Positions 1 to 51,834 of a stretch of 51,834 nucleotides of DNA are shown here, in pieces. The stretch is from Nitrospira sp. (GTDB taxonomy: Bacteria; Nitrospirota; Nitrospiria; Nitrospirales; Nitrospiraceae). Under the pieces are notes generated by a model. The model searched no databases. It worked only from the letters and a program-made list of their open reading frames with translations, and was not told the origin of the DNA. The stretch lies in NCBI GenBank assembly GCA_024331085.1, contig JANDJG010000006.1, positions 1 through 51,834 of the forward strand. Direction: 5' to 3'. Both the position numbers and the translations under genes were made by a program. Position 1 is the first letter of the stretch; each line of letters opens with the position of its first letter.

Positions 1-847
1 GGCGGTGAAAGACCAGCGTTTCGGCGGCGGCGGCTTCCCGTTCGGCCGCCGTGATGAATCCGGCCTCCTGCATCCGGGCCAGCACGTGCTCTTGCCGTTT
101 TTTCGCTCGTTCGTAGGCGGTAAACGGTGAAAACCGGCTGGGTGACTTGGGCAACCCCGCCAAGAACGCCGCCTCCGCAAGCGTCAGCTTGGCGAGATCC
201 TTTCCGAAATACGACTGGGCCGCGGACGCCACACCGTAAGCCCCTTGGCCGAAATAAATTTGATTCAGATAGGTTTCGAGAATCTGTTCCTTTCCTGTCA
301 CCGCCTCCATTTTATAGGCCAGGATGAGTTCGCGGATCTTGCGTTCGTACGAGCGTTCCGACGACAGAAACAACGACCGGGCCAACTGTTGCGTGATGGT
401 GCTGGCCCCTTCGACCTTCTTCCCGCCGTGTCGGATGTTCGTCCATGCCGCGCGCAACATGCCGATGTAGTCCAGCCCCGGATGGTCGAAAAACCGGGCG
501 TCCTCCGTGGCGATCACGGCTTGGATCAGATGCGTGGGAATGCTGGTCAGCGGCGTCAAAATACGGCGCTCGATGAAGAACTGGCCGATCGGCTGCCGAT
601 CGTCCGAATAGACGGTCGTCACCAGGCTGGGCTGATAGTTTTCGAGGAGATCGAGCGACGGCAGGTCGCGAGAAAAGTACCAGATCACCCCTCCCACGGT
701 CGTGGTTCCGGCGATTGCGCAGGCCAAGATCCCGATCAGCGCGAATTGCCACCAACGCCGGCCTCTCTTCGCCGAACCGGTCGGTCTCCCGCCCCGGCGC
801 AAACCAGGCCGTTCTTGAATTTCTATGAATCGATCATCGCCTGGCAT
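1..847 (-). CDS. Class A penicillin-binding protein (PBP1A-like), N-terminal part
   Basis: Peptidoglycan glycosyltransferase/transpeptidase of the inner membrane; only the first ~282 residues are inside the window. The frame is not in the ORF track because it has no stop here. Reading the minus strand from ATG at 847 gives a basic cytoplasmic tail (RRGGRPTGSAKRGRRWW), one membrane segment (FALIGILACAIAGTTTVGG), and then the family-51 transglycosylase motifs: ATEDARFFDHPG with the catalytic Glu, GASTITQQLARSLFL, RKIRELILAYKME and QIYFGQGAYGVASAAQSYFG. These motifs are diagnostic of class A PBPs. The transpeptidase domain should lie left of position 1. The start is the only ATG that precedes the basic tail; no strong ribosome site is visible. 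It is divergent from typA, with 213 bp between start codons. Confidence 0.93.
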   Translation of the reverse strand, partial: MPGDDRFIEIQERPGLRRGGRPTGSAKRGRRWWQFALIGILACAIAGTTTVGGVIWYFSRDLPSLDLLENYQPSLVTTVYSDDRQPIGQFFIERRILTPLTSIPTHLIQAVIATEDARFFDHPGLDYIGMLRAAWTNIRHGGKKVEGASTITQQLARSLFLSSERSYERKIRELILAYKMEAVTGKEQILETYLNQIYFGQGAYGVASAAQSYFGKDLAKLTLAEAAFLAGLPKSPSRFSPFTAYERAKKRQEHVLARMQEAGFITAAEREAAAAETLVFHR

Positions 848-981
848 GGAATCGCGACTCCCGGAGGAACGGTGACGTCCGAAGGCGGCTTTCCCACCTT
901 ACAACGCACCCCTCCAAAACTCAAGTTCGCCCATGAAGCCGGCATCGAACGACCCGCACCGCCCGCGATGGACAGAGCACC

Positions 982-1010
982 TTGTGCGAGACTGGCCCGT
1001 GCGGTATACT
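982..1010 (+). promoter_or_regulatory. Sigma-70 promoter of typA
   Basis: TTGTGC (982-987), a 17-bp spacer and TATACT (1005-1010) form a near-consensus housekeeping promoter. The predicted transcript starts at about 1017, roughly 45 nt before the typA start codon. Recognised by eye only. Confidence 0.7.
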
Positions 1011-1016
1011 CACTCC

Positions 1017-1046
1017 GACGCCCGATACGCGGGGCGTCTTTTTTTT
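1017..1046 (+). promoter_or_regulatory. 5' leader hairpin with U8 tract in front of typA
   Basis: GACGCCC (1017-1023) pairs perfectly with GGGCGTC (1032-1038) across an 8-nt loop and is followed at once by eight T. This is the shape of an intrinsic terminator, but the stem begins at the predicted transcription start and no plus-strand gene lies upstream for it to terminate. It may be a 5' stability or attenuation element for typA. Confidence 0.6.
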
Positions 1047-1060
1047 GCCCGAACGAAACG

Positions 1061-2926
1061 ATGAACTCCATGTCGCAACCATTTGTTTCCCGCAGCCGCC
1101 GCAACGATATTCGGAACGTCGCCATCATCGCCCACGTCGATCACGGCAAGACCACGCTCGTCGACGCCGTTCTTCGCCAAACCAGAGTCCATCGAAAAAT
1201 CGACGAAATGGGCGAGCGGATCATGGACTCCATGGACCAAGAGCGCGAACGCGGCATCACGATCCGGGCCAAGAACGCCAGCGTCCTGTATAACGGCGTC
1301 AAGATCAACATCGTCGACACGCCGGGCCACGCCGACTTCGGCGGTGAAGTCGAACGAACGCTTCGCATGGTGGACGGAGTGCTGCTCCTGATCGACGCCA
1401 AGGAAGGCCCCATGCCGCAGACCACCTTCGTGCTGCGCAAGGCCCTGGCGCTCGGGCACAAAGCCGTCGTCGTCATCAACAAGATCGACCGGCCGGACGC
1501 CATGATCGACGACGTCGTCAACCGGACGTTCGATCTCTTCGTGCACCTGGGCGCCACCGACGAGCAACTCGACTTTCCGATCGTCTACACATCCGCCCTC
1601 AAAGGAATCGCCACGCTCGACGTCAACAAACCGGGGCGCGACATCGCGCCGCTGCTCGACACGGTGTTGGAACAGATTCCCGCCCCGACCGTCAACGCCG
1701 AGGCGCCGCTCCAAATCCTGGTGCTGGCGCTCGCGCATGATCCGTACAAAGGCAAGCTCGGCATCGGCAAAATTCAATCGGGTTCGATCGCCAGACGCCA
1801 GAACGTGCTGGTCTTGGGAAAGGACGGATCAAAACTCCCCGGCAAGGTCTCCGACCTCGCGGTCTATTCGGGCCTCGATCGAGTGGACACGGAACGGGCC
1901 GAGGCGGGAGAGATCGTCGCCGTGGCGGGACTCGACGACGTCGGCATCGGCGACACCATCGCCGACGCCGAACGGCCGATCGCCCTTCCCCGCGTCACGA
2001 TCGACGAGCCGACCGTTCAAATGACCTTTTCCGTGAACAACAGCCCCTTCGCCGGGCGGGAAGGGAAATTTCTCACCTCTCGCCATCTGCGGGAACGGCT
2101 CTTCAAGGAGCTGGAAACCAACGTCTCGCTGCGGGTCGGCGAGACGGACAGCGCCGACCGCTTTCTCGTGGCCGGACGCGGCGAGCTGCATCTCGCCGTC
2201 TTGATCGAACAGATGCGGCGAGAAGGCTACGAGCTGCAAGTCTCTCAGCCGGAAGTCATTCTCCGTCGAGAGGGCGACCGCCTCATGGAGCCCTACGAAG
2301 AATTGACCGTCCAGGTGCCGGACGTCTATCAAGGGGCCGTGATCGAAGAAATCGGCAAGCGGCGCGGCGCCATGCGAAACATGAAACTCATCCATTCCGA
2401 CGTCGGCGCCGGCGAGCTTCACTTGGAATACGATATTCCCACGCGCGGCATCATGGGCTTGAAAAACGTCCTCATGGCCAAGACGCGCGGCACGGTCATT
2501 CTGCACCATGTGTTCAAGGACTATAAACCGGCGCAGGAACAGGACCTGCTCATCACCCCGCACGGATCTCTTTGCGCGTTCGAGGACGGCGTCAGCACGG
2601 CCTATGCGCTGTTCATGGCCCAGGAGCGAGGAGAGCTGTTCATCGGTCCTGGAGTCGAAGTCTACCGGGGGATGATCGTGGGGCAAAACAGCCGAGACGA
2701 GGACTTGGACGTCAACGTGTGCAAGGAAAAGCATCTGACGAACATGCGGGCCTCCGGCTCCGACGAGGCGTTGATTCTCACTCCGCCTCGGGAGCTCACG
2801 CTGGAATACGCGCTGGAATACATCGGAGCCGACGAACTCGTGGAGGTCACACCCAAGAGCCTACGGCTTCGTAAGCGGCTTTTGAATCCCGAAGACCGGC
2901 GCAAAGCCAAAAAGGCGGGGAAATGA
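1061..2926 (+). CDS. typA: Translational GTPase TypA/BipA
   Basis: Ribosome-associated GTPase of the EF-G/LepA superfamily that acts in 50S assembly and in growth under cold or other stress. The 621-residue product is close to the usual length of about 610. GTPase motifs are in order: G1 AHVDHGKTT near residue 24, the switch region RERGITIRAKN, G3 DTPGHADFGGEVER and G4 NKIDRPDA. The TypA-specific C-terminal domain follows (RGELHLAVLIEQMRREGYE, GPGVEVYRGMIVG). ATG 1061 or the second ATG at 1070 could be used. The ORF-track start at 245 would add 272 residues of antisense PBP sequence and is rejected. It has its own promoter and leader hairpin just upstream, and no gene overlaps it on the same strand. 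Confidence 0.95.
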   Translation: MNSMSQPFVSRSRRNDIRNVAIIAHVDHGKTTLVDAVLRQTRVHRKIDEMGERIMDSMDQERERGITIRAKNASVLYNGVKINIVDTPGHADFGGEVERTLRMVDGVLLLIDAKEGPMPQTTFVLRKALALGHKAVVVINKIDRPDAMIDDVVNRTFDLFVHLGATDEQLDFPIVYTSALKGIATLDVNKPGRDIAPLLDTVLEQIPAPTVNAEAPLQILVLALAHDPYKGKLGIGKIQSGSIARRQNVLVLGKDGSKLPGKVSDLAVYSGLDRVDTERAEAGEIVAVAGLDDVGIGDTIADAERPIALPRVTIDEPTVQMTFSVNNSPFAGREGKFLTSRHLRERLFKELETNVSLRVGETDSADRFLVAGRGELHLAVLIEQMRREGYELQVSQPEVILRREGDRLMEPYEELTVQVPDVYQGAVIEEIGKRRGAMRNMKLIHSDVGAGELHLEYDIPTRGIMGLKNVLMAKTRGTVILHHVFKDYKPAQEQDLLITPHGSLCAFEDGVSTAYALFMAQERGELFIGPGVEVYRGMIVGQNSRDEDLDVNVCKEKHLTNMRASGSDEALILTPPRELTLEYALEYIGADELVEVTPKSLRLRKRLLNPEDRRKAKKAGK

Positions 2927-2992
2927 CGCCGTGCCCGCCCCCCGATTCGCAACGACAACGTGACACAAGATAGATAAGCGAAGGCCCCTACG

Positions 2993-3745
2993 ATGAGAAT
3001 CCGCAAAAAAACGCCCAAACCTTCCGCCAACCGGCCGCCCCTCTACTTCATCGGCTACCGTGGAACGGCTCCTTCCGCGGAAGAGATCAAAGCCTGGTAC
3101 GAGCAAACATACGGGGGGCCGTTGGCGCTTCGCCATGAAGAGGGCGCGCCCGAATCCTGGCAGGCCACCCATGGCCCCTGGTCGGCCTACGTCGTCATGC
3201 CCTTGCCGGCCAGCCACGCGGGCGAGATCATGAAACAATTGGCGTGGGAGCATGAGCTGATGGGCGCCGTGGCTCCTCCCGTCGCGACGCCGCGAGAGAC
3301 GCCGAACATGGTGCTGTTCGCCGCGAGACTGGCGCGAGGACTGACCCTCCTCTCGCAGGGGACCGCCTACGACGTCACCACGCAAGCCTACCGTAACCCC
3401 TCGGATTGGCAAGACCGGCCCCTCACTGAATTCGTCCTGGACGATCATCTGATCCTGACGCATGACGACACATCGAGGCCGGACCATGTGTGGTCCTATT
3501 CGCTGGGGCTGAGCAAGTTCGGCCTGGATGAACTTGAAACCTGGCAACACAAAGGGCTTCCAGAACAGACGGCCCGGGAACTCCTGGCCGAATCGGCCCG
3601 CGAATTGCTCGGTCTTGGACACTCTCCCAAAGTCGGGACCGAGCTTTTTGTTCCCGCTCTGGGCCGCACCGTTCGGATCGTCAACTATCGCACGGCGGCC
3701 CCGGCGGGGCGCATGCTCGGATTCCGAGAACTGCGTACCGGGTGA
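2993..3745 (+). CDS. Conserved hypothetical protein, 250 aa
   Basis: I do not recognise a family. The protein starts with a short basic tail (MRIRKKTPKPSANRPP), then a mixed alpha/beta sequence with no signal peptide or membrane segment, so it is probably cytosolic. Landmarks are FIGYRG near residue 19, several Trp residues, TQAYRNPSDWQDRPLTEF and a C-terminal stretch ending FRELRTG. Codon use matches its neighbours. A weak GAAGG lies ahead of the ATG. It begins 66 bp after typA, so read-through from typA is possible, and a strong hairpin follows its stop codon. Confidence that it is a real gene is high; no function is proposed. Confidence 0.75.
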   Translation: MRIRKKTPKPSANRPPLYFIGYRGTAPSAEEIKAWYEQTYGGPLALRHEEGAPESWQATHGPWSAYVVMPLPASHAGEIMKQLAWEHELMGAVAPPVATPRETPNMVLFAARLARGLTLLSQGTAYDVTTQAYRNPSDWQDRPLTEFVLDDHLILTHDDTSRPDHVWSYSLGLSKFGLDELETWQHKGLPEQTARELLAESARELLGLGHSPKVGTELFVPALGRTVRIVNYRTAAPAGRMLGFRELRTG

Positions 3746-3780
3746 CGGGTTCGCTCACGCCGTCACCCCTGTTTCATTTC
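3740..3780 (+). terminator. Terminator-like hairpin after the hypothetical gene
   Basis: GGGTGACGG (3740-3748) pairs with CCGTCACCC (3760-3768), a 9-bp perfect stem that includes the stop codon of the preceding gene. It is followed by a T-rich stretch (CTGTTTCATTTC). The U-tract is weak, so efficiency is uncertain. Confidence 0.55.
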
Positions 3781-3816
3781 ACGAGGTTCGCCCCACTCTC
3801 TAGGCCTTCAGGCCCG

Positions 3817-3846
3817 TTGACAACCCTTAAAGACGCGGGGTACAAG
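3817..3846 (+). promoter_or_regulatory. Promoter of the peroxiredoxin gene
   Basis: A perfect -35 box TTGACA (3817-3822) is followed after 18 bp by TACAAG (3841-3846), a 4/6 match to the -10 box. It lies about 75 bp before the start codon. Confidence 0.5.
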
Positions 3847-3919
3847 GTCTGTCCGGGGAGGGATTTCGGATCTCACACATCGTCAACATTCAGCGACGCT
3901 TACAAAAGGAGGGCCGGAG

Positions 3920-4390
3920 ATGAGCGATGTAGCGCAGGAAATCAAGGTCGGCGACGCGGCGCCGGATTTTACATTGAAGGATCAGGATCAGAAGGACGTT
4001 AAACTCAGCGACTATCGCGGCAAGAAAAACGTGGTGCTGTGCTTCTATCCGCTGGACTGGAGCCCGGTCTGCCACGGGGAAAACAAGTGTCTGTCGGACG
4101 ATTTCCCCAAGTTTGAATCCGCCAATGCCGAGCTGTTCGGCATCAGTTGCGACAGTTTCTTTTCGCACAAGGCCTGGGCCGATTCCCTCGGACTTCGGCA
4201 CCGGCTCCTTGCCGACATGCACCGGACCGTCTGCAAATCCTACGGGCTGTACTTTGAGCCCCTGAACTGCTCCAAGCGCGCGACCGTGATCGTCGATAAG
4301 AACGGCAAGGTCGCCTATGTGAAGGTGCAGGAAATTAAGACGGCGCGGGAAGACAAGGAAATTCTCGACGCTCTCGCCAAGCTCAATTAG
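3920..4390 (+). CDS. Peroxiredoxin (AhpC/TSA family)
   Basis: Thiol peroxidase that reduces H2O2 and organic peroxides in the cytosol; 156 residues. The thioredoxin-fold start ([22 protein letters not shown]) leads to the active site YPLDWSPVC, where P44, S48 and C51 match the family PxxxS/TxxC pattern with C51 as peroxidatic cysteine. Further cysteines (C57, C77, C105, C117) could resolve; the spacing does not identify the subclass, so a 1-Cys (AhpE-like) or atypical 2-Cys mechanism are both possible. Arg in KRATVIVD fits the conserved active-site Arg. AAAAGGAGGG lies 7 nt before the ATG, an excellent ribosome site. The CxxC thioredoxin-like protein 106 bp downstream is a plausible reductant. 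Confidence 0.93.
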
Positions 4391-4410
4391 TATCGTCGTG
4401 CTCACGCTCG

Positions 4411-4444
4411 GGACGCACGGAGCTCGACTCCGTTCCGTGCGTCC
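4411..4444 (+). terminator. Strong hairpin between peroxiredoxin and thioredoxin-like genes
   Basis: GGACGCACGGA (4411-4421) pairs perfectly with TCCGTGCGTCC (4434-4444), an 11-bp GC-rich stem. Flanking GCTCG and CGAGC can extend it. No U-tract follows, so it may act as an mRNA-stabilising or partial termination structure rather than a classical terminator. Confidence 0.45.
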
Positions 4445-4496
4445 TTGAGCCCGAGCAGACTCATGCGACCCAACGTCGCGCATCGCCGATCGCAAT

Positions 4497-4826
4497 ATGA
4501 GCACCGTTCTTGACGTCAGCGACGAGAACTACAAGGAATTTACCGACAGCTCCGGCGCCGTCGTGGCCTATGGCCTGGCCACCTGCGAGCCCTGCCAAGC
4601 CTATGATCCCATCCTGGAAAGCATCGCAGCCAAGTTTCCCTCCATCAAGGTCGGCAAGGCCAAGATGCACGTCCCGGGTCGTTGTCGTGAGATCAAGCGG
4701 ACCCACTCGTTCGAGACCTACCCCACCACCCACTTTTTTTCCGGCGGCAAGCTGCTCCTGACCCGCGAAGGCATCGTCGAGCCGGCTGAATTGGCCGAAC
4801 TGATTACGGCCCTCTTGTTGAAGTAA
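4497..4826 (+). CDS. Thioredoxin-like protein, CEPC active site
   Basis: Small cytosolic thiol-disulfide oxidoreductase, 109 residues. The CxxC motif is CEPC (C30-C33), in the position expected after the first beta-alpha-beta unit (AVVAYGLATCEPC). The conserved cis-proline is in ETYPTTHFFSGGK (P76), followed by the closing beta-strand and helix (EPAELAELITALLLK). A third cysteine, C63, is unusual. No signal peptide is visible. The CEPC sequence differs from the CGPC of general thioredoxins, so it may serve a dedicated partner; the peroxiredoxin just upstream is the natural candidate. ATG follows a weak ribosome site. Confidence 0.85.
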   Translation: MSTVLDVSDENYKEFTDSSGAVVAYGLATCEPCQAYDPILESIAAKFPSIKVGKAKMHVPGRCREIKRTHSFETYPTTHFFSGGKLLLTREGIVEPAELAELITALLLK

Positions 4827-4850
4827 TCCCATAATTCTCTCACGAAGACT

Positions 4851-4879
4851 TTGACAATTTGCCCGCCATACCGGATAAG
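4851..4879 (+). promoter_or_regulatory. Promoter of the secreted His-rich pair
   Basis: TTGACA (4851-4856), a 17-bp spacer and GATAAG (4874-4879). It lies 84 bp upstream of the first His-rich gene and just downstream of the thioredoxin-like gene. Confidence 0.6.
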
Positions 4880-4962
4880 ATGTGCAGACGAGAGGCGCCC
4901 CGGGCCGGAGGAACGCCTCGTGTCTTTGACTCATCGGTGATCGGCGTGAAGGAGACCCTTGC

Positions 4963-5451
4963 ATGAGAAGAACGATGACCGGCCTGGTCCTTGCGGCAAC
5001 GTTCGCCACGGCACCGCTCGGTTGGGCGCACACGGATGAATATTTTGAATTCGTCGATGCTCCGCATGGCGGACAGTTGCGTATGACGGGACCGTTTCAT
5101 CTGGAGCTGGTCGCCAAAGAGGGCAATCTCACCGTGTACGTCACGGACCATGCCGACAACAGAATCAGCGTAGAAGGAGGATTGGCCAAGGCGACCATCG
5201 AAACGGGAGGGACCAGAACGCAGGTGCACCTCCATCCTATCGGCAACAACGTCCTCAAAGGCTCCGGCTCTTTCGCCCTCACGCCGGAGACGGTCGTCAT
5301 CGTGTTCCTGAAATTGCCGAATCAGGACGGCTATGCCGCCCGTTTCATGCCGCTGAAACCGAAGACCGCCTTCACCGAACAGCAGCCCAAAGGAAGCTCC
5401 TCATCGTCGGACGACGAGCATCACCACCATCATCATCCACCGAAACACTGA
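4963..5451 (+). CDS. Secreted small protein with His-rich C-terminus (paralogue 1)
   Basis: Periplasmic protein of 162 residues with an N-terminal signal peptide (RRTMTGLVLAATFATAPLGWA, cleavage after Ala before HTDEY). The mature part has a HGGQLRMTGPFHLELV block, a beta-rich core (NLTVYVTDHADN, VEGGLAKATIE) and a low-complexity tail SSSSSDDEHHHHHHPPKH, which includes six consecutive histidines. The next gene encodes a clear paralogue. The His blocks suggest binding of a divalent metal such as Cu, Ni or Zn; this is inference, because I do not know a characterised homologue. GAAGGAG lies 8 nt before the ATG and a TTGACA/GATAAG promoter precedes it. Confidence 0.8.
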   Translation: MRRTMTGLVLAATFATAPLGWAHTDEYFEFVDAPHGGQLRMTGPFHLELVAKEGNLTVYVTDHADNRISVEGGLAKATIETGGTRTQVHLHPIGNNVLKGSGSFALTPETVVIVFLKLPNQDGYAARFMPLKPKTAFTEQQPKGSSSSSDDEHHHHHHPPKH

Positions 5452-5476
5452 CGGCCTCTGTGACGGAGCATCGACC

Positions 5477-5932
5477 ATGACGAAACATTTGCCGGGACTT
5501 CTCGTTCTTCTTGTCCTCGCGGTATTCTCGACGCCGGCGGACGCGCACAAGCAGGAGAAGAGGAAACACGTCGAACCCGTAAAGGCCTATCACGGCGGGC
5601 AGGCGCAGGAAGCGGGGCCCTATCACCTGGAACTGGTCGCCAAGGACGGTGAGTTGACGCTGTACGTCGCGGACCATGACGACAAGGCCGTGTCCACCGA
5701 AGGCGGCAAGGCCAAGGCCACGATTCAGCGGGGATACGAGAAAGCCTCGCGAGTCGAAGTGGAACTGCAACCGGCCGGAGACAACGTGCTGAAAGGAGCG
5801 GGGGCCTTTACGATCAATCACGATACCAAGATCATGATCTTCATCAAACTGCCCGACCACGAAGCCCACGCCGCTTCGTTCGCCCCATCCGGCGCCCAGG
5901 GTAAAACAACGGGCCACACCTCCAAGCACTGA
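5477..5932 (+). CDS. Secreted small protein (paralogue 2)
   Basis: Paralogue of the preceding gene, 151 residues, 25 bp downstream and likely cotranscribed. Signal peptide (LPGLLVLLVLAVFSTPADA, cleavage before HKQEK). The shared core is obvious: HGGQAQEAGPYHLELVAKDG, ELTLYVADHDDKAV, EGGKAKATIQ and NVLKGAGAF match HGG/GPFHLELVAKEG, NLTVYVTDHADN, EGGLAKATIE and NVLKGSGSF in paralogue 1. The mature N-terminus is lysine-rich (KQEKRKHVEPVK) and the tail has only scattered histidines (GHTSKH). The conserved HGG, YHLEL and DHDD blocks may be the metal-binding residues of this undescribed domain. GGAG precedes the ATG. Confidence 0.8.
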   Translation: MTKHLPGLLVLLVLAVFSTPADAHKQEKRKHVEPVKAYHGGQAQEAGPYHLELVAKDGELTLYVADHDDKAVSTEGGKAKATIQRGYEKASRVEVELQPAGDNVLKGAGAFTINHDTKIMIFIKLPDHEAHAASFAPSGAQGKTTGHTSKH

Positions 5933-6071
5933 GTCAACGACGGCTCATACTAAAACAAAGGCTCGACAAATCTCCTTTTCTTGCCGACAGCCTGAATCTG
6001 TATCAAGAACGGGTCTGAATTCTTCTGTCGCCTCAAACGCGGGCGCCGCATTTCGCACTTGCCGCCATGGC

Positions 6072-9000
6072 TTACTCCTCCTCAAATCCCTGACTCGTGA
6101 ACTTGAGCGTCCGGCTGTTTTCGGTCACGGTGCGGACCACGTGGTCCGGGGCACCGTTCGGAATCTGAGCGTCAATTTCCAGCGTCACCTTCACCTCTGA
6201 ACCCACCAATCCGGCAAGGTGCGCGATGATTTCGTCGGCAATGCGGCCGGCATCGCGTCCCACGCGGGTCGGATCTAGTTCGACGCTTCCGTGGAATCGT
6301 TTTGGGGCCCGCGGTCCTTTGGATGCCGCAACTCCATCCTTGGCCGCTGCCGCGGCTCCGCCAGTTGTGCCGCTCCTCTGTCCAGCCCCTGCCTGACCCT
6401 GTGCGGAGGGAATAGGTTTCGCTTCCGCTTCTTGTTGTTGACGCGCGATCTCCGAACGCACCAGCAGGCCTGTGTCACCGGTGGTAATAGGCACATGCTG
6501 ACCGCAACGAAGCCCCTGATAGCGGTGGGCCGATTCGTCGTAACTGTCCGCGTACGCGAACGTCTCATGGTCCCAGGTCAGTAACGCGAAGCCGCTGGAA
6601 ATCGCCTCCACTAACACCCGCGTGTCGGCGAGTCGCGGCAAATACAAATAGCGTGCAAAGTCGTCCGCAAGCTGCTTAATTGAAACGTGGTTCCCTCGCC
6701 ATAAGGGAATACGGTCAAGCTCCATCCTCAGTCTGGTACCGGCCAGCGACGTGATCAGCAATTCATCGTTTCTGAGCTTCTTGCTGGCCCGAACTGCCAG
6801 AGCGTCCAGCCCTGTGAGTCGGAAGGCCTGCCATTCCACAGACGCCTGGGGGTTGGCTTGCCCCGGCACCAGCAGCCATTGGTAGGTTTCTGGGATACGT
6901 GCCGACACGATATCATCGGCTGCGGCCAATTGGTTTTCAGCCTGCTTCACCTGATGAGGATCGAGATTGAGCATCTCTTTTTCCGTCAGAATCGCATTCC
7001 AGGCGAGATAGCGACGCACGGCTTCATCCAGATCTTGCAACCGCACCTGGTCGGCCGCGAGAAAAACAAGCGTATTGCGGAAGAGTCTCGGGCTGTTCCC
7101 CCGTGATTCCAAGATCGCCTTGGCAGCCGCCTCGGCCGGATTGCCCGGCTGTTTGCTGTAGGGATGGTCGATGCTCAGGACCACGAGCCTGGCGTCCGGA
7201 TCATCGGGCACATCCTGGCCGGACTCAGGCATGGCATGCACACGGACAAAGTCCCCCGTCTTGCGGAGATCGTCGCGAAGCCGACGGCCGATCTCATGTG
7301 CCACCTGATCGGGATTACGTTTGAGCTGCTCGGCCCGATCCTCGGCCAGCTTCGTGACCGTCGGCTGCGTCGAGTACCAGTAGCGGGCACCGTCTTGGTA
7401 CAGGTAGGTCGCGGCACCGGCCAGCCGGCGCAACGCATCCCCGAACACGGCCGGCGACTCGCCGGGCATGACACAGCCGAGTTTCACCCGGCGATCTTCA
7501 ATGCCACGGTTCGCCGCCGTGGCGGTTGGGGCCGATCCCAGATAAATGGTGCGCGCCACACGGCGGCCGGCCGCGTATTTCCCAAGGTTGGGCACGTCAC
7601 GATCCAAGCGAAGCGGCAAGGCACCGGGGCCGTCCACATCTTTCTCGATCACCGGCACCCAGTTGTCGGAGAGATAGCGCGTCAATTCGAACTGGACGCG
7701 GGGATCGTCGATCGGAACATTAGACGGGAGAATCAGCGGATTCCGATCGCCCTTCTCCCAGAGACTATGGATCACGGACGCCATCAGACGCAGCACTCCG
7801 CGCGTCCGCTGGAACTTCACCAGCGTGGACCAGTCCGTGTAGAGCCGGTCGAAGACCTCAGGATGGATGGGGTACGCGGCCTTGAGCCGCTTTTCATAAT
7901 CGGATTCTCGACACTCGGGCGGAAACTCTGCGGCCTGGGTGGCATACAAATCAAAGAACGCCTTCGCGACGGTATCCCGCGCCACATACTGACTCTTTTC
8001 GACGAGCGGCTCGAACAGGCGGCGCCGGACGATTTCGAATCCCTCCTCCGCACTGGCCGGCCGCCAGGAAGACTCGACTCGCCCCACGACGTTTTGCAGC
8101 CGATTCAGCGCCTCCCGCCCTCTTTGCCCGCCCACTTCCACATCATCGGTTTGGGTATGCGGCGATCCGGTTGTATCGGACGCCGGCAAACTGATGACCA
8201 GCAAACAGTTCTTCGCGAGCTTCGCGGACTCGGTCAGGGCCTGCGCGAAGGTGAATTGCGTCTCGAAGCCGCCAGCCGGCAGGTCGCTCTGGTCATGGAG
8301 TTGGCGCGCATAGGCCACCCACTCGTCGATCAAAATGAGGCAAGGACCGTAGTCATTGAAAAGCCCTCGCAGCACATCACCGGGACTGGTGGCTCGTTCA
8401 TCGTCGGCCTGCACCCGCTTGTACGCCTTCTTGGCCTCCTTCACGCCGCCCGCTGCAAACCCCAGTTGCCAGGCGAGTTCTCCCCACAATGTTCGGACCA
8501 CCGTGCCATCGGATTTGACGACCGGATTGCCCGGCGAGATGCGATTCCCGACCAAGACCACGCGCTTCGCGGCAGGCAACTTCGAGACGCCGGCCTCTTT
8601 CATGACCGCATCGACTCCCAGCAAATCACCGGGCGGAGTTCCTGAGACCAGATGGTACAGCGCCAGCATGGAGTGGGTTTTGCCTCCGCCGAAGTTCGTT
8701 TGAAGCTGGACGACAGGGTCGCCGCCGTTCCCCGTCAGTCGTCGAACGGCTCCCGCGAGAAGTCGCTTCAAACTGTCGGTCAAATAGGTTCGACGGAAGA
8801 ACTCGTCAGGATTCTTGTACTCGTCCGATCCTTCGCCGATATGCACCTGCCAGAGATCGGCGGCAAACTCGGCTTGCTGGTAGCGTCCACTGGCGACATC
8901 TTTGTGCGGATTGACGACCTCGCGCCACGGCGTCAGCCCGCCGGTCGCCTGGCTTTCGATGGCCGTCCCGGCACTTTTCCGTTTTTCGGTCCGCACCTGC

Positions 9001-9143
9001 TCATCGAATCGGACACGCAAGAGATCCATCTTCATCTTCTCGACATCGTCGGCCTGGAAGGCTGAGACGGCGGTCAACAACCGAGACGCAGAATCGAGCG
9101 CGCGGTAGGCATCATCGCCGGAGAAAGGATTTGATGGGCCCAC
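6072..9143 (-). CDS. DUF499 P-loop ATPase (C-terminal part of a frameshifted Swt1-HEPN/DUF499 protein)
   Basis: Large ATPase of the DUF499 family, related to BrxC/PglY of BREX systems and found in defence loci with DUF1156 methylases. 1023 residues in this frame. Walker A is QTNFGGGKTHSMLALYHL near residue 150, Walker B is CLILIDEWVAY, and a probable sensor is NCLLVISLPASDT. The C-terminal part carries a linker rich in Ala/Gly and a final domain with VEVTLEIDA-like beta strands. The first codons (MGPS) are an artefact: the real frame comes from the upstream HEPN ORF (9074-9436), which should read KWAHQNPFSGDDAYRALDSA. One base is missing at 9130-9132, so the gene is probably inactive or split unless the base is a sequencing error. 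Confidence 0.85.
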   Translation of the reverse strand: MGPSNPFSGDDAYRALDSASRLLTAVSAFQADDVEKMKMDLLRVRFDEQVRTEKRKSAGTAIESQATGGLTPWREVVNPHKDVASGRYQQAEFAADLWQVHIGEGSDEYKNPDEFFRRTYLTDSLKRLLAGAVRRLTGNGGDPVVQLQTNFGGGKTHSMLALYHLVSGTPPGDLLGVDAVMKEAGVSKLPAAKRVVLVGNRISPGNPVVKSDGTVVRTLWGELAWQLGFAAGGVKEAKKAYKRVQADDERATSPGDVLRGLFNDYGPCLILIDEWVAYARQLHDQSDLPAGGFETQFTFAQALTESAKLAKNCLLVISLPASDTTGSPHTQTDDVEVGGQRGREALNRLQNVVGRVESSWRPASAEEGFEIVRRRLFEPLVEKSQYVARDTVAKAFFDLYATQAAEFPPECRESDYEKRLKAAYPIHPEVFDRLYTDWSTLVKFQRTRGVLRLMASVIHSLWEKGDRNPLILPSNVPIDDPRVQFELTRYLSDNWVPVIEKDVDGPGALPLRLDRDVPNLGKYAAGRRVARTIYLGSAPTATAANRGIEDRRVKLGCVMPGESPAVFGDALRRLAGAATYLYQDGARYWYSTQPTVTKLAEDRAEQLKRNPDQVAHEIGRRLRDDLRKTGDFVRVHAMPESGQDVPDDPDARLVVLSIDHPYSKQPGNPAEAAAKAILESRGNSPRLFRNTLVFLAADQVRLQDLDEAVRRYLAWNAILTEKEMLNLDPHQVKQAENQLAAADDIVSARIPETYQWLLVPGQANPQASVEWQAFRLTGLDALAVRASKKLRNDELLITSLAGTRLRMELDRIPLWRGNHVSIKQLADDFARYLYLPRLADTRVLVEAISSGFALLTWDHETFAYADSYDESAHRYQGLRCGQHVPITTGDTGLLVRSEIARQQQEAEAKPIPSAQGQAGAGQRSGTTGGAAAAAKDGVAASKGPRAPKRFHGSVELDPTRVGRDAGRIADEIIAHLAGLVGSEVKVTLEIDAQIPNGAPDHVVRTVTENSRTLKFTSQGFEEE

Positions 9144-9436
9144 TTGTTGCGGACCTCGCGCAATTCACTGACCAACGACCGTTCAGCCTGCCCCAACGTC
9201 TTCCGAAAGACGAGCTGCCATTGGTTCCACATCACGGCGAGCAGGGCGGCCACATCCCAACGGGGTTTGTCTTCCGTCCCGAAGAAATTCAATGGCGTCT
9301 CTCGAACCGATGCCTTCACCTGCTCAAACCACAGGTGGGCATGCTGCGCCTTCATCTCGCGCTCAACGAAGGACCGGAGCCCGTCTTTGAGCAGATCCAG
9401 CGCTTTCCCGACGCGCTCATGGTTCGTCATGGCCAT
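9074..9436 (-). CDS. Swt1-type HEPN domain, N-terminal part of the frameshifted DUF499 protein
   Basis: Encodes MTNHERVGKALDLLKDGLRSF, then a Swt1-like HEPN domain with the R-N-K-W-A-H signature (EVRNKWAHQ), which corresponds to the HEPN RxxxxH motif and suggests an RNase or nucleic-acid-binding role. After HQ the frame drifts into ILSPAMMPTARSILRLGC and stops, whereas the overlapping frame continues the expected NPFSGDDAYRALDSASRLL. A single T restored at 9130-9132 would join both into a protein of about 1121 residues. The start ATG lies 13 bp after the stop of the upstream DUF4143 ATPase, so the genes were one operon. Confidence 0.82.
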   Translation of the reverse strand: MAMTNHERVGKALDLLKDGLRSFVEREMKAQHAHLWFEQVKASVRETPLNFFGTEDKPRWDVAALLAVMWNQWQLVFRKTLGQAERSLVSELREVRNKWAHQILSPAMMPTARSILRLGC

Positions 9437-9448
9437 GGTGTGTCCTCT

Positions 9449-10780
9449 TCAGCTTGATGGCGCCGACTGGTCGGCCAACAACCACTCGCACACGGGCTGG
9501 ACGTCGATCGCGCAGTCTTTCGCCTGGACGAGCGCGTCGCGGTCGAGCACCAACAGGCGCCGTCCCGCGCGCGGGTGATCCTTCGCCGCCGCCGTCATGG
9601 CGCGCAGTTCGCGCGCGCGGGTCTCCGGCGCCGACAAGTCCGCACAGACTTGCAACAACTCTTCCCCGCCGCCCGGGTAGCGGACCAAGAAATCCACCTC
9701 CAGCCCGTCGATCGTCTTCACGTACCCGACGTCGGCCTTCCGCCGTTCCAACTCGTTCAACACCACCGTCTCCAGCGCATGGCCCTGGTTTGTCCTCCCA
9801 CCGGCGTCAAACGCCTTGATGAGGCCGGGATCCGCCGGATAGAGCTTGCGCGGATTGGAATTGCGCTGACGCTCCGACTCAGTGGCCAGCGGCACGGCAC
9901 TCAGGAGAAAGGCGTCCTGCAGATAGCCGAGCATGGCGTGGACGGCATCCTTCGCCACGCCGTGCCCTTGAGCCTTCAAATCCTGGTGCAGACGGTGGGC
10001 GCTGAAGCTCCCGGCCGGATTCCGCAGACATTGCCGCACCAACCAGCGCAGCGCCGCCACCTGCGTCACCCCATAGCGCTCGACCACGTCGCGAAACAAG
10101 ACCGTGTCCACGTAGCCCTGCAATAATTCGACCCTCGTGGCCGGCGACAATCCCTGCGCTTCGGGGAACCCCCCTTCCACCAAAAATTCTCGAAACCGCT
10201 TCTCGATCAGCGAACGGTCCGCCGGCGTCCAGCGTCGAGCATCCTCGCCGGGCTCTTCGCCACGGTGACGCAGAAATTCACGGAAGCTGAAGGGCCGGAT
10301 GACCGTCGCCATGCCGCGACCGCGGAGCGACGTATGCACCTCGCGCGACAGCATCCGCGCCGACGATCCGGACACGACGATCTCGACCCGCTCCGTATCC
10401 AGCACGCGCCGCACGAATCGTTCCCATCCCGGCACGAGCTGAATCTCGTCCAGAAACCAATGCACGGTCGCGCGCCCCCGCCACGCCGGCGCGCGCCGGT
10501 AATACTCTTCAAGCAAGAACCCGAGCTGGTCGGCGCCGAGCCCGGCCAGGCGATCGTCGTCGAAACCGAGATAGATCGCCCGCTCCGCCGGCATTTGCGT
10601 CCGGCGTTCGCGCAACAACTGCCGAAGGAACGTCGTCTTGCCGGCCCGACGCATCCCGATGACCGCGTGTACCTTGCCGGGCACGGCCGGAAGACGCGCA
10701 TCGCGCCGGGTGAACGCCGGCGAGGTTTCCACCGCCATGGCGGCGCTCAGCTTTTCGGCAAGGATGGGGTGCAGGCTCAT
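9449..10780 (-). CDS. AAA ATPase with DUF4143/nuclease-like C-terminus
   Basis: ATP-binding protein of the AAA_14-DUF4143 type, 443 residues from ATG 10780; the longer ORF start at 10831 runs through the upstream palindromes and is not preferred. Walker A is VIGMRRAGKTTFLRQLL, Walker B is VHWFLDEIQLVPGWE, followed by sensor-like IVVSGSSARMLSRE and TSLRGRGM. The C-terminal half has the DUF4143 pattern RNNPRK-like NSNPRKLYPADPGLIKAF and a PD-(D/E)XK-like core (DGLEVDFLVRY then ELLQVCAD). The family is widespread, often on mobile DNA, with unclear function. The gene separates DUF1156 and HEPN-DUF499, so it may be an insertion into that operon. It appears intact. Confidence 0.88.
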   Translation of the reverse strand: MSLHPILAEKLSAAMAVETSPAFTRRDARLPAVPGKVHAVIGMRRAGKTTFLRQLLRERRTQMPAERAIYLGFDDDRLAGLGADQLGFLLEEYYRRAPAWRGRATVHWFLDEIQLVPGWERFVRRVLDTERVEIVVSGSSARMLSREVHTSLRGRGMATVIRPFSFREFLRHRGEEPGEDARRWTPADRSLIEKRFREFLVEGGFPEAQGLSPATRVELLQGYVDTVLFRDVVERYGVTQVAALRWLVRQCLRNPAGSFSAHRLHQDLKAQGHGVAKDAVHAMLGYLQDAFLLSAVPLATESERQRNSNPRKLYPADPGLIKAFDAGGRTNQGHALETVVLNELERRKADVGYVKTIDGLEVDFLVRYPGGGEELLQVCADLSAPETRARELRAMTAAAKDHPRAGRRLLVLDRDALVQAKDCAIDVQPVCEWLLADQSAPSS

Positions 10781-10800
10781 GGCGCCAGCATGCCCCACAG

Positions 10801-10854
10801 GTGTCCTTCTGTCAAGGACACATAATGGCACATCGATCCGTCAGAGAAGGACAC
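10801..10854. promoter_or_regulatory. Palindromic operator-like repeats upstream of the DUF4143 ATPase
   Basis: GTGTCCTT (10801-10808) and AAGGACAC (10814-10821) form a perfect 8-bp inverted repeat around CTGTC. A third AAGGACAC half-site lies at 10847-10854. The array starts 20 bp before the ATPase start codon and ends 10 bp before the DUF1156 remnant, the right place for an autoregulatory operator. Confidence 0.5.
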
Positions 10855-10863
10855 GCTGTCGGC

Positions 10864-11385
10864 TCACTCGAACAGGTCGGCCGTTTCGGTCTTCATCGTG
10901 GTTTCGCGACCTTCTCGCGCCAATCTCGTGATCTCCGGCCAGCTTTGGACGAGGGCGTTATAGAAGAGCGCCTCGGCTGCGCGCTTCTTACGCTCGCAAA
11001 GGGTGTAGAGGCGATAGCAGAGTTCGCGGGCCGTCTCGGCGTTGCTCCCCAGCTTGGCGACCAGTTCCGCCGCCGCACCTTCGCCGCCGGCTTCAAGAAC
11101 GCGGATGAGATGGTGCACCATTTCCCAGGTGGTCAGCCGCTTATCGGTCGTCGGGTCCCAATCGCCGGATAATTCGGATGGCTTGAGCAAACGGACCTTG
11201 CCGGCCTTCGAACGAACGATCCCCGCCTCGACAAGTCCGGAGACACTCGTGTTCTTCGCTTTGGAGAGCGTCTCCGCCACGCCATATTCGCCGGGAGAAA
11301 AACCGCATTGTTCAAACCAAGCCAATGCCCAGCGGCTGTCGGCGTCGAAGTCGCCTTCTTGCTCGGCCAGCGTCTCGTCGAGCAC
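10864..11385 (-). pseudogene. C-terminal remnant of a DUF1156 DNA methylase
   Basis: DUF1156 proteins are large adenine-methylase-like enzymes encoded beside DUF499 ATPases in defence loci; full-length members are several times longer. The 174 residues here match the family's C-terminal end as I know it: EGDFDADSRWALAWFEQCGF, ETLSKAKNTSVSGLVEAGIV, KVRLLKPSEL, WDPTTDKRLTTWEMVHHLIR and ARELCYRLYTLCERKKRAAEALFYNAL. The catalytic methylase motifs are absent. The open frame is bounded upstream by an in-frame TAG (11386-11388), immediately preceded by a DUF4160-like sequence, so the N-terminal methylase has been lost rather than mutated. Confidence 0.75.
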
Positions 11386-11561
11386 CTAGTTGATCAGAGC
11401 GAGCGCCCGGCGGAGAAGCGCGTCTCGGGTCACCTGCAGCTCACGGATGTCAATAATCGCCTCGTGCTCCGCATAGACGGTGTGAAAGTGCGGCGATCCG
11501 TGCTCGGCCCAAAACACCTGGATCACAATACCGAACTGAAAAACGTGCTGATCGTAGGCAT
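11386..11561 (-). pseudogene. Broken DUF4160-family gene
   Basis: Not in the ORF track. From ATG 11561 the frame starts MPTISTFF, the usual opening of DUF4160 proteins (small proteins often found with DUF2442 in toxin-antitoxin-like pairs). A shifted frame then gives GIVIQVFWAEHGSPHFHTVY and AEHEAIIDIRELQV, matching the family's PHFHAxYxExEAxIDI core, and continues to RRALALIN before TAG. A frameshift around 11535-11545 and loss of the usual C-terminal tail make it non-functional. It abuts the DUF1156 stump, so the junction marks a recombination point. Confidence 0.65.
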
Positions 11562-11572
11562 CAGGTCACACC

Positions 11573-11624
11573 GTCTTAAAACTCGTGACACCTTTGGTTT
11601 TGAAGATCTTCCCGGTATTGGCTT
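11573..11624 (-). repeat. Mod-tail direct repeat, copy 1
   Basis: 52-bp sequence about 85 % identical (44/52 by hand count) to 13554-13605. On the minus strand one frame reads KIFKTKGVTSFKTV and stops, the same terminal peptide as the Mod remnant in copy 2. The two copies are 1,981 bp apart and bracket the DUF5131/TcmP pair. Confidence 0.7.
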
Positions 11625-11811
11625 GCGAATGGCCGATGAAACTCGGTCCGAGCACCACGAGCGGAGGGGTTGTGAAAGATACCCCGCTGCTCAAATTGCT
11701 CGTGCAGCGATGGATCATAACGAAACGCCAAGAAATCGAGATACTCCGGCGCGACATCGAGCCCTCCCCCAAGTAAAGGACCACTGGACGGCTGTTGTCG
11801 TACAAGCTGGA
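11576..11811 (-). pseudogene. Unidentified gene fragment ahead of the Mod-tail repeat
   Basis: After the stop of the DUF5131 gene, one minus-strand frame reads as plausible protein (APEYLDFLAFRYDPSLHEQF, then RGIFHNPSARGARTEF) and runs into the repeat copy out of frame, ending HEF. It has no start codon and I cannot assign a family. It is probably a 3' fragment left by the rearrangement that made the repeat. Confidence 0.35.
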
Positions 11812-11827
11812 TAGCCCTCTGGCTTTC

Positions 11828-12571
11828 TCATACGAGCACAGGCAGTGCTTTCCTTGTCGCAGACAGACGTGGCATCTCATTCCATTCTTGATTGTCCAAC
11901 AGCCGCCCCGCCCGTTTCTTGTTCGGGCCGCCCCATTGCTTGAAAAAGAAGGGCACGTTGGCGCGGCGGCACTGGTCCCGTATATCAAGGACCCACGCCG
12001 GATTCATGGGTCGGGCATGAGAGCCGGACTCTCCACCTACAATCACCCAATCTATACCAGTCAAATCGAGGCGAGACAGCGGGCCAAGGAGCGGTTCAAG
12101 AGAGAGAAACTTAATCGATGCTCCTGTCCGGCGAAGATGATCGATCCGATGTCTGTATTCATCGCTCTCTATACTGACTCCCATCCAGATGTTCGATGTC
12201 CAGTTGAGCAATGGACTCGCCGCTTCCAGTCGCTCGGCGCGTTTGGTGAGCACCTGGAACCGATGCCACGAGGCACGGCGCATGATGTCGAACACCTGTT
12301 GGATATAGTCAAGCGGTACCGCTTCGTGGAAGAGATCGCTCATGGAATTCACGAAGATCGTTTGCGGCTTTTTCCACTTCAGTGGAAGCTCAAGCATGCG
12401 AGGCTGGAGCGTCAGTTGAAACCCATTCACATAATTCGCTTGCCCCATGGCCTGAAGACGCTCGGCCATGCGTTCGGCATAACAATACTTGCAACCAGGA
12501 CTGATCTTCGTACACCCCGTCACCGGATTCCATGTGGACTCGGTCCACTCTATGCCAGATCCCTGTGCCAT
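11828..12571 (-). CDS. DUF5131 / phage Gp37-Gp68-like three-Cys-motif protein
   Basis: 247-residue radical-SAM-like protein. [20 protein letters not shown] followed by YCYAE gives a CX6CX2C cluster expected to bind a 4Fe-4S centre. Other family blocks are [38 protein letters not shown] and [16 protein letters not shown]. The reaction is unknown. It is read directly after its partner TcmP: stop and start codons overlap by one base (TGATG) and GGAGG lies 7 nt ahead, so translation is probably coupled. Both genes are intact while their neighbours are broken. Proteins of this family occur on phages and in defence islands. Confidence 0.9.
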
Positions 12572-13476
12572 CAGCGCACCTCCTTGAGTAAATGCTGTGC
12601 GATGCGCAGCGCAATATCTTGTCCCCGTTCATTTCCAACTGCAAAGCATAAAAGATAGAGGGGATTATTCGATGAGTTACGCAACACACCCGGCTTTTCT
12701 GCGACACCAGCGAAGACCCCTTTGAGCCGGTTGGTGAAGTAACGTCCAATGGTCTCCATCGTCGCCTTGACCACGCGCTCCTTGTCATTGCCGAAGAGCA
12801 TCGGCGTAGTCTCAACCCTGTAAAATTCATCGTACCAGTCTTCAGTTCCAAGAAGCAGGTTGAGTCGGCGTCGCCACGATTCGGGAATATCACCGGACTT
12901 AGTCAGTAACCGATTGACTCCGATGCCAAGCGGAAAGAGTAGCCATAAATCAATTGCCTTTGTGCGCGCGATGGCTTCGATCGTTTTCCACTCGACCTGC
13001 ATGCCATAGGGATCAAGAAACAGCACTGCTCGTTTTGAGTGCCAATCCGTCGCGCAGAATTCCTGGATCTTGGCGTTCGCATCCCCCTGGCGGATGTCGA
13101 TCTTGTGGGCAAGCCCTGGAAACTCAGCCTTCAGGCCTTCAAGATGGACACAGCGCTCTGGGCGACGTTCGATGAAGATGTAACGATCGAACGGCGGTTC
13201 AATCTTGAGTGCCAGACGAGCAGAGCCATCCAAAAACGACTGCGGCTCAGGCTCTGCCATGTCGGGGAAAAGGGTGTTCTGTGGCGAGTCCTCCTCTTCC
13301 TCACGCCGAGTCTCTCGGTAACCTGTGCCGGCAAACGCATCGATGTACAGCTTCTGAAAGGGCGTCTTCTTTAACGCAGTCGTGTAGCCCCGCAGGTACC
13401 CGGCCAACACCTCTAGCTTCCGGGTGGTCCATTCCCCGCCAAACTGGTGTTCTCTGTCTCTTCGATCATCAGGCAT
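12571..13476 (-). CDS. tcmP: Three-Cys-motif partner protein TcmP
   Basis: 301 residues from ATG 13476; the ORF-track start (GTG 13515) adds 13 residues not typical of the family. The N-terminus [19 protein letters not shown] is the TcmP signature, followed by [12 protein letters not shown], which resembles a methyltransferase motif I (DxFxGxG), and [20 protein letters not shown], resembling motif IV (DPYG). A Rossmann-fold methyltransferase-like activity is therefore likely but not demonstrated. TcmP is defined by its linkage with the three-Cys radical-SAM-like protein, which is the next gene here. The 5' side is low-complexity sequence (ACTGAAC-like repeats, 13499-13545) directly after the Mod remnant. 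Confidence 0.88.
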
Positions 13477-13546
13477 GGCCCAGCTCGCCCTCATTCTGAA
13501 CACTGAACGCTTCACACTGAAAACCGAACACTGAACACTTAAAACT

Positions 13547-13675
13547 TCAAACTGTCTTAAAACTCGTCACGCCTTTGGTTTTGAAAATCTGGACGGCGTT
13601 GGCTTTGGGTTGGTCGTTCCTGGCAAAGCCTTCGTCCAGACACATGACCCGCTCGGACTTGAGCGATGTAATGGC
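13547..13675 (-). pseudogene. C-terminal 42 residues of a Mod-type adenine methylase
   Basis: Not in the ORF track as such. The frame reads AITSLKSERVMCLDEGFARN, then DQPKANAVQIFKTKGVTSFK and TV before the stop. Type III-like Mod proteins end with a very similar CLDxxFxGNDxxKTNAVxxF block followed by FKTV or FRTV. No catalytic motif remains. It is joined at 13672-13680 to the helicase fragment by a deletion that removed the rest of both genes. Its last 52 bp recur at 11573-11624. Confidence 0.72.
13554..13605 (-). repeat. Mod-tail direct repeat, copy 2
   Basis: Partner of 11573-11624 with 8 mismatches in 52 bp. This copy is in frame with the Mod remnant, so it is probably the original and copy 1 the translocated or paralogous end. 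Confidence 0.7.
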
Positions 13676-14261
13676 GTGGCGGTCAGCAGCACCTTCGGGA
13701 AGGGTGCGACCGCTTGCTTGATCGCCAACGCGATCTTGCTCGTGCTCTTGTACACATTGCGCAGACGATGCGCTTCGTCGATGACGACAAGGTCCCAGGC
13801 GGTTTGGCGAAGGTACGGTTCTTTGGCGCGCGCAAACTGGTAGGAACAGAGGACGACGGCATCCTGGTGGAACGGGTTCAGGTTGCCGGCGCGAATGATT
13901 TCGTTGAAACGGGCGGTCTCAAGGATCACCGAGGGCAGATAAAACTTATCCTCAAGCTCCTGGCTCCACTGCTTGCGCAGGTTAGCGGGAAGGATGACCA
14001 GCAGGCGCCGCTTTCGCTCCGCCCACTTCTGGGCCAGAAGCAGACCGGCTTCGATCGTTTTGCCCAGGCCCACTTCGTCGGCCAGGATCGCCCCCTTCGA
14101 GAAGGGACTCCGAAAAGCGAACAGGGCCGCCTCCACCTGGTGGGGATTGAGATCGACCTGTGCATCGGCGAGTACGGAGGCGAACTTCTCCACACTCTCG
14201 GAAGCGCAGCGCCTCGTCAGTTCGCGCGCCAGGTATTTCGCTGGTAAGGGGTGAGGCTCAT
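13673..14261 (-). pseudogene. N-terminal fragment of an SNF2-like helicase
   Basis: The frame starting at 14193 (EKFASVLADAQVDLNPHQVE) has helicase motif I ADEVGLGKTIEAGLLLAQ, Ia LVILPANLRKQW, motif II VVIDEAHRLRN and motif III LLTATPL, then stops matching a helicase at 13676. The expected N-terminus (KYLARELTRRCASESVEKF) is in the same frame further upstream but reaches the natural start MSLTPYQ at 14261 only if one base is restored near 14243. So this gene carries both an early frameshift and loss of about two thirds of its length. Full members are often near 1,000 residues and sit beside Mod, DUF1156 and DUF499 genes. Confidence 0.8.
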
Positions 14262-14416
14262 CGGCTTCGTGTCAGGCTGCGAAGCGCACTCGTTGCGAAC
14301 ACAGAATAGCCGTTTCTCACTAAGAAATCACGCCGCGGCGCCGATGTGAACCCTCAATACAACGGGGTGCTCCATGAACGGAAGGCCGCGGCAAGAGGGC
14401 GCGAGCCGATCGCCCG

Positions 14417-15169
14417 TCACCCGGCGTATTCGAAGGAGAGGTCGCGGGTTTGGTCGAGGCGGATGTTGGTCAGGGTTCCACCGGCAAGGCGACCGGTCAG
14501 CCGGTCCCACATCGTTTCGACCAGCATCGATCCACTGACCGAGGACACCCCCAACACCTTTCGGAGATCCTGCTTCTCGAACGGCTGCACGACCTGTTCT
14601 CGCACCAGCCGGTCCAGGTCGCCGATATTGGTGACCATGCCGGTGACCGGATCGATCGGCCCGTGGACGGTCACGTGCAGATCCCAGGCATAGCCCTCGT
14701 CGTCCCCTCGAAGGGCCGTGAAGGTGTAGCGCCTGGTGACCCACGCCCGATCAAGCCCGCCTGCCACCGTGACGTCGGCATAGAGGTCTTCGTCTTCATA
14801 GAGGCGGACGGCATGAAGAGTCCCGATGTCCGATTGGGGCTCCAGTTTCGTCCAAAGCAATCGGGCGAAGTTTTCCGAGGTGGGAATCCGATCCTTGAAA
14901 TACGGCATGTCCAAATTGAGATTCTTGTGATCGAATTCTTCGAGCACGTCGAGGAGCACCCGCTTCAAGTCGAAGAGGTTGACGACCATGCCGGTGACGG
15001 GATCGATTTCGCCCCGCACGGTCACTTCGAGCAGATAGTTATGGCCATGGGCGGGCGGATTGTAGCAGGCCCCGAACACGGCCCGATTCTTGGCTTCGTC
15101 CCATTCCGGTTTGGCGTAGCGGTGCGAAGCGGCGAATTCAATGCGTTTGGTGAGGAGAACGGATGGCAT
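14417..15169 (-). CDS. Double-domain 6-pyruvoyl-tetrahydropterin synthase / 6-carboxytetrahydropterin synthase-like protein
   Basis: 250 residues, twice the usual QueD/PTPS length of about 120-140. Domain 1 (residues 5-125) is complete: zinc ligands in FAASHRY and PAHGHNYLLEV, candidate catalytic Cys in FGACYNPPAHG, IDPVTGMVVNLFDLK, and SENFARLLW. Domain 2 (130-250) repeats VHGPIDPVTGMVTNIGDLD and LVETMWDRL but lacks the HxH pair and the first His (WDLHVTV), so it probably cannot bind zinc. Domain 1 likely converts dihydroneopterin triphosphate for queuosine or pterin synthesis. It lies 77 bp after DUF3501 on the same strand and may be cotranscribed. No other queuosine gene is nearby. Confidence 0.9.
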   Translation of the reverse strand: MPSVLLTKRIEFAASHRYAKPEWDEAKNRAVFGACYNPPAHGHNYLLEVTVRGEIDPVTGMVVNLFDLKRVLLDVLEEFDHKNLNLDMPYFKDRIPTSENFARLLWTKLEPQSDIGTLHAVRLYEDEDLYADVTVAGGLDRAWVTRRYTFTALRGDDEGYAWDLHVTVHGPIDPVTGMVTNIGDLDRLVREQVVQPFEKQDLRKVLGVSSVSGSMLVETMWDRLTGRLAGGTLTNIRLDQTRDLSFEYAG

Positions 15170-15183
15170 GGGAAAGAGTGCTT

Positions 15184-15236
15184 GGTTCCTAGTTTTCAGT
15201 TGTCAGTTCTCAGTTCCCAGTTCCCAGTGGTCGGTG
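15184..15236. repeat. Degenerate short tandem repeat (CAGTTCTCAGTTCCCAGTT-like)
   Basis: The gap between DUF3501 and the PTPS-like gene contains five to six degenerate copies of a 7-8 bp unit CAGTTCC/CAGTTGT. A related low-complexity stretch (ACTGAAC units) lies at 13499-13545. It resembles the dispersed 'actgaaaactgaa' repeats seen in many bacterial genomes. Confidence 0.45.
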
Positions 15237-15246
15237 ACCTGCCTTA

Positions 15247-15837
15247 TCAGGACCTGTCGTTTAAGTCGGACAGCCATTCCTCTCGCAGGCTACCGGGAAC
15301 CGCGACCTCTTCTCGATAGCCGTTGTGATCGACCAGCAACGACACGGGCTTCCGCAGATCCGCAAACGTATCTTTCATGGAGGCGGTGGGGCGAAACCGG
15401 ACGAAATGGACGGCGCTGATTTTGGTCTCGTGACTGCGCCCCCCCTCGAAATCTCCGTAGCTCCGTTCGCCGCCCGCGGCGATCGCCACCTTCTCCCCGT
15501 GATCGAGCCCCATAAACCGATCCAGCCACATTTTCATCTCGGCCTGCTCGGTGATCTCGATCAACAACGTGGCGCTCAACTCGCCGGGAGCCGGCAGGAG
15601 CGCGTTGTACACATCCAGCTCTTCCTGCACCTTGTTCGGATCGGTAATCCGCTCGACGCGGAGCATCTCCTGAATCTGAAAGTGCAGCGTCTCCCGATTT
15701 TCAAAAATCAAGGTGACCAACGGGCCGACGGAAATCCGCCGACGGCGTTTCAGCTCGATGATCCTGGCCCGAAAGGCGTCCCGCTGCCGTTCGTAGTCCT
15801 CAATCGACAGGATATCGCTTGGCGCCAATGCCTTCAT
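15247..15837 (-). CDS. DUF3501 family protein
   Basis: 196 residues from ATG 15837; the longer ORF start at 16257 runs antisense through the Fe-S gene and is rejected. The family signature is visible: an initial MKALAPSDILSIEDYERQRD, IIELKRRRRISVGPLVTLIF, ENRETLHFQIQEMLRVERI and DVYNALLPAPGELSATLLIE. Function is unknown, but DUF3501 genes are found almost always with rubrerythrin and a CCG-domain Fe-S oxidoreductase, as here, so it is likely a partner in that peroxide- or redox-related electron chain. It begins 8 bp after the Fe-S gene, indicating one operon. Confidence 0.92.
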   Translation of the reverse strand: MKALAPSDILSIEDYERQRDAFRARIIELKRRRRISVGPLVTLIFENRETLHFQIQEMLRVERITDPNKVQEELDVYNALLPAPGELSATLLIEITEQAEMKMWLDRFMGLDHGEKVAIAAGGERSYGDFEGGRSHETKISAVHFVRFRPTASMKDTFADLRKPVSLLVDHNGYREEVAVPGSLREEWLSDLNDRS

Positions 15838-15845
15838 AAATCGCC

Positions 15846-17126
15846 CTACTGATCGGATGAAAGCCCGTAGGCGTCGCGAACGATCTGGATCGGGTGTTTG
15901 GTCACCCTGCCCCCGACATGCGCGGACGCCCCGGCTTGGTCCAATTGTAATCCGGCCAAGGGGCAATCGGAAGCGATCAGATCGGCCGGCGCCTGTTTGA
16001 TCGCGCGCACGGCCTTTGCCGCGATCTTCATCGAAAGGGGAAAGAACTCTTGCTTCGCCGACCAGAACCCGTCGTGGCCGGAACACTGTTCGACAAGATC
16101 GACCTGCGCGCCGGCCGTTTCCAGCAATTCTTTTGATTTGAAGCCGATGTTTTGATCTCTCAAATGGCAGGGCATCTGGTACGAGATGCGGCCGGGGCTC
16201 GTCACGAAATCGGTCGCCAACTGCCCGGTTTTTTTCATCATCATCAGGTACTCGCACACGTCGAACGTTCGCTCGGCGACCCGCTTGGTCTGCTCATCGG
16301 GGCTGAGCTCCGGATACTCGCGCTTGAGCATCAAACTGCAGCTCGCCGTCGGCACCACGACGTCGTATCCCTCGGCGACCAAGGGGTGGAGCCGGGCGAC
16401 GTTGGCACGGGCGGCTTCTTGAATCGCTTCCGTGTCTCCGTTTTCGAAATTCGGCATCCCGCAACAACGCTGTTCCGGCACCACGACGTGGACGCCGTTC
16501 TTCTCCAGCACTTGCACCGTCGCCTTGCCGATATCGGTCGCCTGATAATTGACAAGGCAGGAGGAGAACAGCGCGACTTTGCGGGCCGGCGCGCCGGTCG
16601 CTTGAGGCCGCGCGCGGCGCTGAAACCAGCGGGGAAACGTCTCGCGGGCGAAATGCAACACCTGCCGGTCACGATGGACTCCTACCACCGCTTCAATGAC
16701 CTTCCTGACCGATCGGCTCCGCAACAAGCCGTTGGTCACGGTGGCGGCGAGCCCGCCCAATTTCCCGAGCAGATCCGTCTTGGCCAGCAGGCGATCCCGC
16801 CATCGGACGCCGCGCTGCGCCGCCAGATGCTTTTTCCAGAGGACCATGAGATGCGGGAAGTCGATTGCGTAGTGATGGGGCGGCGTATAGGGGCAATGGT
16901 TGAAGCAGAGTTTGCAGTAGTAGCACTCGTCCACGACCCGCCGATGGTCGGCGTCTGTCAACTTGGCGACATCTCCTTCATATTCGTCGATCCGCCCAAG
17001 CAACGTGTTAAACGACGGACAGAGGTTGAAGCAACGGCGGCACCCGTCGCAGACTTCATAGATCCGCAGCGTTTCTTTGAGGAGTCGTGGCGAATCGACG
17101 GGATTGATAAGGCTGAGGCCCTTCAT
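15846..17126 (-). CDS. GlpC/HdrD-like Fe-S oxidoreductase (CCG domains)
   Basis: 426 residues from ATG 17126. Two 4Fe-4S ferredoxin motifs lie near the N-terminus (CDGCRRCFNLCP and CYYCKLCFNHCP). Two CCG (DUF3390/heterodisulfide-reductase-type) domains follow: LFSSCLVNYQ with EQRCCGMPNFENGD, then MPCHLRDQN with EQCSGHDGFW. In the second copy the CCG is replaced by CSG, common in this subfamily. The architecture matches the C subunit of anaerobic glycerol-3-phosphate dehydrogenase or HdrD. Context (rubrerythrin, DUF3501) points to passing electrons to rubrerythrin rather than glycerol metabolism. A longer start at 17282 is possible but would need unusual sequence. Confidence 0.92.
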   Translation of the reverse strand: MKGLSLINPVDSPRLLKETLRIYEVCDGCRRCFNLCPSFNTLLGRIDEYEGDVAKLTDADHRRVVDECYYCKLCFNHCPYTPPHHYAIDFPHLMVLWKKHLAAQRGVRWRDRLLAKTDLLGKLGGLAATVTNGLLRSRSVRKVIEAVVGVHRDRQVLHFARETFPRWFQRRARPQATGAPARKVALFSSCLVNYQATDIGKATVQVLEKNGVHVVVPEQRCCGMPNFENGDTEAIQEAARANVARLHPLVAEGYDVVVPTASCSLMLKREYPELSPDEQTKRVAERTFDVCEYLMMMKKTGQLATDFVTSPGRISYQMPCHLRDQNIGFKSKELLETAGAQVDLVEQCSGHDGFWSAKQEFFPLSMKIAAKAVRAIKQAPADLIASDCPLAGLQLDQAGASAHVGGRVTKHPIQIVRDAYGLSSDQ

Positions 17127-17206
17127 GGGGGGAGGTGCGCACGGACATTGTGCCGTCGGCTCGGCCTCGTAAGCGGCCGAGCCGACGGCTGACTCAACGC
17201 CCGGCG

Positions 17207-17629
17207 CTATTTCAGATTGTCCAGGCCCTTCTGAAACCGATTGGCATGCGAACGCTCGGCCTTCGCCAGCGTCTCGAACCACTCGGCCAACTCGGGGAAC
17301 CCTTCATCGCGCGCCGTCTTGGCCATTCCCGGATACATTTGGGTGTACTCATAGGTTTCGCCTTCGATCGCGCACTTGAGATTGGCCTCGGTATTGCCCA
17401 TCGGACTGCCGGTCGCGGGATCTCCCACTTCCTTCAAAAAGTCCAGATGACCGAAGGCGTGGCCGGTTTCCGCTTCCGAGGTATCGCGAAAGAGCCCGCC
17501 GACGTCCGGATACCCTTCAATGTCGGCGCGGCGCGCAAAATAGAGATACCGCCGGTTGGCCTGTGACTCGCCGGCAAAGGCATGTTTGAGATTCTCGTAA
17601 CTCTTTGTTCCTTTTAGGCTCTTGCTCAT
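17207..17629 (-). CDS. Rubrerythrin family protein (diiron domain only)
   Basis: 140-residue ferritin-like diiron protein, probably an H2O2 reductase. Iron ligands come in the expected spacing: E in [12 protein letters not shown], ExxH in [11 protein letters not shown] in AIEGETYEY and ExxH in [10 protein letters not shown]. The C-terminal rubredoxin domain with two CxxC motifs is absent, so electrons must come from another protein; the Fe-S oxidoreductase gene 80 bp downstream is the likely donor. GAGGAGGAGGA lies just before the ATG, a very strong ribosome site. First gene of the rubrerythrin / Fe-S / DUF3501 operon. Confidence 0.95.
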
Positions 17630-17724
17630 ATCCTCCTCCTCCTCTCGGCTTGAATGTCGTCAAGCTTCACCGCTGAATTCTTTTCCTCTCGTGCTGAAGA
17701 ACCGACTTCCGATAGGCGGTAGGT

Positions 17725-17754
17725 AAGATAGCTCAGCGATCGCGGGCGGTTCAA
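17725..17754 (-). promoter_or_regulatory. Promoter of the rubrerythrin operon
   Basis: On the minus strand TTGAAC (17754-17749), an 18-bp spacer and TATCTT (17730-17725). The predicted leader is about 90 nt. No FNR-like or PerR-like palindrome was noticed next to it. Confidence 0.5.
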
Positions 17755-17839
17755 GGGCTTTTCTTGCGCCCGTATGATAGACTCCGCCGTCGTTGAGTCA
17801 ACCGCGGCTCTCAGCGCCCCTTGCCGAACCGCACACGGA

Positions 17840-18418
17840 ATGACAAACGAACGCTATACTCTTCGGACCCAATCCCTGCTTCTTTGGCTCGTCGTTTTAT
17901 GCCCGCTCCTTTCCGGAGGCTGCGTCCACCGCATCCACGTCAATCCCGTCCCCACCGCCTCGGCGGCGGCTTCAATTCAAAAGTCCTTGCGCGTCACCGT
18001 CCGTTCTTTGGCTCTTGAAGGCGCGGACCATCGACCGGGCATCACCTTGCTCGAATGGTCGCGCGATGATGTGCATCGGGCGATCGTGCGCTACGCGGAA
18101 CAACGGAAGACCTTCGCCTCGATCGTGAACGACCGGCCCGACCTCACGTTGCAGGTGAGGACCAAGCTGACCCTGACCTCCCGGCAGGGACGTTATCACT
18201 ATCACGTCCGCGTACAAGCGGAGATGAGCGAGACAAGCCGGCCGATTAAAACCTACATCGCCGAAGGCTCCGCGCCCGGCTCGATCGCTCGGTGGGTCAC
18301 CGCGTCGGACCGCGACCCCGTCGAATCGGCGCTCAAACTGGCCTTGGACGATTTGTTCTCTCAGATTGAAGCGGACCGATCGGTCTACACGGACGAGGGG
18401 GGCACATCGGTCCCTTAA
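17840..18418 (+). CDS. Predicted lipoprotein of unknown function
   Basis: 192 residues from ATG 17840. The N-terminus is a lipoprotein signal: LLLWLVVLCPLLSGGC with a good lipobox (LSGGC), so Cys becomes the lipidated residue 1. The mature part (SLRVTVRSLALEGADH, DLTLQVRTKLTLTSRQGRYH, PVESALKLALDDLFSQIEAD) is mixed alpha/beta and gives no family I recognise; a periplasmic, membrane-attached role is likely. The ORF-track start (17774) is longer and would place the hydrophobic segment too deep. It diverges from rubrerythrin and faces the MarR gene tail to tail. Confidence 0.75.
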   Translation: MTNERYTLRTQSLLLWLVVLCPLLSGGCVHRIHVNPVPTASAAASIQKSLRVTVRSLALEGADHRPGITLLEWSRDDVHRAIVRYAEQRKTFASIVNDRPDLTLQVRTKLTLTSRQGRYHYHVRVQAEMSETSRPIKTYIAEGSAPGSIARWVTASDRDPVESALKLALDDLFSQIEADRSVYTDEGGTSVP

Positions 18419-18477
18419 CCGGCCCGGCGAAGCATCTCGCGTGATTCGAGATTCAGTCCGTCATGAGACCGTAAACG

Positions 18478-19110
18478 TCAGGCTCCCTTCGCGCGGACGG
18501 TTTGCAGGGGGATGTATTCGGGGCAATCGAGACGGAGGGCTTGATCGCCGAACGGCGCATCGAAAAAGCGGCAGTGGTGCGGCTGATCGGCTCCCTCGTG
18601 CTCGTTCGGCCGGAAGTGGGCGCACGAGACGCACATGCGGACGACGGGGATTTCCCCTCGTTGTTGAAGAACCTGAATGAGCTTCACCAACGCCGTCAAC
18701 AGGCCGACCTGCTCCTGGGGAGAAAGTTGTTCGGTCGCCGCCGCCAGCACTTCAGGCCACGCGCTCTCCGTCTTTCCCGCCTTCGCTCCCTTGGCGGTCA
18801 GATGAACCTTGACGATGCGCTGATCCGCCTCGTCCTGGCGACGACGCACCAATCCCTTTTCGGCAAGCGTCCTGATGACCTCGGAAGCGGTCGGAAGCTT
18901 CACCGCCAATTCCCGCGCGATCGTCGAGACGGTCGCCGCCCGGTCATGACAGGACCGCAGATAAGTCAGCACTTGCATTTGCAAGGGGCCGACCCCTTTT
19001 CGCCCCTGCCTCCTCCACGTTCGGCTCTTCATCGCCAACCCGATTTTCGACAATCCCGTCACCAACCGATCCGGAAGAGGGTCTTGATTCATCTTCGCCG
19101 ACAGGGCCAT
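18478..19110 (-). CDS. MarR-family regulator with Cys-rich C-terminal extension
   Basis: 210 residues. The winged helix covers about residues 35-145: VGPLQMQVLTYLRS, VSTIARELAVKLPTASEVIR, TLAEKGLVRRRQDEADQRIV and KVHLTAKGAKA, standard MarR features. The C-terminal 50 residues carry CX2CX16CX15C (RMCVSCAHF, HHCRFFDAPF, RLDCPEY), unusual for MarR and suggesting a zinc or Fe-S sensor site. GAGG lies 6 nt before the ATG. No adjacent target gene is obvious. The 280-bp gap between this start and the USP stop at 19391 has direct repeats (TTGAGTATTGAGTA near 19120, TGAATCGT twice) that could be its operator, and no gene I can support. Confidence 0.88.
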   Translation of the reverse strand: MALSAKMNQDPLPDRLVTGLSKIGLAMKSRTWRRQGRKGVGPLQMQVLTYLRSCHDRAATVSTIARELAVKLPTASEVIRTLAEKGLVRRRQDEADQRIVKVHLTAKGAKAGKTESAWPEVLAAATEQLSPQEQVGLLTALVKLIQVLQQRGEIPVVRMCVSCAHFRPNEHEGADQPHHCRFFDAPFGDQALRLDCPEYIPLQTVRAKGA

Positions 19111-19390
19111 ACGCCGCCTCTTGAGTATTGAGTATGAATCGTTGTGTTGAATCGCCTGACGCCAAGCGGGCAGTTTATGGCGTGCGGCTCGAACCCGTCA
19201 AGCCTTGATGCGATTCGCATCTTCGGCAGGCTGGCGCAGAGGAAGAGGGCGGAAGTGCTTCACCGCTTTTCCACCATGAGGGATTTCCTCTCTCGTCACG
19301 ACGAGGGCTTTATCGACATTCCCTTGTCAACATACACTTGGCGACGTCTCGCCGATCGGGCGCGCCGCGCGTGCCGCCCCACAAGGCCGA

Positions 19391-20248
19391 TCATCGGACG
19401 ACAAGGACCGAACACGAGGCATGTTGCACGACCCGAGTCGAAACGCTGCCGAGCAACGCGCGGCCGATCGCGCCGAGCCCCTTGGCGCCGGTCACGATCA
19501 AATCGGCCTTCCAGCGTTTTGCCTGCGTGAGAATCTCGCTGGCCGGCTTCCCCAATCGCATCGCTTCCTCCACCTGAAACCCGGCCTTCGCCACCTTCTC
19601 CTCATACCGCTGTGCCAACAACTTGCCGGCCTCGCGCAGCTCCGGATACTTGAGAAACGGCATCACGTGGGTGACGATCACCGCCACCGGTTCCTGCTCG
19701 GGACCGTCGGGCGTGGGGTTGAGGTGCCGCAGCAAAAACTTCACCGCCTTCTCCGACGCCGACGATCCGTCGACGGCCAGTAAAATCCGCCGCACGGGGC
19801 GGGGCGCTTCCTTCACGACCAAGACGGAACAGGGCGCGTGATGGATCGCGTGATTCGACACGCTGCCGAGCATGAAGCGATCCAGCGCGTCGAGCCCCCG
19901 CGAGCCGATGGACAGCAACTGCACGCCGCGTCCGGCCTGTTTCATGATCGTCTCCGCCACGGCGCCGCGATCCACGATCACGGTTCCTTTGAGCCCCGAC
20001 TCCTTGAGCCAAGCCTCCGCCTCCTGCTTCGTGCCTCGGGCATGCTCCTCCAGCCGTTTCACTTCGGCCTGAATGTATCGCTCCGTTCCCACAATGACGG
20101 GCTGCACCATGAAGGGCGCGCGCAACCCCGCGACGTCGACGACGTGCAGCACTCGAATCGTCGGCTTGACGGCAAACGGAATCTGCGCCGACCACTCGAG
20201 CGCCCATCGACCGAACTTCGACCCATCCGTCGCCGCCAAAATTTTCAT
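19391..20248 (-). CDS. Tandem universal stress protein (two UspA domains)
   Basis: 285 residues from ATG 20248, which follows AAAGGATAAAGG. Domain 1 begins MKILAATDGSKFGRWALEWS and ends GSRGLDALDRFMLGSVSNHA / APCSVLVVK. Domain 2 begins RRILLAVDGSSASEKAVKFL and ends VTGAKGLGAIGRALLGSVST / ASCSVLVVR. The G-2x-G-9x-G(S/T) ATP-binding pattern is present in both. USPs modulate survival under energy limitation, hypoxia or oxidative stress. It follows the PFK gene by 29 bp, so the two are cotranscribed. Last gene of a seven-gene run that may start at the sigma-54-like site near 25300. Confidence 0.93.
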   Translation of the reverse strand: MKILAATDGSKFGRWALEWSAQIPFAVKPTIRVLHVVDVAGLRAPFMVQPVIVGTERYIQAEVKRLEEHARGTKQEAEAWLKESGLKGTVIVDRGAVAETIMKQAGRGVQLLSIGSRGLDALDRFMLGSVSNHAIHHAPCSVLVVKEAPRPVRRILLAVDGSSASEKAVKFLLRHLNPTPDGPEQEPVAVIVTHVMPFLKYPELREAGKLLAQRYEEKVAKAGFQVEEAMRLGKPASEILTQAKRWKADLIVTGAKGLGAIGRALLGSVSTRVVQHASCSVLVVR

Positions 20249-20277
20249 GCCTTTATCCTTTCTGCATCCCTTGTCGT

Positions 20278-21525
20278 TCAAACCGTCCAGGCGAACCGAT
20301 CCTTGAACGTATCGACGGACAGACCGGTGATGGCCGCATAGCGGCCAAGCGTCTGCGGATTATCCAGATCATCCGCCTTCAGTCGAATCATATATTGCCG
20401 GGCGATCCGGTACGACGGCGAGTCGATATCGACCATTCGGACCTTGGTCCGTCCCGTGGCGGCATCGACCATGTCCTTGAACGGAATCGGCACGAACCGG
20501 CCGTTTTGAATTGATACCATCGCCGACGTGCCGCCGTCGAGCAGATATTGCGCCGCGCAATAGCCGAGATCGCGCGTATATTCGATGTCATAGGGAATCG
20601 GATCGGCGCATCGAAGCTCATAGCCCACGTTCTTCGCCACGAGCGTCAGAGACAGTCCCATCGCCTTGAGCTGCTTCGTCAGCTCCCGCCGTAACACATC
20701 CCCGATGTCCACCTCGCTCAACCGCAGATGGCCGTGTTCATCGCGCTCGACATAGTCCAGCCCTCCGAGATCACGGGGATCGAGGATCTCGATCACTCCC
20801 TCGGCCAATACGGCGACGCCGTCCGCCCGCCCCTGTTCCATTCGCTTCACCATGGCCCCCAGCAGAACATCGACGACTTTCCGCAAGCGAACCGGCCGTT
20901 CCCGAAACTCCTCCGGAATGATCGTCACGGTGGCCCCGGCCGCCTTCCCGATCCCCAAGGCCAGATGGCCCGCCTTGCGCCCCATCGTGACCACCAGGTA
21001 CCAGCGCGCGGTGGTGCGGGCGTCGACCATGAGGTTTTTGACGATTTCGACCCCGACATGACGGGCCGTCTGAAACCCGAAGGTGGGAATGCCGTAGGGG
21101 AGATCCAGATCATTGTCGATCGTCTTCGGCACGTGAACGACCTGAAGGCGGCCGACCGCCCGCTCCTCCACCTTCATGGCCGAATACGCCGTGTCATCTC
21201 CTCCGATCGTCACCAGCCGCGTGACGCCCAGTCCCGACAACGCGAACAGAACGTTGTCCAAGCGATCCGACGATTTTGTCGGATTCGCCCGCGACGTCCC
21301 CAGATAAGACCCTCCTTGAAAATGAATCCGGCTGACCTCCTCGATCGAAAGAGGCCTCACCTGTCCGGTGCTTCCCTCCATGAGCCACTTGAATCCGTCC
21401 AGAAAACCGATCACGTCGTCTCCACCGAGAATGCCGCGGATCGTCGCGGCGCTGATGACGCTGTTGATCCCGGGCGCCGGCCCCCCTCCGACCAGAATTC
21501 CCATCACGGTCCGCTTTGAAGCCAT
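20278..21525 (-). CDS. pfp: 6-phosphofructokinase, pyrophosphate-dependent type
   Basis: 415 residues; ATG 21525 is preferred because GGAGG lies 7 nt upstream (GTG 21531 and ATG 21528 are alternatives). Phosphofructokinase motifs: GGGPAPGINSVI near residue 13, IGGDDTAYSA (108-111) and PKTIDNDLDLPYG (133-139). In this superfamily GGDD in place of GGDG, together with PKTIDND in place of PGTIDND, indicates PPi as phosphoryl donor. Such an enzyme saves ATP and is reversible, fitting glycolysis or gluconeogenesis under energy stress. Neighbours are USPs, which supports that role. Donor specificity is inferred from residues only. Confidence 0.92.
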   Translation of the reverse strand: MASKRTVMGILVGGGPAPGINSVISAATIRGILGGDDVIGFLDGFKWLMEGSTGQVRPLSIEEVSRIHFQGGSYLGTSRANPTKSSDRLDNVLFALSGLGVTRLVTIGGDDTAYSAMKVEERAVGRLQVVHVPKTIDNDLDLPYGIPTFGFQTARHVGVEIVKNLMVDARTTARWYLVVTMGRKAGHLALGIGKAAGATVTIIPEEFRERPVRLRKVVDVLLGAMVKRMEQGRADGVAVLAEGVIEILDPRDLGGLDYVERDEHGHLRLSEVDIGDVLRRELTKQLKAMGLSLTLVAKNVGYELRCADPIPYDIEYTRDLGYCAAQYLLDGGTSAMVSIQNGRFVPIPFKDMVDAATGRTKVRMVDIDSPSYRIARQYMIRLKADDLDNPQTLGRYAAITGLSVDTFKDRFAWTV

Positions 21526-21650
21526 CATCACCCTCCTTCCATCCCGCGTCCGCCCGACTCTCTCCCAGCCCCTCTCATGGGGATCCGCGACACGATCGCG
21601 TCGTTCAATGAAAGACTCTCGACATCGGCCCCGATCGGTGATCGGCCAGG

Positions 21651-23036
21651 CTACTCGGCAGGCGCCTCATCCAAACCGACGTGGGCTCGAAGACGATTGT
21701 ACTCGAAAGCGGGCAGGCCCGTTCGCCGACGGCCCGGATCGTGCGCGGCCATTTCATCGATCAGGGCGCCGACCGTTTTGCGCATCAACGGGCTCTCGGC
21801 GGCGTGGCGAGGCGTTCGGCCGCCGAGCGCAACGTGCGGCTGATCCGCCCATTCCAAATAGGCCTTCTCCAAAAACCGAGCCAGCAGGGCGCGATCTTCT
21901 TCCGGCGTCACCACCACGGCCGGCGGATCACCGGTCGTCAGGTCGGCCACCGACAGTTTTCGCGCCGGCGGCTCAACCGTCTCGCCGCGAAAGTGCAGGG
22001 AAAAGCCCAAGGCGGCCGCCAGTTCATGTTTGATCCGATCAAGCCGCTCAGGGCCGTCGCATTCCACGATCAACTGGCTGGACGTCAACGTCAGCCTCGC
22101 CACGATCTCCATTCCGGCTCCGGTCTCGACTCGCTGAACCCACACGGAGGCCGGCGGCGGACCGGAACCGGCACTCTCGCCCGCCGATCGACGGGAGGAT
22201 TGTTCGGGCTCCAACTCTTTCATGGCCGACAATTGGTCGGCAAACACCCGACGATCATGGTGGTCGTAGAGAGCCACGGCGTAGAGATACGGTCGACCGT
22301 CCGAGCCACGATAGCGGATGTGGACGACGGCGTCCACCAGCGCGTCAAGACGCAACTGCGCGAACGCCCAGAGCAGCATATAGCCGTATCGTTTGGCGAA
22401 TTCCCTCCATTCTCCGAGCGTAAAGGACCCGGTCTCAATCTCCAGCTCACGGCGCCATTCGGCGACCGTCTCGATCAACGCCGCGGCATCTTCAGGAGAG
22501 AGAAGCAACCCGCATCCGCCCCATATGGCGTCGGATGATCCCTCACCCGGCTGGCTGATGACGCGGGTAAGGATTCCGGACCCGGGCGGCGCATTTTTGA
22601 TGAAATCCCCTCCGGGCAGATGAACCGTCGCTCCATCGCCGAGAGACCGCGCCGTCACACGCGCAGAGTCCGACGAGACCAACTCGAACACGTCCATGCG
22701 GGAATGTTTCAATGGATCGAGCCACGCCCGCTCCTCGTCGGGAACATGTTCGGTGACGACGTCTCGCAACTGTTCGATGAGGCTCAACTGTCCGTCTTCG
22801 GGGTAAAAATCGCAGATCATGAACAGACCGGCCAGCTCGGTCTCCTGCGCCAGGGGCATCATGACGCCGCTCATGCCTTCTCCGATGTACGGCTTGAGCG
22901 CCCGCGCCAACGCCAGTTCACGTTGAAGGGAAAAACCCGGCTTGAGCGACAGCGCGTCAAGCCGCGCCAGCACCGAGACCAAGGACGGAGGAAGCGGAAC
23001 AAAGAACCCCGCCGCCCGCTCACTCCCGAGCTTCAT
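21651..23036 (-). CDS. Hypothetical protein, 461 aa, possible DUF2384-like tail
   Basis: Cytosolic protein without signal peptide. The main body is not one I recognise: SLQRELALARALKPYIGEGM, DALVDAVVHIRYRGSDGRPY and a charged linker EPEQSSRRSAGESAGSG. A segment near residue 340 (RLTLTSSQLIVECDGPERLD) looks like the 'region of substrate for DUF' seen with zinc-finger or SEC-C-like proteins. The last 75 residues (FLEKAYLEWADQPHVALGGR, TPRHAAESPLMRKTVGALID) resemble the Xre/MbcA/ParS (DUF2384) antitoxin fold. The ATG overlaps the end of the DUF2934 gene by 17 bp and has GGAAG 6 nt upstream, so the genes are coupled. Confidence 0.75.
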   Translation of the reverse strand: MKLGSERAAGFFVPLPPSLVSVLARLDALSLKPGFSLQRELALARALKPYIGEGMSGVMMPLAQETELAGLFMICDFYPEDGQLSLIEQLRDVVTEHVPDEERAWLDPLKHSRMDVFELVSSDSARVTARSLGDGATVHLPGGDFIKNAPPGSGILTRVISQPGEGSSDAIWGGCGLLLSPEDAAALIETVAEWRRELEIETGSFTLGEWREFAKRYGYMLLWAFAQLRLDALVDAVVHIRYRGSDGRPYLYAVALYDHHDRRVFADQLSAMKELEPEQSSRRSAGESAGSGPPPASVWVQRVETGAGMEIVARLTLTSSQLIVECDGPERLDRIKHELAAALGFSLHFRGETVEPPARKLSVADLTTGDPPAVVVTPEEDRALLARFLEKAYLEWADQPHVALGGRTPRHAAESPLMRKTVGALIDEMAAHDPGRRRTGLPAFEYNRLRAHVGLDEAPAE

Positions 23037-23250
23037 GGATTTCTTCCATCACGATGGCTTCCGCGTCGAACCAATCGCGGAGGTCATTGCCATCCTGGCG
23101 CCCCCGCTGCTCCCATAATTCGTAAGCCTTTTTCGCGATTCGCTCCCACATCCCGTCCGGCAATTCGATCGGCTTATTCGAAACGGCGGCGGCAACGGCT
23201 GCCGATGACCGCCCTTTCGAAGGACCGGTTTTCTTTGTCTTCGCCCGCAT
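23020..23250 (-). CDS. DUF2934 family protein
   Basis: 76 residues from ATG 23250 (CAGGAG 7 nt upstream); the ORF-track start at 23277 adds nine atypical residues. A basic, low-complexity N-terminal part (MRAKTKKTGPSKGRSSAAVA) leads to the DUF2934 core: RIAKKAYELWEQRGRQDGND followed by LRDWFDAEAIVMEEI. DUF2934 proteins are small, function unknown, and often encoded in stress-gene clusters. It is the fourth gene of the USP-cupredoxin-USP run, 27 bp after the USP and overlapping the next gene. Confidence 0.88.
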   Translation of the reverse strand: MRAKTKKTGPSKGRSSAAVAAAVSNKPIELPDGMWERIAKKAYELWEQRGRQDGNDLRDWFDAEAIVMEEIHEARE

Positions 23251-23277
23251 GACACACTCCTGGGTTTCGGTTGACAA

Positions 23278-24225
23278 TCACTGATCGGCAGGCAAGGCCG
23301 ACAGCACACGACGTTGGCTCGGTCGAAATTTTGGGCTGCGCACCATCAGAACGGGGCGGGGGGCCTTCCGCAGCACGGATTCGGCCACGCTGCCGTACAA
23401 GACATGCGACAGGCCCCGCCGCCCGTGCGTCCCCATGACGATCAGATCGATCGGCAGGGTCCGCGCCGCCTCAAGAATCGAATCGTTAGGAAGCCCTCCC
23501 CGTATCAAGCATTCACAGGGTACCCCCGCGGCATTCACCGCGCCGGCGATCTCGGCAAGCCGCTTCTCGACCGCTTCCCGGCGCCGTCTCGCGTCCGAGT
23601 GGACCAGCGTAAAATCCAGTCCGTACGAAACCGGCTCCAAAACATGGAGCACCGTGACGGACGCGCGCCCCCGCCTGGCCGCCTCAATCCCATATTCCAG
23701 CGCGTCAAGCGAGCAATCGGAAAAATCCACCGGAATCAGCAGTTTCTTGAGCGCAGGCCGAGCTTGCCGCTCACCGGCCCGTTCGGTTTCCGACCGCTCG
23801 GCCCGAACGGCCAACACCGGGCATGGCGACGTCCGAATCACGCGCTCGGCCGTACTGCCCAGCAAGACGTGTTCAAGCCCGCTCTTTCCCGCCGTGCCGA
23901 CCACGATGAGATCCACCTTCTCCGCCTCAGCCGCGGCCACGATTTCCTTGCTGGGGATGCCTCTGGCAAGACGCGACCGAACGACGATTCCCCGCTCCTC
24001 AACGCGCCCCTTGGCGGCGTCCAAATCCTGTGTAGCCTGTTTCATCAACTCGTTCAAGTACAATTGGTTCACGGGGTAGTCCGGGTTCAACCCCGGATCG
24101 AATTCCAAGACGGTCATGATCGTCAGCTCGGCTCCCCACGTTTCGGCCAGCGAACAGGCATACGCCTCCGCTCGCTCCGCGTGAGCCGAAAAGTCCGTCG
24201 CCAGCAGAATGTGTTCGACGTTCAT
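23278..24225 (-). CDS. Tandem universal stress protein
   Basis: 315 residues from ATG 24225. Domain 1 starts MNVEHILLATDFSAHAERAE and closes VVGTAGKSGLEHVLLGSTAE / SPCPVLAVR. Domain 2 starts KKLLIPVDFSDCSLDALEYG and closes VMGTHGRRGLSHVLYGSVAE / APRPVLMVR. Both halves have the G-2x-G-9x-G(S) nucleotide-binding signature. A charged linker (RSETERAGERQARP) joins the domains and a basic tail ends the protein. It begins 65 bp after the cupredoxin gene; the ORF-track start at 24351 would overlap that gene and is not used. Confidence 0.92.
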   Translation of the reverse strand: MNVEHILLATDFSAHAERAEAYACSLAETWGAELTIMTVLEFDPGLNPDYPVNQLYLNELMKQATQDLDAAKGRVEERGIVVRSRLARGIPSKEIVAAAEAEKVDLIVVGTAGKSGLEHVLLGSTAERVIRTSPCPVLAVRAERSETERAGERQARPALKKLLIPVDFSDCSLDALEYGIEAARRGRASVTVLHVLEPVSYGLDFTLVHSDARRRREAVEKRLAEIAGAVNAAGVPCECLIRGGLPNDSILEAARTLPIDLIVMGTHGRRGLSHVLYGSVAESVLRKAPRPVLMVRSPKFRPSQRRVLSALPADQ

Positions 24226-24290
24226 GGCCTGACTCTGTACCAGAACGATCCGAAGAGCCGCCTCTCCTTCATGATCCTGCCTCCCTTCAA

Positions 24291-24746
24291 TTAGACGGCT
24301 TCCGTGCTCAAGATCAACAATTCTCCGGTCATGGTCGGGTGAAGCGAACAACGGAACTCGTGTTTTCCCGGACGGGACAGATCAAACCGCACGGTCGCAC
24401 CGCGATGTGGATCAAGAAAGACCCCGCCCAACCCTCGTCCGTACACGATCACCCCGTTCTGTTCGATCTGCGTAGAAAGCCCCTCGAACATCATTGAGCC
24501 GAAATCGTGCCGTTCCGCATCTTCGTTCCGCACCTTGATCACCGTCGGGAGTCCCAGACGCAACGCCCCCTGCTTGGTCCTGAACTTGTAGTCCTTGATG
24601 GTCACTTCCACCACCTGTTCCGGTTCGGACAGCGCAAGCTTTCCCGACACCTGCGTGCTCCCTGACGGACCGGGAAACCAGACCATCAGACCGGCCAGAC
24701 CGGCGATTATGACCCCCGTCCACCAGCGAGCCCATTGCTTGCTCAT
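24291..24746 (-). CDS. Membrane-anchored cupredoxin
   Basis: Blue-copper-like protein of 151 residues, anchored by an N-terminal segment (GVIIAGLAGLMVWFPG) with the fold outside the cytoplasm. Type-1 copper ligands are recognisable: His in AERHDFGS and the Cys-His-Met set in EFRCSLHPTMTGEL, the C(x)nH(x)nM pattern of plastocyanin-like folds. Strands such as VVEVTIKDYKFRTKQGALRL and ATVRFDLSRPGKHEF support the fold. Likely an electron carrier or copper-storage protein. GGGAGAG precedes the ATG. It is between two USP genes, 15 bp after the first, and belongs to the same operon. Confidence 0.88.
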   Translation of the reverse strand: MSKQWARWWTGVIIAGLAGLMVWFPGPSGSTQVSGKLALSEPEQVVEVTIKDYKFRTKQGALRLGLPTVIKVRNEDAERHDFGSMMFEGLSTQIEQNGVIVYGRGLGGVFLDPHRGATVRFDLSRPGKHEFRCSLHPTMTGELLILSTEAV

Positions 24747-24761
24747 GATCTCTCCCTTCGT

Positions 24762-25262
24762 TTAAGCGGAAACCGGCTGACCGCCGGTGGCCGGCAGAGG
24801 AACGGTCAACACGGGGCAACCGGCGGTACGGACGACCTTTTCCGCTGTGCTGCCGAAAAAGATCTTGTCCACGCTGCCCGCTCGCCCGCCGTAACTGCCC
24901 ATCACGATCAGATCCACGCGCCCCGTACGAGCGGCCTTGGCGATCTCGACGAACGGGGACCCTTCGACGATGGTGCGGGCGAGCGCCACCCCCTTGGCCT
25001 CTTTCGATTCCAACAACCGGCGCGCCTTCAGACGGGCATGATGACGCAGCCTCCGTCGTTGAGCCGTCGCATCGGACGGGACGGCCACGAGTCCTAGTCG
25101 GTTGAACGCCGCCAAAGTTCCCGTATCGATGACGTGCAAGACCGTCAGTTCGGCTCCGCATACACGCGCCATCTCGCAGGCGACTCGAAAGGCCTCGTCC
25201 GAACAGGGCGAGAAATCGACCGGCACGAGAATCTTTTTGAAGAGACCGGCTTGTTGAACCAT
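24762..25262 (-). CDS. Universal stress protein (single domain)
   Basis: 166 residues from ATG 25262, with GGAGGA 6 nt upstream. UspA fold: KKILVPVDFSPCSDEAFRVA at the start, VDLIVMGSYGGRAGSVDKIF and FGSTAEKVVRTAGCPVLTVP at the end, so the nucleotide-binding glycine pattern is present. First gene of the minus-strand run ending at 19391. A -24/-12 type promoter lies 26-41 bp upstream. The open frame extends to 25382, but the extension has no ribosome site and would include the promoter, so the internal ATG is preferred. Confidence 0.92.
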   Translation of the reverse strand: MVQQAGLFKKILVPVDFSPCSDEAFRVACEMARVCGAELTVLHVIDTGTLAAFNRLGLVAVPSDATAQRRRLRHHARLKARRLLESKEAKGVALARTIVEGSPFVEIAKAARTGRVDLIVMGSYGGRAGSVDKIFFGSTAEKVVRTAGCPVLTVPLPATGGQPVSA

Positions 25263-25287
25263 GGAATCCTCCTCTCTACCGGAAGCC

Positions 25288-25303
25288 AGCAAGGGCGGTG
25301 CCA
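25288..25303 (-). promoter_or_regulatory. Sigma-54 (-24/-12) promoter of the minus-strand USP operon
   Basis: On the minus strand TGGCAC-CGCCC-TTGCT: the invariant GG and GC are exactly 10 bp apart, and the -24 and -12 boxes match the RpoN consensus TGGCAC-N5-TTGCW. Transcription would start near 25277, giving a leader of about 15 nt with the GGAGGA ribosome site inside it. Confidence 0.65.
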
Positions 25304-25435
25304 CTTGAAGAACCTGTATCACATGGGCGATAGTGGCCGCACGATTCAGGGGAATCTCGGCCGGAACTCCGTCTTCTTTCACTTGAGCAAGGGTGGCGAG
25401 GGTAAGTGGGCTGCCGCCCTCGATCGTCGCAGAAG

Positions 25436-25483
25436 GGGGCTCCTTGCTACAGATGCAATCTTATCGATGTAGCAGAAGGCCCC
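25436..25483. promoter_or_regulatory. Inverted repeat midway between the divergent sigma-54 sites
   Basis: TTGCTACA (25444-25451) and TGTAGCA (25468-25474) form a 7-bp inverted repeat around 16 bp; flanking GGGGC and GGCCCC extend it imperfectly. It lies about 140-160 bp from each sigma-54-like box, where an enhancer-binding protein would bind. It could instead be an RNA hairpin. The rest of the 460-bp gap (25263-25721) holds no gene that I can support. Confidence 0.5.
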
Positions 25484-25597
25484 ACTGATGAAACGACTTT
25501 TGGGGTGACGAAAGGCTCAAGGTGGAACTTCTCTTGTCTGTTCACCCTTTTCACCCTTTGCTTTTTCCCACTGACGCCGGACGCAGCCGTGTGGAAA

Positions 25598-25613
25598 CGG
25601 CATCGGATTTGCT
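25598..25613 (+). promoter_or_regulatory. Sigma-54-like promoter of the plus-strand USP operon
   Basis: CGGCAT-CGGAT-TTGCT: GG and GC are 10 bp apart and TTGCT is consensus, but the -24 box departs at its first and last positions. It lies 109 bp before the USP start codon. Weaker than the minus-strand site. Confidence 0.45.
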
Positions 25614-25721
25614 GGGTCGGATTTACGGGATGGGAGCACGTCGCCGTTGTGGACGGCGATTCAACCGATGAGACAATGAAACCCATCATTTCGGTGCTTC
25701 CGCAAAAGGAAGGGGACATTC

Positions 25722-26585
25722 ATGAAACTTTTGCTCGCAGTCGACGGTTCAGACCACTCATATGAAGCGGTGCGCGCGCTGAAGTATTTGAGTCGCGCGG
25801 AAGAGCTGCATATCGTGCATGTCTTGGACGTCCCGACGCCGGCCTATCCCTCCATGATCCCTGAAGTGACGCGAGAGTTCTATGAGACAGCCGAGCGCAC
25901 CATGCGGGAAGAAGGCACGAGGCTGTTGGAGCGGATCGTGTCGCTGCTCCCGATGGAAGTCGGCCCGGTGACCAAGCATCTGGTCGTCGGATCTCCGGCG
26001 GATCAAATTATTGCGATGGCCGAACAATTCAAGGTGGACCTCGTGCTGCTCGGAACGCGCGGCTTCGGGCCGATCAAAGAACGGCTGTTGGGCAGCGTGG
26101 CCCATCGCGTGCTGACGTTCGCTCCGAGCGCCAAGCTGATTCTTCGTGGTCCGCTGAAAGCGTTGGACAAAGTCCTGCTCCCGCTGCGGGGCGCCGATGA
26201 CGCGGAACATGCGCTCCGATTTCTCCAACAACGGCCGTTCCGAAATCCACCTATGCTCACTCTCTTCACCGTCTTGCCCCATACCAAGCCGCCATGGCCG
26301 GTCAATGACGCCGCCGCCGAACAGATGGAAGCCCAGGCGCTCCGCGAGGCCGAGGCCTTCCTCAATGATACGGCGGCTAAATTGCCGGCTCTCGGCCATG
26401 AGACCCGGGTCGTCGCTTCGTTGGGCACTCCGGTCGAAGGGATTCTGAAAGAAGCCGGGGCCTGGCAGCCCGACCTCATTCTCATGGGATCCCGCGGGCG
26501 CAAAGGCGTCTCGCGGCTCGTGCTGGGCAGTGTCTCTCACGCGTTGTTGCACCAAGGAGCCTATCCATTGATGATCTTCAGTTGA
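25722..26585 (+). CDS. Tandem universal stress protein
   Basis: 287 residues. Domain 1: MKLLLAVDGSDHSYEAVRAL to LLGTRGFGPIKERLLGSVAH. Domain 2: DKVLLPLRGADDAEHALRFL to LMGSRGRKGVSRLVLGSVSH and YPLMIFS. The nucleotide-binding glycine pattern is clear in both, although the second domain lacks the usual VDGS at its start. AAAAGGAAGGGG precedes the ATG. First gene of a plus-strand run (USP, FmdB-like, cytochrome c, pncA, pncB, hydrolase) with gaps of no more than 35 bp or overlaps, so one transcript is likely. Confidence 0.93.
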   Translation: MKLLLAVDGSDHSYEAVRALKYLSRAEELHIVHVLDVPTPAYPSMIPEVTREFYETAERTMREEGTRLLERIVSLLPMEVGPVTKHLVVGSPADQIIAMAEQFKVDLVLLGTRGFGPIKERLLGSVAHRVLTFAPSAKLILRGPLKALDKVLLPLRGADDAEHALRFLQQRPFRNPPMLTLFTVLPHTKPPWPVNDAAAEQMEAQALREAEAFLNDTAAKLPALGHETRVVASLGTPVEGILKEAGAWQPDLILMGSRGRKGVSRLVLGSVSHALLHQGAYPLMIFS

Positions 26586-26598
26586 GAGGGAACCGGCC

Positions 26599-26763
26599 AT
26601 GCCCATGTATGAGTACAAGTGTCTCGATTGCGGAAAGGAATCGCTCCTGGTCGTGACGCTCAAGGCACATGAACAGGGAGACGTGGCCTGTCCGGCCTGC
26701 GGGAGCAAAAGGCTTGAGCAACGCTTCAGTCCGTTCATCGCGCACACGAGCAAGAAAAGTTAG
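26599..26763 (+). CDS. FmdB-type zinc-ribbon protein
   Basis: 54 residues, too short for the ORF track. MPMYEYKCLDCGKESLLVVT carries the first CxxC, and ACPACGSKRLEQRFSPFI the second, giving the four-Cys zinc ribbon of the FmdB/CxxC-CxxC-SSSS family. Members are putative regulators or chaperones of unknown function. The start lies 13 bp after the USP stop, with GAGGG ahead, and the stop lies 9 bp before the cytochrome start, so it is inside the operon. Confidence 0.88.
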   Translation: MPMYEYKCLDCGKESLLVVTLKAHEQGDVACPACGSKRLEQRFSPFIAHTSKKS

Positions 26764-26772
26764 GGGGCCTTC

Positions 26773-27153
26773 GTGCGCAGAAACAGAGAGGTCGCCGCGC
26801 TCATCGGTCTTGTGTCGCTCTTGGTTCTGATCGACTCGGCGATACCGGCCGGTCTTTCCGCGCAGGAGTATCCTCCCGATCCGGAACGAGGGAAAGCGAT
26901 TTATGCGCGCCACTGTCGCTCTTGCCACGGAGACAAGGGCGAGGGGAACGGGCCGTCGGCGGAGACCTTGCCCCTTCCGCCAGCCGATTTTCGCCATGTT
27001 CGGTCGATCCTCAAATCGGATGAGGACCTGTTGCGGGTGATCGAACATGGCGTCGTCTTCAGTCCGATGCACGCCTGGCGAGGACGGCTGGCCGATGAAG
27101 AAATGCAGGATGTGTTGGCCTACATTCGCCTGCTCTCACAATCCAGCCCGTGA
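26773..27153 (+). CDS. Periplasmic c-type cytochrome (monohaem)
   Basis: 126 residues starting with GTG. Signal peptide or anchor AALIGLVSLLVLIDSAIPAG ends near LSAQ. One haem-attachment motif, CRSCH, follows YPPDPERGKAIYARH; the distal ligand is probably Met in FSPMHAWRGRL. The fold matches class I cytochrome c (GKAIYARHC...GDKGEGNGPS...LADEEMQDVLAYIRLL). It is likely an electron carrier in the periplasm. The companion cupredoxin in the divergent operon suggests a shared electron-transfer role. It overlaps the ORF-track start of the next gene but not its true start. Confidence 0.9.
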   Translation: MRRNREVAALIGLVSLLVLIDSAIPAGLSAQEYPPDPERGKAIYARHCRSCHGDKGEGNGPSAETLPLPPADFRHVRSILKSDEDLLRVIEHGVVFSPMHAWRGRLADEEMQDVLAYIRLLSQSSP

Positions 27154-27188
27154 CATCCGGTTCGGCGCCGAGGACGACACCATCGACC

Positions 27189-27782
27189 ATGAACCTCCTG
27201 GTTGAAACACTGGACCCCCACGACGCGCTGATCCTCATCGACATCCAGAATGACTTTCTTCCCGGCGGTCCCCTCGGTGTCGCCGGCAGTGCAACCCTTC
27301 TCCCGGTGTGGGCGGAATATCTCCACCGCTTTGTGGCGCGGAGACTCTCCGTTTTTTTCACGCGCGATTGGCATCCTCAGGACCACTGCTCTTTCCAACA
27401 ACAAGGCGGCCCTTGGCCGCCTCACTGTCTGGCTGGGTCGCATGGCGCGCTGCCTCCCGACCACTTTCCAATTCCAGCGTCAGCCGTAATCATTTACAAA
27501 GGCATCGATCCGGACCACGACGCCTACTCCGGCTTTCAAGGAACGGCCCTCCACCGCCACCTTCAAGCCCTTGATGTCCGACGGCTCTTCATCGGCGGGC
27601 TGGCGACCGACTATTGCGTGCTGAACACCGTCAAGGATGCCCTCTCCCTCGGCTATGCCGTCCGTTTGCTGACGGACGCGATCAAGGCGGTCGACGTCCG
27701 GCCCGATGACGGCAAACGGGCCGAGCACGAGATGATCCGCCTGGGCGCTGTCCCAATCCGATTGGAGGATTTGGCCCGATGA
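27189..27782 (+). CDS. pncA: Nicotinamidase (pyrazinamidase)
   Basis: Hydrolyses nicotinamide to nicotinate for NAD salvage. 197 residues from ATG 27189, which begins MNLLVETLDPHDALILIDIQ; the ORF-track GTG at 27150 is rejected. Catalytic triad of the isochorismatase fold: D18 in LIDIQNDF, Lys in VIIYKGIDPDHDAYSGF and Cys in GLATDYCVLNT. The metal-site residues are in TRDWHPQDHCSF. Its stop overlaps the pncB start (ATGA), giving translational coupling. Together with pncB it forms a complete nicotinamide-to-nicotinate mononucleotide step. Confidence 0.95.
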   Translation: MNLLVETLDPHDALILIDIQNDFLPGGPLGVAGSATLLPVWAEYLHRFVARRLSVFFTRDWHPQDHCSFQQQGGPWPPHCLAGSHGALPPDHFPIPASAVIIYKGIDPDHDAYSGFQGTALHRHLQALDVRRLFIGGLATDYCVLNTVKDALSLGYAVRLLTDAIKAVDVRPDDGKRAEHEMIRLGAVPIRLEDLAR

Positions 27783-29134
27783 ACCCATCCCGAAGCGCCC
27801 TGCTCACCGACCTCTATGAACTCACCATGGCCCAGACGTACCTGGAACAGGACATGACCGAACCGGCCGTGTTTGAGTTGTTCGTCCGCAAACTGTCGCC
27901 CCATCGCAATTTCCTGATCGCCGCCGGCCTTGAACAGGTGTTGGACTTTCTCACCGGTTTGCGCGTCACGCAAGAAGAATTGGCGTGGCTTGAGGAGACC
28001 AGGTTGTTCAAGCCCCGCCTGCTGCACTTTTTGGAAACCCTGCGGTTCACCGGCGACGTGGCGGCCATGCCGGAGGGGACGCCGTTTTTCCCACACGAGC
28101 CGATTCTCCGCGTGGTGGCACCCCTGCCGATCGCGCAACTTGTCGAAAGCCGTGTCATGAATCTGCTGCACGTTCAGACCATGATCGCTTCCAAGGCGGC
28201 TCGGTCGGTCCTGGTGGCCAGGGGGAAACCCTTGATCGATTTCGGGCTGAGGCGGGCGCACGGCGCGGAGGCGGGGCTCCTCGCAGCGCGGGCCAGTTAT
28301 TTGGCTGGTTTTGCCGGCAGCGCCACCGTGTTGGCCGGCATGGCCTATGACATTCCCATCTATGGCACGATGGCCCATTCGTTCGTCCAGGCCCATCGCG
28401 ACGAACGGCAGGCCTTCGAGCACTTCGCCCAAGCGCAGCCGGACAACGCGATCTTTTTGATCGACACGTACGATACGGAGGCGGCCGCGCGACTCGTCGT
28501 CTCGATGGCCCCTTCGCTTAAGGCCAAGGGCATCACGGTCAAGGGTGTGCGATTAGACAGCGGCGATCTGGCCGCCCATGCACGGGCGGTTCGCCGAATT
28601 CTGGACGAGGGAGAGTTGTCTCACGCTCAGATTCTCGCAAGCGGCAATCTCGATGAATATCGGGTGCAATCACTGGTTGAAAGCGGGGCCCCGATCGACA
28701 GCTTCGCCGTCGGCACGGCCATGACCACGTCCGCCGATGCCCCGTCGTTGGATTGCGCGTACAAGCTGCAAGAATATGCCGGGCGTCCCTGTCGCAAGCG
28801 ATCGGAGGGCAAGGCGACATGGCCCGGTCGCAAACAGGTCTATCGTTCGCATACGGATGACGGCCTGCTCGACTACGACGTCGTCACCACACTGGAGGAC
28901 ATTCAAACGGGACTTCCTCTTCTCCAAGATGTGATGAAAGGCGGGAAACGTCTCGCCCCCTCCCCCAGCTTGCATGAGGTGCGCCGGTACGCCATGGACC
29001 GACTGGCCCAGCTTCCTCCTCCGTTACGCAACCTGGAGACGGCCCCACCCCATCCTGTTCGCATTGCCCCCGCATTACAAGCTCTGGCCCGGACAGTGGA
29101 CCAGGGTCTCGCCCACCAACAAGAAAGTCCTTGA
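27779..29134 (+). CDS. pncB: Nicotinate phosphoribosyltransferase
   Basis: Converts nicotinate and PRPP to nicotinate mononucleotide with ATP; 451 residues, a normal length. Motifs: LLTDLYELTMAQTYLEQDM at the start, FELFVRKLSPHRNFLIAAGL, DFGLRRAHGAEAGLLAARAS (active-site Arg/His), GTMAHSFVQAHRDERQAFEH, VKGVRLDSGDLAAHARAVR and ILASGNLDEYRVQSLVESGA. The C-terminal part contains the phosphate-binding AVGTAMTTSADAPSLDCAYK. ATGA overlap with pncA, and GAAGGAG for the next gene lies at its end, so the three genes are coupled. Placement in a USP operon suggests NAD recycling during stress. Confidence 0.95.
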   Translation: MNPSRSALLTDLYELTMAQTYLEQDMTEPAVFELFVRKLSPHRNFLIAAGLEQVLDFLTGLRVTQEELAWLEETRLFKPRLLHFLETLRFTGDVAAMPEGTPFFPHEPILRVVAPLPIAQLVESRVMNLLHVQTMIASKAARSVLVARGKPLIDFGLRRAHGAEAGLLAARASYLAGFAGSATVLAGMAYDIPIYGTMAHSFVQAHRDERQAFEHFAQAQPDNAIFLIDTYDTEAAARLVVSMAPSLKAKGITVKGVRLDSGDLAAHARAVRRILDEGELSHAQILASGNLDEYRVQSLVESGAPIDSFAVGTAMTTSADAPSLDCAYKLQEYAGRPCRKRSEGKATWPGRKQVYRSHTDDGLLDYDVVTTLEDIQTGLPLLQDVMKGGKRLAPSPSLHEVRRYAMDRLAQLPPPLRNLETAPPHPVRIAPALQALARTVDQGLAHQQESP

Positions 29135-29145
29135 AGGAGCAAGCC

Positions 29146-29799
29146 ATGACTGCTGTGCCTGAACATCACGTCTCAATCGCGAAAGGGTCGGTCGTCTTGG
29201 AGGGGGTGCTCGGCCTGCCGGCCGGCTCGGAGGGAGCGGTCATCTTCGCACATGGCAGCGGCAGCGGCCGATTCAGTCCGCGCAACAACTTCGTGGCCCA
29301 CCATCTTCAGCACCAGGGGCTCGCCACCCTGCTCCTTGATCTGCTCACGGAAGAGGAAGCGAACGACCGGAGCAAGGTCTTCGACATTGACCTTTTAGCG
29401 GATCGGCTTCTATTGGCCAAGGCATGGCTCGAATCGGACCAACGAACGAGGCATCTCCGGATCGGCTACTTCGGCGCCAGCACCGGCGCCGGCGCGGCAC
29501 TGCAAGCCGCCGCGCGACAGCCGTCGAACATTCACGCCGTCGTCTCAAGAGGCGGACGGCCGGACCTGGCCGAACCCTATCTCCCTCGCGTGACGGCCCC
29601 CACGCTCCTGATCGTCGGCGGTTATGATTTCCCCGTCATTGAACTGAACAGGGCTGCCTATGATGCGCTGACCTGCGAGAAGAAGCTGGTCATCATTCCC
29701 GGCGCCACTCATCTATTCGAGGAGCCGGGCACGTTAGAGCAGGTGGCGGAACAGGCAGGGAGTTGGTTTTTCCGGCACCTCCACTCATCCTCCCAGTGA
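29146..29799 (+). CDS. Alpha/beta hydrolase, dienelactone-hydrolase-like
   Basis: 217 residues from ATG 29146 (GAAGGAG 8 nt upstream); the TTG at 29131 overlaps pncB and is less likely. Alpha/beta-hydrolase features: AVIFAHGSGSGRFSPRNNFV, LRIGYFGASTGAGAALQAAA (here GASTG replaces the usual GxSxG, with Ser as nucleophile), PTLLIVGGYDFPVIELNRAA with the acid, and IIPGATHLFEEPGTLEQVAE with His. Substrate unknown. The 3' 90 bp exist again at 30577-30667, so the gene end was duplicated when the toxin-antitoxin segment entered. Same operon as pncB. Confidence 0.9.
   Translation: MTAVPEHHVSIAKGSVVLEGVLGLPAGSEGAVIFAHGSGSGRFSPRNNFVAHHLQHQGLATLLLDLLTEEEANDRSKVFDIDLLADRLLLAKAWLESDQRTRHLRIGYFGASTGAGAALQAAARQPSNIHAVVSRGGRPDLAEPYLPRVTAPTLLIVGGYDFPVIELNRAAYDALTCEKKLVIIPGATHLFEEPGTLEQVAEQAGSWFFRHLHSSSQ
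29690..29780 (+). repeat. Hydrolase 3'-end direct repeat, left copy
   Basis: 91 bp, 82 of 91 identical by hand count to 30577-30667; the last 40 bp match perfectly. It lies within the alpha/beta hydrolase gene and forms the left border of the toxin-antitoxin segment. Confidence 0.9.
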
Positions 29800-29838
29800 C
29801 AAGAGTGACATCTTAGGGGGGCGTGATATCCGGGAGGA

Positions 29839-30135
29839 TCACCTCCGCTCACATCGTTCAATCAACAGCTCTCTCAACTGCTCATAGACATCCCGTCGGG
29901 GGCCGATGAAGACAATATCGAGACAGCCTTCTTCATCATGAATCCGATAGATGATCCGATACGTCCGGACCCGATAAGACCGAAGACCCGCCAGCTCATA
30001 CTGAAGCACATGACCGGCAAGAGGATTCGCCACAAGATCTTTGACGCCTTGCTTGATCTCCCCCTTGACTTGAGGATGGAGCTTCCGAATTCGTTCGGCC
30101 GCTTCCCTGGTATAGCGTGCTCGATATCCTTTCAC
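29839..30135 (-). CDS. RelE/ParE-family toxin
   Basis: 98 residues. KGYRARYTREAAERIRKLHP, IKQGVKDLVANPLAGHVLQY, ELAGLRSYRVRTYRIIYRIH and DIVFIGPRRDVYEQL match the RelE/ParE toxin fold with its basic surface. Many members cleave ribosome-bound mRNA. The antitoxin gene lies 8 bp upstream on the same strand. The pair sits between the two copies of the hydrolase repeat, so it appears to be a separate, newly acquired unit. Confidence 0.92.
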   Translation of the reverse strand: MKGYRARYTREAAERIRKLHPQVKGEIKQGVKDLVANPLAGHVLQYELAGLRSYRVRTYRIIYRIHDEEGCLDIVFIGPRRDVYEQLRELLIERCERR

Positions 30136-30143
30136 AACGTTTC

Positions 30144-30410
30144 TCAGCCAAAGACCGCCTCATGGGAGACCCACTGTTCTTTCTCCGCCTGTTTCAAAGC
30201 TCGACGAAGTCCTCGCATCGTCTTCTGATCGCTGAGAATCTCGATCGTCTCCATCAGTCCCTCGAACTGATCCATACTCAGCAGGACTGCCGAGGGAACA
30301 CCGTCGCGCGTGATCGCCACAACCTCCTGTTTGTGTTTCATACGTCGGATCAAATCCAACAGCTTATCTTTGGCCTCACTCACCGAAACAAACTCGTCGA
30401 CTTGTGGCAT
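30144..30410 (-). CDS. Phd/YefM-family antitoxin
   Basis: 88 residues. MPQVDEFVSVSEAKDKLLDL is the Phd/YefM DNA-binding N-terminus, and RRMKHKQEVVAITRDGVPSA, VLLSMDQFEGLMETIEIL complete the fold; the C-terminus (ALKQAEKEQWVSHEAVFG) is the part expected to neutralise the toxin. GAGAGGGG precedes the ATG. It is the first gene of the module, so toxin and antitoxin are cotranscribed with antitoxin first, as usual for this class; autoregulation by the Phd domain is likely. Confidence 0.92.
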   Translation of the reverse strand: MPQVDEFVSVSEAKDKLLDLIRRMKHKQEVVAITRDGVPSAVLLSMDQFEGLMETIEILSDQKTMRGLRRALKQAEKEQWVSHEAVFG

Positions 30411-30576
30411 ACATACCCCTCTCTAGCTGTTTTAATGGCCATTATACTGGCTTGCTTTGATGCCGACAAGCACGTGGAAACTGCGAAGCCACAAACGTCG
30501 TCCGGCAGATGATGGAGCAGATCGATTGTAGGAGATGAACCTATCAACCCTTCGCCAACCTACGGGAAGAATCCAT

Positions 30577-30692
30577 TCATCTTTTCCGGCACAACCCACC
30601 TATTCGAGGAGCCGGGCACATTGGAACAGGTGGCGGAACAGGCAGGGAGTTGGTTTTTCCGGCACCTAACAAAAGAGGGGACGTCTCGCTGA
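30577..30692 (+). pseudogene. Duplicated 3' end of the hydrolase gene (right copy of the repeat)
   Basis: The frame reads IFSGTTHLFEEPGTLEQVAE, QAGSWFFRHLTKEGTSR and stop, matching the C-terminus of the hydrolase at 29700-29780 but with a different last eight residues. It has no promoter or start. It is the right border of the toxin-antitoxin segment, and probably the original end of the gene before the insertion. Confidence 0.85.
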
Positions 30693-30710
30693 AGTCAGTA
30701 TGACACGCCG

Positions 30711-31259
30711 TTATCGCTCTATTGACACCGATCGTTTCCGGACAAGCTCAGCAATCCTGCCAGCCGCTTCGTCGGCCGTCAGTTTAGTGGTGTCGATCGT
30801 CACATCGGGATGGAGGGGAGCCTCATAGGGATCTTGGAGTCCTGGTACGGTCAGTGATTCGCCCCGCTGGCCACGCTGATAAGTCCCCTTATAGTCCCGC
30901 TTCATACACAGGTCCAAGGGACAGACGACCGCCACTTCAATGAAGTGCGGGATCAGGCTCCTGGCAAAGTCGCGGTAAGCCCGCCGGTTGGCCGTGGCAT
31001 CAAAGATCACCGTCACCCCGTGCGCGACCAGTCTGCTACCCAGGAAAGCCAAGGCTCGATAAAAGAGATCTCGCTCTTCGCGGGAGTAGGTGGGCGCCGG
31101 AGTCAAGATCCGCCTTACGGCGTCGGACTCCAGGACCTCGACAATGTGGCCAACCGCTTCGAGCTTCGGCCTCAGCGCTGCTGCAATCGTGCTCTTGCCT
31201 GACGCAGGCAAACCGGTGAGCCAGACCGCGCACGCTCTGGAAGATCCCTGTGCCGCCAT
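30711..31259 (-). CDS. cysC: Adenylylsulfate (APS) kinase-like protein
   Basis: 182 residues. Walker A is VWLTGLPASGKSTIAAAL; the Walker-B/APS region reads VLESDAVRRILTPAPTYSRE where classic CysC has LDGDxxR; FDATANRRAYRDFAR, VAVVCPLDLCMKRDYKGTYQ, RGQRGESLTVPGLQDPYEAP complete the family pattern. It phosphorylates APS to PAPS if active, but the ESD in place of DGD is atypical, so substrate specificity is uncertain. The preceding gene on this strand is the APH-like kinase (122 bp), suggesting a joint role as a phosphoryl-transfer pair. Confidence 0.82.
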   Translation of the reverse strand: MAAQGSSRACAVWLTGLPASGKSTIAAALRPKLEAVGHIVEVLESDAVRRILTPAPTYSREERDLFYRALAFLGSRLVAHGVTVIFDATANRRAYRDFARSLIPHFIEVAVVCPLDLCMKRDYKGTYQRGQRGESLTVPGLQDPYEAPLHPDVTIDTTKLTADEAAGRIAELVRKRSVSIER

Positions 31260-31381
31260 CGGTCAATGATCAATGATTCATATGCCCCGGAACCACTCGC
31301 TGAAACAATCGCTCGGTACAGTCTGTCCCGCGAACATTCCCATCACGGCTGATGCTTATACATGACGACCGAAGTCATCCT

Positions 31382-32470
31382 CTAAAGACCGCAGTATTCG
31401 TTGACTCGATCCGGCTCAAAACGCGGCAACTCAAGCACCTGCTGTATAAACTGAAAGAAGCTCCGCCTCACCTCCATCGACAGATCCGGATACCACACGG
31501 GGCTGGCCACCACCAGGCCGCGAAAGGCATAGAACGGCGCGGCGGTTTCGGCCACTTCTCGATCACCGCTGGTCTCGATGTAGGTATCCCAGAACAGCCG
31601 AAACAACACCTCGAACGGTCCTTTGAGTTTGCCCCATCGGATCAGTGAACTCAGCAGGTAGTTGATCGTCATAGCCGTCACATCGTCGGCCGGCTCACCC
31701 CATTCACCGCGCGATCGGTCCAACACGGAAAAATCCGTTCCGCTCCTGAACAGAACGTTATAGGGATGAAAATCGCCGTGGACCTGAGAGAGCCGATGGG
31801 CCTTCTCGCGCAACCGCCAGCGCCAGCGGTTGCAGGCATCTTCGATCGTGCGCAGCAGATCGCCCGTGATGAATCCGCACCGTTTGGGGTAACTGTCCGT
31901 CAGCCCCATGATACACTCGCCATGGCCGATCAATTCCCGGAGACGGCGTTTGTAGAGGTCTTCGTCACGCCGTTTGGTCTTGTGGATCTCGGCGAGATAG
32001 TGGGCCAGCGCGGCGGTCCTTCGCCGATCCAACGGCCGCAGGGTTCCGCCTTTCGCCAGCCGCTCGAGATCCAAATGGTAACTCGATCCGTCCACCCATT
32101 CGTTCAGTACAAAGAACTCACGGGCCTCCGCGACGGAGAAAAGGCGCTGTTTCCGATCAAATGCTCCGACGTCGAGCGCCTTCACATGCCGAGGGAGTCG
32201 GCCATACGAATCGTAATCCCACAACATCGCTTGAGCGCGGTCGGCCATGTGCTCGTGGCCGAACGGACCGGGCTTCATCGTTTCGAGCACGGCGGACTGC
32301 ACGCGCCCCCCGAGGCGAAAGGTCAATTTAACCGGCGTACCGTAGCCGTATCGCTTCTGGACACCCTTGCCACTGGCCTTGCCGATCACGTCATACGCCA
32401 GCAACTCGGCATCGGAGCCGAACCGACGTTGAAGGTACCGTTGCAACTGGACCTTGCTGAGTGCCGACAT
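31382..32470 (-). CDS. Aminoglycoside-phosphotransferase-like kinase (COG2187 type)
   Basis: 362 residues. Protein-kinase-like fold of the APH/choline-kinase group: the Brenner loop is LSQVHGDFHPYNVLFRSG, with Asp as catalytic base and Asn binding magnesium; the next metal-binding acid is in FSVLDRSRGEWGEPADDVTA. Around residue 120 there is EFFVLNEWVDGSSYHLDLER. An antibiotic-resistance role is unlikely; the enzyme is of a chromosomal type usually found with APS-kinase-like proteins. Probable operon with cysC. GAGAGAGGG precedes the ATG, and a -24/-12 like element lies about 23-38 bp upstream. Confidence 0.85.
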   Translation of the reverse strand: MSALSKVQLQRYLQRRFGSDAELLAYDVIGKASGKGVQKRYGYGTPVKLTFRLGGRVQSAVLETMKPGPFGHEHMADRAQAMLWDYDSYGRLPRHVKALDVGAFDRKQRLFSVAEAREFFVLNEWVDGSSYHLDLERLAKGGTLRPLDRRRTAALAHYLAEIHKTKRRDEDLYKRRLRELIGHGECIMGLTDSYPKRCGFITGDLLRTIEDACNRWRWRLREKAHRLSQVHGDFHPYNVLFRSGTDFSVLDRSRGEWGEPADDVTAMTINYLLSSLIRWGKLKGPFEVLFRLFWDTYIETSGDREVAETAAPFYAFRGLVVASPVWYPDLSMEVRRSFFQFIQQVLELPRFEPDRVNEYCGL

Positions 32471-32492
32471 AGTTCACCCTCTCTCACCCTTT

Positions 32493-32508
32493 CGCAAGCG
32501 CCGTTCCT
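32493..32508 (-). promoter_or_regulatory. Sigma-54-like promoter of the APH-kinase/cysC operon
   Basis: On the minus strand AGGAAC-GGCGC-TTGCG; GG and GC are 10 bp apart. -24 matches at four of six positions, -12 at four of five. The leader would be short, about 10-15 nt. Confidence 0.42.
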
Positions 32509-32864
32509 CCGGAAATCCCGGAACTTGGAAACCGATCACCGACTATCAGCTCCATACTTGATCTCCTGTTCCAACCTGCCAGACAGGTCGGCGCCGAGTA
32601 TGACACGTTCGCCTGTCCTCCACAGCCTCTTTTTTCACCTCGCAGCTTCCAAATCTTTTCCAATCCTTCTTTTTCCAGCCCTTCTTTGTCCTGCCTTGCG
32701 ACCCTTTCAACATTTGTCGCGTTCGGCCACATCCATCGAATAGTCACTGTGGTGAAAAGCGTCAGATTGACCGTTTCGCTGTCCTTTCAGGAACCGAACC
32801 TGTCAAGCACCCGAAACACTGCCCGTTATTTCCTCAACTCACAATGAAGGAAACATCATGTCAT

Positions 32865-32880
32865 CGGCACATCGTTTGCT
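32865..32880 (+). promoter_or_regulatory. Sigma-54-like promoter of the hpf/lon operon
   Basis: CGGCAC-ATCGT-TTGCT: correct 10-bp GG-GC spacing, with only the first base of -24 off consensus. It lies 51 bp before the HPF start codon. The rest of the 460-bp divergent gap (32471-32930) shows a 5-bp inverted repeat ACCTG-CCAGA-CAGGT and pyrimidine-rich sequence, and no supportable gene. Confidence 0.58.
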
Positions 32881-32930
32881 CGTTGTTCTGGGTGGAGAAA
32901 CGGACGTCTCACATTGATGAGGGAGGGACC

Positions 32931-33488
32931 ATGCAATTGGAAATCGAAAGCCGCAATGTGGCGATGACTCCTCGCTGGAAAACCGAGATCGAAGCCCGCA
33001 TGCAAGACTTGCAACGGGGACACGACGATCTGATTCACGGCCGGGTGACATTGACCAAAAATCGACACCACAAGAAACTGGCCAATGTGGCCGAGGCGCT
33101 CGTGGTGGTGTCCCTGCCCGGTCGTCATACCATCACCTCTCGCAAGGAGGAAAAGACGTTTGAAGAGGCGATCCGAAGCGCCTTCGCCGCCGTCGAGACG
33201 GAATTACGAAAGTACCGGGAGAAACGGGCCCGCAAAGAGGTGCGGCTGCCGCCGCTTCCTCCCTATCACGGCGTGATCTGCAAGCTCTTTCCGAAAGAAC
33301 GGTACGGCTTCATCCTGAAGGACGGAGGCGGAGAGGTCTATTTTCACGCCAACGCGCTGCAAAACCTCGCCTTTGACGAAGTGGAGGATGGGATGGAAGT
33401 CCTGTTCAACCTGGAAGAGGGTGACAAGGGGCCACAGGCCACGGTGGTCACGACTCCGGACCCCGTTGCATCAAAAGCTCTTTCATGA
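32931..33488 (+). CDS. HPF/RaiA ribosome-hibernation domain fused to a cold-shock domain
   Basis: 185 residues from ATG 32931, preceded by GGGAGG. Residues 1-100 match the HPF/YfiA S30AE fold (MQLEIESRNVAMTPRWKTEI, IHGRVTLTKNRHHKKLANVA, GRHTITSRKEEKTFEEAIRS). Residues 110-180 match a cold-shock domain with its RNA-binding strands: GVICKLFPKERYGFILKDGG, EVYFHANALQNLAFDEVEDG and GPQATVVTTPDP. This architecture suggests ribosome silencing together with RNA binding, in place of the S30AE C-terminal dimerisation domain of long HPF. It is followed after 7 bp by the Lon-type protease gene, and the sigma-54-like site lies upstream. Confidence 0.9.
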   Translation: MQLEIESRNVAMTPRWKTEIEARMQDLQRGHDDLIHGRVTLTKNRHHKKLANVAEALVVVSLPGRHTITSRKEEKTFEEAIRSAFAAVETELRKYREKRARKEVRLPPLPPYHGVICKLFPKERYGFILKDGGGEVYFHANALQNLAFDEVEDGMEVLFNLEEGDKGPQATVVTTPDPVASKALS

Positions 33489-33495
33489 CACCTTC

Positions 33496-35919
33496 ATGAC
33501 AATGGACAAATACAAACTTCCCGTCTCGATGCTGGCCTCCCTCGTAGATCCGACCCAATTGGGCTTTGAGCACACGGGCGAGTTGGAGCCGCTCGCCGAC
33601 ATCATCGGCCAAGACCGAGCGGTCGAAGCCCTGGAATTCGGCTTGAGCATGAAAAGCGCGGGGTTCAATCTGTACGTCTCCGGTCCCGTCGGAACGGGAA
33701 AAGGCACGCTCGTTCGGCAGATGGCGAAACGGTTGGCGCAAACGTCCCCCGCTCCATCCGATTGGTGCTACGTCAACAATTTCCAGGACCCTTCCCGCCC
33801 CGTCTGTCTCGCGCTTCCGGCCGGTCAAGGAGCGTCGTTTAAGCGGGCCATGGGAGACTTCATCGAAGGGTTGCGGCGCGAGATTCCCTTGGCCTTCGAG
33901 AGCAAGAAATATCTCGATGCCAAGGCTCGCCTGCAGGAAGACTTCGATTCCAAAAAGAAAGCGCTCTTTCAGGAATTGACCGAGCTCAGCCGGAGCCGTG
34001 GATTCGGCTTTGAGGAAACGCCCGTCGGATTTGGGATCGTCCCCCTCAAAACCGGCCGCCCCATGACGGAGGCCGACCTTGAGTCATTGACCGAGGAAGA
34101 ACGGCGCGACCTCGACGAGCGCCGCAAAATCCTTGAGGGGGAGATCCGCGATTTTCACGTGCGCGTCCATGGTCTGGACAGAGAAGCCGAACACCAGCTC
34201 CGCCACCTCGACCGTCAAGTGGTGACGAACGTCTTGGAAGGCCGCTACGACACGCTGCGTCGAGCCTACCAGGATCGGCCGGCGGTGTCCGCCTATCTGG
34301 AGCGGGTGCGGCACGACATCATTCACCATTACAAGGACTTCCTCGCCCACGAAAAGCCGCCCTTTCCAATCCCGGGGTTCGAATTCCGCCGGCCCGATCT
34401 GACGCGCTATCTCGTCAACGTGATCGTGGAGCATGACCCCCACGGCGGCGCGCCCGTGGTCGACGAATCCCATCCGACCTACTCGAACCTCATCGGAAAA
34501 ATCGAGCGGCGGGCGCAAATGGGCGTCATGTACACGGACTTCACCGAGATTCGGGCCGGCGCCGTCCTGTTCGCCAACGGCGGCTATTTGATCGTCAATG
34601 CGCTGGACCTGCTTCGCCAACCCTTCTCATGGGACGCATTGAAGCGGGTGATTAAAACGGGGGAAGTGAAAATCGAAGACCCTGGAGAATTTTACGGCTT
34701 CTCGGCGGTGGGATTAAAACCTGAGCCCATCCCCGTCAACGTGAAAGTCATCCTGGTTGGCCCGCCCATCCTTTACTCGCTCCTGCAAACCTATGAGGAA
34801 GGCTTCGGCAAACTCTTCAAGGTCAAGGCGGACTTCGACACCGACGTCTCACGCGACGATCGGGAAGATCGGCTCTATGCCCGCTTCATCTCCAAACTGT
34901 GCCGGGAGGAAGGACTGCCCCATTTCGGCGCCGATGCTGTGGCCGAAGTGATCCGGCAGGGCATGCGGCTCGCCGAACGAAGGGATCGGCTGTCGCTTCG
35001 GTTCAGCTTAGTGAGCGATCTCGTCCGCGAAGCCGGCTATTGGGCCGGGAAAGAGGGACGTCCGTTGGTCACGCAAGCGGACGTCGAGGCCGCCGTCGCC
35101 CACAAACGATACCGTTCCAACCTGGCCGAGCAATGGATCCAGGATGAAATCAAGGAGGGCACCTTGATGGTCGATCTGGACGGCGAGGTCGTGGGACAGG
35201 TCAATGGTCTGTCTGTTCATCAGCTCGGGGATTACTCGTTTGGACGCCCCACCCGCATCACGGCTCGAACCTACGTGGGAACCAAGGGCGTGATCGACAT
35301 CCAACGGGAGGCCGAACTGGCCGGGACGATCCACAGCAAGGGAGTACTGACCTTGGCCGGCTATCTGGCGGGAAAATTCGCCGGCTCTCATCCGCTCGCC
35401 ATGACCGCCTCGTTGACATTCGAGCAGACCTATTCCGAGGTGGAAGGAGACAGTGCGGCCGTAGCCGAATTGGTCGCGATCCTCTCCAGCCTGGCCGACC
35501 TGCCGGTTCGCCAGTGGCTGGCCGTCACCGGCTCCGTCAATCAGTTGGGAGAAGTGCAGCCCATCGGCGGGGTGAACGAGAAGATCGAGGGATTTTTCGA
35601 ATCTTGTCAACGCCGAGGCCTCACAGGTAAACAGGGCGTGATCATCCCGGCCCGCAACACCAAGCACCTGGCCCTTCGCCGCGATGTCGTGGAGGCCGCC
35701 GAAGCGGGCCGCTTTGCCGTTTACGCGGTTAATACGATCGACGAGGCGGTGGAGCTGCTCACCGGGATTCCGGCCGGCGAACGGGGCCTCGACGGACTCT
35801 ATCCACCAGACACCGTCTTTGGTCGCGCCGCTCGGCGCCTCGAAGAAATGGCGAACGCCGTCGCCCGGTGGACGGAAGGGCAAGAAGAGAGCGGAGACTC
35901 TCTTATCACGGAGCCGTAA
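33496..35919 (+). CDS. Lon-type (AAA_32/S16) ATP-dependent protease
   Basis: 807 residues from ATG 33496, with ATG 33502 as an equally good start. Cytosolic Lon-like protease lacking the usual Lon N-domain. Walker A is VSGPVGTGKGTLVRQMAKRL near residue 55; a large inserted helical segment (residues 120-300) is typical of the AAA_32/LonB-like group. ATPase elements GAVLFANGGYLIVNALDLL and KVILVGPPILYSLL follow. The protease domain has the Ser-Lys dyad: serine in YSEVEGDSAAVAELVAIL and lysine in GGVNEKIEGFFESC. It starts 8 bp after hpf, so ribosome hibernation and proteolysis are coexpressed. Confidence 0.93.
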   Translation: MTMDKYKLPVSMLASLVDPTQLGFEHTGELEPLADIIGQDRAVEALEFGLSMKSAGFNLYVSGPVGTGKGTLVRQMAKRLAQTSPAPSDWCYVNNFQDPSRPVCLALPAGQGASFKRAMGDFIEGLRREIPLAFESKKYLDAKARLQEDFDSKKKALFQELTELSRSRGFGFEETPVGFGIVPLKTGRPMTEADLESLTEEERRDLDERRKILEGEIRDFHVRVHGLDREAEHQLRHLDRQVVTNVLEGRYDTLRRAYQDRPAVSAYLERVRHDIIHHYKDFLAHEKPPFPIPGFEFRRPDLTRYLVNVIVEHDPHGGAPVVDESHPTYSNLIGKIERRAQMGVMYTDFTEIRAGAVLFANGGYLIVNALDLLRQPFSWDALKRVIKTGEVKIEDPGEFYGFSAVGLKPEPIPVNVKVILVGPPILYSLLQTYEEGFGKLFKVKADFDTDVSRDDREDRLYARFISKLCREEGLPHFGADAVAEVIRQGMRLAERRDRLSLRFSLVSDLVREAGYWAGKEGRPLVTQADVEAAVAHKRYRSNLAEQWIQDEIKEGTLMVDLDGEVVGQVNGLSVHQLGDYSFGRPTRITARTYVGTKGVIDIQREAELAGTIHSKGVLTLAGYLAGKFAGSHPLAMTASLTFEQTYSEVEGDSAAVAELVAILSSLADLPVRQWLAVTGSVNQLGEVQPIGGVNEKIEGFFESCQRRGLTGKQGVIIPARNTKHLALRRDVVEAAEAGRFAVYAVNTIDEAVELLTGIPAGERGLDGLYPPDTVFGRAARRLEEMANAVARWTEGQEESGDSLITEP

Positions 35920-36124
35920 CCGATCGAACCCCATCATGAGGCCGTTTTCACTCCGCCAGAGTCTCGACAGCCCCCTCATCCCGTGATCGGAGATCAGCCC
36001 GCACGGCAAGTCGATCTCGTCGCCGACTTCTCTTCGCTCATGAATTCTCGGACCGCCTTCCGGCGGTTGAGCAGACGGGAAAGCGTCCAGTATCATGGTG
36101 GCGAAATCGCGGTGGAGCGTGGCC

Positions 36125-36149
36125 CACCTTGCGCATCACGCGCAAGGTG
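36125..36149 (+). terminator. Hairpin ahead of the five-haem cytochrome
   Basis: CACCTTGCGC (36125-36134) pairs perfectly with GCGCAAGGTG (36140-36149) around a 5-nt loop. No U-tract follows, so it is either a stabiliser of an upstream transcript end or a translational control structure; the stem lies 25 nt before the chosen start. Confidence 0.4.
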
Positions 36150-36173
36150 AGTCAAGAGAAGACGGTCCGAAAC

Positions 36174-37451
36174 GTGACGAAGTCCACAAAATGGATATGG
36201 AGAAGTCTCATCGGGTTCGCCGTCTTCGGCGGCCTCACCTATCTCTATTACACCGAAGTGAAACCGGTCGTGATTTTCGGGCTCCGGTCCGACTATGCCC
36301 ACGCCATTCCTTATCAAGAGGTTCCCCAAGGCTTGACCGGTTTGAAGGCCGAATCGTGCGGGGTCTGCCATCCCGACATCTACAATGAATGGAAAACCAG
36401 CATCCATGCCCAGGCCTATGACGATCCGTTCTTCCAAGCCTATTGGACCAAGGACAAACGGATTTGGGTCTGTTTAAACTGCCACACTCCCCTTGAAAAT
36501 CAACAACCGACCTTGATCAAGGCCATCCCGCGCGAGCGAGTGGAACGGGCCGTGCAGGAACCGAATCCGCGCTACGATCCCGACTATCAGCGAGAAGGGG
36601 TGACCTGCGCGGCCTGCCATGTCCGTGACGGGGTCATCCTAGGACCTTACGAAGACGCCAAGGCCCCTCATCCGACGAAGTACGATCCCATGTTCCGCAC
36701 CACGCAGCTCTGCCAACGTTGCCATAGTGTCGTGGGAGGACCGGCGCAGTTTTATAATGGCGGGCCTTGCGGCACCTATACCGAGTTCGAGGACGGGTAT
36801 TGGAGCAAGGAGCGAGGCTATATCTGCCAGACCTGCCACATGCCGAAAATCGAGCGGCCGGTCGCCGTGGGAGGCCCCGTGCGAACGGGGCGGCGGCACC
36901 TTTGGCGCGGGGGGCACGACCCAGAGATGCTCAAACGGGCCATCGACGTGAAGCTCGCAGCGGAACCGGCCGAACCCAAACCGGGTGATCGAGTCCGTGT
37001 GACCTTGACCCTCACCAATGCCGGGGCCGGACACAAACTGCCGACCGGCGATCCCGATCGTCACTTTACGGTCGAGTTCGCGGTGCGCGATCGGGACGGG
37101 AGGGTCTTGAAAGATCAGTCCGACACGATGGGACGATGGATTCTCTGGCAGCCGGCCATCGTCGAACTGTACGACAACCGACTCATGCCCTTGGCTAGCC
37201 GTGCGTACACGTTCGACTATCGATGGCCCCGGGAGGGCGAGAACCAGACCCTATCCATCACGGTGCGCTACCACATTTTGACGGAGCGGCAACATCAAAT
37301 GTTGATCGACAAGTACGGTCTCACGGCGCCGGCCCCCTATCACTTCACCCTGTATGCGCAAGAAGTGCCTCTGACCGGCAATCTCAGGGTCTCCCTGGCC
37401 GCCTTGGCCCGGGCAACTCACCCTGCCTGCTCCGGACCTAAACAAGGTTGA
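36174..37451 (+). CDS. Membrane-anchored five-haem cytochrome c
   Basis: 425 residues from GTG 36174, chosen because it gives a short N-terminal cytoplasmic tail before the membrane segment (SLIGFAVFGGLTYLYY); TTG 36129 and GTG 36147 are alternatives. Five CxxCH motifs are present: CGVCH, CLNCH, CAACH, CQRCH and CQTCH, all in the first 240 residues. Layout resembles cytochrome c554-like proteins that accept or transfer multiple electrons. The C-terminal half (VRVTLTLTNAGAGHKLPTGD and QTLSITVRYHILTERQH) is haem-free, beta-rich, and of unknown role. Located in the periplasm, attached to the membrane. Upstream hairpin at 36125. Confidence 0.9.
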   Translation: MTKSTKWIWRSLIGFAVFGGLTYLYYTEVKPVVIFGLRSDYAHAIPYQEVPQGLTGLKAESCGVCHPDIYNEWKTSIHAQAYDDPFFQAYWTKDKRIWVCLNCHTPLENQQPTLIKAIPRERVERAVQEPNPRYDPDYQREGVTCAACHVRDGVILGPYEDAKAPHPTKYDPMFRTTQLCQRCHSVVGGPAQFYNGGPCGTYTEFEDGYWSKERGYICQTCHMPKIERPVAVGGPVRTGRRHLWRGGHDPEMLKRAIDVKLAAEPAEPKPGDRVRVTLTLTNAGAGHKLPTGDPDRHFTVEFAVRDRDGRVLKDQSDTMGRWILWQPAIVELYDNRLMPLASRAYTFDYRWPREGENQTLSITVRYHILTERQHQMLIDKYGLTAPAPYHFTLYAQEVPLTGNLRVSLAALARATHPACSGPKQG

Positions 37452-37501
37452 CGTGATCACCATCTCAGGATCAACGATCGGCCGTTCCTTTGCCGGCCCC
37501 T

Positions 37502-38518
37502 TCACTCCATGGTCAGCACCACGCGAAACCTGGCCTTTCCGCTCAGCATCCGGTCGTAGGCCGCCGGAGCCTGTTCCAGCGGAAACGACTCGACGATCGG
37601 ACGGATGCCGGTCAACGCGCAAAAATTCAGCGCGTCCTCCGAATCACGGGCGCTGCCCGACGGCCATCCTTGAATCGTCCGACGACCGCTGATCAGTTGG
37701 ATCGGCGTCATGGTCATGGGATCGGCCGATGCGCCGAGGACGATCAACTTGCCGCCGACCGCCAAGCCGTCGATCATCTCCGACATCGCTTTGCCGCTTG
37801 GAGCCGTCGCCAGAATCACGGCGGCGCCGCCGAGATTCGCCAGTTCCTCGGCCGGATCGGTCGTTTCGGCATCCACGTAGCGTTCGGCCCCCAGCTTCAC
37901 GGCGAGTTCGGCTTTGTCCGTCCCCCGTCCGATGGCCACCGTGTGAAAGCCCATCTTGTCGGCAAACTGCACGCCAAGATGCCCCAGGCCCCCCACTCCT
38001 TGGATGGCGACCAAATCGCCCGCCTTGGCCCCGCTGTGGCGCAAACTGTTGAACGTGGTGATCCCGGCGCAGAGAATCGGCGCGGCTTCCGTGGGAGTGA
38101 GCGCATCCGGGATTGCAGCCAACGCCTCGGTGCGCGCGATCACATACTCGGCATACCCTCCATCTTCATGAAAGCCGGTCACAATGAAGTTCTTGCAGCC
38201 GAGAAAATCCCCTCGACGGCAGGGTGTGCAATGGCCGCAATGTCCTCCGTGCCACCCGACGCCGACACGTTGGCCCTTTTCCCAAGCCACCACTCCGGCG
38301 CCCACCGCGTCGATCACGCCGGCCACCTCATGACCCGTGACACGCGGATAGTGCAGCCCCGGCCAATAGCCTTCTTTGACGAACAGGTCGCTATGGCACA
38401 CCCCGCAGGCTTGCACTTTGACGCGGACGGTGTTGGGCCTGGGCTCCGGCACCGGACGCCGCACGATTTCGAACGGACCTCCAGGCTCGGCGATCTGCAC
38501 GGCCGTCATTTGTGTCAT
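37502..38518 (-). CDS. Zinc-dependent alcohol dehydrogenase
   Basis: 338 residues; AAGGAGG is 6 nt before the ATG. Medium-chain dehydrogenase: catalytic zinc ligands in QACGVCHSDLFVKEGYW and TGHEVAGVIDAVG, the structural-zinc set of cysteines in HGGHCGHCTPCRRGDFLGCK, and the Rossmann motif VAIQGVGGLGHLGVQFADKM. NAD(P)-linked oxidation of alcohols or reduction of aldehydes is expected. The second zinc lobe is complete, so the enzyme looks active. It stands alone, tail to tail with the five-haem cytochrome (50-bp gap). Confidence 0.95.
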   Translation of the reverse strand: MTQMTAVQIAEPGGPFEIVRRPVPEPRPNTVRVKVQACGVCHSDLFVKEGYWPGLHYPRVTGHEVAGVIDAVGAGVVAWEKGQRVGVGWHGGHCGHCTPCRRGDFLGCKNFIVTGFHEDGGYAEYVIARTEALAAIPDALTPTEAAPILCAGITTFNSLRHSGAKAGDLVAIQGVGGLGHLGVQFADKMGFHTVAIGRGTDKAELAVKLGAERYVDAETTDPAEELANLGGAAVILATAPSGKAMSEMIDGLAVGGKLIVLGASADPMTMTPIQLISGRRTIQGWPSGSARDSEDALNFCALTGIRPIVESFPLEQAPAAYDRMLSGKARFRVVLTME

Positions 38519-38712
38519 CGGCGCCTCCTTGTCTACGTCTACCGACCGGTCTGTTGCCGGAAGCTTCGCCGTGGCTCCGTGGCAGCGATCATCTTCTCCG
38601 ACGCATCCATCCCCGTCTCTTACCTTGTCCCGCCCCTCGCTTCATGATCACATGATTCAGAAGGGACATGGATTTCCCCTTCCCGGTACATTGAGATTCT
38701 TTGGATCGGCGA

Positions 38713-38729
38713 CTGAATCCGCGATTCAG
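38713..38729. repeat. Perfect short inverted repeat in an intergenic region
   Basis: CTGAATC-CGC-GATTCAG, 7-bp arms, in the 298-bp gap (38519-38816) upstream of the ADH gene and downstream of the lipoprotein gene. It may be an operator or weak terminator; nothing else was found in the gap. Confidence 0.35.
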
Positions 38730-38816
38730 GAGCGGCAGACTGACACACGTCGAAATGGATGCCGGTGGAGAAAAGAGAACTGGCCGACAAGAACCATTCT
38801 CGTCTTGTTTCGGCCG

Positions 38817-39251
38817 TCAGTGACGCAATGATTGATCGCGCTCGCAGGTGAGCTCCGCCAACATCCGTTGCCCCTCCGTGGCATCGGAGGGAATGCGCGC
38901 CAGGCAAGCTTCCAACGAATCACCAACTGTTCCCGCCGAGGCCCGGTCGCCGCTTTTGGCAACGGCCGTCCCGACGATGCCCTGCCGGAGTTCTTCGCTC
39001 TCTCGGCAGTTCTGTTCGGCAACCAGCCTGGCCCCCTCGCTGGAATCGGCCGGGATTCGAGCTAAACACCCCTCCAGGGTATCCGACAACGCTTTGGGCC
39101 TCATTTCGGGAGCCGCGTCGGCGGTTGCCGGAGCCGATGGACCGCCTGATGTCTGCTGCATCGCCGACCGTTCAAGCACACAGCCGGCTCCTGCTCCGAC
39201 GAGACACGCGAGGCCGATGAATCCGATTCCTCTCAGCATCCTGTTCTTCAT
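38817..39251 (-). CDS. Lipoprotein with two copies of a Cys-containing repeat
   Basis: 144 residues from ATG 39251. Lipobox in FIGLACLVGAGAGC gives a lipidated Cys. The mature part has two related units: TLEGCLARIPADSSEGARLV-AEQNC and SLEACLARIPSDATEGQRML-AELTC, each with two cysteines about 25 residues apart, which could form a disulfide. The linker is Ala/Gly-rich. I know of no characterised homologue. It has no partner gene on the same strand; on the left is the ADH intergenic region, on the right the divergent HlyD gene. Confidence 0.75.
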   Translation of the reverse strand: MKNRMLRGIGFIGLACLVGAGAGCVLERSAMQQTSGGPSAPATADAAPEMRPKALSDTLEGCLARIPADSSEGARLVAEQNCRESEELRQGIVGTAVAKSGDRASAGTVGDSLEACLARIPSDATEGQRMLAELTCERDQSLRH

Positions 39252-39479
39252 AGGGATATTCCTTTCCTTCCTGCTCCGGAAGCGCAACGATGAGCACGCA
39301 TCTTGATGGCGCCCCTATATAGCGAAGTCTCCGTCATCGCGCAAGCGACATTATCAGGAAGAGGCTTCATAGACCTGGGAAGCCGAGTTCTCCGGATTCC
39401 ATGGAGATGGTGTATAGTGAGGAAACGCCTTGGGTTGGATTAGAGGCAGAGCATCGCACATCACAGAGAGTAGAAAAGC

Positions 39480-40910
39480 GTGGCGCGGTTGCACCTTGGA
39501 AATTCCCTTCGTTCCCTGGCTCCCGGCGAATCCGATCCCGACGGGATCTCCATCGACGAACTGACCGTTTCGACCAAATTGCAATCCTGGGAAAATGCAC
39601 AGCTTCCGGTCAAATGGAGGTTTTCGGCCCGTCTGCCGTTTTTTTTGGTTTTCCTGTTCATTCTTACCGTCATATTCGTTCCTTGGACACAGACGGTGAC
39701 CGTCACCGGCCAAATCTCGGCCTATACCCCCTACGAACGCCCTCAGGAAATCGAGGCCCAGATCACCGGGCGACTCAAAAAATGGCACGTGTTCGAAGGG
39801 GACCAGGTCAAGCAGGGCGACCTGATTCTTGAGTTGGACGACACCGACCCCAACTTCATGTCGCCGGACCTCTTGACGTTTCTGGAACAGCGGAAACAGG
39901 CGCTGGAAAAGACGAAAATGGCGGCCTTGGCGCGGGTCGCTCAACTCGACAAACGGATCGGAGAGATGCGGAACCTGCTGAACGCGGCCGTCCCCTCGGC
40001 TGAAGCGCGGGTGACCGAAGCGGAAAGCAAGGTACGGGAGGCACGACAGAGGGTCGAAGCCGCCAAGATCGCCGCCATGACGGCGAACTTGAACTTGGAG
40101 CGGCACAAGCAACTGGCGAAGAGAGGGTTGGTATCCGAGCGGGAGGTGGAACTGGCCATCCAGACCGATATCGCCGGTCGAGCCGACCTGGAAGGGGCCC
40201 AGGCGAACCTTCAGGCCGCGGAGCAGGCCATGAAATCGCTCGGCTTCGGCCGCGACCAAGTCAGCGCCGAAATGTTGCAGCGGCTGCTCGACGCGGAGGC
40301 GGCTCGCGACGCGTCGGTGCTGGAAGCGGCCAGGGTGGAGGACCAGCTTGCCGACGTCCTCTTGCGGCTTTCGAACGCCGAGCAGCGTCGCTACGCCGGC
40401 AAAATCACGGCGCCGGCCGACGGGACCGTCGTCAAGATGGCCAAGGTCGGCGTGGGAGAAACCGTCCGGCAGGGCGATACCCTGATCCTCATTGCTCCCA
40501 CCAGTTTTGACAGGGCCGTCGAGATGACCGCGGACGGGTTGGACGCGCCGTTGTTGAGCGTGGGCCGCAAGGTCAAGCTCCTCTTTTATGGAATCCCCGC
40601 CATTCCCCTGCCGGCCTGGCCTGAATTGATGGCCGGCACCTACGACGGCGTCATCAAGGTGGTCGATCAAGTCGACGACGGCAGGGGCAACTACCGGTTT
40701 TGGGTCGTTCCCGATCCCGACGATCGCCCTTGGCCCGACCAATCACACATCCGGCAGGGAACGAAAGTGATGGGCTGGGTGATCTTGAACCGCGTTCCCC
40801 TGTGGTATGAACTCTGGCGCCGGTTCAATCTCTTCCCCCCCGATTACGAGGAGCGAGCGCACACGTTGCTCGACACGTTGTTGCCCAAAGCGTGGAAAGC
40901 CACGAAATAA
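39480..40910 (+). CDS. HlyD-family periplasmic adaptor protein
   Basis: 476 residues, starting with GTG at 39480 after a weak GAGAG. Single inner-membrane segment (LPFFLVFLFILTVIFVPW), a biotinyl-lipoyl-like domain (ISAYTPYERPQEIEAQITGR and AGKITAPADGTVVKMAKVGV), a long coiled-coil hairpin of about 180 residues (residues 130-310, rich in E/A/R/K), and a beta-barrel domain. It would link an inner-membrane ABC exporter to an outer-membrane TolC channel. The ABC and TolC genes lie on the other strand, tail to tail (37-bp gap), so the set is divided between two transcripts. Confidence 0.9.
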   Translation: MARLHLGNSLRSLAPGESDPDGISIDELTVSTKLQSWENAQLPVKWRFSARLPFFLVFLFILTVIFVPWTQTVTVTGQISAYTPYERPQEIEAQITGRLKKWHVFEGDQVKQGDLILELDDTDPNFMSPDLLTFLEQRKQALEKTKMAALARVAQLDKRIGEMRNLLNAAVPSAEARVTEAESKVREARQRVEAAKIAAMTANLNLERHKQLAKRGLVSEREVELAIQTDIAGRADLEGAQANLQAAEQAMKSLGFGRDQVSAEMLQRLLDAEAARDASVLEAARVEDQLADVLLRLSNAEQRRYAGKITAPADGTVVKMAKVGVGETVRQGDTLILIAPTSFDRAVEMTADGLDAPLLSVGRKVKLLFYGIPAIPLPAWPELMAGTYDGVIKVVDQVDDGRGNYRFWVVPDPDDRPWPDQSHIRQGTKVMGWVILNRVPLWYELWRRFNLFPPDYEERAHTLLDTLLPKAWKATK

Positions 40911-40947
40911 CGTTCTTCCGCGTCTGAACCGCCCACGCCGCCTTTCT

Positions 40948-42654
40948 TCAAGACATCAACAGCCCCGGGCCGGTCGCCTCGCCGAGCGAGATACAGCGAT
41001 CGACGTAGGGAGTCAGGTCGGGATCGCTCGAGACAAAAATGACGGTCCAAGGCTCATCCTTGGAGCAGAGTCGTTGGATGATGGTATCCCGCACCGAGGG
41101 CTGCATGTCGTGAAACAACCCGTCGAAAACCAGCAATTGCGGTCGTCCGACGATCGCTCGCGCGAGCAGGATGCGCAAGACGTGGGTCGGGGCGGGAATT
41201 TCCCCGAGCACGCCGATGCCGGAATCGATGCCTTGAGGAAACGTCGCCACCTCCTCCTGAAGCTTGGTCAACCACAGCGCCCACCGGATATCCTCATAGG
41301 AAATGTAGGGTCGTCGCCAGACGATATTGTCCGCGATCGTTCCATCGATCAGCGAGAGCTGCGAATCGATCATGAAGCCGCGGCACCGGTTGATGACGCT
41401 TGGATCCAGATGCCTGAGATCCACGTCGTTATAGGAAACGATCCCGCCGGTCGGCATGGTCAATCCGGCCAACATCTTCGCGAGAGACATCCGCGCCGTC
41501 GTCGTCCCGACGTAGATGGCGATCTTCTCGCCCGGAGCGACGTTCAGATCGACGTTCCTCAACACCGGTGATTCCCCCGAACTCAGACTCACACCCTGAC
41601 ACGACACGCGAATGCCGTGGATTTTGGAGTCGGGCAGCGTCACCGGCATCGTGGAGGTCTGCAGGCGCCGATCACCGGGGAGAGAGAAGAACGTATCCAG
41701 CTCGACCAAGGCCGTGAAAAAGAAATACACCTGCCCCATGCTCTTGACGACCGCGTCGAAGTTGACCAGCAGGCCGGCGACCACGACCTCCACCGCCACC
41801 AATTGGCCGATAGTCAATTGGTCGATGGTCAAGAGCCACCCGGCCAACGCCAGGGCGCCGCCGTGCGCGACCGCCTGGCCGCCCACCGAAGCCAGAAATT
41901 GGCGCAGCAGCACGGCGAACCGAGACCGGCGGCACTCGATGTAGCGCGTCGCGATCTCGTCGGTTTTCTGAATCACCAAAGCGTCGCTGTCCGTCGCCTT
42001 GACGTGAAGCAGGTTCTGGGAAAGCTGCTGAATCCAGTGCAACATGTCATACTTGGCGTGAGACATGTCGACGGTCGTCCGCAACCCTCCCCGCGAGAGA
42101 CCGAAAAAAATGACGGAGGAGCCGAGCAGCAGGACGCCGTTAAAGAGCAGAAAGTAGGGATGATAGAACACCAAAATCATCATGCCGATCGTGCCGCCGA
42201 TGACCACGTGGACCAAGTCCACCAACAACGTCGCCAAGGCGCGTTGCATGAAGACCGTTTCCACGAAATAGTTCGAAAGCCTGGGGTGAAACTCTTGGAC
42301 GCGAACATGCGAGAGCTTCCGAGCCATCGCAAACGCCGTCCTGACGAACAGTCGGCGCTGCAAGACTTCGACGGCGTAATATTGCAACGTCCGAAAGGCT
42401 CCGACGGCGATCAAGACGACGACCATGATGACGGCCAGCGTGGCGATCATCACCGGTTGGATCGCGAAGGAAAAGGTATTGACCAATTCCTGAACCGTCA
42501 GAGGCACGATGAGCGAAAACAGGCCGATCACCAGCGAATAGGAGACCACCAGGGTCAGAATTCTTCGTTCGTGCCGAAGAAAGCGGCCGAACAGGCCCAG
42601 GACATGAAAGAGGCTCGGCTGCGCGTCGCCAGGCGCGCCATGCGATTGTCCCAT
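40948..42654 (-). CDS. ABC exporter-like protein with degenerate nucleotide-binding domain
   Basis: 568 residues from ATG 42654. Six transmembrane helices are expected across residues 20-300 (LVVSYSLVIGLFSLIVPLTV, VIMVVVLIAVGAFRTLQYYA). The C-terminal ATPase domain is recognisable but altered at every key site: Walker A reads AIYVGTTTARMSLAKMLAGL without GK(S/T), the signature LSGGQ is LGEIPAPTHV, the Walker B Glu is missing (LLVFDGLF), and the H-loop His is replaced (VIFVSSDPD). The Q-loop (DSQ) and ARAIV helix remain. This domain probably does not hydrolyse ATP. It sits 135 bp after the TolC gene on the same strand. Confidence 0.88.
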   Translation of the reverse strand: MGQSHGAPGDAQPSLFHVLGLFGRFLRHERRILTLVVSYSLVIGLFSLIVPLTVQELVNTFSFAIQPVMIATLAVIMVVVLIAVGAFRTLQYYAVEVLQRRLFVRTAFAMARKLSHVRVQEFHPRLSNYFVETVFMQRALATLLVDLVHVVIGGTIGMMILVFYHPYFLLFNGVLLLGSSVIFFGLSRGGLRTTVDMSHAKYDMLHWIQQLSQNLLHVKATDSDALVIQKTDEIATRYIECRRSRFAVLLRQFLASVGGQAVAHGGALALAGWLLTIDQLTIGQLVAVEVVVAGLLVNFDAVVKSMGQVYFFFTALVELDTFFSLPGDRRLQTSTMPVTLPDSKIHGIRVSCQGVSLSSGESPVLRNVDLNVAPGEKIAIYVGTTTARMSLAKMLAGLTMPTGGIVSYNDVDLRHLDPSVINRCRGFMIDSQLSLIDGTIADNIVWRRPYISYEDIRWALWLTKLQEEVATFPQGIDSGIGVLGEIPAPTHVLRILLARAIVGRPQLLVFDGLFHDMQPSVRDTIIQRLCSKDEPWTVIFVSSDPDLTPYVDRCISLGEATGPGLLMS

Positions 42655-42789
42655 GTGTCGGATTCTCCCGGTAATCACCTCTGTTCGGACATGATCGACG
42701 CGCCTGCCGGCTCATGACGAGCGGATTCGCTCCCGTCTTCCGCTTGCGGAAACCCTATCATGCTTCCGCCGGCGAGTCATCCGCCGACG

Positions 42790-44235
42790 TCACTCCGCCG
42801 GTATCTTGGCCCAGGCTCCGATCGCCCATTGGTACAAGGCTAGGGCCTTGTGGAATTCGGCCTTGGCCAGAATGACTTGTTTTTTCGCGTCGACGGTGTT
42901 GCGCTCTCGAAGATTGACGAACAACACCGTGCTGGCGCCGAGACTGAAGCGGTACCGCTCCCCTTCTTCGACGATTTCGACCAAACGAAGGGCCTGCGAG
43001 GCCTCCTCGATGCGCTCCTTGGCTCGCTCGATGGCCGAGAGGGCGTTGTCGACGTCGACCGCCACTTGATTCTCTCGAAACGCCTTGGCCATCACCAGCC
43101 GCTCCGCCTGCCCCTGCGCCTGCAACACCTCGCCTCTGCCGCGCCGCTGGAAAATCGGAAACCGCAGTTCGACTCCGAATCGATATCCCAACCCCAGCAC
43201 GAATTTTTCGGGCGCGCGGGCCGGCGCCGCCTCCAGGTCCAGATTGGGCAACAGGTTGTTCTTGGCCAGCGCCAGATCGATGTGATTGATCTTCGCTTCC
43301 ACTTCAAGCTCTTTCACTTCCGGCCGTTCTTTCGCCGCCTCGAGCTTGTGCGACAGCGCGTCTTCGGAAGTCGGAACCCGCCCCACCACCGGGAATTCCG
43401 GCGCACGATCAAGGGGTGGAGTGGACGGAGCACCATTGTCCCATAAAAACATGGACAGCCTGAACTGTTCTTGCTCAAGACGCCGACGGGCCGCGATGGC
43501 GATCTCGCGGCGGCGGTGCACTTCCTGCCCAGCCTCCACGACGTCGATCGGGGCGATTGCGCCGGCTTTCGCCCGTTCTTCCATCTGTTGATAGCGCTCT
43601 TCCGCCACGGTCAACGCTTGTTGTTCGACCTCCAGCATCTTGACGGCCGCCACCCACTCCCAGAATTGATGAGCGGCCGCCAAGAAGAGATCCTGACGGG
43701 TCTGCGCGATCTTGATTTCCGCGAGGGGCGCCGCAAGCTCCGACCGTTGCAGTTCGGCTCGTTCGGGGTTCACCAACAGACCCCGGAGCAAGGGAAGAAA
43801 TCCTCCTAAAATGAGCTGCTGATTCTCACCGAACGCCAAGTCGGGAATCCGCGCCTCGCCGATCGCTCGGCGATATCCGGCGCTGCCCCGAAATCCCCAT
43901 GGATGGCGGGCTTCAAACAAGGTGTCGTTGTACCCGACGGTTTGCGTCCCCTTTTCCGGATTACTGCTCGAAATGAACCGCTCAAGTTCCATGTCATTGA
44001 CGAGAACCGGGTCAAACGCGCCCAGCGCTTTGATGATCTTGCCTCGCGCGATCGTTTTCTCGGCCCCCGCTCCTCTGAGGAGCGGATGAGATCGATCGAT
44101 CCAGGAATGAACTTCTTCCAGGGTGAACGGAACGGAAAGAAGCGACTTTCCGACCGGTCGCTCGTCTGCCTGCCCCGCAAACGCGATCGCCGACAAGGCA
44201 AGCCACCATCCGAAAACAAGCATCAGCAGTTGCAT
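42790..44235 (-). CDS. TolC-family outer-membrane channel
   Basis: 481 residues from ATG 44235 with AAAGGAG 6 nt upstream. The signal peptide (LLMLVFGWWLALSAIAFAG) is followed by two repeats of the outer-membrane-efflux-protein fold: helical hairpins such as QRSELAAPLAEIKIAQTRQD and QQALTVAEERYQQMEERAKA, and ELEVEAKINHIDLALAKNNL, with conserved YxxG-type strands (FVLGLGYRFGVELRFPIFQ). Probably trimeric. It is the first gene of a two-gene minus-strand unit with the ABC protein; a HlyD adaptor is divergently positioned. The exported substrate is unknown. Confidence 0.88.
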   Translation of the reverse strand: MQLLMLVFGWWLALSAIAFAGQADERPVGKSLLSVPFTLEEVHSWIDRSHPLLRGAGAEKTIARGKIIKALGAFDPVLVNDMELERFISSSNPEKGTQTVGYNDTLFEARHPWGFRGSAGYRRAIGEARIPDLAFGENQQLILGGFLPLLRGLLVNPERAELQRSELAAPLAEIKIAQTRQDLFLAAAHQFWEWVAAVKMLEVEQQALTVAEERYQQMEERAKAGAIAPIDVVEAGQEVHRRREIAIAARRRLEQEQFRLSMFLWDNGAPSTPPLDRAPEFPVVGRVPTSEDALSHKLEAAKERPEVKELEVEAKINHIDLALAKNNLLPNLDLEAAPARAPEKFVLGLGYRFGVELRFPIFQRRGRGEVLQAQGQAERLVMAKAFRENQVAVDVDNALSAIERAKERIEEASQALRLVEIVEEGERYRFSLGASTVLFVNLRERNTVDAKKQVILAKAEFHKALALYQWAIGAWAKIPAE

Positions 44236-44580
44236 CGCGAATCTCCTTTCGTTCGGGCGGATTCCGTCCGGGCTTTTGCTATAGGACAGCTTTTCAAACA
44301 GCCCGGTCACGCCGGCGCCCAGAGCAGGTGACGTCGGACGGCGCGAGGATGCGCGTCCTGACACGAATGTCATCGAATCAGCCGGCGGAGTCGACCGGTG
44401 TTTCTTTCACAATCGACGGCATGCCGCCGTGAGGCGAACGTAGCACATGACGGACTCGGACTCTACCGCCCGCGGCGGGTTCAATCGAACATGGAGCCGT
44501 CGGAAGCAAAGGCGCCGTCAGACGGCATCCGGCTGCAGGAAGACGGTGTCGGGCAATCGGCAGGAGGGGAGTAAGAGGCG
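44236..44580. other. Intergenic region without a supported gene
   Basis: 345 bp between the TolC start and the L,D-transpeptidase stop, both on the minus strand. It should hold the TolC promoter, but no convincing -35/-10 pair was seen. The small ORFs in the track here look like noise. Confidence 0.5.
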
Positions 44581-45426
44581 TCAACGCTTCGGCGGCCGAC
44601 CGACGATGTGCACGCGAGGTCCTTGGGAAAGCAGGATCAGCCGGTCATCCTGCGCGTCGCCCCCCAACACCCATTCGAAGAGCCGTTTGGCATCGGTTAA
44701 TTCCGGATGGCGTGGAACACCGTACTGTTCCTTCTGCATCGGCTCATCATAGAGGCCGATGCACCCGTGCGAGGCGGGATAACCTGGCACATCCCGCCCG
44801 TGCATCCAGTACGACACACCGGCGCGATTGGTATAAAACCGGAGGGCATAGTTCATCGGATAGGGGCGATCGGTTCCTTCGATCGTATAGAGGCTGGACT
44901 CATGGCGACGATGAGCGGCGGAAATGCGAAATTCGCCTGTGGGAGTCCGATCGGGATCAGCACGAGCCCCCGACGTGATCGGAAGCGAAAACCGGAGCGC
45001 CCCGTATTCGTATGCGCCGAGGAATTGCTCGGACAGATCGATGAGAATGAACTTCGCTTCCCCTTCCGCCGGCGGATACACCGGCGGAAGCGGCTCAAAC
45101 TCGGCCAGGTCCTCAACCCGCTTCGGCACCTTGATGGACACGCCGGGACCGGCGTGACGCCGATCGACGCGGTTGAACCGAACGACGTCCACCCACCGTT
45201 CGCCGAACAGTCGCTCCAATGATTCGCCGCCGCGCAACGTCCGGCATTCCCAGTCGATCCGCTCGTCGCTCGGATGGAGGACGGCACACAGGCCGAGCAG
45301 TTTCTTGAGCATGTCCGCGTAAGACACAACGGGAAGAAGTGCGGCCAGGACAAGAACGATCGCAAGCCATCCGTCTCGGACGATGGAGGCACGGCCCGCC
45401 GTCCTCGTGCGAAGATCGGACCTCAT
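44581..45426 (-). CDS. L,D-transpeptidase (YkuD family)
   Basis: 281 residues. An N-terminal membrane segment (GWLAIVLVLAALLPVVSYA) places the enzyme in the periplasm. The YkuD catalytic motif is YWMHGRDVPGYPASHGCIGL with Cys as nucleophile and the conserved HG and SHGC. It likely cross-links peptidoglycan (3-3 links) or attaches lipoproteins. Preceding region (EAKFILIDLSEQFLGAYEYG) is the usual YkuD start, and TPTGEFRISAAHRRHESSLY is a substrate-binding segment. No LysM is visible, although the sequence before the domain (SLERLFGERWVDVVRFNRVD) resembles a LysM remnant. Gene stands alone. Confidence 0.92.
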   Translation of the reverse strand: MRSDLRTRTAGRASIVRDGWLAIVLVLAALLPVVSYADMLKKLLGLCAVLHPSDERIDWECRTLRGGESLERLFGERWVDVVRFNRVDRRHAGPGVSIKVPKRVEDLAEFEPLPPVYPPAEGEAKFILIDLSEQFLGAYEYGALRFSLPITSGARADPDRTPTGEFRISAAHRRHESSLYTIEGTDRPYPMNYALRFYTNRAGVSYWMHGRDVPGYPASHGCIGLYDEPMQKEQYGVPRHPELTDAKRLFEWVLGGDAQDDRLILLSQGPRVHIVGRPPKR

Positions 45427-45512
45427 GTCCGCTCCCTTTGTGATCCTCCACGCGCGTCTTCTCCCGATTCCGCGTCTCTTGCGAGAGGCGTGTCACGTCG
45501 CGCGACCGCCGC

Positions 45513-45947
45513 TTACGACCAATATTGCGACGCCCTCAAATAGCCGAACAGCAGATCGCGACGAGCCAGGATGCCTACCAGCTTGTTGTTCCGCACGACC
45601 GGCACGCGGGTGACGTACCGATCTTGAAACAGATCGGCCACTTGGGCCAACGTCCGGTCCTCGGTCACCGTCAGGGGATTCGTCGACATGATCTCAGCCG
45701 CCGTGATCTTCCTCAGATCCCGCCCGTCGATCATCGCCTGCAAGAGATCATACTCGGTCACAATGCCGACGACCGTGCCTTCCTCATCCACGACCGGGAG
45801 GCTTCCATAATTGCGATGGGTCATCAGGTGGGCGATCGTCGCCGCGTCGGTGCGCGGCGTACAGCGCGTCACCGCGTCTTGCATCAACTGTCCGACGGTC
45901 AAGGTCTTGGGATCACAGGCTTTGAGAAAAAATTCCGTCTGCCGCAT
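45513..45947 (-). CDS. CBS-pair protein (two CBS domains)
   Basis: 144 residues. CBS 1 runs from TVGQLMQDAVTRCTPRTDAA to VVGIVTEYDLLQAMIDGRDL; CBS 2 from ITAAEIMSTNPLTVTEDRTL to LVGILARRDLLFGYLRASQY. Such stand-alone pairs bind AMP, ATP, NADH or similar and report cell energy. No enzyme domain is attached. The gene starts 9 bp after the preceding CBS gene's stop and the proteins are paralogues, so they are cotranscribed. It resembles mycobacterial HRP1 in architecture. Confidence 0.93.
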   Translation of the reverse strand: MRQTEFFLKACDPKTLTVGQLMQDAVTRCTPRTDAATIAHLMTHRNYGSLPVVDEEGTVVGIVTEYDLLQAMIDGRDLRKITAAEIMSTNPLTVTEDRTLAQVADLFQDRYVTRVPVVRNNKLVGILARRDLLFGYLRASQYWS

Positions 45948-45956
45948 CGTCCGTCC

Positions 45957-46436
45957 TCACTTTCTCGTCTTGGGCTTTCCCGCCGAGGAGCCTGCCACCA
46001 GCGACGGGCCTGCCGCCAGATAGACGCGCAGGACGTCGCGGCGCGCAATGATGCCGATCAACCGATTCTTGTCGTCAACGACCGGAACGCGAACCAAATC
46101 ACTCGCCCGCAACACGTGCACCAGCGTGGCCAGGTTGGTCGCCGCAGGGACGGAGTAGGGATTGCCCGTCATCACCTCTCCCGCCGTCACGGTCCCGAGT
46201 TCCTTCCCCTCATCAAGAGCCGCCAGCAGATCATGTTCGCTGACGATTCCGATCAACTTTCTCCGTTGATCGATGACGGGAACCGCCCCAAATCCCTCGA
46301 TCATCAGCGAGGCGATCACGTCGCCTTTTGTGCGCAGATGCACGGACTGCACTTTTGTCTCCATCACTTGCTCAACGGTCATCGAGGAGAAATCTTGTCG
46401 CTTGGCCCCTTGCGCCTTGTTCTTCCGGACCGCCAT
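45957..46436 (-). CDS. CBS-pair protein, paralogue with basic N-terminal tail
   Basis: 159 residues from ATG 46436 (GGGAGG upstream). A basic lead (AVRKNKAQGAKRQDFSS) precedes CBS 1 (TVEQVMETKVQSVHLRTKGD to LIGIVSEHDLLAALDEGKEL) and CBS 2 (VTAGEVMTGNPYSVPAATNL to LIGIIARRDVLRVYLAAG); a basic tail GSSAGKPKTRK closes it. Function as for the neighbour. First gene of a two-gene unit. On the minus strand 74-88 bp upstream (46524-46510) lies TGGCA-ATTCG-GGGCA, a poor candidate for a sigma-54 element. It diverges from the USP/P-type ATPase operon. Confidence 0.92.
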   Translation of the reverse strand: MAVRKNKAQGAKRQDFSSMTVEQVMETKVQSVHLRTKGDVIASLMIEGFGAVPVIDQRRKLIGIVSEHDLLAALDEGKELGTVTAGEVMTGNPYSVPAATNLATLVHVLRASDLVRVPVVDDKNRLIGIIARRDVLRVYLAAGPSLVAGSSAGKPKTRK

Positions 46437-46712
46437 GGCAGTACCTCCCTCATAGAGATTCTCTGGTTTGCCGATTTTCCCCTCAGCTTTCACCTTCAAT
46501 CAAAGCCGATGCCCCGAATTGCCACGGCCCGGTTTTCCACCTGATGCAAAACTCCCCAGCACCTCAATTGATTTGGCACGCGAGGTACCCTCAATATCAA
46601 AGAAAGAAAAGGGGCTCTTACTTCCTTTTCCGACCGGGCGACCATAGGCATATACAATGCAGATTGAGTGCCTGACGGTACCCGCCATGAACCCCCAACA
46701 AAAGGAGCGGCC

Positions 46713-47618
46713 ATGAAAATCCTCTGCGCCGTGGACGGATCGGAGTTTTCGCAATGGGCCATTGATGCGATCGGGGTCTTGGGACGAAGCGCCCTTTCTT
46801 CCGTCACAGTGCTGCACGTCATGGACACCCGGCATCTCAAGCCGATCGGGGCCCCCCACATGGCAACCTATCGAGGCGCCAAAGCGGCCTTGGAGAAGTC
46901 GGGGGAAGAGATTCTCCGCCGCTCCGTCACTCGACTGGAAACGGCGCTCAGTCAATCACCCCTGCGCCCGCGCACGGCGGTGCGCACCCTGTTGCTCCAC
47001 GGCTCTCCCGCCTCCACGATCGTCCAGCGAGCCACCCAAGAGCGGATGGATCTCATCGTCCTTGGCACACGCGGTGCGAGCGACATCAAAGGCTTTCTCC
47101 TCGGCAGCGTGGCGCGCAAGGTCGCTTCACTGGCCGACTGCGCGGTCCTCGCCGTCAAGCGACCGATCAAGACGGTCGATCGGATTCTTCTGGCAGTGGA
47201 CGAATCGAAATATTCCCGACGGGCGGCGAAATTTCTCCGCTCCGGCATTCTTCCCGACACCGCGCATATCATCATCTTTACCGCGGCCGTCTCGCCGGTC
47301 ACCGACCTGGCCGCCGGCCACCTCACCGAGCAGCAGATCAAATCGCTCAATGAACCGGTGTTCGAACGGGCGACGGACCTCGTAGCCAAGATGCGGGAGG
47401 ACTTCTTGAAAGAAGGGTTCACCGTGACGACGGAAGTGCAATTCAATCACGTGGTTGACGCCATCATCCGGATGGCGACCCTCAACCAGAGCGACATCCT
47501 GGTCGTCGGTTCGCGAGGATTATCCGCGCACGAGCGGCTTCAACTGGGAAGCGTCTCCGAAACGGCGCTGAAGTATGCGCCCTGCTCGGTTCTGGTCGTG
47601 CGAGGCGTTCGTGCCTGA
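46713..47618 (+). CDS. Tandem universal stress protein
   Basis: 301 residues from ATG 46713 (AAAGGAG 7 nt upstream). Domain 1: MKILCAVDGSEFSQWAIDAI to VLGTRGASDIKGFLLGSVAR and DCAVLAVKR. Domain 2: DRILLAVDESKYSRRAAKFL to VVGSRGLSAHERLQLGSVSE and PCSVLVVRG. The G-2x-G-9x-G(S) pattern is seen in both. Its stop overlaps the start of the P-type ATPase by eight bases, so the USP is translated together with a cation pump, as ctpF and Rv1996 are neighbours in M. tuberculosis (general knowledge). Confidence 0.93.
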   Translation: MKILCAVDGSEFSQWAIDAIGVLGRSALSSVTVLHVMDTRHLKPIGAPHMATYRGAKAALEKSGEEILRRSVTRLETALSQSPLRPRTAVRTLLLHGSPASTIVQRATQERMDLIVLGTRGASDIKGFLLGSVARKVASLADCAVLAVKRPIKTVDRILLAVDESKYSRRAAKFLRSGILPDTAHIIIFTAAVSPVTDLAAGHLTEQQIKSLNEPVFERATDLVAKMREDFLKEGFTVTTEVQFNHVVDAIIRMATLNQSDILVVGSRGLSAHERLQLGSVSETALKYAPCSVLVVRGVRA

Positions 47619-50412
47619 ATCGCTCCACGACGATATCCATCGCCTCCCGGTCGAGGAGGTGCTGACCCGCTTGCAGACGACCGACGCCGGTCTTTCGCCG
47701 GAAGAGGCGGGCAGACGACTGAGCGCACACGGGCCGAACATCCTGCTTGAACCGGGCCGAAGCTCCCCGCTTCGGAACCTGAGCCGCCATTTCACCCACT
47801 TTCTGGCGTTGCTTTTATGGGTTGCGGCCGGATTGTCGTTCGCGGCGGACCTGATGAACCCCGGCGAAGGCATGGCCACGGTGGGGTGGGCCATCGTCGC
47901 CGTCATCGTGATCAACGCCGTTTTCGCGTTCGCTCAAGAATACAAGGCGGAACGGGCCTTCGCGGCGCTCCGCCGCCTGTTGCCGGACAAGGCTTGGGTC
48001 ATCCGCGGCGGCCAACCGGTCGAAATCGAGCGTCGCGACATCGTCCCCGGCGACCTATTGATCCTAGAAGAAGGCGAACGGGTGCCAGCGGACGCGCGCC
48101 TGATCGAAGCGGTGGGGATGCGGGTGGACAATGCCGCCCTGACAGGTGAGGCTCGGCCGAAACGACGGACGGCCGATCCGATCACCGACGGCCATTGGCT
48201 CGATCTCCCCAATCTCGTGTTCGCGGGCACGACGATTCTCTCCGGCCATGGGCGAGCCGTCGTGTTCGCCGTCGGCATGCGCTCGGAATTCGGCAAGGTC
48301 GCCGCCCTCGCCACCACGACGGAATCCGGCGCCAGTCCGCTTCAACTGGAGATCGCCAAGGTGACGCGGATCATCGCCGCCCTCTCCGTGACCATGGGCG
48401 TCCTCTTCTTCTCGATCGGCCTCTGGGCCGGCTTGAGCATCTGGACCAGTTTCGTCTTCGGCATCGGCATCATCGTGGCCAACGTGCCGGAGGGATTGTT
48501 GCCGACCGTCACCCTCGCCCTTGCCATGAGCAGCCAACGCATGGCGAAGCGCAACGTGTTGATCAAACATTTGCCCGCCGTTGAAACGCTCGGTTGCACG
48601 ACCGTCATCTGCACCGACAAGACCGGCACCTTGACCGAAAATCGCATGAAGGTCGATCGTTTCTACGTGGATGGGTGTGTGATTGAGTCGCGGGACGGCT
48701 GCTTTGTCGCCCAGGGCCGGTTGATCAGTTCGGCTGAAGCCGCACGCTGGCGCCGGTTCTTTGACGTGCTCCTTCACTGCCAGAACGCGAAACGGACCCG
48801 GCGATCCGACGGACGATGGACGGCCACCGGCGATCCAACGGAAGTAGCGCTTCTGGAATTCGTTAGCGACCATGGCCTGGCCCATCGCCCGTCTTTGCGC
48901 CGCATGGGAGAGCTTCCTTTCGACGCCGACCGCAAACGAATGAGCACGCTTCATTGGTCCGAAGGACGGCTGCTGGCCTTCACCAAGGGCGCTCCGGAAT
49001 CGGTGCTGCCCCTCTGCACCACGATCCTCCTTGACGGAACGTCCCGCCTCATGACGGAGGATGAGCGGACGACCATCTTGAATCAAAGCCGAACCTTCGC
49101 GGAGCAAGCCCACCGGGTGCTGGCGGTCGCCATGCGCGAGGTGGCTCACCGACCCGAACGGATTGAAGTTGAGACCATCGAGGAGGACCTGACGTTCCTG
49201 GGCCTGGTCGCCATGGTGGACCCGCCCAGACGAGAAGTGCCGGCAGCCGTGGCCACCTGCCGTCGGGCCGGCGTCCGCGTCGTGATGATCACCGGAGACC
49301 ATCCGCTGACCGCGCTGGCCGTGGCCAGGGAAATTGGTTTGGTGGCAAGCCAGGCCGATGGCGAGGTGGACAGCTCCCCGACTGTCATCGAGGGCACCCA
49401 GCTCGACCATCTGAGCGACGAGCAGTTACGTGAGATCTTGAAACCGTCGCGGACCGGCTCTCCTCCTCTGTTCGCGCGCATGGCGCCACGCCACAAGCTG
49501 CGCGTAGTGTCCACGCTTAAAGACATGGGGGAGGTCGTGGCCGTCACCGGCGACGGCGTCAATGACGCGCCGGCGCTCAAACGAGCGGACATCGGCGTAG
49601 CCATGGGACTCACCGGCGCCGACGTCGCCAAAGAAACGGCCGACATGATCATACTTGACGACAATTTCGCGACGATCGTACATGCGATCGAAGAAGGACG
49701 GACGGTGTATGACAACATTCGCAAGTTCTCCACCTATATTCTGGCGAGCAACGTCCCGGAAATCGTCCCGTTTTTAGGATATGGCCTCGCCGGATGGCCG
49801 CTGGCGCTGACCGTCCCTCAAATCTTGGCAGTGGATCTCGGCACCGATATGATCCCGGCACTTGGGCTCGGTACGGAACGACCCCAGGCCGACGTCATGG
49901 ATCGCCCGCCGCGCAACCGGCGCGAACGGATGCTGAACCTCCCCCTGCTGCTGAGGGCGTACCTTTTTTTGGGTGTGATCGAAGCGGCGACCGCGATGAC
50001 GGCGTTTTTTCTGTATCTGACCAGCCACGGATGGACGTGGGGTACATCGCTTGACTGGTCCTCCCCCCTTTACCGTGAAGCCACGACGGTCACCCTGGCT
50101 ACCATCGTCCTGGCGCAGGTCGCCAACGTATTCGCCTGCCGATCCGACCATCTCTCCGTGATCAGGATCGGATGGTTCTCCAATCATCTCATCCTCTGGG
50201 GGATCCTCGCGGAGCTGGCTATCTTTGTGCTCGTGGCTTACACACCGGTCGGCAATCACCTGTTCGGCACCAGCCCCCTTCCACTGTGGATCTTCATCCC
50301 GTTGGCCCTCGGCGGAATGGGATTGCTTCTGGCCGAGGAAGGACGCAAGCTGTTCGTCAATCGGTTGATGCGGCGACCGTCGCCGTTGGCGCAAAGGGAA
50401 CTGCCCGCATGA
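47611..50412 (+). CDS. P2-type cation-transporting ATPase
   Basis: 933 residues from GTG 47611, which couples to the USP stop; ATG 47575 is the alternative. N-terminal cation-ATPase domain (VEEVLTRLQTTDAGLSPEEA), actuator motif LTGEARPKRR (TGE), membrane motif IVANVPEGLLPTVTLALAMS (PEGL), phosphorylation site TTVICTDKTGTLTENRMKVD, hinge MITGDHPLTALAVAREIG and GDGVNDAPALKRADIGVAMG. In M6, LGTDMIPALGLGTERPQADV resembles Na+/K+- and H+/K+-type (P2C) pumps, so Na+, K+ or H+ export is more likely than heavy metals; Ca2+ is possible. C-terminal transmembrane block of about four helices. ATGA overlap with the next gene. Confidence 0.92.
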   Translation: MPESLHDDIHRLPVEEVLTRLQTTDAGLSPEEAGRRLSAHGPNILLEPGRSSPLRNLSRHFTHFLALLLWVAAGLSFAADLMNPGEGMATVGWAIVAVIVINAVFAFAQEYKAERAFAALRRLLPDKAWVIRGGQPVEIERRDIVPGDLLILEEGERVPADARLIEAVGMRVDNAALTGEARPKRRTADPITDGHWLDLPNLVFAGTTILSGHGRAVVFAVGMRSEFGKVAALATTTESGASPLQLEIAKVTRIIAALSVTMGVLFFSIGLWAGLSIWTSFVFGIGIIVANVPEGLLPTVTLALAMSSQRMAKRNVLIKHLPAVETLGCTTVICTDKTGTLTENRMKVDRFYVDGCVIESRDGCFVAQGRLISSAEAARWRRFFDVLLHCQNAKRTRRSDGRWTATGDPTEVALLEFVSDHGLAHRPSLRRMGELPFDADRKRMSTLHWSEGRLLAFTKGAPESVLPLCTTILLDGTSRLMTEDERTTILNQSRTFAEQAHRVLAVAMREVAHRPERIEVETIEEDLTFLGLVAMVDPPRREVPAAVATCRRAGVRVVMITGDHPLTALAVAREIGLVASQADGEVDSSPTVIEGTQLDHLSDEQLREILKPSRTGSPPLFARMAPRHKLRVVSTLKDMGEVVAVTGDGVNDAPALKRADIGVAMGLTGADVAKETADMIILDDNFATIVHAIEEGRTVYDNIRKFSTYILASNVPEIVPFLGYGLAGWPLALTVPQILAVDLGTDMIPALGLGTERPQADVMDRPPRNRRERMLNLPLLLRAYLFLGVIEAATAMTAFFLYLTSHGWTWGTSLDWSSPLYREATTVTLATIVLAQVANVFACRSDHLSVIRIGWFSNHLILWGILAELAIFVLVAYTPVGNHLFGTSPLPLWIFIPLALGGMGLLLAEEGRKLFVNRLMRRPSPLAQRELPA

Positions 50413-51743
50413 TCAGCGAGCCGAGCGAATCACCCCTCGATGACCGGACGACCCAATCGGTCACACGCGAACGGCATCCGTCCGCTCTCCCCTCCTCCCT
50501 TCCACCGGGTGATCGAGAGTTGGTTTCTCCTGATTTCAGCATCGGGGTTCCCCATCGACGGCCGACGTCTCGACTACCATGGATCATCGGGATTGGAACG
50601 GCTCTGCTCATACTCGGGGCCGGAGCTTGGTACTGGTGGATGTCCTTCACGCCGCCGGTCACGTACAAGACCCTCCCTGTCGATCGGGGTCCCATCACCT
50701 CTCTGGTGACCGCGACCGGCACGGTCAATCCCGTCATGTCCGTCCAAGTCGGCAGTCAAGTTTCGGGGAAAATCGCCGCACTGTTCGTGGACTTTAATTC
50801 CGAGGTCACAAAAGGACAGGTGCTGGCCCGGATCGACCGGCAACCATTTCAAGCCCGCGTCGCCCAAGCCCGCGCCTCGGTCAAAAGCGCATCGGCCGGT
50901 TTGGCCAAAGCGAAGAACCTCGCCGCGCAGAAGAAGCGGGATCGCGATCGCATGGCGGCCTTGCGAGAACACGAGTTCATCTCACAGGCCGAACTCGACC
51001 TTGCCGAGACTGCCTATCAAGACGCCCTCGCCCAAGTGGAGGCCGCCCAAGCGCAGCTCGACCAAGCCCATGCGACGCTGGCGGCGGCCGAGTTGGACCT
51101 CGGTTACACCACGATTTCTTCTCCGGTGGACGGCATCGTCATCTCCCGCAACGTGGACGTCGGCCAGACCGTCGCCGCCAGTTTTCAAACGCCGACGTTG
51201 TTCGTGATCGCGCGGGACTTGACGCGGATGCAGGTCAACGCCAACGTGAGCGAAGCCGACATCGGCGGCGTGGCCGAAGGCAAACCGGCCCGCTTCCGCG
51301 TGGACGCCTACCCCAGAGAATGGTTCGAAGGGACCGTCTCACAGGTCCGCCATGCTCCGGTCGTCGTCCAAAACGTCGTGACCTACGACGTCGTCATCAC
51401 GGTCGACAACCGACACCTGAAACTGAAACCCGGCATGACCGCGACGGTCACGATCGTCACGGATGAAAAAGAACGGGCGCTCAGGGTGCCGAACGGAGCC
51501 CTGCGGTTTCGGATGCCCGGCGCACCGATCGACCGCAAGACGACGGCCGTGTGGGTGCAAGACGCCGACGGGCACGTCCGCCGCATGCCGGTGACGACCG
51601 GCATCGCCGATTCCCTCTATACGGAAATCGTGGACGGCGCATTACGGGAAGGCGACCAGGTCGTCGTTGGTATTGAAACGCTTGACGAAGGGCGAAACCG
51701 AACGTTGCCACCGGGATTCGAACTTGGTCCCAAGGTCAGATGA
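50409..51743 (+). CDS. Efflux-pump periplasmic adaptor (MacA/HlyD family)
   Basis: 444 residues from ATG 50409, whose ATGA overlap with the ATPase stop shows coupling. N-terminal inner-membrane segment (LPWIIGIGTALLILGAGAWY). MacA/RND-adaptor domains: lipoyl half-motif PVMSVQVGSQVSGKIAALFV, a coiled-coil hairpin (residues 155-235), second lipoyl half YTTISSPVDGIVISRNVDVG, beta-barrel (MQVNANVSEADIGGVAEGKP) and a membrane-proximal domain (RLPGAL-like ALRVPNGALRFRMPGAPIDR). It should join an ABC (MacB-like) exporter to TolC; that gene would be expected right of the window. Confidence 0.92.
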   Translation: MISEPSESPLDDRTTQSVTRERHPSALPSSLPPGDRELVSPDFSIGVPHRRPTSRLPWIIGIGTALLILGAGAWYWWMSFTPPVTYKTLPVDRGPITSLVTATGTVNPVMSVQVGSQVSGKIAALFVDFNSEVTKGQVLARIDRQPFQARVAQARASVKSASAGLAKAKNLAAQKKRDRDRMAALREHEFISQAELDLAETAYQDALAQVEAAQAQLDQAHATLAAAELDLGYTTISSPVDGIVISRNVDVGQTVAASFQTPTLFVIARDLTRMQVNANVSEADIGGVAEGKPARFRVDAYPREWFEGTVSQVRHAPVVVQNVVTYDVVITVDNRHLKLKPGMTATVTIVTDEKERALRVPNGALRFRMPGAPIDRKTTAVWVQDADGHVRRMPVTTGIADSLYTEIVDGALREGDQVVVGIETLDEGRNRTLPPGFELGPKVR

Positions 51744-51834
51744 TCGGGCGGGGCTCTGGTCCGCCTGCGGCTCATTGCTCGGTCCAATCCATCGGGCTCA
51801 TGAGAGGCGACGGCAGCAACGGGAGTCGGAACCG
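51740..51834 (+). CDS. Possible next gene of the operon, start only (partial)
   Basis: An ATG overlapping the adaptor stop (ATGA) opens a frame to the window end (about 31 residues, MIGRGSGPPAAHCSVQSIGL). Position suggests a coupled downstream gene, for example an exporter subunit, but the visible residues match no family I know, and it may be non-coding. Confidence 0.25.
   Translation, partial: MIGRGSGPPAAHCSVQSIGLMRGDGSNGSRN

Follow-up and report, generated by a model that had tools for sequence, protein, structure and literature searches.

Divergent predicted sigma-54 promoters flank a conserved enhancer-like element in a universal stress protein island of Nitrospira

Genome and gene content of the island

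The window, i.e., the whole stretch of 51,834 nucleotides that was analyzed, is contig 59 of a Nitrospira-type draft genome (G000) of 2.72 Mb, which is 84% complete and 5% contaminated. The genome contains rpoN (PF04552 match at G000:C166; E value, 2.9e-56), which is also found in two complete relatives, and about a dozen genes for sigma-54 activators. Near-duplicate activator genes on separate contigs (8/53 and 144/5) suggest that the draft contains a mixture of strains.

Two sets of genes diverge from a shared intergenic gap, and each is predicted to form an operon over its full length. The left set, on the minus strand, begins with a universal stress protein (USP) gene (24762 to 25262; Pfam Usp), whose start is backed by a Shine-Dalgarno sequence (GAGGAGG) and by relatives. 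It continues with genes for a cupredoxin (24291 to 24746), a tandem USP (23278 to 24228), a DUF2934 protein (23020 to 23277), a 461-amino-acid protein with no Pfam match (21651 to 23036), a phosphofructokinase-family protein (20278 to 21531), and a second tandem USP (19391 to 20281). The order of the cupredoxin, DUF2934, phosphofructokinase, and both tandem USP genes is conserved, and the 461-amino-acid protein gene is a conserved neighbor, separated by 120 bp from the phosphofructokinase gene. Assignment of the phosphofructokinase to the PPi type follows the reading in the preliminary description only.

The right set, on the plus strand, encodes a tandem USP (25722 to 26585), a 54-amino-acid FmdB-like zinc ribbon protein named from its sequence (26599 to 26763), a cytochrome c (26773 to 27153), an isochorismatase-family nicotinamidase (pncA; 27150 to 27782), a nicotinate phosphoribosyltransferase (pncB; 27779 to 29134), and an alpha/beta hydrolase (29131 to 29799). 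Gene order is conserved for the tandem USP, cytochrome c, pncA, pncB, and hydrolase genes, and the order of both arms is widely kept among relatives. In many relatives (e.g., L280 and L302), the first right-hand gene encodes a conserved 30-amino-acid single-helix membrane peptide (MTRTQWLLGAVGLGLAIVIYLIFFCP-DCQ; MTRTQWLLG...); no such gene was seen on the right side of the gap in this genome.

Directly after the right operon, at 29839 to 30410 on the minus strand, two small genes resemble those of a RelE-type toxin and a Phd-type antitoxin, judged by sequence appearance only. A gene at 32844 to 33488 encodes a ribosome hibernation S30EA domain fused with a cold shock domain (Pfam) and adjoins a gene for a LonB-like protease.

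Promoter boxes and central element of the divergent gap

The gap contains two outward-facing -24/-12 boxes and, midway between them, an inverted repeat, all three as reported in the preliminary description. The left box, TGGCAC-CGCCC-TTGCT (TGGCACCGCCCTTGCT; 25303 to 25288, minus strand), has no mismatch to TGGCAC-N5-TTGCT, and its predicted transcription start (25277) lies approximately 15 nt upstream of the USP start codon (ATG at 25262). The right box, CGGCAT-CGGAT-TTGCT (CGGCATCGGATTTGCT; 25598 to 25613, plus strand), has two mismatches with the correct GG/GC spacing; its predicted start is near 25624, giving a leader of approximately 98 nt. Within this predicted leader, at 25641 to 25659, lies a perfect 7-bp inverted repeat (TCGCCGT-TGTGG-ACGGCGA). 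Both boxes are predicted sigma-54 promoters, to which sigma-54 would bind. Neither a sigma-70 promoter nor a terminator was found in the divergent gap.

Within this genome, the strength of the individual elements differs. Among 3,000 dinucleotide shuffles of the gap, a match of left-box quality never occurred, one of right-box quality occurred in 6%, and 53% contained some 7+7 inverted repeat whose spacer was ≤30 bp. Because of these rates, the left box alone stands out in the single genome, and the right box and the palindrome are weak by themselves. A genome-wide search found four copies of the exact left-box string in 2.72 Mb (reversed control, 0). One of the other three precedes a flagellar rod-type gene, a classic kind of sigma-54 target, and two lie 140 to 260 nt upstream of reading frames.

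Comparison with relatives settles that the elements are real. Orthologues of the left USP occur in 71 of 79 genomes of the genus, and 33 of the first 34 orthologous gaps examined had a box in each direction, with the inverted repeat placed mid-gap by alignment. When the set was enlarged to 75 distinct orthologous gaps, with a box counted at a score of at least 13 of 15, the left box was present in 74 and the right box in 70, with one further right box near the threshold. The GG at -24 and the GC at -12 are nearly invariant, at fixed spacing, in both directions. The right-box consensus across the gaps of relatives is CGGCATTGGACTTGCT, and the form with two departures from the sigma-54 consensus is itself conserved. 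Of the 73 matches to the repeat in the 75-gap set, 72 have a spacer of precisely 16 bp. The preliminary description had named loss of the boxes and palindrome from relatives that keep the gene order as evidence against its proposal; this was looked for, and the elements proved to be retained.

Sequence identity is concentrated in the same elements. Among 38 representative gaps (those <75% alike), pairwise identity was 93.5% and 92.5% in the box columns versus 29 to 31% in their flanks, and 96% in the inner arms of the repeat versus 34% in the flanks, with 76% in the outer arms and 43% in the N16 spacer. Because regular expressions and best matches were used to locate the elements, the percentages are to some extent affected by selection. 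The shuffles demonstrate, however, that such selection could not by itself have given this result.

The inverted repeat, TGCTACA-N16-TGTAGCA (25445 to 25474), extends outward in this genome to GGGG-N5-TGCTACA-N16-TGTAGCA-N5-CCCC, with arms GGGGCTCCTTGCTACA-N16-TGTAGCAGAAGGCCCC. The whole element spans 50 bp (25435 to 25484) and comprises two 17-bp NtrC-like sites, GGGGGCTCCTTGCTACA (25435 to 25451) and TGTAGCAGAAGGCCCCA (25468 to 25484), whose separation of 33 bp corresponds to approximately three helical turns. The right site fits TGNNGC-N5-GCNNCA, as does the right arm across genomes (TGTAGCAGAAGGCgcCA), and its GCNNCA outer half is present in 59 of 69 gaps. In several genomes (the L031 group), the right inner half reads TGGGGC instead of TGTAGC, which preserves TGNNGC. 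The left arm across genomes has GCNNCA inside and a weaker, G-rich outer half that fits TGNNGC poorly, its first base being A, G, or C. The palindrome described earlier is better interpreted as the inner, mutually facing halves of two putative dimer sites than as one single site.

The position of the element suits an NtrC-type enhancer, the dyad sites of which are expected roughly 70 to 200 bp before a transcription start. In this genome, it lies approximately 182 bp from the predicted left start and approximately 165 bp from the predicted right start; in relatives, the distance from its center to the start is approximately 156 bp on the left and mostly 150 to 170 bp on the right. The predicted left leader is mostly 14 to 23 nt in the orthologous gaps and includes a Shine-Dalgarno sequence. 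Helical phasing between enhancer and promoter is moderate on the left (R of about 0.6), where it is dominated by one common distance, and low on the right.

The boxes follow the genes. Three USP copies without the right operon (L061, L122, and L124) have kept the enhancer and left box and lack the right box, and in L185, a genome that has lost the left USP, the right box persists together with a near match to the enhancer. One relative (G059; L131 and L332) carries two tandem copies, approximately 1.6 kb apart, of the left USP-cupredoxin segment together with its enhancer and both boxes. In addition, a reduced relative (G071; 2.0 Mb, 99% complete) has four sigma-54-activator-like genes, yet rpoN, the left USP, and the enhancer are not detectable in it.

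Distribution of the putative enhancer and search for an activator

Of 59 genomes of the genus, 46 contain the inner repeat by itself (reversed control, no matches) and 54 contain a relaxed form of it. A combined pattern, in which the enhancer is joined to a box at 91 to 121 bp, was scanned over 85,462 species genomes (264 Gb) and gave 65 matching stretches. All but one have titles naming Nitrospira or Nitrospirae/Nitrospiraceae; the exception is a metagenome-assembled genome titled Nitrosospira, which carries the Nitrospira island and is probably mislabeled. The USP island is present in 57 of the stretches and a dodecin gene in the remaining 8. The combination of enhancer and box is therefore characteristic of a single lineage and of a small number of operons.

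The enhancer lies beside a sigma-54 box in 15 of 16 dodecin promoters (Pfam Dodecin). In relatives, the enhancer also stands before an Hsp20 gene and before a divergent operon for cytochrome c and cupredoxin; at these genes and at dodecin, it is roughly 105 to 145 bp from the box. The preliminary description had proposed a sigma-54-controlled stress island; this proposal is supported, but the putative regulon reaches beyond the island to the dodecin, cytochrome c/cupredoxin, and Hsp20 genes. On this sequence evidence, the enhancer-promoter system is best read as belonging to a Nitrospira-specific regulon.

In a second type of enhancer, the halves read TGCGACA/TGTCGCA or TGCTACA/TGTCGCA around the same N16 spacer. 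It precedes TolC-type efflux genes and FtsH-like genes and is separated by 105 to 126 bp from a box of roughly the form YGGCTCCCTCYTTGCA. It was seen near coordinate 3000 in L172, L174, L175, L176 (at 49), L177, and L178 and also in L171 and L186. This type is probably the site of a paralogous sigma-54 activator; the element with TGCGACA/TGTCGCA halves was accordingly set apart from the island enhancer as probably belonging to another regulator.

We consider it very probable that the gap is a bidirectional enhancer-dependent region, with one NtrC-type enhancer and two divergent sigma-54 promoters. This agrees with the preliminary description and draws on conservation, enhancer spacing, the presence of rpoN, and recurrence of the element at other boxes. 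That one activator serves both promoters is suggested by the single shared element. Two independent sigma-54 promoters could instead share the gap, the central element serving only one of them or binding a repressor. The loci at which the element accompanies just one box (L061, L122, L124, and L185) are compatible with such independence, as is the distance to the right promoter, which is more variable than that on the left and has low helical phasing. However, a single element and both boxes are retained wherever both operons are present, and at the single-promoter dodecin operons the element pairs with a sigma-54 box 105 to 145 bp away, as activator sites do, whereas a repressor would be expected to bind more often over the promoter itself. 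We regard this alternative as improbable. A third reading is that the boxes match a short consensus by chance and that the palindrome is an ordinary one. In one genome, the shuffle frequencies for the right box (6%) and the 7+7 repeat (53%) would allow this, but it is refuted by conservation in 75 distinct gaps and by the finding that, among 85,462 genomes, the combined pattern occurs only at homologous sites.

Contexts of up to 20 kb around the island and around the dodecin operon contained no activator gene, and comparison of presence and absence across genomes gave only a weak association. The candidate that emerged, more probably wrong than right but compatible with the bidirectional enhancer, is a two-component regulator at G000:C109, a possible redox sensor acting with a PAS-rich kinase. 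It has a receiver domain, a sigma-54 AAA+ domain, a C-X4-C-X10-C-X2-C linker, and a Fis helix-turn-helix; the kinase gene upstream has PAS-type sensing domains, as read from sequence. The four-cysteine linker recalls NifA. Regulator and left USP are jointly absent from G071, G072, and G074 and otherwise near universal (both in 65 of 79 genomes, USP only in 6, regulator only in 5, neither in 3), and absence from both G071 and G074 is seen for few of the other distinct activators encoded here. However, the association is weak and could be explained by genome reduction or missing contigs; rpoN also went undetected in G071, and the regulator has neither a convincing enhancer near its own gene nor linkage to the island. 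At 84% completeness, the assembly may also lack the true activator.

Proposed mechanism and comparison with known systems

In the proposed mechanism, sigma-54 RNA polymerase would occupy both outward-facing boxes, and an NtrC-type activator would bind as two dimers approximately three helical turns apart on 25435 to 25484 and then oligomerize. By looping the DNA and spending ATP, the activator would open one or both promoters, possibly simultaneously. The left operon (USP, cupredoxin, USP, DUF2934, 461-amino-acid protein, phosphofructokinase, and USP) and the right operon (USP, zinc ribbon, cytochrome c, pncA, pncB, and hydrolase) would thereby be started. The dodecin, cytochrome c/cupredoxin, and Hsp20 genes of relatives may be driven by the same activator or a close paralogue. 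The gene content (USPs, phosphofructokinase, NAD salvage, and small electron carriers) suggests survival at low energy. The trigger may plausibly be a shortage of oxygen or energy, and the label “energy stress” is tentative.

Nitrospira are the most widespread nitrite oxidizers and include comammox organisms, and the regulation of their survival under oxygen or substrate shortage is poorly understood. No description of a sigma-54 stress regulon in Nitrospira was found in open-licence papers. The island points to an undescribed Nitrospira-wide stress program built on an enhancer-promoter mechanism already known for sigma-54. Furthermore, the conserved enhancer defines a concrete set of putatively coregulated genes and offers a DNA bait for the regulator.

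Links between USPs and either sigma-54 or low oxygen have been reported elsewhere. In Planctomycetia, predicted sigma-54 promoters are enriched before UspA-family genes, according to the accessible text of a 2025 sigma-54 survey (PMC12316311). Unlike the Nitrospira island, no shared enhancer or divergent layout is described in that text, and Nitrospir- is not mentioned in the main text of the survey (PMC12316311). In the N. marina proteome, USPs are among the strongest risers at about 5.6 µM O2, all four adjoin induced operons, and the authors suggest a regulatory role for USPs (PMC8115632). Neither a promoter nor a sigma factor is named for these clusters, and the word “sigma” does not occur in the main text (PMC8115632). 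This rise is the best outside hint that low oxygen may be the trigger.

In mechanism, the proposed system resembles the enteric nitrogen system. In the glnA enhancer, strong NtrC sites are spaced by approximately three helical turns. The glnALG/NtrC enhancer of enteric bacteria consists of tandem NtrC-dimer sites approximately 90 to 140 bp upstream of a sigma-54 promoter and acts by looping (PMC7408454). The Nitrospira element likewise comprises two NtrC-like sites approximately three helical turns apart, but its half-sites (TGTAGC/GCNNCA) differ from the NtrC consensus. Also unlike glnALG, one Nitrospira element lies between two divergent promoters, and its putative targets are stress genes rather than genes of nitrogen assimilation.

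The gene content itself recalls the DosR dormancy regulon of Mycobacterium, which includes USPs, a phosphofructokinase, the NAD salvage gene pncB, and a small heat shock protein and is controlled by a hypoxia-sensing two-component system. DosR is a LuxR-type regulator that works with ordinary sigma factors. Literature joining DosR with pncB and USPs was not found among open-licence papers. A Nitrospira-specific sigma-54 activator, possibly redox sensing through a cysteine cluster, might run a dormancy-like regulon (USPs, phosphofructokinase, NAD salvage, electron carriers, dodecin, and Hsp20) when oxygen or energy drops and so form a functional parallel of DosR on sigma-54; we regard this as a real possibility that falls somewhat short of probable. 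The two systems hold a similar basket of genes, but the Nitrospira operons have sigma-54 boxes, and the analogy is one of content only.
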